Shown here piece by piece: positions 1 through 64,000 of a DNA stretch of 64,000 bases (its first letter is position 1; every line of letters starts with the position of its first letter). Position numbers and translations under genes: made by a program. This DNA comes from Candidatus Absconditabacterales bacterium (lineage in GTDB: Bacteria > Patescibacteriota > Gracilibacteria > Absconditabacterales > Absconditicoccaceae): positions 1-64,000 of the forward strand of contig CALDTY010000011.1 in the NCBI GenBank assembly GCA_937923605.1, written 5' to 3'. Under the pieces are notes generated by a model. That model was not told the origin of the DNA. It saw only the letters and a program-made list of their open reading frames with translations, and did not search any database.

Positions 1-617
1 TCAGGTAGTCATGAGTATTTTTTCATGAGTAAATTCTTTGTTTCATCAGACACATTCAGGAAGATATTTACCATTTGATTATTTTGGGTTACATCATGCT
101 CAGGATTATTCTGATATCTTGGATCTCTATGTTGAAGCACCTTAAATGCTAGCTTTGAATCTCCTTTCCTGATAGCAGTATTTACTGTGAGTCTAGCGAG
201 GTTCAAATGACTACTTTTTCGTTTAGTAAATGTTGCACCTACTTCATCATCTAGCTTCAATTCATAATATTGTCTTCTCGTGATTCAGGCTACAATAAGG
301 GCATCTGTGACTGTTTGATCATAACCGAGTGCTGTCTTTAAGTGTGTGCAACGTATGAACGCTGTCTTTGGATCTTCTTCTATAAAATTGGGTTTATTCA
401 TCTCCTTTTTTCTTAGTTTTTTTCGCTTATCTTTATTTGATTCATGCAATCATAATGCTCGCATATCTTGGAGATCTAATTCAATGATTGGTACTCTTGT
501 CATTGAGTCTATATACATATAACTTAGGGGATTTTTTGGCAATGGAGCTTGTGCTGTTGATTTTAACACCACAGCCTTCTTTTTTCTCTTGCTCTTTGAT
601 TGTTTTTTCTTGACCAT
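1..617 (-). CDS. Phage terminase small subunit-like DNA-binding protein (partial)
   Basis: The gene runs off the left edge; about 205 codons are visible. It reads through only with TGA=Gly (for example in the helix-turn-helix AGITRRQYYEL). The N-terminus is very basic (MVKKKQSKSKRKK). Next comes a putative helix-turn-helix (TVTDALIVAGITRRQ), then a helical segment with a GDSKLAFKVLQHRDPRY stretch, which resembles small terminase subunits that recognise packaging sites. The ATG at 617 follows an in-frame TAA. An internal ATG at 401 has GGAG directly against it, too close to be a normal ribosome site. The gene ends a minus-strand run of phage-type genes, which supports the reading. A generic mobile-element HTH protein is the alternative. 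Confidence 0.6.
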
Positions 618-620
618 TCA

Positions 621-1043
621 TTAGCTATATTTGGTAATAGTATCTCTCACTTTATCATAAGGCAGATTATACTTCTTTGCTATCTTTGTCATCATTCATC
701 GTTTACGCTTTGCTGTATTGTACTCTCTCATTATGATTGCTTCGATCTTGTTTTTTTGTTCTCTCCTAGCGACTTGCTTCGTGGTTTCAGTTCTGTAAGT
801 GTCTTGCATTTTTTGTAGCCAATTCCAGTAGTCTTGTGGGTTGAGATCCTCTAGTTTTATCACATGTTCAGGATCATCAGGATCGTCATAGCTCCTGAGT
901 CGTTGGAGTAGCTTCTCTCATGCTAGCTGAAACTTATAAGATTCACTCAATTGGTTTCTCTCATCTCTTTCAGGTAGATTGAGAGCTATCCATGGTGTTC
1001 CTATTACTGTCACTACTCATAGTGGTGTTTTTAGTTTTAGCAT
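621..1043 (-). CDS. Hypothetical phage-module protein with C-terminal HTH
   Basis: This 140-aa ORF uses TGA=Gly three times and ends in TAA just upstream of the terminase-like gene, so the two are probably co-transcribed. The N-terminus (MLKLKTPLGVV) is short and hydrophobic. The middle is charged and aromatic (NPQDYWNWLQKMQ). The C-terminus (KIAKKYNLPYDKVRDTI) looks like a helix-turn-helix, as in proteins that choose DNA targets. I do not recognise the family. Its place between a terminase-like gene and other phage-type genes suggests a DNA-packaging or regulatory role, but that is inference. Confidence 0.55.
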
Positions 1044-1067
1044 GCATGAGTCTATTAAGAGGCAAAA

Positions 1068-1442
1068 CTACTCTGATAGTTCAAATATAGGTGCTAAAGC
1101 AAACAAATCTGTTGCGTGTAGTTCTGCTTCTATTTCAGGACTGATCTTTATCGCTCTTGGGAATCATTCAATAACTGTACCACGTAGATCATCTAGTTTT
1201 TTGTTTAACTTCTCTACTTTTTTGAATTTAGGTTTTCCTTGCTTATCTTCTCCATCTTTGTGTTGATCAAAAATCTCTTTTTCTAGCTTCAAGTAGACGA
1301 CCATCTCTTTTTCCATAGTTGGTAGGATTGCTACTGCTAGATGTCTTTTCTCTGAAGCAGGCAGTTTGTTCATGCCAGCTAATTTTGCAAGTCAGGAGCT
1401 AAAGTTTTTGTTAATGAGATGGTTGTAGGTAATAGTTTGCAT
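1068..1442 (-). CDS. Hypothetical protein of the phage-like module
   Basis: This 124-aa ORF starts at ATG 1442, the first ATG after an in-frame TAG, and ends in TAG. It contains two TGA glycines (SSGLAKL and IEGFPRA). It is rich in Lys and Glu in its centre (KDGEDKQGKPKFKKVEK), is likely helical and cytosolic, and has no signal peptide or membrane segment. An internal ATG (MNKLPASEK) is a second possible start. No family recognised. It sits 42 nt downstream of the ParB-methyltransferase gene in the same minus-strand run. Confidence 0.5.
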
Positions 1443-1483
1443 GGATATAATGAAGTGCTAAAAACTGCATGAATTGTTGTTTA

Positions 1484-2803
1484 TTACTTATCTACTGATT
1501 GCTTTCGTTTCTCTCGATTTTGGGTCTTACCGTTTATCGTTACTTCTTGCTTCTCTGTATACATCACATATCTCTCAATAATGGTTTCTATAAAGTGTGG
1601 ATCTAGTTCCATTCAGTAACATACCCTCCCTAGCTTCTCACAAGTGATGAGTGTCACACCTGATCACAAGAATAGATCTAGGACTACATCATCTGTTTTG
1701 GAGCTATTTGCTAATGCTATTTGGCAGAGTTGGACTGGTTTCTGTGTTGGGTGAACATACTCCTGCACATTATTTCTCCTCACGCTTCGTATGGTTGTCA
1801 TTCATTCTTTCTCAGCTTCTTTTGCTTTCTTTAGCATATTTAGAAGTTGCTGATCTGATTTGCTTTTCAGGATATCTCGTACGCTACTCTGTGATCTATC
1901 TCCATAGAATTCTGCTTTATATCACTTCATTGCACAGTAAAAGAAGAGTTCATGCTTTGGTCTGTAGTGTCCTGCTCAAAGTCAAAGTGATGGCTTATTT
2001 CGTATAATTTGCTGTTTAATCTCATACCCACTCTCCTCTAGTGCTTCTTGGAATGTGGTCTGTTCTTTGTGGTTATGGTAGATATAGCTTCCAGCTGATT
2101 GTTTTGTTACATTAATCATTGCCTTGAAGGCATCTCCTAAAAACTTCCTAAATGCAGAAGATTCCATCTTATCGTTCATGATTCAATCTTTGGTTGCTTC
2201 AGCATGTCCTTTGTAATCTACATTGTATGGTGGGTCTGTTCGTACGCAGTCTGCTTTGATCTTGTTCATTAGTGTTGATACCTCTTTACTCTTGGTGCTA
2301 TCTCAGCACATGATCTTATGTGGTCAGAGTTCAATAATATCTCATTTTTTTATCAATCAAAGCTTTACTATATGCACTACATCCTCTATTAGTTCTTTAT
2401 TAGCTTCATCAGAAAACAAAAATCACTTAAAAATCGATTTGGTTAGCTTTCTCAGGAACAGATCAGGACTATGTTCTATCTCCTTTGTCAGGTTTTCCAT
2501 ATCGTACTGACTATAGCTGGCTGTGAGGTTATCAATTACTCTACAGATCTTTTGTTGCTCCTCAGGCATTCCTGTGACAACGATTGCTGGAATTGTTGTC
2601 TTGCCTAGTTTCTTCATCGCTAGCCATCTACCGTGACCGTTTATGATCACGTTTTGTTCATTGATCTGAATTGGTGAGTAAAATCAATTTTGCTCTATAC
2701 TCTCCATGAGTGATCGCACGGTCTTGGTGTGATCTTTATTGTTATATGGGTATGGAGTCAGTTCATCAATTTTTGCTTGTATAAGCTTGAGTTTTTCTGC
2801 CAT
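1484..2803 (-). CDS. ParB-domain/DNA (adenine or cytosine-N4) methyltransferase fusion
   Basis: This 439-aa protein has two modules. Residues 1-120 or so form a ParB/Sulfiredoxin-like domain with the motif NGHGRWLAMKKLG and a preceding PYPYNN stretch. The rest is a beta-class DNA methyltransferase: catalytic motif TDPPYNV, target region, HPTQKPV, and the SAM-binding motif DLFLGSG near the C-terminus, in the motif order expected for the N4/N6 beta group. Such ParB-Mtase fusions are common in phages and integrative elements, where they modify element DNA against restriction. TGA encodes glycine in DLFLGSG and elsewhere, so the enzyme is adapted to code 25. No cognate endonuclease lies next to it, so it is likely an orphan enzyme. 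Its recognition sequence cannot be told from here. Confidence 0.9.
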
Positions 2804-2819
2804 GGAATGGTGTTAAGGA

Positions 2820-3347
2820 TTAAAGGATGTTCATCTGGTCATCTACCTCTGCCAGCTGTGAGACGGTCTTGATAGCGTTTGCTACTTTAACAAGGTCACG
2901 GTAGCTTTCGTCCTGATCCTCATCTACATAGAACATGATTGGTTCTTTCCCTCACTCTAAGCTGAATGAGGTTTGATTTCCTTTCAGTTGGATCATCACA
3001 AGTTTGAAGATCATCTCCTTGTATCACTTCGTTCGATTGATGAGTCCTTGATAGATCTTCATGTACTTGCCGTATTTCTTTTCATCGTTCTTGTCTGGTG
3101 ATCCTAGTTGAGTTTCCAAGAACGCTATATCTTGTTTGATCTGCTTGTATGTTTCAGGATGAGTATCATCGTAGAACCTGAAAAGAAGAGTTTTCTTTGC
3201 ATAATGATCATAGATGAAGACATGAGTTTGGCTTGATAGCTCATCTTCACTATCTCTTGGAACATTTCTCGATTCAAAAAAGAGGTCGAGATCTCTCTTT
3301 GATTTGATGAGAAGAAGCATCTGGATGTACAACGGAGTGAATTTCAT
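2820..3347 (-). CDS. Hypothetical protein of the phage-like module
   Basis: This 175-aa ORF starts at ATG 3347 (an in-frame TAA lies upstream) and ends in TAA, 17 nt before the ParB-methyltransferase start. The N-terminus (KFTPLYIQMLLLIKSKRDLDLFF) may be a helical or HTH-like segment. The C-terminal half reads as a compact beta-rich domain (EPIMFYVDEDQDESYRDL). TGA is read as Gly twice. There is no signal or clear catalytic motif, and I do not recognise the family. Context suggests an early or replication-linked gene of the element. Confidence 0.5.
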
Positions 3348-3370
3348 ACAACGAGAAAAAGAGCTAAAGA

Positions 3371-4063
3371 TTATTGAGCTTTAGTTTTCTTAATTTTTTC
3401 CATTTTTTTCTTTCGGTAGATGAGTAGTTCATCTATATCTCTCCCATAGATTTCTTTGATTTTATTGATTCTCAGGGATTTTTTTGCCTGCTTGAATAAT
3501 CTGTCATAGGTTCATACTCAATGTTTTATATCAATATTTTTTCTGTAGCTGTCCTTTGATTCCATATTTCCACAGGCATCTGCTTTGTTACATCAGTTAC
3601 ATCAAAGATTTATGTTATCAGGTTCAAATGCAGTCGCATTCCTTACTGAGGTGATACAGTGGCATCAGTTAGCAGATTTTCCGTCAATTGCCTTGCTGAT
3701 GTGCAATAAACAGGTACAGTAAATACAGTTCCCAAATCATTCTTTATTGGTATCCCTGTAAACTACATACTTCTGAATGATACGGAGGAGCTTCTTTTTT
3801 TTAGCACTATCACTCATCTTATGTTTTAGAATCTTCCCATCCATATGACCACGTTTCACAAGGTCGTTATTTCTCTGTCTATCCAACATTTTTACCCTTT
3901 TTTGTATTGCCTTGTCTTTCTTCCTCTCTCGCTTTGCTTGTACTCCTTGAATTTCTTTTTTACAAAAATCACTGTACCTAGTAGCTAGGTCAGTGATTGC
4001 TTGTGACACTTTTGTGTCATATAGTAAATTTATCTCTTGTGCTGTTTTGGAGCGTCTTCACAT
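3371..4063 (-). CDS. NinG/Rap-like recombination protein (Cys/His zinc-binding)
   Basis: This 230-aa protein has a long basic coiled N-terminal half (KRERKKDKAIQKR) and then a Cys/His-rich module: CIYC, GCHCITSVRNATAF, DNINLCCNGCNKADACGN. The spacing of Cys pairs followed by a conserved R-N-T-F/D-N-I-N-L-C-x2-C-N block resembles lambda NinG (Rap), a Holliday-junction-binding recombination protein with an HNH-like fold. The start is ATG 4063; the ORF track's GTG start at 4009 is internal once TGA is read as Gly. It is the first gene of the minus-strand module and lies next to an inverted repeat that may be its operator. A generic HNH-type protein is the alternative. Confidence 0.65.
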
Positions 4064-4069
4064 AACTTC

Positions 4070-4097
4070 AAACGGTTACTTGATAAAAGTAACGTTT
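4070..4097. promoter_or_regulatory. Imperfect inverted repeat, possible operator
   Basis: AAACGGTTACTT and AAGTAACGTTT face each other across a short spacer, immediately upstream of the NinG-like gene and in the divergent region facing the integrase. The arms match apart from one extra G. This is where a phage or element repressor would bind. No repressor gene is visible in the window. Confidence 0.4.
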
Positions 4098-4287
4098 GTT
4101 CGTTATGATGTTTTGCATTAGTTTTATATCAATGCTCTGCTCCAATGCAAGCAGTGTTTTATTAGTGTCAAAACACAGTAACGTAAAGGGTTCTAAGCAA
4201 TACAAAGGTTATCACTACATCGGATATAACAGTTTCAAAGCCATCACACTTATCTATCGTCTTGGGTGCAAAACGACGTTATCCGAG

Positions 4288-4316
4288 CAGACAAGAATTC
4301 TTTATTCTTGATCTGT
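4288..4316. promoter_or_regulatory. Inverted repeat upstream of the integrase
   Basis: CAGA-c-AAGAAT-tcttt-ATTCTT-ga-TCTG forms a near-perfect dyad just before the integrase ATG at 4323. Because it sits in the leader, it could be a regulator-binding site or an RNA hairpin limiting integrase expression. No T-run follows, so it is not a usual terminator. Confidence 0.4.
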
Positions 4317-4322
4317 ATTATC

Positions 4323-5288
4323 ATGTTAATTCCTTACATCTTAGAAAAATATCTTGAGTACCTAAAAAATGTGAAGATGCTTGAAAATTGAACGATTAAC
4401 GTGTACAAGAGATACTTGAAGCAGTTTGAAGTGTTTTGCAACCAGATGTGAATTACTCACGTCAAAGACATTAATATCTTTGTCATTACCGATTTTATCA
4501 AAGTTATTTCTCAAAGAAAGATCGATCATTCGTCTAGATACTATGTGGAGGGTGTAGATAAATGTATAGATCACAATACTGTCGTGTATTACAATCGTTG
4601 TGTTCGTAAATTTCTAAAGTTCTGTAAAGCCAATAATATCGAGTGTATAAATGCTGGCTTGATCGAAATACCAAAATTGAAAGAGAAAGAAATGCAGTAT
4701 CTACCTCACAAAGACGTGAAGAGAGTTCTTAATGCACCCTTTGAGTATGATAGAAAGAATCTACAAACTCTTAGAAATCATCTCATGTTCTCTGTTGGAT
4801 ATTTTCTTTGATTGAGAGCCACTGAAACATTAGCATTGAATATGAAAGATGTTTTAGAGTATGAATTTGTAACAATTATTTGAAAATGAAATGTAAGAGC
4901 CAAGGTTCGTATTCCTGAGAATATCAAGATATTAGCAGAGGATTATGCAATCGCAAGGGAACATAAATGAAAATTCCAACCTCTCTTTGTTTCTCACAAT
5001 CATTTCAAAGAATGAGAACGTTTGGGATACGATTGACTCAGAGCTGTGACGAGAGTATATTACAAAAAATGATTTAGAGTACTTGAAGATGTAAGATTTC
5101 ACTTTCACATGCTTCGTCATAGTCTAGCAACTCATCTCTTAGAGCAAGACGAAGATATCAGAACAGTGCAACATGTTCTTCGTCATAGGGACATAAAGAG
5201 TACTCAGAGGTACACGCATATCTGATATAAAACCCTCACAAGAGCACAGAATAAGCTAGTTTCAACCTACTATGAAAAGACGAGGTAA
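4323..5288 (+). CDS. Tyrosine recombinase/integrase (XerC/D-like)
   Basis: This 321-aa protein has an N-terminal SAM-like core-binding domain (about residues 1-115) and a C-terminal catalytic domain. Catalytic residues visible in order: the first Arg in GLRATE, the HxxR box in [12 protein letters not shown], the second His in [12 protein letters not shown], and the nucleophile Tyr in RYTHI. TGA encodes Gly in GYFLGLRATE and GKGNV, so the gene is recoded. It is oriented away from the phage-type genes and lies at the right edge of that block, as expected for the integrase of an element. It could also be a housekeeping Xer protein, but the context favours an element integrase. Confidence 0.88.
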
Positions 5289-5310
5289 ACGAGTTTTGAA
5301 AAATGACTTG

Positions 5311-5342
5311 AAAAAAGATCCTATTTAGATAGGGTCTTTTTT
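5311..5342. terminator. Bidirectional intrinsic terminator
   Basis: AAAAAAGATCCTAT-TTAG-ATAGGGTCTTTTTT: an 8-bp stem with an A-run on one side and a T-run on the other. It serves the integrase (plus) and, 112 nt beyond its stop, glmS (minus). Confidence 0.85.
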
Positions 5343-5453
5343 AGTTGTTTACAAGTGCATCTGCATTTGTGTTCTTTACAAGCCGAGGATGTGAAACACC
5401 GTAAGAACGGATATGACATAGTCAATATGCTATAGCTGTTCCAACTCTCTTTT

Positions 5454-7268
<1,815 letters not shown>

Positions 7269-7458
7269 AGACAATAATTACAAAGATAAACTATATGTAA
7301 TTACACAATTACTCTACTGTGTCAATGACTTCTACTTTACATGTGTATTAGTATGTGATATAGTATTTGTTGCAAACAAAATTTAACAAAGGTGACCTTG
7401 AAATGCTTTTTAATAATAATATCCTAGAGCTATCTTTTTATTGTTTGAAAATTAATAT

Positions 7459-7926
7459 ATGAAGCAATTGAAGCGATGAATATCTGCATTATTAATTTGA
7501 GAATTTGTTGCCCTATGGCATAAAGACGCAAACTTCAAAAAGAAAATAAAGAAGGCACAGTGACCAGCTAGCAAATTCAAAATTATTTTTGATTGATTAT
7601 TTGATTTCAATAAGAAGATTATTGATGATTTACAACATACAAATCTTGAAGAAATGAAAGGAAAGGCTATTAATTGGTTTGAAAAAGAAACCTTATCATT
7701 GGAAGAGACATTGAGTCAACGAGAAGCTAATTTTGAGAATCGATCTGACGAAAAATTGCCAATATATTTAATGTGACTAGAAACTCAGTTTGATAAATTT
7801 GAAACTAAAGCATTAAAATGGAAAGATAAGATTATAGATGATTACGAACTTGAATCTAAGGTCCAAATCTTTAAAAAGCGTATTAGTAAAGCTCGCAATG
7901 AATATGACAGTAAATCTAAGAGTTAA
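7459..7926 (+). CDS. Hypothetical protein, basic and helical
   Basis: This 155-aa ORF starts at ATG and ends in TAA, with TGA=Gly in KRGISALLIGEF and other places. The N-terminus may hold an amphipathic helix; the rest is rich in Lys/Glu/Asp and likely coiled (LSLEETLSQREANFENR). There is no signal peptide, metal site or known motif. The gene lies 11 nt before another small hypothetical gene and they probably form an operon. No function can be assigned. Confidence 0.6.
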
Positions 7927-7937
7927 TTTTTTAATTT

Positions 7938-8513
7938 ATGTATGCATCAATGTTATTTAATTTCCAGACCTTTATAGCTGATTTAAGAGAAAATCAGGAA
8001 AAAAAGGAAGTAGTAGAAAAGTTTGAAAAATTCTTTTGACCTATTGTTGGTGAACCAAAGGAACAAAATTGGTACAAAGAATACACTTCTACTTTTAAAT
8101 CTGTTGCTTACAAAGTTCCAGATGAATTAAAAGATGATTTTGATCGACCTTTCCTAATGGAATTAGTATCTAGTAGTTTCTCTAGTGATTGATTAATAGA
8201 ATCTATTGAATGAGAAGAATTTCCTGAATTTGTAATATCTGTGCAATCTTGAGATCAGGTAGTTGTTAAAAAAGTTTCTGAACTACGAGGATTTCAAATA
8301 CTTAGACTCTATGAAATATATATAGAAGAACAAATGAACTTACAAGTACTAATTGCTGAAGATGAAAAGGAAAAGGAAGCAATTATGGCACAAAGAGATG
8401 CACGTAGTCATAGATGGAATATTGTATTAGATAACATAGACAAACAAGTTTTGGAAAAACAAGATGCTGAAGAAAGATGAGAAAAATTAGATGACCTTAT
8501 GTGACAATTATAA
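7938..8513 (+). CDS. Hypothetical acidic protein
   Basis: This 191-aa ORF starts with ATG TAT GCA and ends in TAA just before a strong terminator. It is acidic and contains several TGA glycines. Visible features are aromatic and charged stretches (KEQNWYKEYTSTF) and a Glu/Lys-rich C-terminus (EDEKEKEAIMAQRDAR) likely to be helical. No membrane segment or recognisable domain. It is paired with the gene before it. Confidence 0.6.
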
Positions 8514-8514
8514 T

Positions 8515-10689
8515 CTAGAATAATCAAGATTGCACCACGTCAGTGGTGTTTTTTTCTTGTATAATTTCTCAAATCATTGTTCAAAGTTCTTGTAGAGTAA
8601 TAATAGTAACACCTATTTCTGTTGCTTTTTTAAGTTTTGAACCAGCTTTTTCTCAAGACAACAGATAATTGGTGTTTTTTGAGACTGTTGACACAACTTC
8701 TCATCAGTTTTGCACTATAATACTAGCTAAAGTGTCTCTTGAGTATCATGAAAAACTTCATGTTATTACAAATTTTAAATCCTTAAGCTTAACTGATGAA
8801 AGCTTATTAGCACTACTCACATTGAAAGTTACTCAGTTTTCTAGTAATGTGCTTAGTAGTTCAATAGTAGATGACTTGCTTGCCCACTCTGAGAGAGAGA
8901 TAATTATTTGCTCTCAAATTCAATGTACTCAACGTAAATACTCTACATCACTAAAAAAATCTAACAATCCCTTAGTATTCTCTCATGAGAACTTACTTTC
9001 TTGTAACCGTTTTGTAAATGATTTCTCTAAATCCATTGATGTTTTTTTTCATACATACTTAATCCCTACTCAATGAATTCGTCTTCGAAGTTCTTTTGTT
9101 TTACTCTTATGTAATTCTTCACGCATGGTTAATACTTTTTTCTCTCCCATTCACGGCAATTTTCAAATATCATTATAATTTAATGTATATAAATCAGATA
9201 AAGAAGCTATATAATTAGATTCTACAAGCATATCCACAATACTGTTTCAAAGTCATGAGATATTAAGACAATTCTTGCTTACAAAATGCTGTACCTGCTG
9301 ACTTAGTTTAGCTTTACATCATGAGTTTGTACATATTATTGCCACCTCTCCTTCATTTTGCTCAAGTTTTGAGGAACAATATGGACAATCTAATAATGGG
9401 GTAACTATTTTCTCACTTCATTCACGTCTTTCAATAATTGGTCATATAATATACGGTATTACTTCTCAACTTCTTTGTAACCGTACTCGATCTCCTATTC
9501 TTATATCACGTTCGTTAATATAATCGAAATTATGTAATGTAGCTCTTGATACAGTTACTCATCCTAGTGACACAGCATCCAATTCAGCAACTGGAGTAAT
9601 TACTCAAGTGCGTCCAACTTGATAAGTAATCGCATTTATTTTCGCTGCTATCTGTTTTGTTGGAAATTTATAGGCAATAGCTCGTCTAGGATGATGTTCT
9701 GTTTCTCCGAATGTACTTCTGATAGAAAGATTATCAACTTTAATCACCAATCAATCCATTTCAATATTGCTTGAATCTAGTAACTCTTTAACATTTTTGT
9801 TATTACATGTATTAATAACACCTTCAATTGTTGGTGTAACTTCACTCCATTGATATATAGGTAATCATATCTCATTTAATCTTTGTAATAATTCATTGTG
9901 AGATTCTCATAAGGTTATCACCTCTCAAGAAATATCGTCTTCTATAGTTCACAATACATCATAAATGAATAGCACTAGTCCCCTCTCAAAAACGATGTTA
10001 GAATCTAACTGTCTTAATGTTCATGCTGCAGCATTTCTTGGATTAGCAAATAATGCTTCCCCGTTTTTTGCAAAAATTGAATTAACATGCTCAAAGGAGT
10101 TCTTAGGCATTAGGATTTCTCACCTCAAGTGAACTTCTTTATATGCACTAAAGCGTTCAATATACAACGGTATATTACGTAACCTGCGAACATTTTCTGT
10201 GATATCTTCTCAAGTTGATCAATCACCTCTAGTGATCGCTTGAGAAAACTTTCCTAGCTTGTATATAACTTCTACAGATGAGCCATCAAGCTTTGGTTCT
10301 ACAATATAGCTCCAATTTTTTATTCATTCCTTTTCTGCAATTCTCATCAAAGATTCATGTCGTTGGTGAAGATCATCTGCATTGTAACTATTAGCTAACG
10401 AAATAAGTGGAACTTTGTGATTAGCTTTTTTAAATCATCATTCAGTAATTCATCAAATTTTTTTTGTTGGTGAGTTTGCTGAAACATATCAAAATTTTTC
10501 TTCTATTGTTACTAGCAATCTAAAAAGTAAGTCATATTCTCAATCGGAAATTATTGGCTTAGCCTCTTCATAATACAATTTATTATGATATTGTATAACA
10601 TCAACTAAATCCTCAACATGATCAGCAAGATTGTTACTATTTATTGAATCTAGAGTGAATCACAGATATCTCTTAGTTTTTTCGTTCAT
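8515..10689 (-). CDS. ligA: NAD-dependent DNA ligase
   Basis: LigA seals nicks in DNA using NAD+. The 724-aa protein has the full architecture: N-terminal Ia domain, nucleotidyltransferase with active-site Lys in [19 protein letters not shown], the OB fold (RVRLQRSGEVIPYI), a zinc finger with CPYC and CTNSGC, HhH repeats and a C-terminal BRCT domain (KFVITGSFHDTQE). Length is slightly above the usual 670 aa. TGA encodes glycine in KLDGSS's neighbourhood and in the HhH region. The stop is TAG at 8515, and the last codons overlap a plus-strand terminator hairpin. The start is ATG 10689, matched to the usual N-terminal helix. Confidence 0.96.
8533..8557 (+). terminator. Intrinsic terminator inside the 3' end of ligA
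   Basis: CACCAC-GTCA-GTGGTG followed by seven T. It ends the 7459-8513 operon on the plus strand, and the same bases encode the last residues of LigA on the minus strand (reading NTTDVV), so terminator and coding sequence share DNA. Confidence 0.8.
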
Positions 10690-10732
10690 ATATATACTAT
10701 AGTAAATTAGACTTTAGATTAAAGTTTAAATG

Positions 10733-10760
10733 AAAAAAAGAGTCTCGATGAGACTCTTTT
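10733..10760. terminator. Bidirectional terminator upstream of ligA
   Basis: AAAAAAAGAGTCTC-GAT-GAGACTCTTTT, a perfect stem with an A-run and a T-run. It ends the minus-strand gene at 10786 and insulates ligA. Confidence 0.8.
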
Positions 10761-10785
10761 ATTATCTTAAACTTCACTAGTATAA

Positions 10786-11469
10786 TTACATCCATTTATC
10801 AATGAGTTCTTTTGCTTTATCCTTTCAACCAAGTCAAAATGATAATCATAGAGCAAGCATTATACCCATTACAATTGTGTTTACATTGTCAGTTAAGAAT
10901 GTAATATCTATTTGAGCTTGTTTTAATGCAGTAACAATTGCGAAGAACATTACAACTATGTATCATGCCTTTCAAGCTCGAGTAATATTGCTATTTGATG
11001 CAGCAACTGCTCCAGTAATTAAGTCATTAACAAATTTGGCGATAAATGCTCATACTAATAGTATTATGACAGCAATAAACAAATTTGGAATATAAGCAAT
11101 TAAATCTGATATTAAGTCAGACACAACGTCTAATCAAAGTGAATTTAGTGCTATGTTTATTCAAAATAGATAGATTATCCAATATGCAATACTTCAAATA
11201 AGTCAACTAAGTCATCATTCCATATTAGCTTTCGTAAGAAAAGAATTAACATTTGCTTTATCTGCTATTCTATCTACTCCCAATCTATGAGAAAGTGCAG
11301 CAATTCAAGATCTAACTGCCTTAGCAATAAACCAAAACAGTACCCAAACTACAATAGCAACTCATAATCTTGGTAGAAAGTCTGTTGCCATTGAAACCAA
11401 ATCTCACGTAAATCATGAATTAAGATTTACTACATCATTTAATGCGCTATTCACTACATCGTTTGCCAT
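10786..11469 (-). CDS. Multi-pass membrane protein, conserved TM-helix (PF05552-like)
   Basis: This 227-aa protein has about five hydrophobic segments and long glycine/alanine-rich helices (FLPRLGVAIVVWVLFWFIAK; IPNLFIAVIILLVGAFIAKF), and ends with a motif GLSFGLGGKDKAKEL. This matches the conserved TM helix repeat found beside or within small mechanosensitive-channel-like proteins. It lacks the beta domain of a full MscS channel. Many glycines are TGA. It probably acts in the cytoplasmic membrane; the substrate is unknown. It ends before a bidirectional terminator and is transcribed alone. Confidence 0.75.
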
Positions 11470-11572
11470 GAATAATTTTGTATAAAAATAAAATACTTTA
11501 TAGTAGTATTGATATATTGTTGTTATACAAAAAAATCATTAATATTACATAAATTACAATTATGTAAAGTCG

Positions 11573-12136
11573 CTAGAGTTTAATAATTTCTTGTAATCTT
11601 TTTGACAGTTTATTCGGATCTGATATGTAATTTAATTTTATATCTCAGTTGTCTTCATCTCACTCAGCAAAGAATACAATCGTGCCAAAATTGAATATTG
11701 ATCTAAGAAGTCATTTCTTCTCAATACGAACAGATTTAATCTTTGTAATATCAAGTGCTCTTGCGTCTCTAGTAAATACTCAAGTCTGATCATATGATGT
11801 GATTTGTTTTGGAGTGATAATTGTAAAATCCATATAATAATCAATTAGTTTTCATGTAACTTTTCGTAGTAGCATTCCTCAAGAAATACAGATAATTCAT
11901 CGGATGAAGATCTGAAAGATTGATCATATGCTCCTTCAAAGTCAACTTCAATATGCAATAGCTAGTAATATAAGTGATAGAAAAAGTCGAAAAAAAGTAG
12001 GTATCATGATTTTCATTAAAACATATATTCTATCTCTACGTATAAAACATATATTACTTTTACCAAATTCATCAATTGCTTCATTGACACAATCATCATC
12101 AAAACTTGTATCAAAGTTAGAAAGAATTTTAACCAT
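11573..12136 (-). CDS. Membrane-anchored PH-like (bPH) domain protein
   Basis: This 187-aa protein has two hydrophobic segments near residues 40-100 (PTFFRLFLSLILLAIAY; IFIRGIICISGG) and a C-terminal beta-rich domain (MDFTIITPKQITSYD, DITKIKSVRIEKKGLL, GTIVFFAEGDEDNGDI), the layout of bacterial PH-domain proteins of the YdbS type. The ORF-track entry at 11638 in another frame is a shadow. The stop is TAG. The gene lies in a minus-strand run with a small membrane protein and uvrC. A second bPH-like protein is at 15061. Confidence 0.7.
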
Positions 12137-12155
12137 TATGAATAAGAATTAAATA

Positions 12156-12401
12156 CTACTGTGTTTTAATTCAAACAAATTTGAATACATACTCTGGAAT
12201 TATTCTATCCAATGTCTTATGTATACTTGGACTAATTTCTTCAATTAAAGTCCATATTTCTTGTGGAGGTAAATCATTTTTGACAAAATAATACACAATT
12301 CATAAAGCAAGAATTCAAAATATCACTAAAGCAATAGTTCGACCTAAAAATATCAGTGTTCTATACGTATAATATAATACTTTATTTAGAATATGTAACA
12401 T
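12156..12401 (-). CDS. Small single-pass membrane protein
   Basis: An 81-aa ORF with one clear transmembrane helix (IFLGRTIALVIFGILALGIVY) and a soluble C-terminus (DLPPQEIWTLIEEISPSI). It is too short for the ORF track because it contains TGA glycines. It ends in TAG, 19 nt before the downstream bPH protein. Function unknown. Confidence 0.6.
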
Positions 12402-12466
12402 AAGTTCTGTCTCGTTTTTTATCTAAAAATTAATCTTGATATAGTGGATATGATACGAAAATCAAG

Positions 12467-14170
12467 CTAACTCTTTTTTAAGTATGATTTTTTAAATTGC
12501 TTTTTTCTATATCTATTAGCAAACCTATGAGCCTCATCTCTACATTTGATTAACAATTGATCGATTGTATCATATGTCAGTGGAATTGACATTATATCAT
12601 CTTCATTGAATAAGTATATTGATTCTACAAATCAGTCTGATTTTCATTTTCTAGTTCTAGCTTTTCATTTTCATAAAGCAACAAATTGAACTCAGTTAGA
12701 TATAATATCACGTAGCAATGGAAATTCTTTTTCCAATTCTTTTACTATTCATAATTGTCATTTTCAACCATCTATAATGAATAAGTCTGGCATCATTAAA
12801 TTTGGATCTATACTTTTTACTTTAAGTTTAAATCTTCTTACTAAAACTTCCTTTAAAGATGCATAGTCATCTCAAGCATTCTCCTTAGATATTTTGTAAT
12901 GACGATATCATTTACTAAAAGGTAGTCAATTAATAAGTGCTGATAATCATCAGCTTGCATCTTCTCATCAAAAATGCGATATATCTAAACACTCAATATG
13001 ATATGGTATACTTTCTAACCTATATCTAATCTTCATTTCTTTTAACATTGATGACATGACACTATCTTTTTCAAAGGCATGAGAGCTGATATATGATGAG
13101 AAAACTCAATCAGAGAATAGTAGTAACTGAGTAATATGCTTCTTAAGTAAATTATTCTTAGTGGCTGTATAAAGTATAAACTTATCATTCAATGACTCCA
13201 TAAGAATTACCTCGAACTCTTTCTCTAGACTTACTACAATCCCTGACATATCTCTTTCATCATTAGTGTACTTTTCAGTGACAACATCTATAATTCTTCA
13301 TTCAAAAAGCTTAAGAACAACTATAACTGAATTATTTTTTTCCTTGTAAATACTAACAAATATACCTGTCCATGTTCTATTCAAAACAATAGTATGTTGT
13401 GCATTGCTGGATTCATTTATATATCAATAAATTTCAGTTAGTTGCTGACACCACTCAAAATTCTGAGCATCAGAATGTTTGGTAATATCGTTCTGAATCT
13501 CCAGTAGTAATTTTTTAGTATTTCACTTGATATACTCACTAAGAATAGCTAACCTTCTCAAATAATCATTTCTCCATTCATCTCTTGAGATTTTAGTATT
13601 AATTCAATTCTTCATTGCTAAAGATTTTCACTCATCAGTATCAATAATATTAATTATGGATCGTCCTTCATCCAATTTTAGATGAAAATCCATATCAATA
13701 ATTCATTTTACAAATTGATTTTTTGTCATTGTTCTCCATTTAAGTATTCTTCTAATATACTTTAGAGATCTATAGAACAGTCTGCTGCGTTGTTTGGGTC
13801 AAATGTAGGTTGCTCAATCTTGCTTTCTCTTTCTTACAATTTCAACTTTTGGAAAATCCTCATTGGTAAATTTTAGATAGACATAATTTGAGTTATGTTT
13901 TAGTAGTCTATTGTAATCAGGCAAATACATCTTAATTAAGTCTTCTTCTAGAAGTAATGCGTCCTCTTCTGTTGCTGTTTCTATCCGCTCAATAGTTCTT
14001 GCACTATATATCATATCTTGTTTCCATACAGATCCAGGAGTAAAGTATTGAGATATTCTGTTCTTGAGATTTTTTGCCTTTCAAATATAGAGAATTTTGC
14101 CCTTTGTTCAAAGAAATTTATACACTCATGGTGTGTCTGGCATATATTCTGGTACATCTAGTTTTTTCAT
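12467..14170 (-). CDS. uvrC: Excinuclease ABC subunit C
   Basis: UvrC makes the dual incisions in nucleotide excision repair. The 567-aa protein has the N-terminal GIY-YIG nuclease domain (PGVYKFLGTKGKILYIGKAK), a middle region, and the C-terminal RNase H-like endonuclease, where DISHFG and PDLFIIDGGKGQL carry the acidic catalytic residues; a short tail follows with no obvious tandem HhH, so the C-terminus may be shortened. TGA encodes glycine in GIY-YIG and in the DGGKGQ loop. Start is ATG 14170, stop TAG. No uvrA or uvrB is in the window. Confidence 0.93.
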
Positions 14171-14314
14171 ATTCTGTATATACTAAATCTATATCCAATA
14201 TAAAGATTATTTACACCTTACTTGAAGGATATGTAACTAGATAAACAATTTTTATATTGCAAAAGCAACAATTATCTTTATAAAAACTTATTGCTTTTTA
14301 TTTAAATAAGAATT

Positions 14315-14767
14315 ATGCAACAATCGCTCGTAATATTAAAACCTGACTGTGTTTCTAGAAGTCTTACATGAGAAGTAACATCAAGATTTGAAAGAAAATG
14401 ACTAACATTAGTTTGATCAAAAATGTCTATGTTAAGTACAGAAATTCTTACTGAACATTATGGTCACCTTGCAGATAAGCCATTTTTTCCGAATATCTTA
14501 TGATATATGCAATCAGCTCCAGTACTTATTCAAATTCGAGAATGAGATGATGTAGTAGATGTGATTAGATTAATGATTGGTGTGACTAATCCTACTCAGG
14601 CACAACCATGAACTGTTAGATGAGATTTTGCCATAAGCATTAGTTGAAATATAATTCATGCTTCAGAATCAGAAGAACAAGCAAAGCAAGAAATATCTAG
14701 ATTCTTTGACACTAGTGAAATATTCTCATACGCTAGAGCTGATCACACTTGTTTATATTGAGAGTAA
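14315..14767 (+). CDS. ndk: Nucleoside diphosphate kinase
   Basis: Ndk transfers the terminal phosphate between nucleoside triphosphates and diphosphates. The 150-aa protein shows [14 protein letters not shown] at the N-terminus, the Kpn-loop region, GTVRGDF and the active-site His in NIIHASES. It is close to the family length of about 140 aa. TGA encodes glycine in GTVRGDF and others. It starts a plus-strand operon with rpmE and two small genes. An ORF at 14658 in the track is a shadow of its end. Confidence 0.94.
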
Positions 14768-14793
14768 TACAAATTTTATTTATTACATACATA

Positions 14794-15024
14794 ATGAAAA
14801 AAGATATACATCCACAATACAATTCTGGCACAGAAGTTGTTTGCATTTGCTGACATACATTCACTGTTAATTCTGCAGTAGCTTGACCAATAAAGGTTGA
14901 ATCTTGTCCAAATTGTCACCCTACTTATACTGGGAAAGAACAGAAAGTTGTTGTGAAATGACGTATGGAGAAATTCTTAGAAAAGCAAAAAAGAATGGAA
15001 GAAGCTGCAAAAAAAGCTGCATAG
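14794..15024 (+). CDS. rpmE: Ribosomal protein bL31
   Basis: A 76-aa protein: MKKDIHPQYN start, then CICGHTFTV and ESCPNCHPTYTGKEQ. Four Cys residues are present in CxC and CxxC pairs, so this is the zinc-binding form of L31. The Lys/Ala-rich tail is typical. It lies 26 nt after ndk. TGA encodes the Gly in CGHTF and in VVKGRM. Too short for the ORF track. Confidence 0.93.
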
Positions 15025-15060
15025 TTTTTCTGTCAGAATTAACTTCATATTCTATTATCA

Positions 15061-15675
15061 ATGAGAGAACAATTAATTCATAAGTACATCAAAACAGATC
15101 AGATCTATTGAATCATTTGACATGATAAATGGACTTATATTCTTGCAGCTGCAAGATATTCTGTTCTTGTAATTTTTCTTGGATTGTTATTCTTTTTTGT
15201 TATACAAAAGATTTGACAGCCATTTCTTCAATCACTTCGAGCTGCTGTTTGATTGTTTCTCTATTTCAAATTAATGTATGACATATTTGATGAATATTTA
15301 GATACTATTGTAATCACTGATAAATGACTTATCCATTTTCGTCGAGAATGACTTTGGAAACAGAAAACTGAATTATTACAATGGGTTTCTGTTGAGTCAG
15401 TATCTCATGAACAAAATACGTTCTTTGATACATTAGTAAACAAAGGAGATGTGAAAATTAAGTTAGAGGATACAATTGTACTATTTAAAGATATTCATAA
15501 TCCATGAGAGGCGAGTAACTTAATTATTGATTATAAAGATAAGATATTGTGAAGACATAATTATTTGGAGAATGAACAACATCCTGAGTCTTGAAAATAT
15601 AATATTCTGATTGAAGCTCTATGAGAAGTTGTGACAGACTATGTACACAAGAAAAAAGAAGATACTTATTATTAA
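15061..15675 (+). CDS. Membrane protein with PH-like domain
   Basis: A 204-aa protein with two hydrophobic segments (YSVLVIFLGLLFFFVIQ; SLRAAVGLFLYFKLMYD) and a following beta-rich domain (DTIVITDKGLIHFRREGL, QWVSVESVSHEQNTFFD) like bacterial PH domains. It resembles in layout, but not closely in sequence, the bPH protein at 11573. It sits in the ndk-rpmE run. Function unknown; bPH proteins are thought to act at membranes. Confidence 0.6.
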
Positions 15676-15685
15676 TTACTATAGG

Positions 15686-16069
15686 ATGGCAGATAGAACA
15701 ATAAATTCAAACACAAGAAGAGTGCGTGCCGAGAACAATACATATTTTAAACATGAAAATCTTGGTTGTTTGCCAAGTATATTTTGAACTTTTCTGCTTC
15801 CAAAAATAAGATCAAGTATAGGACACACACTTACTGAGGAAGAATTAACGTTAGAAATGTATGATGCACAACTTCTAGAATTAAATGACCATATCCAAGA
15901 AATATCTACTGAGTTAGTTATATGATGACTAAAGAAAAAATTGGAACTAAGGCTTATGCATGAAAGAGAGAGGTTAAGAGATTTAAAGTGAGAAATTATC
16001 TTAATGCGTGATGATCCAAAGTTATATAATTCAGTTATTAAGATAGAGAAAGACTCAAGATGAACATAA
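15686..16069 (+). CDS. Hypothetical helical protein upstream of atpD
   Basis: A 127-aa ORF, ATG to TAA, with an arginine-rich N-terminus and long Glu/Leu/Arg helices (LLELNDHIQEISTELV; ELRLMHERERLRDL). I checked whether it could be ATP synthase epsilon or another F1 subunit and see no resemblance. It starts 11 nt after the PH-like gene. Function unknown. Confidence 0.55.
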
Positions 16070-16096
16070 AAGATAAAGTAATTATTTTTTCAGTTG

Positions 16097-16138
16097 AATA
16101 CTAACACAACACTGCTATACAAGGTAGTATTGATTTTT
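16097..16138 (+). terminator. Possible terminator before atpD
   Basis: AATACTA and TAGTATT face each other across about 21 nt that may extend the stem with mismatches, followed by GATTTTTA. A weak hairpin-plus-T structure ending the ndk-rpmE run. Confidence 0.4.
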
Positions 16139-16159
16139 AACTTTTAAATATACTGGTAA

Positions 16160-17560
<1,401 letters not shown>

Positions 17561-17582
17561 TTAGTACTTACCTATACAAAAT

Positions 17583-17611
17583 AAGAAAACTCTCTAATAG
17601 AGAGTTTTCTT
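17583..17611. terminator. Intrinsic terminator after atpD
   Basis: AAGAAAACTCTCT-AAT-AGAGAGTTTTCTT is a perfect 13-bp stem with a T-rich 3' arm. Confidence 0.85.
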
Positions 17612-17710
17612 ATATACTAATACAAAATCAATATAAAGTCCAACTAAAAACTTGCACTCAGAATCAATAACAATACATTTCTTAGTATTGTTTTACTATT
17701 TTTAAGCTAC

Positions 17711-18514
17711 ATGAATCCTCTTTCAATCCTTCGAATCGAAATCGTAAAAAGACCCATCTTTAATCTTCTTCTAATATTCTTAGCAGCATTGTGATGAAAT
17801 TTATGATGGGCAATTATACTTCTTACTCTAGTTATTAGATTATTATTGATAAAAAATTCAGCTAAAGCTATGAATATGGGAAGCTGAATGAAAGACATGC
17901 AACCAAAGATGCAGGAACTACAAGAGAAACACAAAGATGATCCACAGCGTTTATCTGAAGAGATGATGAAACTTCGAAAAACACCTTGAAATAATCCTTT
18001 CAAAGGTTGTTTAACAATGTTGATACAAATACCTGTATTTTTATGACTATTTTATACCGTTAGAGATATTGCTGAATGAAAGCTTAATACCGATCCGTAC
18101 AGTTTTCTACAAAATTTACCAGTTGATCTCACAAATCTAGCAACCAACTTCTATTGAATGGACTTATTAACTTCAAATAATCTAATACTAACATTAATTG
18201 CTGCTATACTGATGTTTGTACAAATGCAAATGATGACGATGATTAGATGAAAACAGGCTGCCCCTCAAATACCATGAATGGCAGGACAACCAGGAGCTCC
18301 GGATATGTGAAAGATGATGTGAATGATGAATTACTTTATGGTACTCATGATTGGATGATTTGTTCGATCAATGCCAGCTTGAGTATGACTATATATAGCT
18401 ACAACAACTCTATTTTGACTAGTTCAGCAAATCTATACTCAATGGCCACTTATAAAAATTAAACTTTGATTAATGGGGTCTTGAAAATCTTGACCTGAAA
18501 TCATTGAACCATAG
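17711..18514 (+). CDS. yidC: Membrane protein insertase YidC
   Basis: YidC/Oxa1/Alb3 insertase, which places membrane proteins in the cytoplasmic membrane. The 267-aa protein is of the short (Gram-positive-like) type without the large periplasmic domain. It shows the basic N-terminal part, a TM segment WAIILLTLVIRLLL, a cytosolic coiled loop (MKDMQPKMQELQEKHKDDP) and the conserved PFKGCLTMLIQIPVFLGLFY block, then three C-terminal TM segments. TGA encodes many of its glycines. Translation ends at TAG. Confidence 0.92.
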
Positions 18515-18633
18515 TTCTATATTAGGTATCGTTAATTTAAACTGTCTAGCTAAAATGAAACTGATTTTTTCCTTTTTGAATAAATATTAGTATAAATAGA
18601 AATATATAAATTTTTCATTTCTTTAGAAAAACA

Positions 18634-20598
18634 ATGGTTTTTGAGTCAATTAGTAAATCAATTTCAAATTTAGGTAAGTGAACAGTTAAATCATCTAGAT
18701 CAGTTCTAAAAAGCACAACAAAAGCTACGAGATTTATGACAGATCCATTAACATGAGTTGCGAAGAAAAGCATTAAATATGTTCCATTTGTTTGAAATCA
18801 AATGGATATCTGGGAACTTACTCATGATCATTTTGCCTTAGATTTGTTTACAGATGATCTAAAATCAAGTATTACTACCCTTCTTACTGTTCTTAGAAAA
18901 TGAAAGGTTGTAGCAAGTAAAGTTAATCTTTTGAAAAGATCACTTAATGATGTTGTTTGATCATTGGAACATGAAGTAAACTTAAAGCATTGAGAAGAGA
19001 ATGTGTTAAGAATGTTAAAAAAACTTAGCAGTATTATTGGAACGTCAATTGATGTGACACGAAAAGATGAGAAGTGGTCAGTTAATAAGAATATTAAACT
19101 AACAGCTACTCAACTTTGATTAGCAAAAGAAGAACTGAAAAAGCTAGAAAAACATACTAGACATACTGCTCTAGAGTTAAAGAATTTAATATCATATATA
19201 AGCATTAAGCCAACTTCTTCTTATCAGTCAAAAAATGTAATTAAAGAATGGAGAAAGAATAATCATAATATAGTTGATGACTTGATTACTGCAAAATTTG
19301 ATATTGTTACCCAACAGAAAAAAATATATTATCTACTTTTGGAATTAGAAAGAAGATTAATAAAATCCAGAACACATAAGAATTCTCTTACTAATACCCA
19401 AATTGATGATATTCTAAAAATTAAAATTCCAAGTCATCAAAATGTTATAAAGGAATTAAGATCTAGTATAAATGAATTGGAAAAAAATGCTTCTAAGAAT
19501 CGTCTTGATTTTGATACTAAAGTAACTAGTTGGCTAAATGAAGTAAATGAATGGTTAAAGACCAATGTTAACAATACAAATAAATCTATCTCTGCGGAAA
19601 AGAAGGAAGCTAAGAGTGAGGATAAGAAACTTTCTGCACTAAGAAAATCATACATATCCTCATCAAATGCAATTATAATTAAATCGAAATCACCTTTTGA
19701 TAAGCCAGATCAATTACAAAAGTTAATCACTCAAGAATCAGTTAGTTATGGTTTACTTTCTGAAATGATTATTTCAAGATTATCTCATACCTTTAGTATG
19801 TACCTATCAAAAGTTAAAGACCTAGAGTTGAGCCATATGTTGGTGAATGAGCATATTAATCGTGAATATGATTCAATACTATTAAATAAAGAGTTTTCAC
19901 TTCACTTATGACTCTTGAACCGTATCCAAAAGAAACAAGTCAATGCTCAAGAGAAAATTAAGTTACAAATTAAGAAATTAAAGACTATGTGATGAGTTAA
20001 AAGTATTGTATGATTAGATAAACGATCAAAGATTGAAAGTAAAAGTCTTATAAATTCAATTAAATCTAATGATGAACGTAGAGCTACAATTAAGACTACA
20101 GTATCAGATCAGCATGATATAATTAAAGAATGGAGAAAATTAAATTTACTTATTGATCATAAGGCAAAGTCCATCGCAGCATCTTCTGAACATGCAATGA
20201 AAGTTAATATGATCTGATATTTAACTAAGGATAAGAAACAAATTGAATCATCTATTTCCTCTCAGTTGATACTAGCGAATAACATTGAAACTACCTTAAA
20301 AAAATCAGAAATACAGCTTAAAGAGAATGAACGTAGTGCTTTCACGTTACAAGATAAAGCAAGATCTAAAAAAGCTACTGACTTCGAAAAGATCGTCCAT
20401 GCTCAAGAACTTACTTTGGATTCATTGGAGCATCATATAGACTATGAAAAAGACTTACTATTTTTGTGTAAAGATCAACTAAGCGACTATTCATCTGAAA
20501 TTAAGAAGCTACTCAAAAAAGTAAACAAAGAAGAATCTTATATAAAAAAATTGTCAAAGGAATTGAAAAAGAACAAACTCGCAAAAAAAATTATATAA
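18634..20598 (+). CDS. Large coiled-coil protein of unknown function
   Basis: A 654-aa protein, very rich in Lys, Glu, Ser and Leu, with long heptad-like stretches across most of its length (ELKKLEKHTRHTALEL; INELEKNASKNRLDFD; DYSSEIKKLLKKVNKE). No signal peptide, no transmembrane helix and no nucleotide-binding motif were seen. The N-terminus (STTKATRFMTDPLTG) is short and may be a targeting or anchoring peptide. The ORF track breaks it into pieces at TGA glycines, which are few because the protein is glycine-poor. Candidate roles include cytoskeleton-like scaffold or structural filament; none is supported by a motif. Its 3' end overlaps murI by 8 nt. Confidence 0.7.
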
Positions 20599-21334
20599 CT
20601 ACGACATTTTCGTTGTATCAGTATCCTATTCAAGTTACGTAGTATGTAACTGTTTTATTTCATGAAAGAGTTATTCATAACTCTTTGTGTTTCTCTAAAT
20701 ATAGTGGTAATTTTTCAGATGCCTTAAAACTTGGATCAATATAGTCTATATCATCTCCCACTATTTTCTTGAGACTATCAATAATTAAGGGATAATGAGT
20801 ACATCATAGAACAATACAATCATAATCAAAATTCTGTAGAGAATATGATTCTATCTTTTTAATTATCTCTAACTCATTTGCTCATTTTTCAATTAAACTA
20901 GCCAATCAGTTTCATTGTATACTAATAAATGAATCAACCTTATATCAAAGTCTTAGTAACGCTTTCTCGTATATTCCACTAGTCACAGTTGACTTTGTTG
21001 CAATCAATAAAGGTTTTTTATACTTGCTATCGATAATAGCTTCCACTCATGGCAAAGTGATAGATAATACCTTTTTGAATGGATACATTGTTTGTCGCTT
21101 TCTTATAGAGTGAGCGCTTGCGGTATTGCACGCAAGAATTACTATTTTACATCAATTCTCAAACATCCAATGTAAACATGAAAAGGTGCGGGTTTCTAGA
21201 AAACTACTACTTTTATCACCATATGGCATATACGCAGTATCGCCAAGATATAAAAAATCATTATTTGGCAAAAATAACTTTAAATATCAAAGTGTTACTA
21301 ATCATCACATACCACTATCAAACACTCAAATCAT
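20591..21334 (-). CDS. murI: Glutamate racemase
   Basis: MurI converts L-Glu to D-Glu for peptidoglycan. The 247-aa protein has FDSGMGGLVTL, GDTAYMPYGDKS, the first catalytic Cys in ILACNTASAH and the second in VLGCTHYPLI. The length is slightly short of about 265. The C-terminus (YYVTGIGYG) is TGA-rich. It is transcribed toward, and overlaps by 8 nt, the end of the coiled-coil gene. The divergent neighbour murD is also a peptidoglycan enzyme that uses D-Glu, so the pair shares one pathway. Confidence 0.95.
20665..20686. terminator. Hairpin inside murI, possible terminator of the convergent gene
   Basis: AAAGAGTTA-TTCA-TAACTCTTT, a perfect 9-bp stem within the 3' part of murI. On the plus strand it lies 67 nt past the coiled-coil gene's stop, so it could stop that transcript. 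The T-run is short. Confidence 0.5.
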
Positions 21335-21409
21335 AATTAGCTATTGATAAAGTACTTAATAATACTCATTTCTAAGTGAAATAGAACAAAAAATATATAT
21401 AAGACATTC

Positions 21410-22720
21410 ATGAAAACAGCAATATTATGATTTGGATTAGAAGGACAATCAACCTATAAATTTCTCACTTCACAACAGTGAGTATCTCCTTCTGATATCA
21501 CAATAATAGATGAAAAGGACATACAGATTCCTCAATGAAGTAAATTGATATCATGAAAATTATGCTTCGATGCTATAGTAAACTTCGACGTAGTTCGAAG
21601 ATCTCCGTGAATTACTGATACAATTATTAAGAAAAAATTATCTGATATTGATATTTTTGATGTAGTGAAAGAAAAATTTACATCACAGAGTCAGTATTTT
21701 TTTGATAACTATAATGGTTACTCTATTTGAATAACATGAACAAAGTGAAAATCTACAATAAGTATGATGACTTACTTAACACTAATGGAATCATGATTGA
21801 AAGTTGAATTGGTTTGAAATGTATGAAAACCTATTATGGATGTAATTGACTTTACCAATCAGCCAGACTATGTAGTATTTGAAATTTCTAGTTTCATGCT
21901 TGAATCTTTAGGATCATTTAGATTTAATATATGAATATTTAATACCTTATTCTCAACACATACGAGTGAACATTGAGGATTTGATCCATATGTACTTGCT
22001 AAAACAAGAATTCTAGACAATAGTGATATATATCTTATTTGACATCAAGCGTATAAAGAGTTAGATCATCTTTGATACTCATCAAAATTAAAAGAATCAA
22101 TCGAATATGGAGCAAATTGAAAATACTCGTTCAGTAATTGAGCCTTCTGTATAGATTCAGTTAAGGTCTTATGAGATGAATGAATGCAGTTACTTTGAGA
22201 GCACAATAGAACTAATGTATGCAGCACGCTGTGAATTTGTGATATTCTTAATATTGATTTTAAACATTTTAGAACGGTACTAGAATGATTTAAAGGTCTT
22301 GAACATAGAGTCGAAGCCTTATGAAAAAAACATTGAATTTTTTGGATTAACGATGCAATTGCTACCACTCCTCAAGCTACTATGGCTGCTCTAGATACAT
22401 TTAAGAATGAAGTTGATACATTATTCTATTGATGAATTGAATGAGACTATGATCATTCCTGAGTTATAGATCGTATTCATAAGTATTGAGTAAAAAATAT
22501 AATTTTATTTCCAGATTCAGGACATAACATCCTAGAATGACTGGATAACTCACATAATTATTTGGAAACTAGAGAAATGGAAGAAGCTGTTAAATTTGCA
22601 ATTAAACATACAGAGCAATCTAAAATTGCATTATTAAGCTGCTGATCACCTAGTTTTAGTTGTTGGAGTGGCTTTAAGGAGAAATGAAATCTTTTTAAGA
22701 AGTATGTTTCTACATGTTAG
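21410..22720 (+). CDS. murD: UDP-N-acetylmuramoylalanine--D-glutamate ligase
   Basis: MurD adds D-Glu to UDP-MurNAc-L-Ala. The 436-aa protein has the N-terminal Rossmann-like domain (ILGFGLEGQSTYKF), the ATP loop GITGTKGKST in which all three glycines are TGA, FEISSFMLE, the central HNRTN box and the C-terminal domain with the DAIATTP sequence. The near-usual length (about 450) argues it is functional. It lies divergently from murI and before the glycan cluster. Confidence 0.94.
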
Positions 22721-22770
22721 TAAAATATATTTTAGAGAATCTAAGTTTACTAAAATACAGAAAAAAAGTT

Positions 22771-23385
22771 ATGTATATCATACCTGAACTAAAATTTTGA
22801 TGTTTGCTTGTACCAAAAGCAGGTTCTACATCCATAAAGATACTATTATGTAATAAACTAAAATTAGATACTTTGAATCCAGATGATTCTTTATTGCCAT
22901 TTAGAGTTTGAATATCTGATTTTAGAGAATGTGTATATGCAAAATTTTCAATTGTTAGACATCCAGTATCAAGGATATATTCTTGCTATAAACATGTCTA
23001 CTTAAGAAGTCCACAAAAATGGAAGTTAGTTAGATTTAGATATCTCCCCTCAACATTGTTATTTCATAAACATCTTACTTTTTCTGATTTTATTAATAAA
23101 ATAAAAAAGATACCTAGATGTCTACGAGATCAACACTTTGAAAGTCAATTCAGTCAATTATCACATAAAGGTTCATTACTTATTGAAAATGATTTTATAT
23201 TTCACTTAGAGGATAGAGATAGAATAGATGCCTTCCTTATATCAATAGGACTATGAAAGATGATTCATAAGAATAAGTCTGAGAATGAAAATCTATCTAT
23301 TGATAATTATGCTATAAATTTAATTTCAAGGCTTTACAAAGAGGATTTCACAAATTTTAATTACGATATTAAGAATGCAAAGTAA
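22771..23385 (+). CDS. Sulfotransferase family protein
   Basis: A 204-aa protein. The PAPS 5'-phosphosulfate loop is visible as LLVPKAGSTSIK and the 3'-phosphate site as FSIVRHPVSRIYSCY, as in the Sulfotransfer_2 family that sulfates carbohydrates. The residual part is basic and helical and is shorter than in most family members (about 230-300). It begins the surface-glycan cluster and its stop overlaps the start of the methyltransferase by 11 nt, so the two are translationally linked. A glycan substrate is inferred from neighbours. Confidence 0.8.
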
Positions 23386-24187
23386 TATTGATTATAATAA
23401 ATTTGCACACGATAAGATATCTATGACATATGATCAAGATCACACAGAGATATATAATGAAATAGAACAAGAGAGATTATCAATGTTAATTTGAAAAATT
23501 GTAAAAATGTCTTGAAAGCCTAATCCAATTGTCTTGGATTTTTGATCTTGAACATGAAATCTATCAGCACACTTCATAAATAGTTGAGCACGTGTAGTAG
23601 CGGCTGATATCTCTCAGAATTCTTTAGATATTATTACTTATAAATTTTGAAATAGTGTAGAAACTCAATTGATAAACTGAACTGACCTTAATGAAATTCA
23701 AGATGGAACTTTTGATATAATTTGAATATACTCAGTACTGCATCATATTCCAAATTATTTGTTAGCAATTGAAGAATGCATGAGATGTTTAAGACAATGA
23801 TGATTGCTCTATATTGATCATGAACATAACGAGAGTTACCGAAACAGAAGTGATCTATTTTGAGCATTAAAGAACTCTAAAGAATCTAGGGGGCCATTTA
23901 AAATAATAGTTGATACATTATCATCTCCAAAAAAAGTAATTAAGAAATGTTATATATATATAATGAGACTATTTGATGCTAAATTTCAGTATGAATGAGA
24001 TATACATGTTTGGAAAGATGATCATATTGATTGGAATTTAATTCATTCAACAATTCTGAAGCAATGATGAAAGATTCTAGAAGATTCTCAGTATCTGTTA
24101 TATAGATGAGGATATAATATTGATTTATACAACATCCTAAAAGATTCAATCGCTGATATGCAATACGTTGTTGCTCAAAAACTATAG
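23375..24187 (+). CDS. Class I SAM-dependent methyltransferase
   Basis: A 270-aa protein with a Rossmann-fold methyltransferase core: motif I VLDFGSG-TGNL, the acidic residue of motif II in VVAADIS, motif IV IIGIYSVLHHIP, and post-motif RCLRQGGLLYID. This is the UbiE/type-11 pattern. Motif I glycines are TGA. It starts inside the sulfotransferase stop region and is 15 nt before the next gene. It probably methylates a sugar or glycan end; the acceptor is unknown. Confidence 0.85.
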
Positions 24188-24202
24188 TTTATAATTACTA
24201 TA

Positions 24203-25930
24203 ATGATTCCAAAAACAATTCACTTCTGTCGATTTTGATGAAAACCTAAGGGTGATGTTTTTCAAAAATGCTATGCATCACGAGTAAAGTACTGTCCTGA
24301 ACGAGAAATTGTTGAGCGAAATGAATCAAATATTGATGTGAATTCACATGAATTCATGAAGCGTGCTTATAAGAATAAAAAGTGGGCATTTGTGAGTGAT
24401 GTAGCTAGATTACAGGTGTTACTAAAACAATGATGAGTATACTTAGATACAGATATGGAATTACTAAAACCTATAGATAGATTTCTAGATAATCAAGTGT
24501 TTCAATGATTTGAATCAAAAGAATCTATTAGTTGTTGAATTATATGATCAACTAGTGGTCACGAGTACATCAAGCTATCATTAGCGGAATACGATAATGA
24601 GGAAAATTATAGAACAATACCAAATATCATGAGTGATGTTGCACAGAGCTTAATTAAAGAATCTACACTGGAACCATGATTAAAAAGGGAACATTGAATT
24701 CTTCTTTTACCTCAAGACTATTTTTATCCATTGCCAGCACATTCTGATTATGATAGTAAGTTTCTTACAGAAAATTCACATGGAATTCATCGACGAGAAC
24801 AAAGCTGGAGAACAAGAAATCAGAAAATAGTGGCAAAATTTAGATACTGAACTACTCTTGGTAAGTATTTCAACTTTTTGATAGCATTAATGAGATCTCT
24901 TACTAAAATAGCAAAAGAGAGTATATTTTTATTAATATATCTCGTATTTAATATTTTTGTTAAAGTAAAGGAAATTACAGTATATGCATGATCAGAACCT
25001 TGAGAAGATTTTGATGTAGATCTAGTGTACCTACGAGTTAATATGGATGATCTCAAACGAAAGAACAAAAAGAACAAGCATCTTGAAGGCTTACAAAGAT
25101 CAGATGACTTCTCTTGAGATATAAGATATCATTCATTTAATGAACTAAAATTTTCTTTGCGTTCGGTTGATAATTATGCACCTTGGATACGTAATATATA
25201 TATCATTACAGATAATCAGATTCCTGACTGGTTAGATACTAGAAGTAACAAAATTCATATCATAGATCATAAAGAATTAATCCCTTCAAACTATTTACCT
25301 TTATTCAATACAAATGCTTTAGAAGCTTTTATTCCTAATATAAAAGGGCTTTCAGAGCGTTTTCTATATAGTAATGATGATACAATGTTTTGATCTAAAG
25401 TTACAAGAAGTGACTTTTTTAGTTCTGATTGATCAACAATTAGAAGTCAAAAAGACATTTGTAGTTTGCCAATATTCAATGTAGTTCCATCAGCTAAAGA
25501 TAGTAGCTATACAGCAACTATTAAAAATACATTCTCCTTAATGAAACATGAAGCTCCATATTGGAAGTTACATCACCAGATAAAAGCCTTTATTAAAAGT
25601 GAAGCAATACAAATTAATAATAGCTTTATAGTTAAAGAACAACTATCACTAACAAAATCAAACAAATTTAGAACTATGCAAGATATCAATCCTCCATTGC
25701 TTTGGCAATTATCACATATAATCTCCAAGAAAATGAGATGGTCATATATATCACAGGTGTATTATGAATTTGACTCAAAACCAAGTCGATCAAATTATGG
25801 AATGTATATACTACATAAATTGCTAAAACCAAAATTAGTATGTGCAAACAATGTTACTGATAAGACTAATCACATTTTTAATAAATATTTTAAACATCTA
25901 TTTCCTAATCCATCAATCTATGAAAAATAA
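24203..25930 (+). CDS. DXD glycosyltransferase fused to a Stealth-family sugar-phosphate transferase
   Basis: A 575-aa protein in one open frame with two catalytic parts. Residues 1-200 resemble glycosyltransferases with a DXD motif (HFCRFGGKPKGD; SDVARLQVLLKQGGVYLDTDME), as in OCH1-like and capsular sugar transferases. A hydrophobic segment near residues 215-255 follows. The second half has Stealth family landmarks: DVDLVYLRVN (CR1), LKFSLRSVDNYAPWIRNIYI and GLSERFLYSNDDTMFG (CR2), then further conserved regions. Stealth proteins transfer hexose-1-phosphate to make phosphodiester-linked capsules. The first half's start is ATG 24203; no stop other than TGA interrupts the frame, so this is a real fusion. 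It overlaps the next gene by 11 nt. Confidence 0.85.
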
Positions 25931-27170
25931 TAGAGCAAAGCTAATTACTTTAGATTGAATGTTAAAAAAGTATTGATTTATTTGAATGATCAAGAAACTA
26001 TATATTTACGTTATTAGAAAAATATTCTCTTGAGTAGTATTATTTGTAGTGTTTATGTATCTTTATGTATCTTGAAAGTTGAAGAGATTAATTAATAAGA
26101 AAATTATTCTTATTACAGAAAGATGAAACACAGCTTGAGATAATGGTATTCACCTATTTAGATATCTTCGTTCGAATTATCCAGATTTGCCAGTTTACTA
26201 TATAATTTCTTCAGATTCGAGTGAATTAGACAAAGTAAAAGAACTTTGAAACATAGTATTTACATTATCTTTCAAGTATTATGCATATTTTTTGAGTTGT
26301 TCTTTCTTTTGTGCAACTCATTGGTGAATAGTTGAGCCAATTTCGATTAAACTTTACAATAAGTTGTATGGAAAGATTATATGAAGAAAAATGATATATA
26401 TATTTCTCCAACACTGAGTAATAAAGGATGATTTGTCTACATTGTACCATAAGGAAATCATATGAGCTGATTATTTTGTAACAAGTTGAAACTTAGAACG
26501 TAACAGTATTATTGCTACATATTGATATTCGCAAGAGGAAGTTATACTCACAGGTATATCAAGATTTGATTCATTATATGTAAAAAGATGAGACTTAAGT
26601 AAAAGTGGAAAAATATTGTTTATGCCAACCCGAAGAAGTTATTTGCTTAGTAAGACTAAATTCTATTGATCCAATTACTACAAGTGAATCATAAATGTTT
26701 TAAATTCAGAAATTATTGCTGAAATATTAAGTAGATATAATTATGTGATTGATTTTCAGCCTCATAAAGAATTTATAAATTGGTTTTGAGATATAGAACA
26801 CAAGTATATCTCAAATAGAAATAACGCCTATATACAAGATCTAATACTTGAATCTGATATACTTATTACAGACTACTCTAGCGTATTTTTTGACTTTGCG
26901 TATCAGAAAAAACCGATCATTCATTATTGTTATGATCATGAGGAATTTATCAAATCTCACTATAATTTATGATATTTCGATATAGAGAATGATTGATTTT
27001 GAGAATATACAACTACCCTTACGCAACTTTGTAAATCATTGGAGAGTACACTTAAAAGAAAGTCACTTGTAGAACAAAAGTATGATACAAGAGTAAACAA
27101 TTTCTTCGCTTTCATTGATTCAAATAACTCAAAGCGTTTAGCTGATTTCATAATACAACTAAGAGCTTAA
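25920..27170 (+). CDS. CDP-glycerol glycerophosphotransferase (TagB/TagF-like)
   Basis: A 416-aa protein: a membrane-associating N-terminus (VVLFVVFMYLYVSGKLKRL) followed by a GT-B-like Glyphos_transf domain. Visible landmarks are DNGIHLFRYLRSNYPD, FLQHGVIKDDLS, LFMPTRRSYL, and ILITDYSSVFFDFAYQKKPIIHY. These match the wall teichoic acid polymerase family, which adds polyol- or sugar-phosphate units. With the Stealth fusion just before it, a phosphate-containing capsule or teichoic-like polymer is likely. The start overlaps the previous stop by 11 nt. Confidence 0.85.
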
Positions 27171-27173
27171 TTT

Positions 27174-28331
27174 CTACGTTTCGTACTCATTAACTTTACT
27201 TTGCAATATTTCCCATACAAAAGCAAAAAATACAATCATAAGTCAAACTGTCATAAAATAGCCTCATGAAATTGCTTTTCTTATTTCTAGTGAAGGATCT
27301 CGTTGAGCAACACCAAACCTTTTTAGAAGTAGGTAAAAATCAATTCAGAATCAAAGTATAAATAGCAGAAATCAATAAGTAACTAATGTTTCAAGTGTAA
27401 TCTCAGATAGAGAATTATGAGGAAACTTTCTTTTGTCATATCATTCAAGGATGGCTAATCTTCATGCTATAAGTCACATAACTAATATAATATGACCAAC
27501 AATAGCTAATGTCATTCATAGAATCATAAAGTGTATATCCATCTGTAATCATAAGATATTAATACTTCATCAAATTTGAGATAATAACAATAGAATTCAT
27601 ATGATACTTAAAATAATTCAAGGATAATAGAATAGATAATTAGGTGCCAGTAGTAACATATACTTTAAATGTCTTCGTCAATCTCTTCGAGTCTGAAGAT
27701 GTGGCTCTCTAGTTCTTTTATCGCAATATAAATTTATAGGAATTTCAACAATTTTCATTTGTTTAATTCATGCCTTAATCATCATTTCACTAGCGAATTC
27801 CATTCAACTAGATTTTAAATTTAGTTCATTATAGGCTTTCTTAGTAATAAGTCTCATTCCACAATTACAATCTCAGATACGTAATCAAAAGAATGTATTC
27901 AACAGATATGTCAAAACTGGAGTTCAAAGATATCTATGAAGGAATGGCATTGCTCATTTCTGGATGGTTCAAGCTAAGCGGTTTCAAATCACAATGTCAA
28001 CTCAAATATTATCTTGGTAAGCTTGAAGAAATGGTGATATCTCGTTAAAATTATAGCTATCATCAGCATCTCACATAATCATAAGTGAATATTCAGCATT
28101 ATTAAATCAATGGATGAGTGCACTTCAATAGCCCTTACTTGGACATATAACTACTCTTGCTCAAAGTTTTTCTGCTATACTAACTGAGTTATCTGATGAT
28201 CAATTATCTGAAACTAGAACTTCTCATGAAAGATGTTGATTCTTCAAAAATTCTAGTCATTTCTGCACTACTATTCAAATAGTTTCCTCTTCATTTAAGC
28301 AAGGTATAACAATTGATAATCAGTCTTTCAT
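27174..28331 (-). CDS. Family 2 glycosyltransferase with C-terminal membrane domain
   Basis: A 385-aa protein with a GT-A domain: LSIVIPCLNEEETIG, GDADDSYNF (DXD), and DCNCGMRLITKKAY. After about residue 230 come four to five hydrophobic helices (YPGIILSIIGILLLL; GHIILVMGLIAG). This is the DPM1-like/polyprenol-phosphate glycosyltransferase layout. Its stop lies 4 nt from the TagF-like gene's stop (convergent). It likely loads a lipid carrier with a sugar for the surface glycan. ATG 28331 is chosen because it directly precedes the usual N-terminal strand. Confidence 0.85.
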
Positions 28332-28555
28332 ATATGATCATTTTTTCAAGTAAATACTACATTTATTACAATGTTTGAACGTTTTTATAGTGAAAGTTCA
28401 ATAATAGTATGAAAAAATATTTTTGGTAATTGTCAATATATATTTGAAGATTTCTTGCATTTAGACAAAATTTCATTAATTTTTCATCTTAGAAGACTTT
28501 TAAGTACGTAAATGGTAGTTATTATAATAGAAATTTTATATGATGATTCTGATAA

Positions 28556-29569
28556 GTGAATTTACTTAAAATTAATTGTAGATATGTATGCATATTTGTA
28601 ATATGTGCAAACACTCTATTTATAGCCTGATGTTGAAATCAAGAATCAAGTAATACTTTATCTTGATTATTTTGAGTAATATCAAAAAAATACTCAGAGC
28701 ATCCTTGAGTAAGTTTGTCAAAAATTTATAATTCAAATTCAATTATTCAAGAAAACAAAGAAATACATCTTACTTGAATTATGAAAAAAGAAGTATTTAC
28801 AGAAATACCTGTACTAAGTTGAACCAACTCAGATTTAAATTACACAGTACATCTATTTGATACAATACAAATCATTAAGAATGATAAACAATTACATAAA
28901 CTTAATATTAAAGTATCTTTTGACTTAGAAAATTCGAAGAACATTTGAGATCTTAATGCAAGCATGATGTTACTAACAGATATATCAAACAACAATCATT
29001 ATATATTCATAGAAAACATAGAAAGTACAATAAAGCTTAAAAATGATATTCTTATAGATACTCGAATCGCCTTACTAAGTAGTCAAAAAAATAAGCGAAT
29101 TAAAATCTGAAATTATAGGTTGCTTGATTACCTACAGTGATGATGGCTTATTAACTTCATTAACAATAATTGAACGAATATACGTGTTATGCAATGATTA
29201 GATAATGCTGATATTTATGCTTCTGAATGACCAATACTCAAATCTGAGGTTGAAATATTATGAAATCAAGAAAATGTTGTGCTTGAATTTATAAAAGATA
29301 ATATATATATCGTGTTAAGCAAGAGTAATAATGGATATTGAATTGTATGAGATTATGGAAAAGAGGAATTCTGAGCAAGCATAGAAGGCGATATCGATTA
29401 TACTGTTAGAAAAAATAAATCTACAGTTAAAGCAATGTGAAATATTGAATTCCCACGCGGGCTGTCGATTGATTTTCAAACAAGATCAGCTACAAGATTA
29501 GTTGACTCTGTAACTACTGATATACAAATTCCAAATAGGTATATTGATTTTAAGAAGATCATACCATAA
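28556..29569 (+). CDS. Predicted lipoprotein of unknown function
   Basis: A 337-aa protein starting at GTG after an in-frame TAA. The N-terminus has a basic part, a hydrophobic stretch (VCIFVICANTLFIAGCGN) and a lipobox IAGC, so Cys25 would be lipidated after Lgt (encoded at 37922). No ATG is available before residue 70, which supports the GTG. The mature part is rich in Asn, Ile, Lys and short beta-like strands; no domain recognised. The GTG start rests only on the lipobox. The 224-nt region before it is AT-rich, has no gene and should hold divergent promoters. Confidence 0.65.
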
Positions 29570-29573
29570 TATC

Positions 29574-31115
29574 CTATACTTGTTCAAGTTCGTATCATTC
29601 ATCCATATCTTTTACTATTCGTCATAGATCAATAATTTTGTCTCTTATTGCATCAGCCTCAGTGAAATTACGATCTTTTTTTGCCTCAAAACGTAGTTCT
29701 GCTAATAAGATAACTTCGTCTGGGGCCTTTTTCCTTAATTTAGAACACACTTGGGCAACTGAATCTCTTAGTCATAATTTAAGTATAACATCATCAAAAT
29801 CTAGAATTGATCAAATTATTTCATCCGATGGATTCGATAGATGTTCATAGATACAAGTCATTACTCATACTATGTCTAAGTCATTAGATAAAAAAGTTGC
29901 TAAAACATCAAAAAAAGGTCATGCCTCTCATATTGATCATCCTTGAATAATATGTTGTGAAATTTTCTTAACTAAATTATTTCTTGAGTTTCTTGAAGCC
30001 TCAAGAGTATCCCATGTAAAATCAAGAAAACTTCTATAATGTGCGGTAAAATAGAAATACCTTAAATCTAATGGATCGAATCATTTTTTAACTATTCAAG
30101 GAATACTTAAGTCATCTCACTTTGACTTACTAATCTTTGATCAATCTATTTGAACAAATTGTCAATGCATCCAAGTTTTTACCCATGATCAACTTCATAA
30201 ACAACATTCTGATTGTGCTATTTCATTAGTGTGGTGAACAGGTATATGATCAACTCATCATGTGTGAATATCAATTTCTTCACCAAGTTCTGTAATTGAC
30301 ATAGCGCTGCATTCAATATGTCGTCATGGAAATCAAATACTTGCTAATTCAAGTTCCGTTAATCATTCCTTTCTTACAGTCAATAACTGTTTTGAATATT
30401 TACTTTTTTTAAGAAAAATTTCTTCGTCAAAATTTTTTGTGACGAGTAATGATCAAGAATTAGATCATGCATACACTCGTTCCATTTCTCTTTCACCAAT
30501 ACTTTTTGAAAATTTCCATAATGCAAAATCAGACAAATTCTTTTTCTTTGAACTATCAATTTTAGCTCAATCAACTCTGTGATCAGAATTCATTCATTCA
30601 AAATCTAACTTTGCCAACTTTCAATAGCTTTCTATCTTACTAGTGTCCATATATATTCAATCTCATTCAATCTCATAGGTATATCATTTTTCAGTAAGTG
30701 TATGAATCATTAAAATCTGTTCTTTCATATACTCTGTAGCTCTAGTGTAAACATCAGGCTTAGAAATATTAAGTTTTTCAGAATATACCAAAAAATTGTG
30801 TTCATATTTTCTAGCTAATTCCCATACATTAAGATTTTCCCTAGCTGCTCATTTTAACATCTTGTCATCTCACTGATCTCAGTCATCAGTCAGATGTCAT
30901 ACATCTGTTATATTCATAACATGATTTATAGCATATCATCAGACATGCTCAAGAGTTGATTTTAGTAGATCAACAAAAACGTACTGTCTCATATTTCAAA
31001 TATGAGGATCACTATACACTGTAGGTCAACAACTATATAAAGAAACGTTATCTTCTTTAATAGATTCAAAAAGTTCCTTTTTTCCAGTTAATGTATTATG
31101 AAATGATAGTTTCAT
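29574..31115 (-). CDS. cysS: Cysteinyl-tRNA synthetase
   Basis: CysS charges tRNA-Cys. The 513-aa protein has LYSCGPTVYSDPHIGNMR (zinc Cys and HIGH box), the conserved GRHIECSAMS, DIHTGGVDHIPVHHTNE and the KMSKS-like ISKSKGD. The C-terminus has the DALR-like/anticodon-binding helices (NFTEADAIRDKI). It is a little longer than the usual 460. TGA glycines include those in HIGH and GGVD. The end lies 4 nt from the lipoprotein gene's stop. Confidence 0.96.
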
Positions 31116-31150
31116 TCAAGATAGCTAATAAGTAAACTACTCAAAATTTA

Positions 31151-31597
31151 TTATTCTCAACAATTTTCTTTAATTTTTGCTGCATATGTTCATGCATAAC
31201 CTTGATAAACTTGAAGGTTTGCTTTGTATGTTTCAACATTCATAGAGAGCAAATCTCTATACTTTTCTTTTGCACTATCTAGAGTATTTCTTGTTGCGCA
31301 TTCACCGTTTTCCATAGTAGATATTAATTCTTTATAGTATCTCTCTAGTTGATGCTTATCTTGCAAGAGATTTCAATCGTCTCAAAATAAGTTTGTTACA
31401 AAAACTTCCGCTCTTTGAAATAAAACTTCTATTCAAGCAAACATTGATGTTCTTTCTGCTGGATTTGATTTTAGATAATTAAAAGCAAACGATAACAAAA
31501 TTATTCAAACTATAAATTCTATTAAATTCATTCTTAACCTAGATTTTCTTTCAGAGAATTTATCTAGATATTCTTGCTCTTTTGTAGAAATATCCAT
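31151..31597 (-). CDS. Hypothetical single-pass membrane protein
   Basis: A 148-aa ORF with one hydrophobic segment (LIEFIVGIILLSFAFNYL) near residues 25-42, then a helical, charged soluble part (ERYYKELISTMENGECATRN) containing two Cys. No known domain. It lies upstream of cysS on the same strand, 36 nt away. ATG start, TAA stop. Confidence 0.55.
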
Positions 31598-31677
31598 CAA
31601 AAATACAATTATATAAACAATTTTGAATACATGACACTATATATAGTTACTAGTTCAATGCAAACCAATAATATTAA

Positions 31678-32373
31678 TTAGAGGACAAGCGCCTGCCCTG
31701 GTTTTAAGACTTTTGGTACTCAATGATTTCATAGCATAACAAGTCTAGCAAACTCAATGTCATCAGCCTTAATTACATCTCGAGTATTATAATGCATCGG
31801 AACTACATACTTAGACTTAATAAGTGAAGCAGCTTCGACAGCATCTTCAACTCACATGGTATATCTGTCTCATATTGGCAAGAAGGCAGCACTCAGTTTC
31901 ATTTTCTCAAGCAATCTCATGTCTGAGAATAATGCAGTATCTCAAGCGTGATAAATTGACTTATTTCATAACGACACAATAACTCATGCAGGAGAATTAC
32001 TATATCAACTTGAAGAATCACCTATTCATCATCAATGTATTGCTTGAAAAAATTTTACAGTATATCATTCGTATTTGACTGATCATCAAATTCATTGAGT
32101 TGATATATTCTTTAGTCAATGTATTTTATCAAAATATAATCATAATTCAAATGTACAAATTACCAAGCAATTTGTAGCTAAGGCTAATTCAACAGTTGAT
32201 CATATATGATCATCATGACCATGAGTCACTATGATTGCATCAATAGAAATATCTAAAAGATTATCATATGTTATATCACATCATTTATTTCATTCTATAA
32301 ACGGATCTATAAGTATTATTTTTTTTTCATCTTGAATTTCGACAAATGAATGTCAGTGAAAAATTATCTCCAT
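31678..32373 (-). CDS. Metallo-beta-lactamase-fold hydrolase (UPF0173-like)
   Basis: A 231-aa protein whose start HGHSFVEIQ, zinc-binding THGHDDHIG, YHAGDTALF and PMHYNT are the landmarks of the UPF0173/YtkL subfamily of MBL-fold hydrolases. Length is normal. The metal ligands are all present. The in vivo substrate of this family is unknown; members hydrolyse phosphodiesters or lactones. TGA codes several glycines (FHGHSF, HIGST). Lies in a minus-strand run with a Nudix gene. Confidence 0.88.
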
Positions 32374-32395
32374 AAGAATAAGACAAACAAAAAGA

Positions 32396-32884
32396 TTATA
32401 AAGATTCTAGAAATTTGTCTTTTACGCTCAGATCTCAAATACAAACATAAGCAATTCTATATAGTTCTCTTAAATCTCTATAGGTAACTAAGTTTAGGAC
32501 ATTTCTAATCTGAGCTCGTTTATAAACTCAAGTGAATCATTCTCATTCAATTACTTGTACGCTATCTGGGTCTCAACTATATTCAATAAGAAAGTATGTT
32601 ATATCTTTATCAATTCATATCTTTCAATCATGATTCGTTAATTTCAAAGACAGAGTTTCTAATTTCTTTCTTGCGACCAAAGTATCTTCAGGTAATCCAG
32701 CCTCTTCAGATATTTCTCTTATCGCAGCCTTTTCTTGGGTTTCTCATTTTTGAATTTTTCACTTTGGAGCAATTCGTTCAATCTTCTTTGAAAGCGCAAA
32801 TCTTTTAACCATCAGAAAATGAGGAATATTTGTCTTTTTATCAATATAGTATACAACTCATCCGGCACTAAATACTTTTCACAT
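32396..32884 (-). CDS. Nudix hydrolase
   Basis: A 162-aa protein with a complete Nudix box GETQEKAAIREISEEAGL (G-x5-E-x7-REUxEExGU) after KGKIQK. It cleaves a nucleoside diphosphate linked to another moiety; substrate unknown, though the diadenosine tetraphosphate type is one option (start GGVVYYIDKKTNIPHFLMVKR). It starts with ATG TGA, read Met-Gly, and the stop is TAA. It lies 22 nt upstream of the MBL-fold gene. Confidence 0.88.
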
Positions 32885-32899
32885 ATAAGTTATGGTAAT

Positions 32900-33391
32900 T
32901 TAAGGTAAAATGATTTTTGATTTCTCTGTAAGATATAATATTATTGTATGCAACAATGGTCAAATCGGTTTTGGTAGGGATTTTGATCGTATAAGCAGAT
33001 TATTAACATTAGTATATATCTCAAGTTTTGCTTCCTTTCTATTTGCTTCAGCGGTCTCTTGAAGATAAATATCACTATCAAATTTATGATCTTCATGCTT
33101 ACTATCTATAGATTCTCCTTTATTTGGATTTGATATTTTTTCAATAGCATCCAATAAATTTTTAGCTTCTTGTTTTGCTCAATCTTTCTCAATTGATTTT
33201 AATCATTCAAGAACTTGTTCATATTCTTGATATTCTCAAGTATTAATGAGTCTCTCTAATTTTGTTAATGCTTTATTATAAGAATCTACGTCAAGATTAT
33301 CTTTTCATTTGATAGAACCTGAAATTGATTCTTTAAGTGTTGACAATAAAGAATCAAATCATTCATCATAATGCAATTTTTCATTATTCAT
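32900..33391 (-). CDS. Hypothetical helical protein downstream of the HrcA-like gene
   Basis: A 163-aa ORF that starts 6 nt after the HrcA-like gene's stop, so the two form an operon. It is acidic and helical, with TPR-like spacing in NKALTKLERLINTGEYQEYEQVLEGLKS. I considered GrpE because grpE often follows hrcA, but no GrpE landmarks are visible. ATG to TAA, with three TGA glycines. Function unknown. Confidence 0.55.
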
Positions 33392-33397
33392 AATAAT

Positions 33398-34075
33398 CTA
33401 GGAATTAGATTGATCAAAAAGTTTTTTTAGAATTCATACATTTCTTTTATGATCAATCCTTGATGGTCAAATAATACATATAACTGAGTCATATCAATTT
33501 ACTTCAAGTTTTCAATACACAATAGATATTATTTTTTCCTCTTGCTCAAGAATAGTATAGTACACCTCTCACCTTTTCATTAGTTTAGCATCTAAAGTCT
33601 GTACTATATCCTTAGATTCAACAAACTTAATAATATGTCTACTAAGCTCATAATCTCACATCAATGATTCCTTTACTAAATTATGAATTCACAATGCATA
33701 GTATTCATCCTCCTTAAGAAATCATACAGCAGCTCAGTCTACAATCTTACCCAACATTTCTACAATTGATCTGAGGTCCTTTCTAGCATAGTTAAGATCA
33801 AATTGCTCATCATTCTTCATTTCTTCTTCAGTAAGATTCAATAGAGCATCCATATAATTTGACATTCACATAAGAGTTGGAACTCTTCAACTACTATTAT
33901 AAGGCTGGTACAATAATCACTCCTTTTCTAGTACATTCAAATATTTTCTTAATGTACTTGGTGCATAGTCGATATCATCTAAAGAATTAAGAAATTTTGA
34001 TCAAATTGGTTCTCATTTACCAATATATTGATCAATAACTAATGATAACAGGTGTTGTAATTTTTCATCATTCAT
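33398..34075 (-). CDS. HrcA-like heat-shock repressor, shortened
   Basis: A 225-aa protein whose N-terminal winged-helix region follows HrcA: VIDQYIGKGEPIGSKFL, YAPSTLRKYLNVLEKEGLLYQP, SSGRVPT. HrcA represses dnaK and groE operons by binding CIRCE elements. Typical HrcA is about 340 aa; here about 115 residues are missing in the central GAF-like/inserted dimerization part, though the C-terminal VICIIGPSRIDHKRNVGIL pattern is present. I saw no clear CIRCE element upstream. No chaperone gene is in the window. A shortened HrcA is the likeliest reading. Confidence 0.72.
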
Positions 34076-34279
34076 AGTAGTGATATTATAACTTTTATAA
34101 GATATCATGCAAGTGCATTTGGTGCTACATAATAATACTATATGCATCAATGACTTTAATTTATATAACAGTTACTATGACTGTAAAATATAGAATGTAA
34201 AATACTTTATAAGACAATATATTGTAAAAAATAATAATCGTATTATAGTCTAAACAGTTTTACTATTATATTACATTAT

Positions 34280-34690
34280 ATGAAATTCATATCATCGAAA
34301 ATGAACCTTATTAAACAAATGAAACTTATTGATGTTTCAATATACAAAACATATTCATTTGCATGTTGACTATTGTTAGCTCATTTATTTCCTTGGTTCA
34401 ATTCAATTAATCCTTTAATATGGTTAATTATTTGACTAGTATTAATAGGATATTTAATGACGTTTACCTATAAAAAAAGATGAGACACAAAATGATACAT
34501 TGAAACAGTGCTATCAAATTTCCGCGAATATTCACTATTAGATGCTTTAGCTTTTGAATTCTGAATGGTTGCCTTTTGATTAGCTCTATATCAATATATA
34601 CCTCAGTTCTGATCAGTTAGTACCTATCGATATTTTGGGATTGTTATTTTTTGATTTGCACGATTAGCTAGTCTCCGAGCTCATAAGTAG
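34280..34690 (+). CDS. Hypothetical membrane protein
   Basis: A 136-aa ORF with three to four hydrophobic segments (TYSFACGLLLAHLFPWF; PLIWLIIGLVLIGYLMTF; MVAFGLALYQYIPQF; FGIVIFGFARLASL). No family recognised. Start ATG 34280 has no Shine-Dalgarno sequence. It is divergent from the HrcA-like gene across 204 nt of AT-rich DNA. Confidence 0.55.
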
Positions 34691-34838
34691 AAATATTATC
34701 ATTACTGCTTACGTATACTTCTATCCGATACGTAGTATATACAATTCAATTATTTACGATTTTGTAAAGTCATCTTTTGTATGAATTTAGTAATAATTTC
34801 GTATATATATCATATTTGTTTATATAAATTCCATAACC

Positions 34839-36050
34839 ATGAAGAAAATACTATTGTTTGCTAGTTTATTAATAGCTTGAAGTTATCCAGTGCTAGCTAA
34901 CTCTGATGTAGAATCATTGTTAACTGATAATGAAACAGAATTCTGACCAGAATTTATTGAAGCTTTGCGTTTTTCGTATGATAATTGATTAACCAGATTC
35001 AAGACAGTAGATACATTTAGACCGTATGATGAACTAACTAGAGAACAAGCTGCAAAAATTATTTGAGTATTTGCAGAAGAAGTCATGTGACAGAGCAAAA
35101 CAAGTCCTAGAAATTGTGTTTTTAATGACATTGCAGATGCTGACACTAGCTTAAAACAGAATATTGAAGATGCTTGTAAGCTAGGGATTTTTAAATGAAC
35201 ATCTTCTTGAGATTTTTTTCCTAAACAAGCTCTAACTAAAGCTGAGGCAATAGCAGTGATTATTAGAATGTTTAATCAATGATCTTTGGATGAAACTTGA
35301 GATCCTTGGTATATAAACTACTACCTAGAGGCGAGAAATCTTGATCTTACAAAAGAAAAGAATATTTATTCTTTAGAAAGACCTCTTACTAGATACGAAA
35401 TGGTCTTGTTGTTGTATAGATTCCACGTAAAATATTCTCTATTAGAAAAGTTAAACAATAATGTATGACTTATAAATGATGATGATACTATTGCAATTAA
35501 TTCTGTTTGAGACTGAGTTGTAGTGATTAATTCAAATGAATTTTTGGATGAAGATGTAGATGAAATATTAGTTCAAATTGAAGGAAAATATTATTTACTT
35601 AAGAAATCGAATCTTATCTCACAATTTGATGAAGCTTATACTCGATATGGTGATGTATATTTAATTGATTCTATTGATGATAGAGAGTGAACTTATATTT
35701 GAGTATCAACATTTAACTTGGTTAACTGAGTAGTATCAGATGGTAATATTAGACCAACTGAGCTATTTGATCGATATTTTCAAATCGATATTTCAGACAT
35801 AAGACCTTTCTACCAATTAGAACAACTATGAGAATGAGCACCATCAAATTCAAGTTTTGATGTTTCAACAAATGTAGTTACGACAACTGTAGTGTGAAAT
35901 AATAAGAATTCTCTATGTGATTGACTTACAATTCAAGGACAATGCCAGGAAATTCAAAGTTGTTCATGGAGACGTATTGCATGTTCTGCTAACGAGCCAG
36001 TTTACTGATGTATTGAAAAAAATATTGCATTAGACGTAACTTGTGAATAG
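34839..36050 (+). CDS. Exported SLH-domain protein
   Basis: A 403-aa protein with a signal peptide (KKILLFASLLIAGSYPVLA) and S-layer homology repeats in the first half: FKTVDTFRPYDELTREQAAKII, FNDIADADTSLKQNIEDAC..LGIFKG, FFPKQALTKAEAIAVIIRMF, RPLTRYEMVLLLYRF. SLH domains bind secondary cell-wall polymers, so this is a cell-surface protein. The C-terminal half is acidic and ends in a Cys-rich piece (QGQCQEIQSCSWRRIACS) that may form disulfides. TGA glycines are common. It could be bound to the glycan made by the 22-28 kb cluster; that is inference. Confidence 0.85.
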
Positions 36051-36088
36051 AGGCTTGAATATATATGCTAACTTATTAATATGAAATT

Positions 36089-37009
36089 ATGTTAGTTGAA
36101 CCAATTAATAAAAGCAGACCAAAACATTTTACAGAATTTGTAGGTCAAGAACATATAAAGAATGTGCTTCAAACAGCAATTCAAAGCTCAATTACTTCAA
36201 ATCAAGCACTTTGACATATTTTGCTGTCTTGAAAGAGTGGATTTGGAAAAACAACACTTGCAATCATAACTGCTACATCCACAAAATCTAACATTAAAAT
36301 TATTACCTGATATGCAATACATAAGCCATCTGAGTTGATATCATTATTGAATCTTTTACAAGAATGAGATATATTATTTATTGATGAAATTCATAGATTG
36401 AAGGCTCCTGTAGAAGAAGTTCTCTATACTGCAATGGAAGATAATACAATAGATATGATATTACCAGATGGTCATCATATTAAATTACCAATTGAACCAT
36501 TTACTTTGATTTGAGCCACCACAAAGCTTGAATCACTATCAGAGCCTCTTAAAAATAGATTTGTATACCAGTTCCATATGGAACCATATACGTTTGAAGA
36601 AAAGAAACTAATCATTCAAAGATATTTAACACTTCAAAATATTATTTTTTCTGAGGATATTGTAACTGTTATCGCCGATCACATTGCAAACGTACCAAGA
36701 CAAATTGCTAACTTTTGTCATCAACTTAAAGATTACCTTGTAGTACATTCAAAGGACTTAGAAATTACTCATAAAAAGTGGGATGCATTTTGGGATCGAA
36801 CATCATTGGAGAAATGATGAATTACTTTACTACATAAACGCTATCTTAGTATTTTAGAAGAAGCAAACTACTCTCCTGTTGGACTAAAAACCTTATCTGT
36901 AAAACTTTGAATGAGTGAAAAATCTATTGAGAATGATATAGAACCACTTCTATTTGAATTAAATAGAATTGAGAAAACTAATAGATGAAGAGTAATAAAA
37001 GAATTATAA
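36089..37009 (+). CDS. ruvB: Holliday junction branch migration helicase RuvB
   Basis: RuvB is the AAA+ motor of RuvAB. The 306-aa protein has [15 protein letters not shown], Walker [10 protein letters not shown] (usually GPPGLGKTT), Walker [19 protein letters not shown], sensor 1 [17 protein letters not shown] and a C-terminal winged helix (RGRVIKEL end). It is shorter than the usual 330-350 aa. The altered P-loop keeps the GK-T residues needed for ATP. The start is ATG 36089, just before the conserved RPK. Ends before a terminator. Confidence 0.93.
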
Positions 37010-37010
37010 T

Positions 37011-37038
37011 AAAAAAACAGCATTTCTGCTGTTTTTTT
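37011..37038. terminator. Bidirectional terminator after ruvB
   Basis: AAAAAAACAGCA-TTTC-TGCTGTTTTTTT. A-run and T-run on both sides. It serves ruvB and the convergent SH3-domain gene. Confidence 0.88.
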
Positions 37039-37054
37039 GATATTGATCTTTTTA

Positions 37055-37846
37055 CTATTCTCAGTCTGGTAATCAAATATTTCTAACATATTTTGATGAA
37101 ACCCATCATTGCTTGTCTCATTCATTTCAATATCTAATTAAATACCAACCGCTTTGTTTATCTAATGCGTCTACAACATCTCATATTCACAATCTTCAAA
37201 TTTCAAAACTATTGGTAGTAGCTCTTTCTCTGATACGTAGGAATCAAACTCTATTCTGCAATACTTGAACTCTAGTATATGCTGTAATGTTCTCTTCCAA
37301 AATCTCATCCAACTTATTCTCTGCTGACTCTTCTTCTATTTCAACTTCTCCTCATGTTAAAATGAGTGGCTGTATATTAGAATCAATCTGTCATGATCAT
37401 ATTATAACTTCATTTGCTCAAGTTTGAACTACAATGTCTTCAACAATTACTTCAGGTTCTTCTCTATTTGGATTAACCAAATCTCTAATCAATGGGTCAT
37501 CGCTATCAATTTCACATCAATACTCATGAAGAGAATCCTCTTGAGCTAATCAAAGAAGAGATTCGTTACAAGCCGTGCCCAATGCTTCACTATCTTCAAT
37601 TTCTGCTCGGTTTCTTACAGTTGTATAGATATTGTTTTTGTAGATACGTTGTATAGTTACATCATCAATACGATCTATAACACACTCCATAAATCATACA
37701 TACTGATTACAAGATTCAATTTGATCATAGGTAACGTATGCGTCATATCTTTCTTCATTCTGATAAGCTCTATTAGGATCAATAGCAAGGGATATAAAAA
37801 CTAATACAAGAAGAAAAATCAATAATCAGATAAATAAATTCTTCAT
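37055..37846 (-). CDS. Membrane-anchored bacterial SH3-domain protein
   Basis: A 263-aa protein with an N-terminal signal anchor (LFIGLLIFLLVLVFISLA), an extracellular linker containing several Cys, and a C-terminal SH3b domain: GFLRIRERATTNSFEIGRLGIGDVVDAL and QGWVSSKYV. Such domains bind cell wall peptides or polymers. It lies upstream of the ruvB terminator and downstream of lgt. TGA encodes glycines in the SH3b core. Role: surface or envelope. Confidence 0.8.
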
Positions 37847-37921
37847 GTTTCTGATCAAAAAATAAATATCTTAAGATTAATTATATAATGCTTAAAGTCA
37901 AAACCACTTTCAACTATCCTG

Positions 37922-38752
37922 CTATATTTTTCTTCTCATGAGAAATATAGATATTCATATAATCACTAGTCATAATGACAACATTTGGCTAATATTAAAC
38001 AGAATACTATCTGGTAAATCCTTATAAGATTCAACAAAAAATCTAACTAATCATATACATATAAGATAGAATCAAGAAATATATCATATACGTGCCGTCT
38101 TTCTTTTGATGTAGAAAACATAAAGTAGAAGCCAAACAATAACTAACATTAATCATCACTCTAAAAGACTCTGGAGAATATTAGTATCAACTCTAAGTTG
38201 GGTATCAATAGATTCGTATACCCTGACCAATCAAGTATTTTTGAATACTGTAGCCGCAGTAACTCATATTTCGGTTACTGGCTTTCAAATCAATTCTTGG
38301 TTTAGAGAATTTCAGTATCTTCATAATAAGCTTCAGAGAGGGACAATTAATAATATTAATTCTCATAACATTACAAATTCTTTTCATGTAAATTTGAATT
38401 TCCTTGAAAGATAGATGATTCAGATTATTACTCATATGACACCTCACATATAGCTCATTCATCACTGATTAACCTTTAGTATACTCAAAAGATTGCTAGA
38501 AAATGACTGTCGATCGTAAAAAAGGACGTAACCGAGTCTTCATCATATAATTACTCACAGAATGACTATGATATATATATCATCTAGATGTTGCAGCAAC
38601 ATTTTTCTTAAATTGTCAAACTCATCTCAAAGATTTGCAAAAAATGTTGATCTTGAAATGTAATACAAAAAAGAATATCACACTAAAAATGTGATTAAAT
38701 AGAATAATCAATACCAATATACTGGCCATCAAAATAGTTCAAATGCAACCAT
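37922..38752 (-). CDS. lgt: Prolipoprotein diacylglyceryl transferase
   Basis: Lgt transfers diacylglycerol to the lipobox Cys of prolipoproteins. The 276-aa multi-pass protein shows GWPVYWYGLFYLITF, GGRLGYVLFYD, GGMSYMGGVIG and GRYGNSLNQELIGKP, the Lgt signature, with TGA at many of these glycines. The usual C-terminal helices follow. Its presence agrees with the lipoprotein at 28556. Confidence 0.94.
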
Positions 38753-38765
38753 ATGTAAGAAAAAA

Positions 38766-40061
38766 CTAGAATTTCTCGAATTCAAGGAAAGGCTTCAGTA
38801 CGTCAGGAACTAATATATCTCAATCTTTATTTTGATAATTTTCAACAATCGCTGCCAATGCTCTTCATAGAGCGACTGCAGTTCAATTCAATGAATGTGC
38901 AAATTCTTTTGCTCAGTTGATTGATACTTTTATATTTGCTCTACGTGTTTGAAAGTCAGTAGTGTTAGACGTACTAGTCACTTCTTTATGTTTTTCAATT
39001 CAAGGAAACCAGGCTTCTAGATCATATTTTTTAGCTGCTGGCGCTCATAAATCTCAAGTGACTATTCACAGTCTAAGGAAAGGTATACCCAATTCAGTAA
39101 AAATTTCCTCTTCGATCTCTCTCAAAAGTTCATGTTCTTTAGCGCTATCTTTTGGATTAACAAAACTGACCATTTCAACTTTATCAAATTGATGTAATCT
39201 AATTAATCACTTAGTGTCTTTTCAATATGTTCATGCTTCTCTACGATAGCAACTGCTAAATCAAACATATCTTAATGGTAATTGATTTTCATCAAATACT
39301 TCATTTGCATGTTGTGCAATCAAGGGAACTTCAGATGTTCAAATTAACCATAAATCATCCTCTTCCCACTCACTTTGTTCAAGTCCTTCTACTTTAGGGT
39401 TAACTCTATATAAGTTAGTTGAGTCATTAGGAAGAAATCAAGTAGCAAATAGAGCATCTTCTTTTACCAGCTGAGGCACAAGTGTCAAATTAAATCACTT
39501 ACTAACAAGCTTATTAGTAACTCGAGTCATAAGAGCAAATTGTAGTTGAGCAAATTGTCCTCTTATGATCTGAAATCTGGATCATGAAATCTTAACTGCT
39601 CTTTCTTGATCCAATAAACCTTTCTCCTCTAATAATTCCCAATGTGGCTTAGGATCAAAATCAAATACTGGTTTCGTTCATATTTCCTCAATAATATAAT
39701 TCTCATCGTCTGTTTTTCAGATTCTTACATCATCAAGAGCTGGATTTGGTATTTGCTTTAACAGTGAAGAGAAAACTGTATGTTCTTTATCATAATCCTT
39801 CTCTAAATTAGCTATTTCAATCTTAAGTCCTTGTACTTGTTCAACTAACTGCCTAAATTCATTACTTCATTTGTCAGTAATTTCTCCAACCGTTTTGGAG
39901 AATTCATTTCTTTTCGCTTTTAATGCATCAATTTTAGTTTGCAGATCTCTTACGTTAGTGTCAGCATCTGAAAACATTTTCCGGTCAATTACTACTCACT
40001 TATTGTTTGCTCAATCAATGTATTTCTGAGGATTCTCTCTATAGTCCTTTAAGTTTATCAT
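38766..40061 (-). CDS. serS: Seryl-tRNA synthetase
   Basis: SerS, 431 aa, full length. It has the N-terminal coiled-coil arm (KIDALKAKRNEFSKTVG), class II motif 2 ([27 protein letters not shown]) and motif 3 (SLNGTAVALGRALAAIVENYQ). The ATP and serine-binding residues (TSEVPL, EAWFPG) are present. TGA encodes glycines in EAGTYG and LGIVTGD. Start ATG 40061 begins MINLKDYRENP, typical for SerS. It is 14 nt upstream of lgt on the same strand. Confidence 0.96.
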
Positions 40062-40203
40062 CTAATCATGTATGAATAAATATCTTTTTTTACTTATTCT
40101 CACGCTAAGTTCAAACTACAATAAAAATAATGATGAGTTTCGTATTGACTAATTGCAACTTAAATCTATAGATTGGTTATCATTAATTAAAATAAATATA
40201 TAT

Positions 40204-40455
40204 ATGAAGCATTCAAAAGAGAACTATGAGGCAATAGCGAAACTAATTTCTAACAAGAATGTTGTTTCCATAAGACAAAACTCTGGAGTACCAGTTGTTG
40301 AAGGTGTATATATTACATCTATTCACAAAGAAACAGAAAACAAAAGTGATAGATATTTACTAGTAGAACATCAAAATGGTATTAGAATACATCCTAATAA
40401 CAAAATATCATTGGATAATGTAAAAGATATCACAACATCTGCTTTGGTGAACTAA
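40204..40455 (+). CDS. Small hypothetical protein
   Basis: An 83-aa ORF from ATG 40204; the ORF track's earlier TTG start at 40153 is less likely. The mid part (GVPVVEGVYITSIHK, RYLLVEHQNGIRIHPN) suggests a small beta-barrel such as an SH3- or Sm-like fold. It has no in-frame TGA but few glycines, so this is not informative. Single gene with a strong terminator 21 nt after the stop. Confidence 0.55.
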   Translation: MKHSKENYEAIAKLISNKNVVSIRQNSGVPVVEGVYITSIHKETENKSDRYLLVEHQNGIRIHPNNKISLDNVKDITTSALVN

Positions 40456-40475
40456 GACTATGAAATTTATAACTT

Positions 40476-40508
40476 AAAAGGAGTCGTTAGTATACGACTC
40501 CTTTTTTT
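40476..40508. terminator. Intrinsic terminator
   Basis: AAAAGGAGTCGT-TAGT-ATACGACTCC plus seven T. Ends the 40204 gene and, on the minus strand, the Nudix pair. Confidence 0.85.
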
Positions 40509-40525
40509 CATTTTAATAGAAACTA

Positions 40526-41191
40526 TTACTGGAGCGTGTTTTTTATTAACTCAATAAATGATATAATATCTTTTTCATAATGCTGAATAAAATACTTCAG
40601 ATCATCAGTAAATATATTAGGATATTGTTTAATCTCATTCTTAAGGTCCTGTAAATTATAGTATAAGATTCACATTACCTCTTGATCTACATTCTTTACT
40701 CTTCCAGCATATACTCAAAAATACAAATAAACTCTATTAGCAATCTTTATATCCTCGCCATCAATAACTTTATTTAAATGAACTAGATCTGTATCAATAT
40801 GGCTAATAATTGCTATAGTTTTTATATAATCCTTTAGAAGCATTAATCTTTGTTCAAAGTCCTCATCTTCATTTACAACTAAGGAAGGACATTGCAACTC
40901 CTCTACAGTTTCCACCATTACAGTATAATCAACTGGGTCACCATATTGAACATGTCCTCAAACTGTTTTATCCATAAGTCATGGATTATGATTCTTATGT
41001 TTAGCTCTTTTTTGAATAATGAGTTCTCATGACTCATTAAATAGAAGAATATCAACAATACTTACAGCCATTGAAGGTTCTCCTTCTTCTTTAAATTGCT
41101 TCGTTTGCTCTTTGTAAAAATCACTTCTAGAATATCAAACCGATCATTTATGTTTGTTTCAAAGCAATCGAGCTATAATTTGTTCAGACAT
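40526..41191 (-). CDS. Nudix hydrolase, isopentenyl-diphosphate-isomerase-like type (copy 1)
   Basis: A 221-aa protein with ESGELIIQKRAKHKNHNPGLMDKTVGGHVQYGD, a layout seen in IDI-type Nudix enzymes, then VETVEELQCPS as the metal-binding part of the Nudix box (the REUxEExGU Arg is Val, one Glu of G-x5-E is Asp). The C-terminal half is helical. It is paralogous to the next gene. Substrate unknown. Stop TAA, tandem with another TAG. Confidence 0.75.
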
Positions 41192-41220
41192 ACACAAACA
41201 GATGAATAAAATAGAAACTA

Positions 41221-41883
41221 CTAAACTTTTAAAGCAGTATCATTGATAAATTGATTTATTTGAGTGCGGTATTCAGTAATAAAAAAACTAAAATCGTCAG
41301 TGTACAAATCTGGAAATTTATCCATCTCTGCGTCAATTTCCTTTAGTGAGTATCTCAGTATTCACTTTGCTTCTCTATCTACTGTTCTTGTACTTCAACC
41401 ATATATTCCAAAATACAAATGAAATTTCTTTGGCACTTTTACTCATACTCAATCAAAGATTTGCGTAAATGTATGTACTTCACAATCAACATATCTAATA
41501 AGAGCAACTGTATGCAAATAGTCCTTAAGAACAGAGAATTTGTTCAGGAATTCGTTTCTTCAATGGACAACAAAAGAAGGGACTTCAAGTTCTTGCACAG
41601 TCTCTAGCATGACAGTATGATCAGGAGTGTCTCAGACACGTATATGTCATCAAATTGATTTATCTAGCAAATTTGGATTATGTTTTTTATGTCACGATCT
41701 TTTTTGAACGATAATCTCTCAATCCAAGTTGAATAGAAGAACTTGTATAACCTCAACAGAATTCTTTGGCTCAGTTCATGTGACATGTGAATTCATTATT
41801 TCATCATAGTATTTTTCTCTATCCATCGGATACAACATTCTATTATCCTCATCCATTGGGAATGTGTTTACAAATTCAGACAT
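41221..41883 (-). CDS. Nudix hydrolase, tandem paralog (copy 2)
   Basis: A 220-aa protein that aligns along its length with the gene at 40526: LDGEIIVQKRSGHKKHNPNLLDKSIGGHIRVGD and LETVQELEVPS. The spacing of the motifs is identical. Here the box is further degenerate (VQELEVPS). It lies 29 nt upstream of copy 1 in the same orientation, so the pair is a tandem duplication that has diverged. TGA glycines occur at matching positions. Confidence 0.75.
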
Positions 41884-41901
41884 AAAGTACAATATATAAA
41901 A

Positions 41902-42285
41902 TTAGAGTCAATCAATACTCATTGGATTTACAAGTTCTCAAGTTACAGTCTTAACCTTACCTGTTTCATAATTTCAAGAAAGACTACTATTATTAAAACT
42001 TCAATCATCTGAACTATTCTGCATACTGTTAGAATTTGGAAGCATTTCTTGTTTTGACTGAGTTCTTGACATATAGTTTCTAAATCTACTTATTATTATA
42101 GTCAGCAAAATCGGACCAAGAAATACAAAAAACAAGATCAAAGCAAGACTTCATGAATTTGATTGTCATGTAACTATTGAGGGAAACGTAGATTTTATAA
42201 ATGAAATAATATTTCATCAAAAGATAAATACTATAAATATTCACCAAAAAAGTAACTGACTTAAAGCTGATTCTTTCTTCTTCAT
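41902..42285 (-). CDS. Hypothetical membrane protein with two hydrophobic segments
   Basis: A 127-aa ORF: LLFWGIFIVFIFGGNIISF and SLALILFFVFLGPILLTIII are hydrophobic; the rest is Ser/Asn-rich and soluble (QEMLPNSNSMQNSSDDGSF). No family recognised. Same strand as the Nudix pair, 18 nt upstream. Confidence 0.55.
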
Positions 42286-42373
42286 GGTGTATACTTTATA
42301 AAATATTACTATACTTCTACGACATTTTAAGTATCTTTCAAGTAAGATTTCTTTGTATTCTTGATAATAAAAT

Positions 42374-42766
42374 ATGAGCCCAGAGATTATTCTGATATGA
42401 CTTTGATGAGCAGGCATTTGATTATTTATTGGATTTCTTCTAGCTAAAATTTTTTTCTACCAGAATGTTAAAGGACAGCGTAAGGATGCTGTGAAGAAAT
42501 CAAAGGATGTCACGTTGTGATATGTACATGAAAAACTTGCACCTATACTTCCTAATTTTCCATATAATTACAAAGATTTGACCTTTTTAGGTAAATGAGT
42601 AGATTATGTAGTATTTGATTGATTAAGTGAGTGAAATTTAAAGCAAGTTGTCTTCTTAGAAATTAAATCATGATGATCTAGAATGAATCAAAACGAAAAA
42701 ACAATCAAGAAAATAATTGATTTAAGACGTGTTAAACATGAAGTAATGAGAATAAAAAAACAATAA
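42374..42766 (+). CDS. Holliday junction resolvase-related endonuclease (PF10107-like)
   Basis: A 130-aa protein with an N-terminal TM (LGGAGIGLFIGFLLAKIFFY) and a small nuclease-like domain: FLGKGVDYVVFDGL, VVFLEIKSGGSRMNQNE, then KIIDLRRVKHEVMRI. The D-x-E-x-K (DYVVFD..FLEIKSG) pattern fits the PD-(D/E)xK-like Endonuc_Holl family. It precedes the PBP gene by 14 nt. Role in vivo unknown; the membrane anchor is unusual for a resolvase. Confidence 0.7.
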
Positions 42767-42779
42767 TTATCTCAATATA

Positions 42780-45029
42780 ATGTTTTGAAAACGACCTAAA
42801 ATAATACTTTTAGCAATATGATTGAGCTTCATACTCTCAATTATTTTTTCGGCATGGAATTTTGTCTTCTCATGACTTCCAGAGGTTTCTTTAAGTTCAT
42901 TGACAAATATACCACAAAAAACAATAATAACTGATAGAAATTGAGAAGTACTATATACATTCTTTGAAGAAGATAGAAGTTATGTTCCTTATGTTGATAT
43001 TCCCCCACATGTTCTCATGGCTGTACTTAGTGCAGAGGATCGTGACTACTGGAATCATGAGTGAATTGATAAATGGTGAATACTTAGGGCTTTAATTAAT
43101 AATATAAAACGTAGCCTTTGAGAAACATGATTAGAACTACAATGAGCATCTACAATATCACAACAACTAATAAAAAATACATACTTAACAAATGAAAGAA
43201 ATTTAAAAAGAAAAGTACAAGAAATTATTACAACTCGTAAAGTATATAAATTATTAGAAGAAAATTTTAGAGATCAATATCCAGATTTTAGTCAAAGTAA
43301 AATTAATCTTTTAGTGAAAAAGAAAATTCTAGAACTGTATATAAATCTTATCTATCTTGGTAATAATTCGTATTGAATAGGAACAGCAGCTAGGCATTAC
43401 TTTTGAAAGGAAGTAAGTGAGCTATCTTTACTAGAAAGTTCAGTAATTGCATGACTGCCCCAAGCTCCTTCAGCTTATAATCCACTTGTAAATAGAGCTG
43501 CAATGATGTGAGATCGACAAATAACAGATTGAACACATACTTACTTTCTAGAAGATGATTGAGAAAATTCTGATGTTTTTTTGAAACAGATTAAGAAAGA
43601 TCTTATTAAGAAGTCAGAAAGTGAAGGAATAACTTTAGATAATCCTTCGTGGATATGAGAATTACGAAAAGGCACGTTTGTAAATAACGATTTACAGTAT
43701 ACGTACTTATATGCTCCATGAAGAAAGGATTATGTATTACGAGCGATGTTTCAAGAATGATATATTAGTAAACAAGAACTTATCACTGCATTTATAGAAT
43801 CGATTGATATTGAATTTTGAACGTATGATTACAAAATTAAAGCTCCACATTTTGTCTTCTTTGTAAGAGATTTTATACTCAAAAATGAGACATTCAAAGA
43901 GTTAGATATATCATTAAATGACTTACTTCAATGATGATACACAATACGTACAACATTAGATATGAGTAAACAAATAGCCGCTGAAGAAGCAGCTAAAGAA
44001 ACTAGAAAAGGTCTAGAAAGTTTATGATGATCTAGCAGATCATTGCTTCACTTAGATAGTAAAAATTGAGATATTCTATCCTACTTATGATCGATTGATT
44101 ACTTTGATAATGAGGTAAACTGACAATATGATCTGATTCACGCAAGAAGACAACAATGATCTACTCTCAAACCATTTATCTTTGCTAAATTATTAGAAAA
44201 TTATCCACTTTGAATTGATTGAAAGATAAGTGATAATTATTATGCTGTTTCAGATGGACCAACTCCACGTAATGCAGATTGATCATATGCATGATTTAAA
44301 ACAATATCCCGAGCCTTAAATAACTCTAGAAATCTTACTGCAATTAGAGCATTTATGGCAAACTGATGAGAAACAATCATGAAGAAATTTCTTAAGGATA
44401 TATGATTAATTTGAATTATTGATGATCACCCATACTGATGGACACTAGCTCTATGAAGTGCTGAGGATTCTCTATATCACTTAGGTCAATCATATTTACA
44501 ATTAAGTTCACCAAACGACGTAATTCCAACTATAAATCCAATTCTTGATATTACTGGTCCTTACTGAGAAAATGTATATACCTCAAGAATATTACCAAGA
44601 AAGAGAGAAATAAAAAAGTGAAACGCTTATCAAATCTGGAATATACTGAAGAATCATCAGGAAGTCACTCCTTGATGGAGGTGAAAAATATTGTATTCTT
44701 GAATATGACAATATGCAGTTAAAACCTGAACCACAGATATTAAAAAAGACTTCATCACCTACCCTAAAGATGGATATGTGATACTGTATAATGCAGATGA
44801 CACGATGCTCTCTTGGGCATGAAATGTTGATAGCAAACCATTAAATAACAATGTTCTTTGAAGTGAAATTACTCAAGCATTCGTACAAACATATATTGAT
44901 AAAGTAGGACCAGATAAATTCGAATCAACAAAATATGATAGACCTAATGATCTTTTGCCTTGAGATGTATATAAACATACAAAAAATAGAAATGTACCTC
45001 TTAATGTTCAAGAAATTATTCGAAAATAA
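42780..45029 (+). CDS. Bifunctional penicillin-binding protein 1A (GT51 + transpeptidase)
   Basis: A 749-aa class A PBP. It has an N-terminal anchor (IILLAIGLSFILSIIFSAWNF), the glycosyltransferase domain with LSAEDRDYWNHEGI, ASTISQQLIKN and KKILELYIN, and the transpeptidase with SxxK serine in QQGSTLKPF, SxN in NNSRNL and KTG in AVKTGTT. This polymerises and cross-links peptidoglycan in the outer face of the membrane. TGA encodes Gly at GSTLKPF and in the GT51 motif HEGID. Length is normal. Together with MurI, MurD and GlmS it shows the organism makes peptidoglycan. Confidence 0.95.
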
Positions 45030-45052
45030 AGTTATCTATTACCTATATAACC

Positions 45053-46066
45053 ATGAGCCAAACGAAACTTATTTTCACTTGAGAGTCTACTTATCAAGTC
45101 CATGAAGCTATAAGCTATCGGAAGGATAATTTTATGCAAAAGTATTGAAATGAATGAGTTCATGTCTTTCGTCAAGGAGATATAAATATGTCTGAGTTGC
45201 AGTCATGTGTTTTTGGAGGCTGATTTTTTTCACAAAAATCTTTGGTTATTATCTATTGAGTTCCAAAAGATAATAATACTGAGAATAAACTCACTGCTTC
45301 AGAAAGTGAACCACTTGAGAAAATTCTTGAAGACAACTGGGACAAAATACCTGAAGAAACAATCTTAATCCTTGTGAGCTATAAGCCTGACAAGAGAACT
45401 AGGTCCTGGAAGTTTTTTTCTACCTCAACAACCATAAAAGAGTTTCCTAAGAAAAAGGGGAAAGATCTAACCTTGTTTGTTTTAGATAAGTCAACTTTAC
45501 TTAAATGAGAGAATATAATACACTTGATTGACTCAAAGCAAGCAGAAAAAATCGTATCTATTGTTGGAAATAATTTATTTAATCTACATTATGAATGTGA
45601 TAAAATAGTTCACTATTGTATATTCCATAATCTTCAAAAGATATCTAATGAAACAATTGAATGACTATTGTATCGTCAGGATCACGATAGTTTTAAAGTT
45701 ATTGATACAATCTTTAGCAATCCAGATGCTGCTTTAGAATATATAGGCCAAGCTCAGCAAAACAATCAAAACGAATATGAGTTTCTAGGAATGTTGTATC
45801 GATGATGTAAATTGATATTAAATTTACTTGAACTTGAAAAGCAATGAGTTTCTTCCTCTAAAGAGATGGCAAAAATACTAAGTCTACATCCATTTGCTGT
45901 ATCTAAACATAAAAGTAAATTATGAGAATATAGAAAAATTGAAGACAAAGTAAGTTCATTATTCTTATGACTCCTGCAATTAGAGTATAATCTTAAAACC
46001 TGACAATATCCAGCAGAGTGATTTTGGGTAAAAGTCAAAAGTCTAATATATGGAATTTCACAATAA
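45053..46066 (+). CDS. holA: DNA polymerase III delta subunit-like
   Basis: A 337-aa protein with a typical HolA layout: an N-terminal domain (KLIFTGESTYQVHEAI, GGGFFSQKSLVIIYGVPK), an ATP-free AAA+-like domain, and a C-terminal helical domain (LGMLYRGCKLILNLLELEKQG, LSLHPFAVSKHKSKLGEY). The Walker A motif is degenerate, as usual in delta. It clamps to the clamp-loader complex and opens the beta clamp. It follows the PBP by 23 nt. Its stop is followed by a hairpin whose T-run lies on the minus strand. Confidence 0.8.
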
Positions 46067-46069
46067 AAA

Positions 46070-46098
46070 AAGCCTGAAACATAAACAGTTCCAGGCTT
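46070..46098 (-). terminator. Terminator of the 46.1-48.6 kb block
   Basis: AAGCCTGAAAC-ATAAACA-GTTCCAGGCTT, with one mismatched pair. On the minus strand the 3' arm is followed by a run of seven T, so this ends transcripts from the TGA-free genes. The plus-strand side has no T-run. Confidence 0.75.
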
Positions 46099-46127
46099 GA
46101 TATCACTAATAAATCTTTTTCTAGAAT

Positions 46128-46667
46128 CTAACTATTCCTTCGTTTTCTTCTTTGTAATTCATCTCTTATACAAGTCGCTTTCTCATAATCTTCTTCATCC
46201 AATGACCCTTGTAAAATATAGGTCAGATGCTTCTCATCATAAGAAGATAAATCAAAATTTTCATTATCAAAAATAGACCTATCTGCAACTAAGATTATGC
46301 TAAATAGATAACCATAGATTAATGCAAATCTGACATCAACCTTGGTGATACATTTATCAATTCCTTTGATCTTAACTTTAGTATAAAATGAATTAGTTTC
46401 GACATCCTTTTGTAATTCAAAATATTCTATCTCTGCATCAAAAGCCTTTAGAATATCTGAGATCAACGAATATGGCTCAAAGAACAATTTTTCAAATGAT
46501 TCTGACTCAAAAAGATCATAATCATTAAAACAAGCATATAACATTTGAAGTTCATCCTTATCTAAGGCTACTTCAATACCTACATCAGATGTGCCTTCAA
46601 AAAGAAAACATTCATTAGGGACTTCTTCTTTGGTAGCAATAAGGCAATTAAGAATTACTTTTTTCAT
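46128..46667 (-). CDS. DUF151 (bifunctional nuclease-like) protein with C-terminal UVR motif
   Basis: A 179-aa protein. Residues 1-140 resemble DUF151/bifunctional nuclease domains (LISDILKAFDAEIEYFEL and TKVDVRFALIYGYLFSIILVA, equivalents of the LTHDLL and RPSDAIALAL regions). The C-terminus SLDEEDYEKATCIRDELQRRK is a UVR motif as in UvrB/UvrC. BFN plus UVR is common in Bacteroidota. All five Gly are GGN; no in-frame TGA. Stop TAG, ATG start 6 nt after the upstream gene. It differs in code usage from holA, 60 nt away. Confidence 0.7.
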   Translation of the reverse strand: MKKVILNCLIATKEEVPNECFLFEGTSDVGIEVALDKDELQMLYACFNDYDLFESESFEKLFFEPYSLISDILKAFDAEIEYFELQKDVETNSFYTKVKIKGIDKCITKVDVRFALIYGYLFSIILVADRSIFDNENFDLSSYDEKHLTYILQGSLDEEDYEKATCIRDELQRRKRRNS

Positions 46668-46672
46668 AAGTA

Positions 46673-47085
46673 TTATTTCTTTGATTTAGATGTAATTAGA
46701 TCTCTAATAGTAGCTGCCTTTTCAAATTCATCATTATCAAGAGCCTTTTTAAGTAATTTTTTAAGATTCGATAACGACATTTTATTAATATCTTTAAGAT
46801 CAACTACTTCACTAGTAAGTTTAGATATTACTTCTTCATAGGCAGGAATAAGTCTATCATTCATAAAATTTGTATATGGTCCTGTCCAATACCCTTTTTC
46901 TTCTTCACTTTCAAGATCTTCAAAATTTTCCTGATAAGCTTCCCATTCACTTATATTCTTTTCAATCATACTTACTGACCTAAAATTTTCTGCATACTGA
47001 CTAATAGCTTTGTCACTAATATTTTGCATAGCGATTTCAGCCATTTCAAATTCACAGGCTTGTTCAAGTTTTTCTAAAAAATCAT
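46673..47085 (-). CDS. UVR-motif protein, probable frameshift at its start
   Basis: The clear part encodes about 130 aa ending LKKALDNDEFEKAATIRDLI, a UVR motif. The natural ATG at 47085 would sit in an ATGA overlap with the previous gene's TGA, but after MIF the frame hits TAG. The coding frame starts one base off, in a T6 run, where one extra T would restore an uninterrupted frame. The next in-frame ATG is at 47044; the track's ORF to 47209 uses antecedent codons and is less likely. All glycines are GGN. It is either frameshifted, a sequencing slip, or starts at 47044. Confidence 0.55.
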
Positions 47086-47672
47086 ATGTTACCAGATATG
47101 AAATTTGTAAAGTACTCTTTAATTTTCTTTTTAGTGAGATCAAATAGAACTTCTCTAAATTTAATATTTGATCGTTGAGAAACATAGTTTGCATAGTACC
47201 AATGAACATTATTGGACATTAATTGGTTTTTTAATAAATCAATGATATCACTACAATAGTGTTCAATTTTATCAATTTGATTTTTCTTGACTGATTCATT
47301 AAATTTTTCAATCAAATCCATATATATTATAATATGCTTATAATGTACTAGGTAACAGATTGGTTTGTCAGAAAATTCAAAAGGTCCAGCATATTGTTTA
47401 TTACTTGGAGTGAAATATGAATGATGATATTTTGGTTGCTCATTTAAACCAAGTGCATCATATATATAATGATACCCATCTTCATTTATTCTAAGTTCAA
47501 TATTATAATCACCAATTTTTCTATCATAGTATGGTTCAGCTTTATTTATATAATATTTACCACAGTGAACATGTACAGAATGTCGGCGAATATATACTGT
47601 TGTACCAGGAACAATGTGACCAATTAATGGTAGTATTAAAACAGGATCAGATTTTTGTGTATCTTTCGTCAT
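47082..47672 (-). CDS. Hypothetical protein ending in TGA
   Basis: A 196-aa ORF that ends with NI and TGA. It has eight Gly, all GGN. With TGA=Gly the host would add about 17 residues before TAG (GFFRKTGTSLG...), which look like random tail. It contains Tyr/His-rich sequence (YYINKAEPYYDRKIGDY; HSYFTPSNK) and no known domain. Apparently designed for the standard code. It is co-linear with the UVR and DUF151 genes. Confidence 0.55.
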   Translation of the reverse strand: MTKDTQKSDPVLILPLIGHIVPGTTVYIRRHSVHVHCGKYYINKAEPYYDRKIGDYNIELRINEDGYHYIYDALGLNEQPKYHHSYFTPSNKQYAGPFEFSDKPICYLVHYKHIIIYMDLIEKFNESVKKNQIDKIEHYCSDIIDLLKNQLMSNNVHWYYANYVSQRSNIKFREVLFDLTKKKIKEYFTNFISGNI

Positions 47673-47689
47673 AGTTTATTTTTAGTATA

Positions 47690-48145
47690 TTATTTAATAG
47701 ATGCTTTGTGCATCATAACTTCTTTAGCAGATTTATAAAACATATCTGACACAAAAATTACATCAACTAATTGATTGACATAAGCCAATATAAGAACATC
47801 CTCTAAATGAATTTTATCAATTATTTTATTGTGACCAAAAACATAAGCATCACCAAAAACTTTCGTAAAAGAAACCGTAGGATCGTTCTTAAAATGACTG
47901 TACTCCGTAACAGATATAAAGTTTTTTAACAGTATATGATGTAATTTTTTATTCCATTTGGACCAAATACTGTTCAGTTGAAAAGCACCATCGCTCAGAT
48001 CTGTTTGGTTTGACAAAAGTAGTTCAGTAAGTTTATGAGTTGAATGAACTGGTAATTCAAACTCTACATTGTTTGGTAACATAAGATTAAAATAATATCC
48101 TCCTTGCTCACTTTCATAGAAAGTAAGATTATTCACTTGTATCAT
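47690..48145 (-). CDS. Hypothetical TGA-free protein
   Basis: A 151-aa ORF ending TAA. Five Gly, all GGN. The first half has beta-like strands (MIQVNNLTFYESEQGGYYFNLML), the second helices. No signal, no TM. No family recognised. Lies 17 nt upstream of the next gene in the same block. Confidence 0.5.
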   Translation of the reverse strand: MIQVNNLTFYESEQGGYYFNLMLPNNVEFELPVHSTHKLTELLLSNQTDLSDGAFQLNSIWSKWNKKLHHILLKNFISVTEYSHFKNDPTVSFTKVFGDAYVFGHNKIIDKIHLEDVLILAYVNQLVDVIFVSDMFYKSAKEVMMHKASIK

Positions 48146-48155
48146 AGAAATTGGT

Positions 48156-48566
48156 TTATTTTGCTTTAATGAAAACTTTTACATGCTTATGAATCATTCG
48201 GTACAATAAAACAAGATTAATGAGATCTGCCCCATTACTATGCTTCCATGTTTTCGACTTATTAACAGAAGCATTATCCGTTAAACTATACTGAATATAG
48301 TGAGCATCATTATGTTTTAAAACAATTTGTTCAAAAACAATATTCTCTTTTTTCTCAAAAAACTGTTTGAATAATGCTTTAGCTTTTGAGTTTGGTAAAT
48401 ACATTATACCCTTTCTATAACATTCATATTCTTGTTTCTGACCATTTGAAAATGGAATTTCGAGTTGATATTCAGAATTTTTGCATAAAAATCTTAACGC
48501 CATATCTGACATAAGATTGTTGTACGCAGAGCTATGCTCTTTTATTATTGATTTTTGTTTACTCAT
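48156..48566 (-). CDS. Hypothetical TGA-free protein
   Basis: About 136 aa if it starts at ATG (MSKQKSII), an internal start in the 155-aa track ORF whose GTG start is less likely. It contains LDFQ/Cys-rich helical segments and the motif GADLINLVLLYRMIHKHVKVF at its end. Three Gly, all GGN. It is the first gene of the block. The coordinates follow the track's stop at 48156. Confidence 0.5.
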   Translation of the reverse strand: MSKQKSIIKEHSSAYNNLMSDMALRFLCKNSEYQLEIPFSNGQKQEYECYRKGIMYLPNSKAKALFKQFFEKKENIVFEQIVLKHNDAHYIQYSLTDNASVNKSKTWKHSNGADLINLVLLYRMIHKHVKVFIKAK

Positions 48567-48661
48567 ATCGTTAGTATTTTTTATAATTAACTGATTTTTT
48601 TTGATTTGAAAGATCTTACACACTCATAAAATCTATGGTTTACATTGTAGATTTCAATGCT

Positions 48662-48940
48662 TTAATATATTTTTATGCTTCTTAATCTATATGAATATCA
48701 AAATTCATCTAATTTTATGTTAAGTTCCTTACGTAAATCTTCTCTTTGCATAAACCACATAGTTTTATCTTCATTGCTCGGTAAGCGAAAAGTTAACACT
48801 TCTCACCTAATAAAACCCTTAATTTCTTCCTTTGAGATTGATTTAGCATTAATATGGTGCATCAAAAAAGATCAAATACTAAGTTTTGAAAGATTTTTTT
48901 GTGCTAGGCGATTCTTGAGAACCTTTTTTATTTCTTTCAT
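48662..48940 (-). CDS. DUF721/DciA-like small protein
   Basis: A 92-aa ORF with three TGA glycines, so it belongs to the recoded set. KKVLKNRLAQKNL, then EVLTFRLPSNEDKTMWFMQREDLRKELN and a C-terminal YRLRSIKIY resemble DUF721 proteins (DciA, which helps load the DnaB helicase). The match is by pattern only. It starts inside the last codons of the WecA-like gene (13 nt overlap). Confidence 0.5.
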
Positions 48941-50031
48941 AACGGCTTCGGTGAATAATTACTGTCTAAACCCTTAACTCGATATAGATATATATTTATA
49001 CCATAAAATATAAACGCCATGGCAAAGAAGACTATCAACTTTCAAATTCTATCATTTCATAATAGTAACATGACAGTCATAAAAAACAATGACCATCACC
49101 AAATAAATATTCTGACTTCTCCTCTATTTCGTCATAAAGAAAGCAATCTATAGTGTAAATGTGAATAATCTCATTTTAAAGGGTTCTTGTTCTTTTTCCA
49201 TCTATCAATAATAACCCATATAGCATCAAATAATGGTAAAGCTAAAACAACAATCATTGTTCAAATTTTAGCTCAACCTAATAATGACAAATATCATAAT
49301 GAAAATCAGAAAAACATAGTTCATACATCTCTCATTAATCACCATGGTTTGTATTCCATAATTGTTCAAAACACTCAAACTACAAAAAGAATAAGAGCAA
49401 CTATTTTTACACGAAGCAATAACTCATTGCGTTCAAAAGTCATAAATTCAAATGTAGGAAACACAACTAATACTAATAAGAGAAATATTGTTAGAAATCA
49501 TATTGTACTCATTCATGTTGCTAATCCATAGATTCAATCAAACCAATTTATAGCATTTATAAATAATACAAACCAAGCAATGGTAGCTATTAACGAAGTG
49601 AATCAACTTAGTTGAATAGCTTGAAATCATGGTATACTGAGATAATCAAGTCAAACTCAAGAAAATCGTCGAGCACCTGCTGCAACTAAGATCTGAACCA
49701 AAAACCTTATTCATGCTGAAAGTGAATACTTCTTATCTACTAAGTATCAAAGCTCATCTATAATTGAAACTAATGCTATAATTCATCCTCACACAAACAG
49801 TCATAAGAACTCTTTTCAAACATAATCTAGATCCAAATAATATTTTGTAATAAGAAGCAATACTAAGAAAGTAATAATTATTGTTACTCATTGTAGAGTG
49901 GGTACTGGATCTCTATCAGGAACATCTTTTCCAGGCTTATCTAAAATATTGAAGAATCTAAAAAATGATATTCATCACCACAGACAAATTGAACAAACTA
50001 TAATATATGTCAGAATTAGAAACAAATCCAT
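48928..50031 (-). CDS. WecA/MraY-family phospho-N-acetylhexosamine transferase
   Basis: A 367-aa multi-pass membrane protein that transfers sugar-1-phosphate to undecaprenyl phosphate. Signature pieces: NILDKPGKDVPDRDPVPT (start of the family), IIDELGYL, INAINWFDGIYGLATG, and the cytosolic GDYSHLHYRLL. These fit WecA/TagO/Rfe-type GT4 enzymes rather than MraY, which has the NLTDGLDGLA form. Many TGA glycines lie in the motifs (WFDGIYGLATG). It likely starts lipid-linked glycan synthesis for the surface polymer. Confidence 0.88.
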
Positions 50032-50128
50032 TATTTTGTATACTAAGGTTCTCAAAAATTTGTTCAAGTTGAGCTTTACAAAAAAGCAAACAAAACTAAA
50101 ATAGAGATTCTATAAACTAATTAAACAT

Positions 50129-50413
50129 ATGAAATATCAGAAATGAAAGATCAAACGTGAGCATCATGTACTAAAAGAATTTGAATGAGTACTTACACGT
50201 ATGGAAAGTATCAAACAAGTTAAAAGAATTATTCCCTGAAGAATTAATAACTCTGCATGATCATCAAGTCATACCTGAGTAAATTTTTCTTACACTACAC
50301 CAAGTTGACTAAAATATAAATTAAACTCATGTGGGTCTTCACAAGAATGTTTTGTCATTTGTGATCCAAAAGATGCGAAAATAATAGTAGAGAAAGTGAA
50401 AAGAATACTATAA
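50129..50413 (+). CDS. DUF2103-like protein
   Basis: A 94-aa protein: KQVKRIIPGRINNSAGSS, TPSGLKYKLNSCGSSQECFVICDPKDA. The pattern fits predicted metal-binding DUF2103 proteins, which have TPTGLK- and GSSVQEVF-type motifs. TGA glycines are present in both. Function unknown. Divergent to the WecA-like gene. Confidence 0.65.
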
Positions 50414-50510
50414 CATTAAATCGTAATCCAATAATTATTACATAGATTAAAAACCATGTCTGTATAGAAATAATGACTATGATCTTATCTTTTTAAAATT
50501 AGCATAAACT

Positions 50511-50975
50511 ATGCTCAGTCCATCAGAAACAAGTCAAATCGTTCAGATCATAAAAAATATTGATGATAAGAATAAAAAAGTGCCATTTAGGAAAGATTTA
50601 GAGAATCATCCAATTTTTTGACAGTTCTTTTTAGAGCTTGAAAAAGAACAGAAGAATGAAGTTGATGAAATTATAAATTGATACATCAAAAGCAAAATCG
50701 AATGATTATCAACAAAATGATGAGAATTCTTTAGAAGATTTTATAATCTTAATAAAGATAATTTTCGACTATTTAGAGATCTAAATTCGGTAGAAGATAA
50801 TATAAAAGGGAAAGATTTTCAAGATATTTGAAAGGAAATAGAACAGGAATTATTTAAATTTGAGAATATGCTTACTCAGAATATGGGGAAAAGATCATAC
50901 TGACTAGATAAAGTAGTTAGTGCTTTCTATGACATAGTTCATAGTTTCTTCCCACGATTTAGTTTTGTAGAATAA
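50511..50975 (+). CDS. Hypothetical helical protein
   Basis: A 154-aa ORF ending 1 nt before the HtrA-like gene's ATG, so probably an operon with it. It is charged and helical (FFLELEKEQKNEVDEIINGY). No TM or known domain. TGA glycines are present. Confidence 0.55.
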
Positions 50976-50976
50976 T

Positions 50977-52086
50977 ATGCAATATCTTTATACTGCTTTA
51001 GTAAGTATCATTACAAGCTTTCTAGTTGTAAGTTTCTTTATAGATAAATGAGATATCGAAAATACTATTGATGGAAATAATGGAAATTCTTCTCATAAAC
51101 CAATAGATCTAGATAATTTTTGACTAAAAGATCTTGAATTTGAACTTATATCTACAGTTGATTCTGTAAAAGAAAGTGTAGTAAGTATCACAGCATCAAA
51201 AGATTTTATTTCTTACAACAACTGAAAACCAACAGAGTTGTTTCAACAAGAAGTGTGATGATGAAGTTGAATTTTGATATCTAAAGAAGGATACATACTA
51301 ACGAATAAGCATGTTATAAATGATGAAGACGCTATATATACAGTGATATTCTCTGATTGATTAATAGTAGAAGTAGAAGCCGTTTGGCTTGATAAGAATT
51401 TAGATATAGCCGTAATAAAAGTTAGTGATAAAAAAGTTTGATATAGAAGTCCTGCAACCATAATTGACCTAGAAGATAATACATTAGTATGACAATTTGC
51501 ATTAGCAATATGAAACGCCTTAGCTGAATTTCAGAATTCGGTTACATTTTGAGTAATAAGTTGAAACAATAGGAAACTAACTATTGATGAAGAAAATTTA
51601 TATGCATGACTCTTACAAACTGATACATCTATTTCAGAATGAAATAGTTGATGACCTTTATTTAATCTAAATTGAGAAGTAATATGAATCAATACTGCAG
51701 TGAGTGCATTCTGAGAAAATATTTGATTCGCAATTCCAATAACTCAACAGTTTGTAAACGCTACATTACAAAGTATTAAAAACAATAACTCAATCGTTAG
51801 ACCATTTGTATGAGTACGCTATATTGATATTGATAGTAATGTTGCAAAGGAATTAGATATTTCATTGGATTGATGAATCTATATTGCTGAAGTTATTGCT
51901 TGATCACCCGCAGACGACGCTTGAATTTTAAAGGATGATATTATAACTCACGTGAACAAAGTAAAAATTGATGAACATCGTCCCTTTTTGTATCAATTAT
52001 TCACAAATATTCCTGGTCAATCATTAGATGTTGATATACAAAGATGATCAACACTTACTTCCTGAAAAATTCTTCTTGGACAGTAA
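50977..52086 (+). CDS. HtrA/DegP-like serine protease with PDZ domain
   Basis: A 369-aa S1C protease. It has an N-terminal signal anchor (YTALVSIITSFLVVSFFI), catalytic His in LTNKHVIN, Asp in KNLDIAVIKV, Ser in EGNSGGPLFN, and a C-terminal PDZ domain (GGIYIAEVIAGSPADDAGI, KDDIITHVNKVKI). All three glycines of GNSGGP are TGA. It acts in the envelope as a quality-control protease or chaperone. Confidence 0.93.
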
Positions 52087-52181
52087 TACTTGACAAGCAA
52101 TTTCACTACATCTAAAAAGTAAATACTTGAAAATAATCATATAATAGCTACTACAATACTATTTGTTATTTATATATAGAC

Positions 52182-52658
52182 ATGTTCATAAATATTCTAG
52201 CTTGAATTATTCTTATAATTTGAGGTGTATTAGCTTCATATTGATTAGTAATATCAAAAGCTCCCGATTTAAAGAAAGAGTATGACAAGATAATTCCTTA
52301 CCAAGGCATTGTTTGAGTCATCTTACTTTTAATGTGACTTCGAGATTTATTTCACATATTCACAATTTTATGAACCTTATCAACTAGTTTGATATGAGGT
52401 TTATTAGGTCTGGCTACATTGTTTACTAAGCTAATATTATGATTTGTACTTAGTTTTGGGCTTATCACAAAGTACGTACTAACTTGAGATAAGAAAAAAT
52501 GAAAAAAGAAATCTAAAAAATCTGATGCTGACCGAAAAGATTCTACAAATAACATGTATAAAACGTTAACAGCAATACAAGTGCCATTTTGAATATTGGC
52601 TATTGTTCTATGATTATTAGCTATTATTTTGACAATATATTTCGCAATTACATTATAA
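52182..52658 (+). CDS. Hypothetical multi-pass membrane protein
   Basis: A 158-aa ORF with about five hydrophobic segments (NILAGIILIIGGVLASYGLV; GIVGVILLLMGL; LSTSLIGGLLGLATLFTKLIL; ITLTIYF) and a highly basic cytosolic loop (GDKKKGKKKSKKSDADRK). Many TGA glycines. No family known. It ends 3 nt before a bidirectional terminator. Confidence 0.6.
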
Positions 52659-52661
52659 TTT

Positions 52662-52695
52662 AAAAAAGGCAAACCACAGAAGTTTGCCTTTTTTT
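52662..52695. terminator. Bidirectional terminator
   Basis: AAAAAAGGCAAAC-CACAGAA-GTTTGCCTTTTTTT. It ends both the plus-strand membrane gene and the minus-strand TGA-free pair. Confidence 0.9.
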
Positions 52696-52708
52696 AAAAT
52701 TAAATAAG

Positions 52709-53059
52709 TTAGTTACATGTAATCTCATCAAATTTTTCTTTCTGTGTTTCAGAAAGAAAGAATGTGTTTAATGTAATGTCAGCATCAATTTTGATTTGTA
52801 TAAAATGATTAACTAATGATATTGTGGCATTTCCAAGTTTTTGAGTAGTATTTTTTAGATAGATTCGTCTACGTTTAATAGGCTCAAATCTAAACCAATC
52901 ATACACTTTTGGTGATCGATTAAAATTCTTCTGAAATTCCTGAATAAAGTGCATAACCAACTGAAATGATTTACCATGATCAATATAGGTTACGGCAAAT
53001 TTTTTAAAATCATTCAGAAAGATTTTATCAGTATTTTCAGAAATGATGTGCTCATGCAT
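52709..53059 (-). CDS. Hypothetical TGA-free protein
   Basis: A 116-aa ORF, ATG 53059 to TAA, with only two Gly (GGN). Aromatic and basic (KVYDWFRFEPIKRRRIYL). No TM or known domain. Follows the membrane gene by 10 nt in the same block. Confidence 0.5.
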   Translation of the reverse strand: MHEHIISENTDKIFLNDFKKFAVTYIDHGKSFQLVMHFIQEFQKNFNRSPKVYDWFRFEPIKRRRIYLKNTTQKLGNATISLVNHFIQIKIDADITLNTFFLSETQKEKFDEITCN

Positions 53060-53069
53060 TCTTAGTTTT

Positions 53070-53813
53070 TTAGTTCTCTAATAAATAGTAAAAATCTCTC
53101 TTTTGCTTCGATCTTTTATCATGTTTATCTTGATTAAATTTATCATAAATCTCATTACTAATAGTGATATAGTTTAACGTGTAGTACTCAATAATATCAT
53201 CCTTAGCAATTAATACTGGAAATGAAGAATATACATCAGAAGAATATTCATATTCGAGATCAATTGTCTCATTTGGATACATATCTTGAAGCATTATTGT
53301 CCTATTTCTATCGGTTAAACCTATTAATTCACAATATTTTGATACATCATTAAGTAATAAAGAAAAACTTTTTCTACAATTGAAATGCAATGCCTCATAG
53401 TACGTACTAAAAGCAATCTGAGTAGTTAAATTAATAAGAATACAACAAACTACAAGAGCGCAAAACACTAAGTATCCAATTACTTTCAAAGGATTATCTT
53501 CAGTTTTATCACAATTATATATTAAACAAGCAATAAATAATAATGCAAAAATCACAATATACAGAAATACATGATGAACAATAATCTGTCTTCTTAGTTC
53601 CTCAAGACTATTTGTTGTTTGTTTTTCAGAACTATAAATTCTGATTGGTTTAAATGAATACTTCTTTTGATGATTATGCTTTCTATATGCAACAACAATA
53701 ACAAAACTTATTACTGCAATGAAAAATAACCATAAAACAGGTACATAATGGAATATCGTCATATCTATTTTTTTTGATTGAATTATATCTTCTTTGACTA
53801 TTAAATATCTCAT
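53070..53813 (-). CDS. Hypothetical TGA-free membrane protein
   Basis: A 247-aa ORF (a shorter form could start at the ATG 51 nt in). Three hydrophobic segments are visible (VPVLWLFFIAVISFVIVVAY; VFLYIVIFALLFIACLIY; VIGYLVFCALVVCCILINL), then a soluble C-terminal domain (NVSKYCELIGL...). Two Gly, both GGN; no in-frame TGA. Unlike the neighbouring dnaE, which uses TGA. It belongs to the same code group as the 57.5-64 kb block. Confidence 0.55.
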   Translation of the reverse strand: MRYLIVKEDIIQSKKIDMTIFHYVPVLWLFFIAVISFVIVVAYRKHNHQKKYSFKPIRIYSSEKQTTNSLEELRRQIIVHHVFLYIVIFALLFIACLIYNCDKTEDNPLKVIGYLVFCALVVCCILINLTTQIAFSTYYEALHFNCRKSFSLLLNDVSKYCELIGLTDRNRTIMLQDMYPNETIDLEYEYSSDVYSSFPVLIAKDDIIEYYTLNYITISNEIYDKFNQDKHDKRSKQKRDFYYLLEN

Positions 53814-53923
53814 ATATACAATAAATATGATGAACTATTTGTCAACATCAATCAATTCTTTTGTTTTGTTTTACTTTAGCATGTTACTACTATATATAAA
53901 TATATATATTTGATATTATATTG

Positions 53924-56851
53924 ATGGATATATTTGAGTTTGAACTTCGTTATAAGTCATATGAATGATTAAGCACTAGATTTCATCTATGATGGGATGA
54001 GTCGAAAATTTTAGAGTTGGTAAAAAAGACGTCTTGATGAAAGCTAGATACTAAACTTGTAGATACCTCAGTAGAAGAATTGCATATTAAGACAAAAATG
54101 ACATACACTTGATATAAAAATGATTTCATAGAAACATCTCTAGATATTATAGACACTACATGAAAAAAACTATTTGAGTACATAGAACGTTTAGAATACG
54201 AACTAAAAGTGACACATGAAATGTGATACAATACATATTTTCTAATTGTTGAAGATTATATTTCTCGAGCAAAAGAAAATAATATAGTTGTAGGGCCTTG
54301 AAGATGATCTTGTGCATGATCTCTTATGTCATATGCAATATGAGTAACAGATTTAGATCCTTTGCAATATGATCTAATTTTTGAAAGATTCTTGAATCCT
54401 GCACGTATATCTATGCCTGATATTGATACTGATTTTGAAGATACACAAAGAGACAAAGTAATTAACTACATAACAGATAAGTATGGTTCTGATAAAGTAG
54501 CTCATATTTGAACATATATGAAACTTGCAGCAAAAGCAGCATTCAAGGATGTTGCTAGAGTTATGTGAATAAAGTTTATTGACGCAAATAATATCGCTAG
54601 TTTTATCACCGAAAAAACAATACAGGAATCGATTGATGATAATAAAGATTTTCAGAAAGTGATTGCCAATGATAATAGGTTGAAAAAAGTAATAGAATTT
54701 GCACAGGCTCTAGAATGAACTGTAAGACAGACATGAGTCCATGCTTGTTGAATGATTATAGCACCAGAAAATACACAAAACTATTCTGTAATACAGCATC
54801 CTCCAAAATCAAGTAGTGGATTAAGAGATGAGGCTAGAGTTGTTTCACAATATGAATGATGAACTATTGAAGATATATGACTTTTGAAAATGGATCTACT
54901 TGGATTGAGAAATCTAAGCATTATAAAAAATACTATTAGAATTCTTAAAGCTAAATCTGAGAATGAAGGAACTGAACTGGATGATTTATTTAAGCATTTC
55001 TTAGACACAATGTTGTTTCATCCGCCTTTGGATGATCAATTTGTGTATAAAAAGATCTTTTGGAAATGAGACACATCATGAGTATTTCAGTTTGAGTCCG
55101 ATTGAATGAAAAATTGGCTAAAAAAATTAAAGCCAACAGGTTTTGATGACCTAATTGCTATGGTTTCATTGTATCGTCCAGGGCCAATGGAGTTTATACC
55201 AAACTATATTGATAGAAAGCATGAGATTGAAGAAGTCAAATATATGCAACTCGATTTACAAAGCATACTTAGACGTGAGTATTCAAAAGAAGTTGCTGAA
55301 GAGGAAAGAATAAAGATGGAAGAAGATCTTTGACCGATTATGAATATGACATACGGAATTGCTGTTTACCAAGAGCAGTTGATGCGTATGTCTCAAGCAA
55401 TTGCTTGATTTTCAATGTCTGAAGCCGATAAATTAAGAAAATGAATTGGTAAAAAGATTGCAGAACTGATAGAGAAGATAAAAAAGGAATTTGTAGAAAA
55501 AGCGTGAACTCATAGACAATACAAACCAGAAACAGCTACTCGAATGTACGAGAAGATGATTGAGCCTGCTGCCAGATATTCATTCAATAAATCACATGCA
55601 GCCTGTTATGCCTATATATCGTATCAGACGGCTTATCTGAAAGCCCACTACCCTTTAGAATTTCATGCTGCTTTATTAAGATCAGTAGAGGAGAATACTG
55701 ATAAACTAGCACAATTTATTGATGAGATAAAATTGCAATGATATGATATTGAATTACCTGATGTGCAAGTAGCTTTTGAGCATGTTGCCTCTATAAACAA
55801 TAAAATATACTTATGATTGCTTGCTATAAAATGAGTTTGAAGTGACGTTGCATCTCATATAGAAACTGAAAGAAAAACACATTGAATTTATGAATCTCTA
55901 ACAAATTTCTTAAAAAGAAACAAAGAATACATAAACAAAAAAACTCTAGAGGCTCTAATTACATCATGAGCTTTGGATAGTCTTGAATCACGCTTTAATA
56001 TGTACCATAATATTCCACTTATTATTGATTGGGTAAAATCATTAGAATGATGATGACAGCAAGCATGATTATTTGCTTCAACTAATGTTGAAGGTGCAGA
56101 TCTACTACTCCATTCAGAAACAAAATCAACCAATATAGAGCTTCTCAAAACTGAGTGGCTAGCATTCAAGACATTTGTTTCTGGACATCCTCTTGATTGA
56201 CTATACACATTTATAAGAGGTAAATACTGATTCATTTCAATGTTTAAGGATAAAGAATGATACTGAGATTTTAGTTTATTATGATTTATCAAAAGTATCT
56301 CAAGAAACAGAAGATGAGAATGATTTTTCATAAAAGTTGAAGATATATCTTGAGAAATTGAGTTTTATATTAAAGACAAATTAGACTTCGAACCTTTTAT
56401 GATTATCTCGGTACATTGATATATGTGAAGAAGACCTAGAATTCATAAGATTAGTGGATTCAATATTTGAAGTTTGATTGATAAAGCAAAAAGAAATGGA
56501 AAATTTAATGTTGATCAGACTGTTTCAAAAATCAGATCTGAAAGATTTCAACAACAAGTAGTTGAAACCACAAATACACCTACAAAAGGTTCGGTTGAAA
56601 CAAGTAAAAAGGTAAGCACAGATAATTTAACTGAATCTATTGAATGATGAGAACCAGTAGTTGAGTTTTATTGAGAGTTAAAATATGAATTCAGGAAAAT
56701 TAAAACTGCATGACTAAAAATGAAAGTCAAATGAATCATAAAATGATATGCTTGAGATTCTGAATTGATTATATGAGAAGAAAAATTTCATGTAAATGAA
56801 GAATGACTGAAAAAAATTAATAAGTTGATGGCTGAAGTTGACATCAACTAA
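53924..56851 (+). CDS. dnaE: DNA polymerase III alpha subunit lacking the N-terminal PHP domain
   Basis: A 975-aa catalytic subunit of the replicase. It begins at the segment after the PHP domain ([40 protein letters not shown]), then GPGRGSCAGS, the catalytic [34 protein letters not shown], a C-terminal OB fold and a tail. The usual PHP domain of about 270 residues (starting FVHLHVHSEYS) is absent, and no PHP sequence is seen upstream: a TGA-free block sits there and an in-frame TAA precedes the ATG. So PHP is either encoded elsewhere or lost. Many TGA glycines are in the motifs. The annotated length is otherwise full. Confidence 0.9.
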
Positions 56852-56895
56852 GATATCTATACATTCAAATTAAATTTTATTTTTAAGAACAACTA

Positions 56896-57312
56896 ATGAA
56901 TTACGAAGGAAAAATTATTCAAATTCTAGCAGTGGAAACTATATCTACTTGATGATGAGATAGACAAAAACAAACAATTGTACTAGAAGAGAATAGAGAA
57001 TCAGAGTACAAATGATGAGTAGTAGTAGATTTTCGATGAGATAAGCTAAGCTTAATTAGTGATTTGAAGGTATGAGACATCGTTAACGTGTGACTCAATA
57101 GTAAAGCTAGAGAGTATAATGGAAGATGGTATAACTCGATTACATGATGGAAAATTGAAAAACAAGGTTGATGAACCTGATCATGACCTGCAGTGCCTCC
57201 TACAGCAACAACATGAGCTGCAGCACCAGCCGCTTGAATTGCAACAGAAAAGGTAGCTAATGCTGCTCCAGCACCAGCAACACAAGAATATGAAGACGAA
57301 CTACCCTTCTAA
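56896..57312 (+). CDS. DUF3127 SSB-like OB-fold protein
   Basis: A 138-aa protein: N-terminal GKIIQILAVETISTGGGDRQKQTIVLE, then LKVGDIVNVGLNSKAREYNGRWYNSITGW, characteristic of DUF3127, an OB-fold/SSB-related family. A linker rich in Ala/Pro/Gly follows and an acidic tip EYEDELPF resembling the SSB C-terminal interaction peptide. It directly follows dnaE (44 nt), suggesting a replication role on single-stranded DNA. TGA glycines are frequent. Confidence 0.8.
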
Positions 57313-57336
57313 TTACTTTAACGTTGTGCTATAATT

Positions 57337-57364
57337 AAAAATGTCCCTATATAGGGACATTTTT
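57337..57364. terminator. Terminator after the dnaE operon
   Basis: AAAAATGTCCCTAT-ATAGGGACATTTTT. Perfect stem with an A-run and a T-run. It marks the border to the TGA-free 57.5-64 kb block. Confidence 0.88.
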
Positions 57365-57383
57365 AGTACTTAAGCTTGAAATA

Positions 57384-57412
57384 TTGACATATATAACTAT
57401 ATATGTATGACA
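57384..57412 (+). promoter_or_regulatory. Possible promoter of the MscS operon
   Basis: TTGACA at 57384 with TATGAC about 16 nt downstream, 50 nt before the MscS ATG. The -35 is perfect but the -10 weak and the region is AT-rich, so this is tentative. Confidence 0.3.
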
Positions 57413-57461
57413 GTGTGACATAAATATCTGAATACAGAAAATGAACCTTAAAACTATATAA

Positions 57462-58571
57462 ATGGAACGAAAAATAGCATTAACCAGCGCATGGTTACTT
57501 ATATATGTAATAGTTACATGTATAATGATGAAACATAAAACTTATCTCTTTCTGAATTATGAAGTGATACATTGGTGGGAGTTGTTTACTACCATATATA
57601 TATTTGCTACATTTAGTTATGTAGTAAATCTTTGGAAACAAATATCTATTCTTATCACTCATACATTTTATGTGATAATGATTGCTCAATTATACTTTCT
57701 TGTGAAATATTGCTTTGTTCAAAGTATACAAAGTACGACATTTATGCAATCTCCTGTGTTCAAAATTGGATGTTTCATTGCATTGTTGATATACTTGTAC
57801 TTTGTGAAAAATCTTCTAGAGAAAGGAATAAAACAGATACCCTTATATAAGTTATTGCTTAAAAGAGTAGAAAAATCTGATACAACAAGAGACGATCAAG
57901 TTTTGAACACAATGGAAAAGTTGATTGATTTTATATTATCAATCATGTTATTTGTACTAGCAATAGTATTCACCTTTGGAGCTAAATCATCTATTGCATT
58001 ATATAGCACTGGTTTAGGTAGTATATTTGTTGTAATGATATCGTACTCATCAAGACATATTTTTAAGAATGGTATTTCTGGAGTAGTTATTTTTGCAAAA
58101 GATATTCTTAGAATTGGTGGTTCTATCACTTACAATGGCTCTAAGGGAGAAATAAAAGAAGTTGAACTTGGTCATATCATTCTTCAAAAAGATAGTGGTA
58201 CGACAATTAGAATACCAAGTGCTGGAATATTGGAAAATGGCTTTTCTAATCATATGAAAATAGATAGGAATGGATTCAATTTTCAAATTCCAATTGAAAA
58301 AAACCGATCTAAGATTGATCAGGCCCTCAAATCTATTGAATCACTACTTACAAAAAAATCAAAAGATTGGAATATCTTAGATAATACTGTTGAAGTAGTT
58401 GTGACAAAAATAGGTTTAAATTCAGTGACTATTGAAGCATCTTTCGATACTAGTGTTATGGAATTTGATAGACAGGTAGATAGTTCAAAGGAGAAAATTT
58501 CAAAGGACTTGGAACAAGAAAAGAAGATTCATAAAGAATTTATAATTAAAATAATAGAATTAAATTTGTAA
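57462..58571 (+). CDS. MscS-family mechanosensitive channel, TGA-free
   Basis: A 369-aa protein with at least five TM segments in the first half, a pore-lining TM3 (LGSIFVVMISYSSRHIFKNGISG) and the MscS beta domain (FAKDILRIGGSITYNGSKGEIKEVELGHIIL, IRIPSAGILENGFSNH). It has 17 Gly, all GGN, which would be very unlikely in a genome where most Gly are TGA. It would form a cytoplasmic-membrane channel for osmotic release. Stop TAA. First gene of a plus-strand run with two more TGA-free ORFs. Confidence 0.85.
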   Translation: MERKIALTSAWLLIYVIVTCIMMKHKTYLFLNYEVIHWWELFTTIYIFATFSYVVNLWKQISILITHTFYVIMIAQLYFLVKYCFVQSIQSTTFMQSPVFKIGCFIALLIYLYFVKNLLEKGIKQIPLYKLLLKRVEKSDTTRDDQVLNTMEKLIDFILSIMLFVLAIVFTFGAKSSIALYSTGLGSIFVVMISYSSRHIFKNGISGVVIFAKDILRIGGSITYNGSKGEIKEVELGHIILQKDSGTTIRIPSAGILENGFSNHMKIDRNGFNFQIPIEKNRSKIDQALKSIESLLTKKSKDWNILDNTVEVVVTKIGLNSVTIEASFDTSVMEFDRQVDSSKEKISKDLEQEKKIHKEFIIKIIELNL

Positions 58572-58593
58572 ACAATAAAATAAACAAAAAAAA

Positions 58594-58980
58594 ATGATAA
58601 CTAAAATAGTAATACTACTTGCCCAACAAGCATTTTTAGATGGTATATTGACCTTTATAAAAAGAAAATATGTCACTAAAGCACTGAAAGCTAATGCAAC
58701 CTTAAAGTTTGAAGCGACTAAGGAAACTGCGATGAAAGCTATAGAAGATATTTATACTGAATCAGCTGGGAATATTGAAAAATTTCAGTCTGAACTACAA
58801 AAATTCTATCTCAAACATATGAAAGAAATCTATGGAGAAGCTAACAGTACAGAGTTAAAAGATGTGTTCAGTATTACATTTGAAAGCTATAAGGAATTGT
58901 GGTCTGATATACATGAAAATCTAGAGACATACGTAGAAAAAATATCTACATTTTTCGATTTCACAAAACGAATAAAGTAA
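58594..58980 (+). CDS. Hypothetical helical TGA-free protein
   Basis: A 128-aa ORF. N-terminal hydrophobic start (TKIVILLAQQAFLDGILTF), then charged helices (KATKETAMKAIEDIYTESAG...). Few Gly, GGN only. It follows the MscS gene by 22 nt and precedes the DUF389 gene. Function unknown. Confidence 0.5.
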   Translation: MITKIVILLAQQAFLDGILTFIKRKYVTKALKANATLKFEATKETAMKAIEDIYTESAGNIEKFQSELQKFYLKHMKEIYGEANSTELKDVFSITFESYKELWSDIHENLETYVEKISTFFDFTKRIK

Positions 58981-58981
58981 A

Positions 58982-60385
58982 TTGATATGGAGAAAAAGAG
59001 TACTCATCAAGAAAAAGCTGAACCAGAAGATTTCCTACATACTATCAAAGTGGAATAAAGCCTTTGAAATATTCTTAGATGATCCTAGGGATTGGTTACA
59101 AGAATGGATAGAATTACGGAGAGAAGATAATGCTAAAAAAAAGATCATTAGTAATATTGTTCATAATGGTACAAAATTCCGTGGTGAACGATTTATAATG
59201 GTACTTGTTGCAGCATTATTTGCAGCTGGTGGATTGTATAAAGACAACTGGGCTTATACTATAGGTAGCATGCTAGCTAGTCCTATGATGTATGCTATTA
59301 TCGGCATTGCATACGCATTGTATGCATTTGACGATGATACGTTCTGGGGTTCTTTTAAGTCATTTATGATACAGTTTGCTATTGGTTTAGGTCTCTCATT
59401 TTGCTTCTTTAGCATTATGTCATTAAACATACCTACTGATGCGCTTTGGGCTAGAACCTACCCTGATGCAATTGATTTGAGTATAGCATTTGCTGGTGGG
59501 TTACTAGGAATATTAGCAAGTATGCATGCAGATAAGATTTCATTAGCAACCGTGGTAGCTGCAGTAGCAATTGGGACATCATTGATGCCACCAATTTGTA
59601 CTATAGGATATGGTTTAGCGACGGGACAACATATTTTTATCTGGGATGCATTTTGGCTATTTGTGATAAATACTGTCATGATTATGCTCGCTAGTATTCT
59701 TATGATATATATTACAGAATTACCAAAGAAACAAGGTATTAGTAAAAATAAACAATTTGTTTATGGTTTAATTGTTTGTGTTGGGATTGTGATCGCAATA
59801 ATAAACTCATTACAAGTTGCTAACTACGAATCAAATAAAGGAGAAATACATACTCTAGTACAAACTGTCTTAAAAGACAAAGGTAGAATGACTAGTTTAG
59901 ATATTAACCATCATCAACAATTTGTAGATGGATTCATGGTAACTAATCCCCTTGTAACTGATACATTATGGAGAGCTTTGGAACAAGAAATAAGTTTAAT
60001 TGTTCCAGATTATGATGTCAAAATTACACAAGTTGCACAGCATCATAAAGATGATAGGATTTCAAGTTTTGCAAAACAACAGAATGAGGAACTTTCTTCA
60101 TTACGGTCACAATTGAAACTTTCTCTGAAAGAAAGGTCTGATATGAAACGGCAAAATGAATATAGAGACTCAATATATACAATAATTCCATCGATGCTTC
60201 GTAGAAGCATACAAAACATTGAAGGAGTAAATGTTGTTAGTTTACAACCTGAAGGAGTTGATTCAATATCTTATGCTGCATTAGTAAAATATGCACCAAA
60301 AAATTGGAAATCAAAAGTACGGATTGAGAACGATTTGGATAGCTTATCACTTAGGTTTCCTAAACTAAGCATTTCGAAATTTTAA
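58982..60385 (+). CDS. DUF389-family membrane protein, TGA-free
   Basis: A 467-aa protein. The core matches DUF389: LVAALFAAGGLYKDNWAYTIGSMLASPMMYAIIGIAYAL followed by five to six TM helices and LATVVAAVAIGTSLMPPICTIG. The C-terminal 150 aa is a soluble coiled region (SSLRSQLKLSLKERSD). 24 Gly, all GGN. The in-frame start is TTG 58982. A second frame from ATG 58987 (MEKKSTHQEKAEPEDF) reads 23 codons into a stop near 59058, so a frameshift may exist there and the true N-terminus may differ. Stop TAA before a terminator. Confidence 0.8.
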   Translation: MIWRKRVLIKKKLNQKISYILSKWNKAFEIFLDDPRDWLQEWIELRREDNAKKKIISNIVHNGTKFRGERFIMVLVAALFAAGGLYKDNWAYTIGSMLASPMMYAIIGIAYALYAFDDDTFWGSFKSFMIQFAIGLGLSFCFFSIMSLNIPTDALWARTYPDAIDLSIAFAGGLLGILASMHADKISLATVVAAVAIGTSLMPPICTIGYGLATGQHIFIWDAFWLFVINTVMIMLASILMIYITELPKKQGISKNKQFVYGLIVCVGIVIAIINSLQVANYESNKGEIHTLVQTVLKDKGRMTSLDINHHQQFVDGFMVTNPLVTDTLWRALEQEISLIVPDYDVKITQVAQHHKDDRISSFAKQQNEELSSLRSQLKLSLKERSDMKRQNEYRDSIYTIIPSMLRRSIQNIEGVNVVSLQPEGVDSISYAALVKYAPKNWKSKVRIENDLDSLSLRFPKLSISKF

Positions 60386-60400
60386 TTTATTAATGTATAA

Positions 60401-60433
60401 AAAAAGGCTTGGCATAATTTGCCAGGCCTTTTT
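60401..60433. terminator. Terminator after DUF389
   Basis: AAAAAGGCTTGGCA-TAATT-TGCCAGGCCTTTTT, an imperfect stem with A-run and T-run. It is shared by the plus-strand MscS-DUF389 genes and the minus-strand array. Confidence 0.8.
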
Positions 60434-60454
60434 ACTTATTTAATATTAAATAAC

Positions 60455-61052
60455 TTATAACCAAGGAGAGAACATTCCTACTCTTTCCATATAACCTTCA
60501 TAAGCATCATGAAGTTCTTTCATTTGCATTTCTTCAAGTTTGCAAGTTATATACCAAAGTGGGATAAATAATCCCAATATGATAAACCAAGTCGAAGAAA
60601 AGTAAATTAAACCCAGTCCTCCTAGTAGCAAATACATGCTCACATACATAGGAAACATAGGTAGGGCCTTCCAATTGCGTTACATAGTCATGACTATCAG
60701 TAGTAAAGTTATCAGTCCCAAGCTTTGGAAAAAATATATCTACATTATCCATAGTGTATTCTGCACTATCGTTCCTAAAAGGAGGTATAGTAAAATTATT
60801 ATTGAAAGAATTCACCTTTGCAGTCAATAGATTCCATATTCTACCAAATCGTTTCTTACTGTAATGCATCTTATATCCAATCACTGGATACAGCACAATA
60901 AGAAGAAATGAACCTATCGATGCTATGTGTAGTTGTATATGCTCAGTCATCTTAAACATACTTATCACTAAGAATATGATAGCTGAAGATCTTATTAACA
61001 TCATTTTTAGATGTAAATCTTTAATCTCATTAAATTCGTTAACTTGGTTCAT
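60455..61052 (-). pseudogene. Split membrane methyltransferase-like gene (ICMT/PEMT type)
   Basis: Two minus-strand ORFs overlap in different frames: 60534-61052 (N-terminal membrane part, MNQVNEFNEIKDL...) and 60455-60658 (FPMYVSMYLLLGGLGLIYFS, KLEEMQMKELHDAYEGYMERV). The latter is the C-terminal end of an isoprenylcysteine/phospholipid methyltransferase-like domain, with its EE-x-L-x-Y-x2-Y-x3-V-x3-P pattern. A one-base shift near 60660 joins them to one protein of about 195 aa. So it is likely a frameshifted gene or carries a sequencing error. TGA-free, Gly as GGN. Confidence 0.5.
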
Positions 61053-61560
61053 ATACTAATTTTTTTGTGTGAGTATGATCTACTACCCCTGGAACGACTT
61101 TATCTTTGTTCCAAAAGCAGTAGGGAATATTATGTTTAATAAGAATTTCTTTAATCTGCTCTCCTCCGATACATCTTATAGTATCAAGAGGAAGTTTCTC
61201 AGTACAACAATGTACAAAAGAAGAATGAAAGTGCGAATGAAATTTATCCTTAACGAACTTATTCAGTTCAAGAAGTAATTTTTCCTTTTTCACAATATCT
61301 AATGCTAAACCACATGCTGTTTGATATAATTTTACTATACAAAGCAATTCAAGCTTACTTTCAATGCCCAAGAGAAAAAGATATTTCTCCTTCTTAGATA
61401 GTGAAGATGTAAAGACAAAATCTTTTAGGTCCGTGCTTGACTTAGATATGCTATCTTTTATAGACTTAGCTGCATAAAATATTGTTATAGCTGCCATACT
61501 TACCGTAGTTGATATTGCGACAATAATACACATTTCAAGTATTTTATCTGATAATTCCAT
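61039..61560 (-). CDS. Membrane-anchored paralog family, copy A
   Basis: A 173-aa protein. N-terminal TM (CIIVAISTTVSMAAITIFYA), then a soluble domain with VKLYQTAC, TIRCIGGEQIKEIL and IPYCFWNKDKVVPGVV. The same landmarks occur in copies B and C and faintly in D. TGA-free. Starts with ATGGAATTATCA, as does copy D. The soluble domain has two conserved Cys. No known domain recognised. It ends just before, and overlaps by 14 nt, the split methyltransferase-like gene. Confidence 0.6.
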   Translation of the reverse strand: MELSDKILEMCIIVAISTTVSMAAITIFYAAKSIKDSISKSSTDLKDFVFTSSLSKKEKYLFLLGIESKLELLCIVKLYQTACGLALDIVKKEKLLLELNKFVKDKFHSHFHSSFVHCCTEKLPLDTIRCIGGEQIKEILIKHNIPYCFWNKDKVVPGVVDHTHTKKLVYEPS

Positions 61561-61590
61561 GTACTAATTTTTTCGTTTTAATAATGATTT

Positions 61591-62463
61591 TTAAAATCCT
61601 AAGTATTCAAGTATAGTTACTCTTCCTTTCCAGAAATCGCCTTTATTTGCAACTCCTTCTTTAGAAAAAGCTCCATACTCTAGCACTTCAATCTTTTTTC
61701 CGTTAAGTAACTTCAATTCTATAAAGTTTCTCAGGCCTGCTCTTCCTACAAATTTTTTCTCAACATTCTGTATAACCCCAGATATCTTTATACATCTAAA
61801 GTATAAAAAAATCATAAAGATAAATACACATGTAATGAAAATGAATGCAGGAGTTGGTAAATGCATCTCAGACTTTGGATAACGGTAGACATGAAGCACC
61901 ATAGAATACAGAAGAATAATTGGTGTAAATTTTACTATCTCTCCAAATATTCCAGTACTTGTAGATACGTACCGTTGAGACTCCTCTATTACTCCTGGTA
62001 AGATTTGATCTTCTCTCCAAAAGAAATAAGGTATCTCAAGATCATTTACTATCTCTTTCACTTGCGCTCCGCCAATACAATCTACAGACTCTATTGATAA
62101 GTTTTCCGTAGTACAAGCTAACTTGACTCTTAGGTGCTGAGATACAAAAACATCATTTACATATGCATCTAGTTGCTTAAGAATCCGTCTCTTTTTATCC
62201 AGTGGCATAGAGCTTGCACATGCTGCTTGATATAACTTCTTAATATATACTAGCCTTAAGCCCTTTGTTCTCCCTATCAAAAAGAGAATTTTGACATTAA
62301 TAGGTAGAAATGAACTATAGATGTACTTTCGAAACTCAGATGTTGTATGTAAGTGATTTTCTCTTACCTCTCTTAAATATATAAATGAAAAGATACATAC
62401 ACAACATACTATAGCAGTTATCGTTCCAATTATAATTCCTCCAATAATTTGTGATAATAACAT
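61591..62463 (-). CDS. Membrane-anchored paralog family, copy B (extended)
   Basis: About 290 aa from ATG 62463. It has an N-terminal TM (GGIIIGTITAIVCCVCIFSFIY), the shared domain (IKKLYQAACASS, SVDCIGGAQVKEIV, IPYFFWREDQILPGVI) and an extra C-terminus with two more TM helices (FTPIILLYSMVLHVY; FIFITCVFIFMIFLYF) and a soluble tail (RNFIELKLLNGKKIEVLEYGAF). TGA-free. The track's start at 62505 would overlap the preceding ORF; ATG 62463 is chosen. It is the only copy with the C-terminal extension. Confidence 0.6.
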   Translation of the reverse strand: MLLSQIIGGIIIGTITAIVCCVCIFSFIYLREVRENHLHTTSEFRKYIYSSFLPINVKILFLIGRTKGLRLVYIKKLYQAACASSMPLDKKRRILKQLDAYVNDVFVSQHLRVKLACTTENLSIESVDCIGGAQVKEIVNDLEIPYFFWREDQILPGVIEESQRYVSTSTGIFGEIVKFTPIILLYSMVLHVYRYPKSEMHLPTPAFIFITCVFIFMIFLYFRCIKISGVIQNVEKKFVGRAGLRNFIELKLLNGKKIEVLEYGAFSKEGVANKGDFWKGRVTILEYLGF

Positions 62464-62482
62464 ATTTTTAAATTTAATTTGC

Positions 62483-62674
62483 TTATATAATAATATCTTT
62501 TGCATAAACTGTTATCCCACACTTTCTTGCCTCTCTAGCTAGATCAGCATTACTCAGTTTATTTACTAGAGAACGAACCCATTTTTTAAAATCCTTACCT
62601 ATAGTATCCATATGTAGTCCATGGTATCCCCAGGTGACTCTCATAATTTCGTCGACTATATCAATTTTTTTCAT
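62483..62674 (-). CDS. Small hypothetical protein
   Basis: A 63-aa ORF (MKKIDIVDEI, ends in TAA). No TM. TGA-free but contains a few Gly as GGN. Sits in the array between copies B and D with tight spacing, 3 nt from its upstream neighbour. Function unknown. Confidence 0.45.
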   Translation of the reverse strand: MKKIDIVDEIMRVTWGYHGLHMDTIGKDFKKWVRSLVNKLSNADLAREARKCGITVYAKDIII

Positions 62675-62677
62675 TGT

Positions 62678-63370
62678 TTATTGGTTTAGTTGTTTTTTAA
62701 TTTGATCTACCTTAATTTTAGTCAGTTGTATATCTCTCCCAATAGCCTTTAGATCATTATCTAGAAACTCTTTGTTCCAAAGATATGAAGGAATTGTATG
62801 TATTCGAATAAAACTCTCTTGATACTCTGGCTCAAAACAATCAAGCGAAGATAAAAATTCTATATCCCAAATTTCCCCAGGACAATCTTCTAACCTAATC
62901 ATATTAGGGATATAGTAACTCTGGAAATAATCATGTATATCGATATAGAGTTGCTTTTTATTTGATGTACATGGTACAAAGTAAGTAAGATGAAATAATT
63001 TTTGCAAATATACATCATCTACATTGATACCTAAACCAAAAATAAGTCCAATTTTTATATGTAACGGCGCAGGCAGTTTCCATATGATTTTTCTCATGTT
63101 TGGATAACATCTTCTCAATCTATAGGATATAGAATGTTGAAAATCCTTAATCTTCAACGTACCAATAATCAAAACAAAGATAAATATTGCTACCACTACA
63201 AAATAATACAGGGTATACAAATTTAAATCTTTTGGATATAGAGATCCGTCTGTAAATTCTTCTGGTGCAAATTGTCTCATCACAAATGAGACAAGACACA
63301 TAATGAATGCATACATAGGTATCCACCAATACTCACTAATAATTTTTCTCATGTTAACTGATAATTCCAT
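62678..63370 (-). CDS. Membrane-anchored paralog family, copy D (diverged)
   Basis: A 230-aa protein with two TM segments (YAFIMCLVSFVMRQF; LYYFVVVAIFIFVLIIGTL) and a soluble domain whose spacing fits the array: YLQKLFHLTYF, FLSSLDCFEP, IPSYLWNKEFLDNDL. The Cys/Gly residues of the CIGG motif are not kept. Start ATG 63370 (MELSVN) overlaps copy C by 17 nt; ATG 63352 is an alternative. TGA-free. Confidence 0.55.
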   Translation of the reverse strand: MELSVNMRKIISEYWWIPMYAFIMCLVSFVMRQFAPEEFTDGSLYPKDLNLYTLYYFVVVAIFIFVLIIGTLKIKDFQHSISYRLRRCYPNMRKIIWKLPAPLHIKIGLIFGLGINVDDVYLQKLFHLTYFVPCTSNKKQLYIDIHDYFQSYYIPNMIRLEDCPGEIWDIEFLSSLDCFEPEYQESFIRIHTIPSYLWNKEFLDNDLKAIGRDIQLTKIKVDQIKKQLNQ

Positions 63371-63881
63371 GTGCTCTACTTTTTTTTACGTTATCAAATA
63401 GTGTTACTGTTTCTTCAACTCCATTAACTAAATCGCCAGCTTTCCAAAAGAAATTTGGCACTCGTACTTTTTTAACCAGAGTCATAATATGATCTCCACC
63501 AAGACATTCCAAGTCATTTCTTTTAATTTTTCTAATTTGCTCTTCACGAGACGCTTGGGTAGCCATTTTATAATGATGGTTTAAATTATTGATGATATAG
63601 TTCTGTAGTAATGCAAAAAGTAATAATCTATTGTCATCTTCTAATTCTATCAAACAAGCAGTTTGATAAAGTTGCTTAATATACATCATCTTCAATCCTT
63701 TTCGTTGACCAGTATAAAACTTCCATTTAATATTCTGTGGCATCGTACTTGCTTCGACGAAACATCTAAGCGCCTTATATCTTGGGCTATATATTGTTAC
63801 AAAAGCCTTGAGATAAGGGTATAAGATAATTAATAAAATTGTTGCAGCTACACACTGCAGGGTAATTGTTAGATAGTTCAT
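63354..63881 (-). CDS. Membrane-anchored paralog family, copy C
   Basis: About 175 aa from ATG 63881; the track's start at 63953 is earlier. It has an N-terminal TM (TLQCVAATILLIILYPYL) and the shared domain (IKQLYQTACLIEL, DLECLGGDHIMTLV, VPNFFWKAGDLVNGV). TGA-free. Stop TAA at 63354. It is the outermost gene of the array; the sequence beyond 63953 continues to the window edge without another gene. Confidence 0.6.
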   Translation of the reverse strand: MNYLTITLQCVAATILLIILYPYLKAFVTIYSPRYKALRCFVEASTMPQNIKWKFYTGQRKGLKMMYIKQLYQTACLIELEDDNRLLLFALLQNYIINNLNHHYKMATQASREEQIRKIKRNDLECLGGDHIMTLVKKVRVPNFFWKAGDLVNGVEETVTLFDNVKKSRAHGIIS

Positions 63882-63974
63882 ATGATTATAATTATATTTT
63901 TTTATTAATAGTTTATTAACAAGAAAAATGTAAGAAATGAGCATACATTTCATGTCTTTTTCTATTAATGAAGA

Positions 63975-63993
63975 TTGTCAAAATTATTGACAA
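63975..63993. promoter_or_regulatory. Inverted repeat upstream of the paralog array
   Basis: TTGTCAA-AATTA-TTGACAA, a perfect 7-bp dyad with a 5-nt centre, about 95 nt before copy C's ATG. A plausible regulator-binding site for the minus-strand array, and TTGACA could also be a -35 element. There is no T-run. Confidence 0.4.
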
Positions 63994-64000
63994 ATGTCGT

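Follow-up and report, generated by a model that had tools for sequence, protein, structure and literature searches.

Phages of Gracilibacteria and Absconditabacteria that are compatible with code 11 carry TGA-free genes, and where one of their genes stops at TGA, a second stop is reported to follow closely (PMC10746230). Foreign genes have also been described in the genome of a host that itself uses code 25. Vampirococcus lugosii holds 126 horizontally acquired genes, and it has been proposed that UGA read-through hampers the expression of foreign DNA; reading UGA as glycine has been argued either to isolate such bacteria genetically or, through that read-through, to protect them from foreign genes (PMC8080830). 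Donor TGA stops in acquired genes are the exact sites at which this protection idea can be tested. Here we describe such a site in 64,000 nucleotides (hereafter the window) of a contig from Candidatus Absconditabacterales (CALDTY010000011.1). The TGA at 47082-47084 on the minus strand is probably the original stop of a gene acquired, together with four neighbours, from a standard-code bacterium.

The host itself uses TGA as a glycine codon, and does so heavily. Across 34 host genes in the window, TGA makes up 745 of 961 glycine codons (~78%). A profile search for prfB in this genome (G000) returned one class-I release factor only, which fell below the prfB cut-off and has RF1 features (PDT motif). 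The same search in four congeners and in G297, a member of another genus, likewise gave only an RF1-type match and no release factor 2; all ten control genomes gave prfB matches. The genome is in 34 contigs and probably metagenome-assembled; because it is 83.5% complete, the absence of prfB rests also on the four congeners. A 74-nt tRNA with a UCA anticodon, acceptor stem GCGGGTA/TACCCGC and discriminator U is labelled SeC by ARAGORN, and from its glycine-type acceptor features it looks like a tRNA-Gly. TGA-rich genes, a UCA tRNA and no detected RF2 together place this genome among those that translate TGA as glycine. TGA use differs strongly within the one genus: in host-type genes the congeners G287 and G288 (samples L047, L048, L097-L108 and L121-L140) encode only ~40% of glycines by it, whereas the figure for this genome is 68-78%.

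Five adjacent minus-strand genes at 46128-48623 depart from this pattern: all 25 of their glycines are GGN and none is TGA, where the host would use TGA for 78% (P = 6e-17). Gene 1 (48156..48623) encodes 155 aa from a GTG at 48623, although its likely start is the ATG at 48566, and gene 2 (47690..48145) encodes 151 aa; both end in TAA and neither belongs to a recognised family. Gene 3 (47082..47672) encodes 196 aa of no recognised family, has eight glycines, all GGN, and stops at the TGA considered here. Gene 4 (46673..47081) carries a UVR motif near its C-terminus, and its frame is open upstream to 47220; the approximate range 46673-47082 holds two TGA out of frame, and the UVR ORF itself has none. 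Gene 5 (46128..46667) ends in TAG, likewise lacks TGA and has a C-terminal UVR-like motif (DEEDYEKA..IRDEL). The UVR motif (PF02151) scores 23.5 bits in 46676-47209, above the curated cut-off of 21.5 bits, and 13.1 bits in 46131-46667, below it. The gene 5 motif is closest to Bacteroidota proteins, and its ten confirmed genome matches all lie at Bacteroidota loci (10/10); judged from the sequence of this motif, Bacteroidota is the sole hint of a donor. Apart from glycine, the codon usage of the cassette resembles that of the host, as expected of a donor with similarly low GC. The cassette genes often lie close together or overlap slightly.

The genes on either side are TGA-rich and belong to the host. 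On one side lies holA, encoding the DNA polymerase III delta subunit (45053..46066, plus strand), with 13 TGA glycines. On the other are two minus-strand genes, one of 92 aa (48662..48940) with three TGA glycines and one for a WecA/MraY-like membrane glycosyltransferase, named by eye (48928..50067), with 30; the latter is present in 35 of 37 genomes searched. In G297 (locus L050), holA is followed directly by the homologue of the 92-aa gene, leaving an empty site. In G287 (L047) this gap is occupied by two other TGA-poor genes. Under table 11 each of them first stops at a TGA (4712-4714 and 4225-4227), and the host code reads through both; from the TGA at 4712-4714 the next GTG or ATG is ~10-16 nt away. 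In G288 (L052) the occupant is a TGA-poor ORF bearing a UVR motif, and the contig ends there in a dispersed repeat. The cassette thus sits between host genes at a site that relatives leave empty or occupy differently, and the gap beside holA has probably received insertions repeatedly within the genus. The G288 repeat covers the first ~40 residues of an ORF, with copies mostly 80-95% identical at many contig ends (for example L052 near 3944, and contigs C3, C9, C58, C63, C77 and C105), and it borders the insertion site beside holA; a mobile element that interrupts the assembly is the probable explanation.

We examined the letters at the end of gene 3, which on the minus strand read ...GGT AAC ATA TGA TTT TTT AGA AAA ACT TGA.... 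An initial annotation had described this ORF (47672-47082, 196 codons) as ending ...ISGNI-TGA with an ATG overlapping the stop as ATGA, and the sequence bears this out. It was equally right that the overlapping ATG (47083-47085) yields only M-I-F before a TAG, reading ATG ATT TTT TAG across the T6 run at 47076-47081 (minus strand), and that the UVR frame lies one base away. Runs of exactly six A or T number 136 in the window. The UVR-motif ORF, whose TAA is at 46673, occupies the remaining frame: +1 from the upstream gene, and not the one that the ATG opens. The ATGA is weak evidence in itself, since in ~27% GC DNA about one TGA in three would have an A before it. Translational coupling would have the overlapping ATG open the downstream gene; here it runs into the TAG. 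Codon statistics switch frame at the TGA; this switch and the TGA-free gene body make it probable that the donor gene ended there. In the UVR frame the coding signal sets in with the codon directly behind the TGA, and the stretch upstream does not look coding (4th percentile), so that the UVR gene appears to open at the junction with no conventional start codon. Programmed +1 frameshifting of the RF2 type is recognised by a slippery codon, a TGA and an SD-like stimulator that homologues conserve; the site here has ATA TGA in place of CTT TGA, and no homologues were found.

Host ribosomes would be expected to read the TGA as glycine and to continue to the TAG at 47016-47018. The predicted tail (47016..47081, minus strand; GFFRKTGTSLGIGNGGNRYAKY) is 22 residues long including the TGA glycine, rather than the roughly 17 first estimated. 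We consider it very unlikely that the TGA is a genuine glycine codon of a host-adapted gene and the tail functional. Such a reading fits the host code and a TAG that closes the frame soon afterwards, but the eight remaining glycines of gene 3 are all GGN, and the tail frame scores as strongly non-coding, with log-likelihood ratios of -8.9 over the 11 codons of 47081-47047 and -35 as far as 46980. The tail overlaps the UVR gene out of frame, and that overlap accounts for its five TGA among 22 codons. It is also improbable that the length of the T6 run, or the entire cassette, is an artefact of metagenome assembly or sequencing. The genome is incomplete and fragmented, and some long-read data are error-prone at short homopolymers; against this, the window's host genes are unbroken and of good length, and the separately assembled congeners G287 and G288 have cassettes at the same site. 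TGA-free blocks moreover alternate with TGA-rich host genes at four places in the contig, which rules out a single chimeric join as the source of the cassette.

Where translation of the UVR gene begins bears on the proposal that a lost T in the T6 run had shifted its frame. The part of this proposal that stands is that coding in the UVR frame appears to begin at the TGA with no conventional start; the lost T itself is unproven. A base lost near the T6 run, in a gene that opened with the overlapping ATG, could account for the arrangement. So could a single gene split in two, or initiation at CTG 47095 or, were the coding signal ahead of it due to chance, at ATG 47044. The searches described below gave no homologue of 47085-47672, or of the N-terminal part of the UVR protein, that would separate these readings. 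The candidate starts in the UVR frame are ATG 47209, 47194 and 47185, CTG 47095 and the internal ATG 47044. It is possible, if rather unlikely, that nothing is broken, the gene starting at ATG 47044, ~37 nt past the TGA, or at CTG 47095, and the T6 run being irrelevant. Such a reading bears on nothing but the UVR start, and the TGA could still be a donor stop under it; ATG 47044 is in frame, the operon spacing would be ordinary, and the cassette genes are often tightly spaced or slightly overlapping. CTG starts are rare, however, and no Shine-Dalgarno-like sequence was seen upstream of ATG 47044. The 11 codons between the TGA and that ATG (FLEKLEQACEF) also score as coding in the UVR frame, with a log-likelihood ratio of 2.4; this signal is suggestive only, at the 42nd percentile of true coding and a level reached off-frame in 4-7% of cases. 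Peptides from FLEKLEQACEFEMAEIAMQ would tell whether that stretch is translated. Alternatively, one protein of ~330 aa with a C-terminal UVR motif may have been split by a frame change into the 196-aa and UVR ORFs, leaving the TGA and the ATGA as by-products of the shift, a history that we regard as unlikely. It would explain why coding in the UVR frame reaches right up to the TGA although a normal start codon is missing, and it fits the position of the motif at or near the C-terminus of both 46131-46667 and the same-site G288 ORF; in the predicted read-through product the join runs helix into helix, at very low confidence. No homologue with the fused architecture was found, however, the read-through model has a pLDDT of 38 and is uninformative, the internal-repeat signal is marginal (P about 0.02), the similarity of the G288 ORF is confined to the UVR motif, and the same locus in G287 holds two separate genes with a TGA between them.

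Searches for relatives of the cassette proteins covered several collections. Neither the phylum (286 genomes) nor 395 Bacteroidota genomes, nor IMG/VR, plasmids or phages, yielded a homologue of the 196-aa protein, which leaves its true C-terminus and its donor unverified. Its one weak Bacteroidota match (L115) was rejected; the stretch has an in-frame TAA and by eye lies inside a lipoprotein gene. The N-terminal part of the UVR protein gave chance-level matches only in the 395 Bacteroidota genomes, and a donor with a homologous cassette was not identified, the UVR motif alone pointing to Bacteroidota. No cassette protein matched PHROGs better than E 0.04, and no phage hallmark was seen. By eye it was tempting to take the genes at 46131, 47693 and 48159 for divergent bifunctional nucleases, but the idea was rejected: profile comparison did no better than shuffles, there was no Pfam match to the BFN domain (PF02577), and the structural model was of low confidence with no fold match. 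Nor did the same-site ORF of G288 qualify as a full-length homologue of 46131, since the similarity does not extend beyond the UVR motif (P = 0.15 once that is left out).

The account that we favour, of a stop codon brought in with its gene, would run as follows. A cassette from a standard-code bacterium, in which two genes were tightly packed at what is now the junction, would have inserted between holA and the small conserved gene. In the new host the upstream gene would be translated through its stop, and its 22 added residues would be simply the UVR gene read out of frame; gene 3 protein has thus probably gained a meaningless tail. The UVR gene may have lost its conventional start at the junction, through a one-base change in the T6 region or by using a non-ATG start. 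With termination moved into the UVR gene, coupling of the 196-aa and UVR genes should weaken in the host. The initial view, of a genuine stop in a gene pair designed for the standard code, has good support from the TGA-free cassette and the failure to find prfB, and also from the empty site in another genus and the two TGA-ended genes of G287. The related genomes, which had been named as a place to look for the intact pair, held no homologue of it; at the same locus, G287 shows a similar arrangement.

We surveyed 776 kb of this genome (59%) for other genes of this kind. The share of glycines encoded by TGA is bimodal by gene, the zero bin taking 71 of the 595 scored ORFs and the bulk of the others peaking at 0.7-0.8, and a separate filter gave 87 TGA-free genes against 513 host genes. 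These 87 or so genes look like standard-code immigrants. Under the standard code about eight of the 87 stop at TGA, one of which (L157) may be a cut host gene, compared with 15 of 213 in a low-GC Bacteroidota control (Fisher P = 0.63); the comparison rests on this genome, because the G287 and G288 censuses are noisier, with hosts that use TGA for only ~40% of glycines. The rate matches that of the control, so donor TGA stops are apparently not purged. A donor TGA stop does not in itself mean decay; such stops occur genome-wide at a donor-like rate (8/87 versus 15/213). The earlier suggestion that the pair is decaying or mis-sequenced is unshown. The back-up stops of the eight genes lie 1-45 codons away; the median in the standard-code control is 8.

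The same contig has three further TGA-free blocks (52709-53813, 57462-60385 and 60432-63953). The block at 57462-60385 encodes a mechanosensitive-channel (MS_channel_2nd) protein and a DUF389 protein, and 61039-63953 holds four tandem paralogous putative membrane proteins. Within 60432-61052, the ORF 61052-60534 is a second TGA-free gene with a TGA stop, to which host reading would add 34 residues. G288 has nothing in the 52-54 kb gap, and its ssb-adjacent site carries other TGA-free genes, among them one for a PP2C-type phosphatase and one for a kinase-like protein. Elsewhere in this genome, TGA-free genes occur on contigs C3 (L079, 15867-17048), C2 (L078, 15326-16906) and C1 (L077, 353-6382), and include genes resembling adenylosuccinate synthase (divergent) and aldehyde dehydrogenase, an ABC transporter pair and an OmpA-like gene, all far below curated cut-offs.

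Whether recoding TGA to glycine keeps foreign genes out can be judged against these counts. No read-through filter is visible in the sample (8/87 versus 15/213), which suggests that read-through protection, if real, does not purge TGA-stopped immigrants. We think it quite possible, if somewhat short of probable, that within this genus the recoding is no filter at all on incoming genes, whose tails are presumably translated with glycine. Were this so, standard-code genes would form ~1/7 of the genes and would end in TGA as often as in their donors, with no additional back-up stops, and at 47082 the tail would run into the next gene and uncouple it.

Set beside known systems, the cassette shares some traits with each. 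Its UVR motif at 46676-47209 passes the Pfam cut-off and aligns it with UvrB/UvrC (UVR) motif proteins; 46131-46667 shares with the Bacteroidota bifunctional-nuclease-like proteins that have a C-terminal UVR motif only that motif, their N-terminal domains showing no significant relation. Like the code-11-compatible phages, its genes have no in-frame TGA and can be read in both codes; unlike them, it is chromosomal and lacks a phage hallmark, and its back-up stop is 22 codons off, while the back-up stops of the eight TGA-stopped genes seem to lie no nearer than those of the control (PMC10746230). That genomes using code 25 contain foreign genes is already known, and the 47082 locus is a concrete instance. 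As in Vampirococcus lugosii, foreign genes reside in a genome that reads TGA as glycine, and the site is a natural case of the proposed read-through; unlike the case made there, the acquired genes here still show donor TGA stops at the rate of the standard-code control (PMC8080830).
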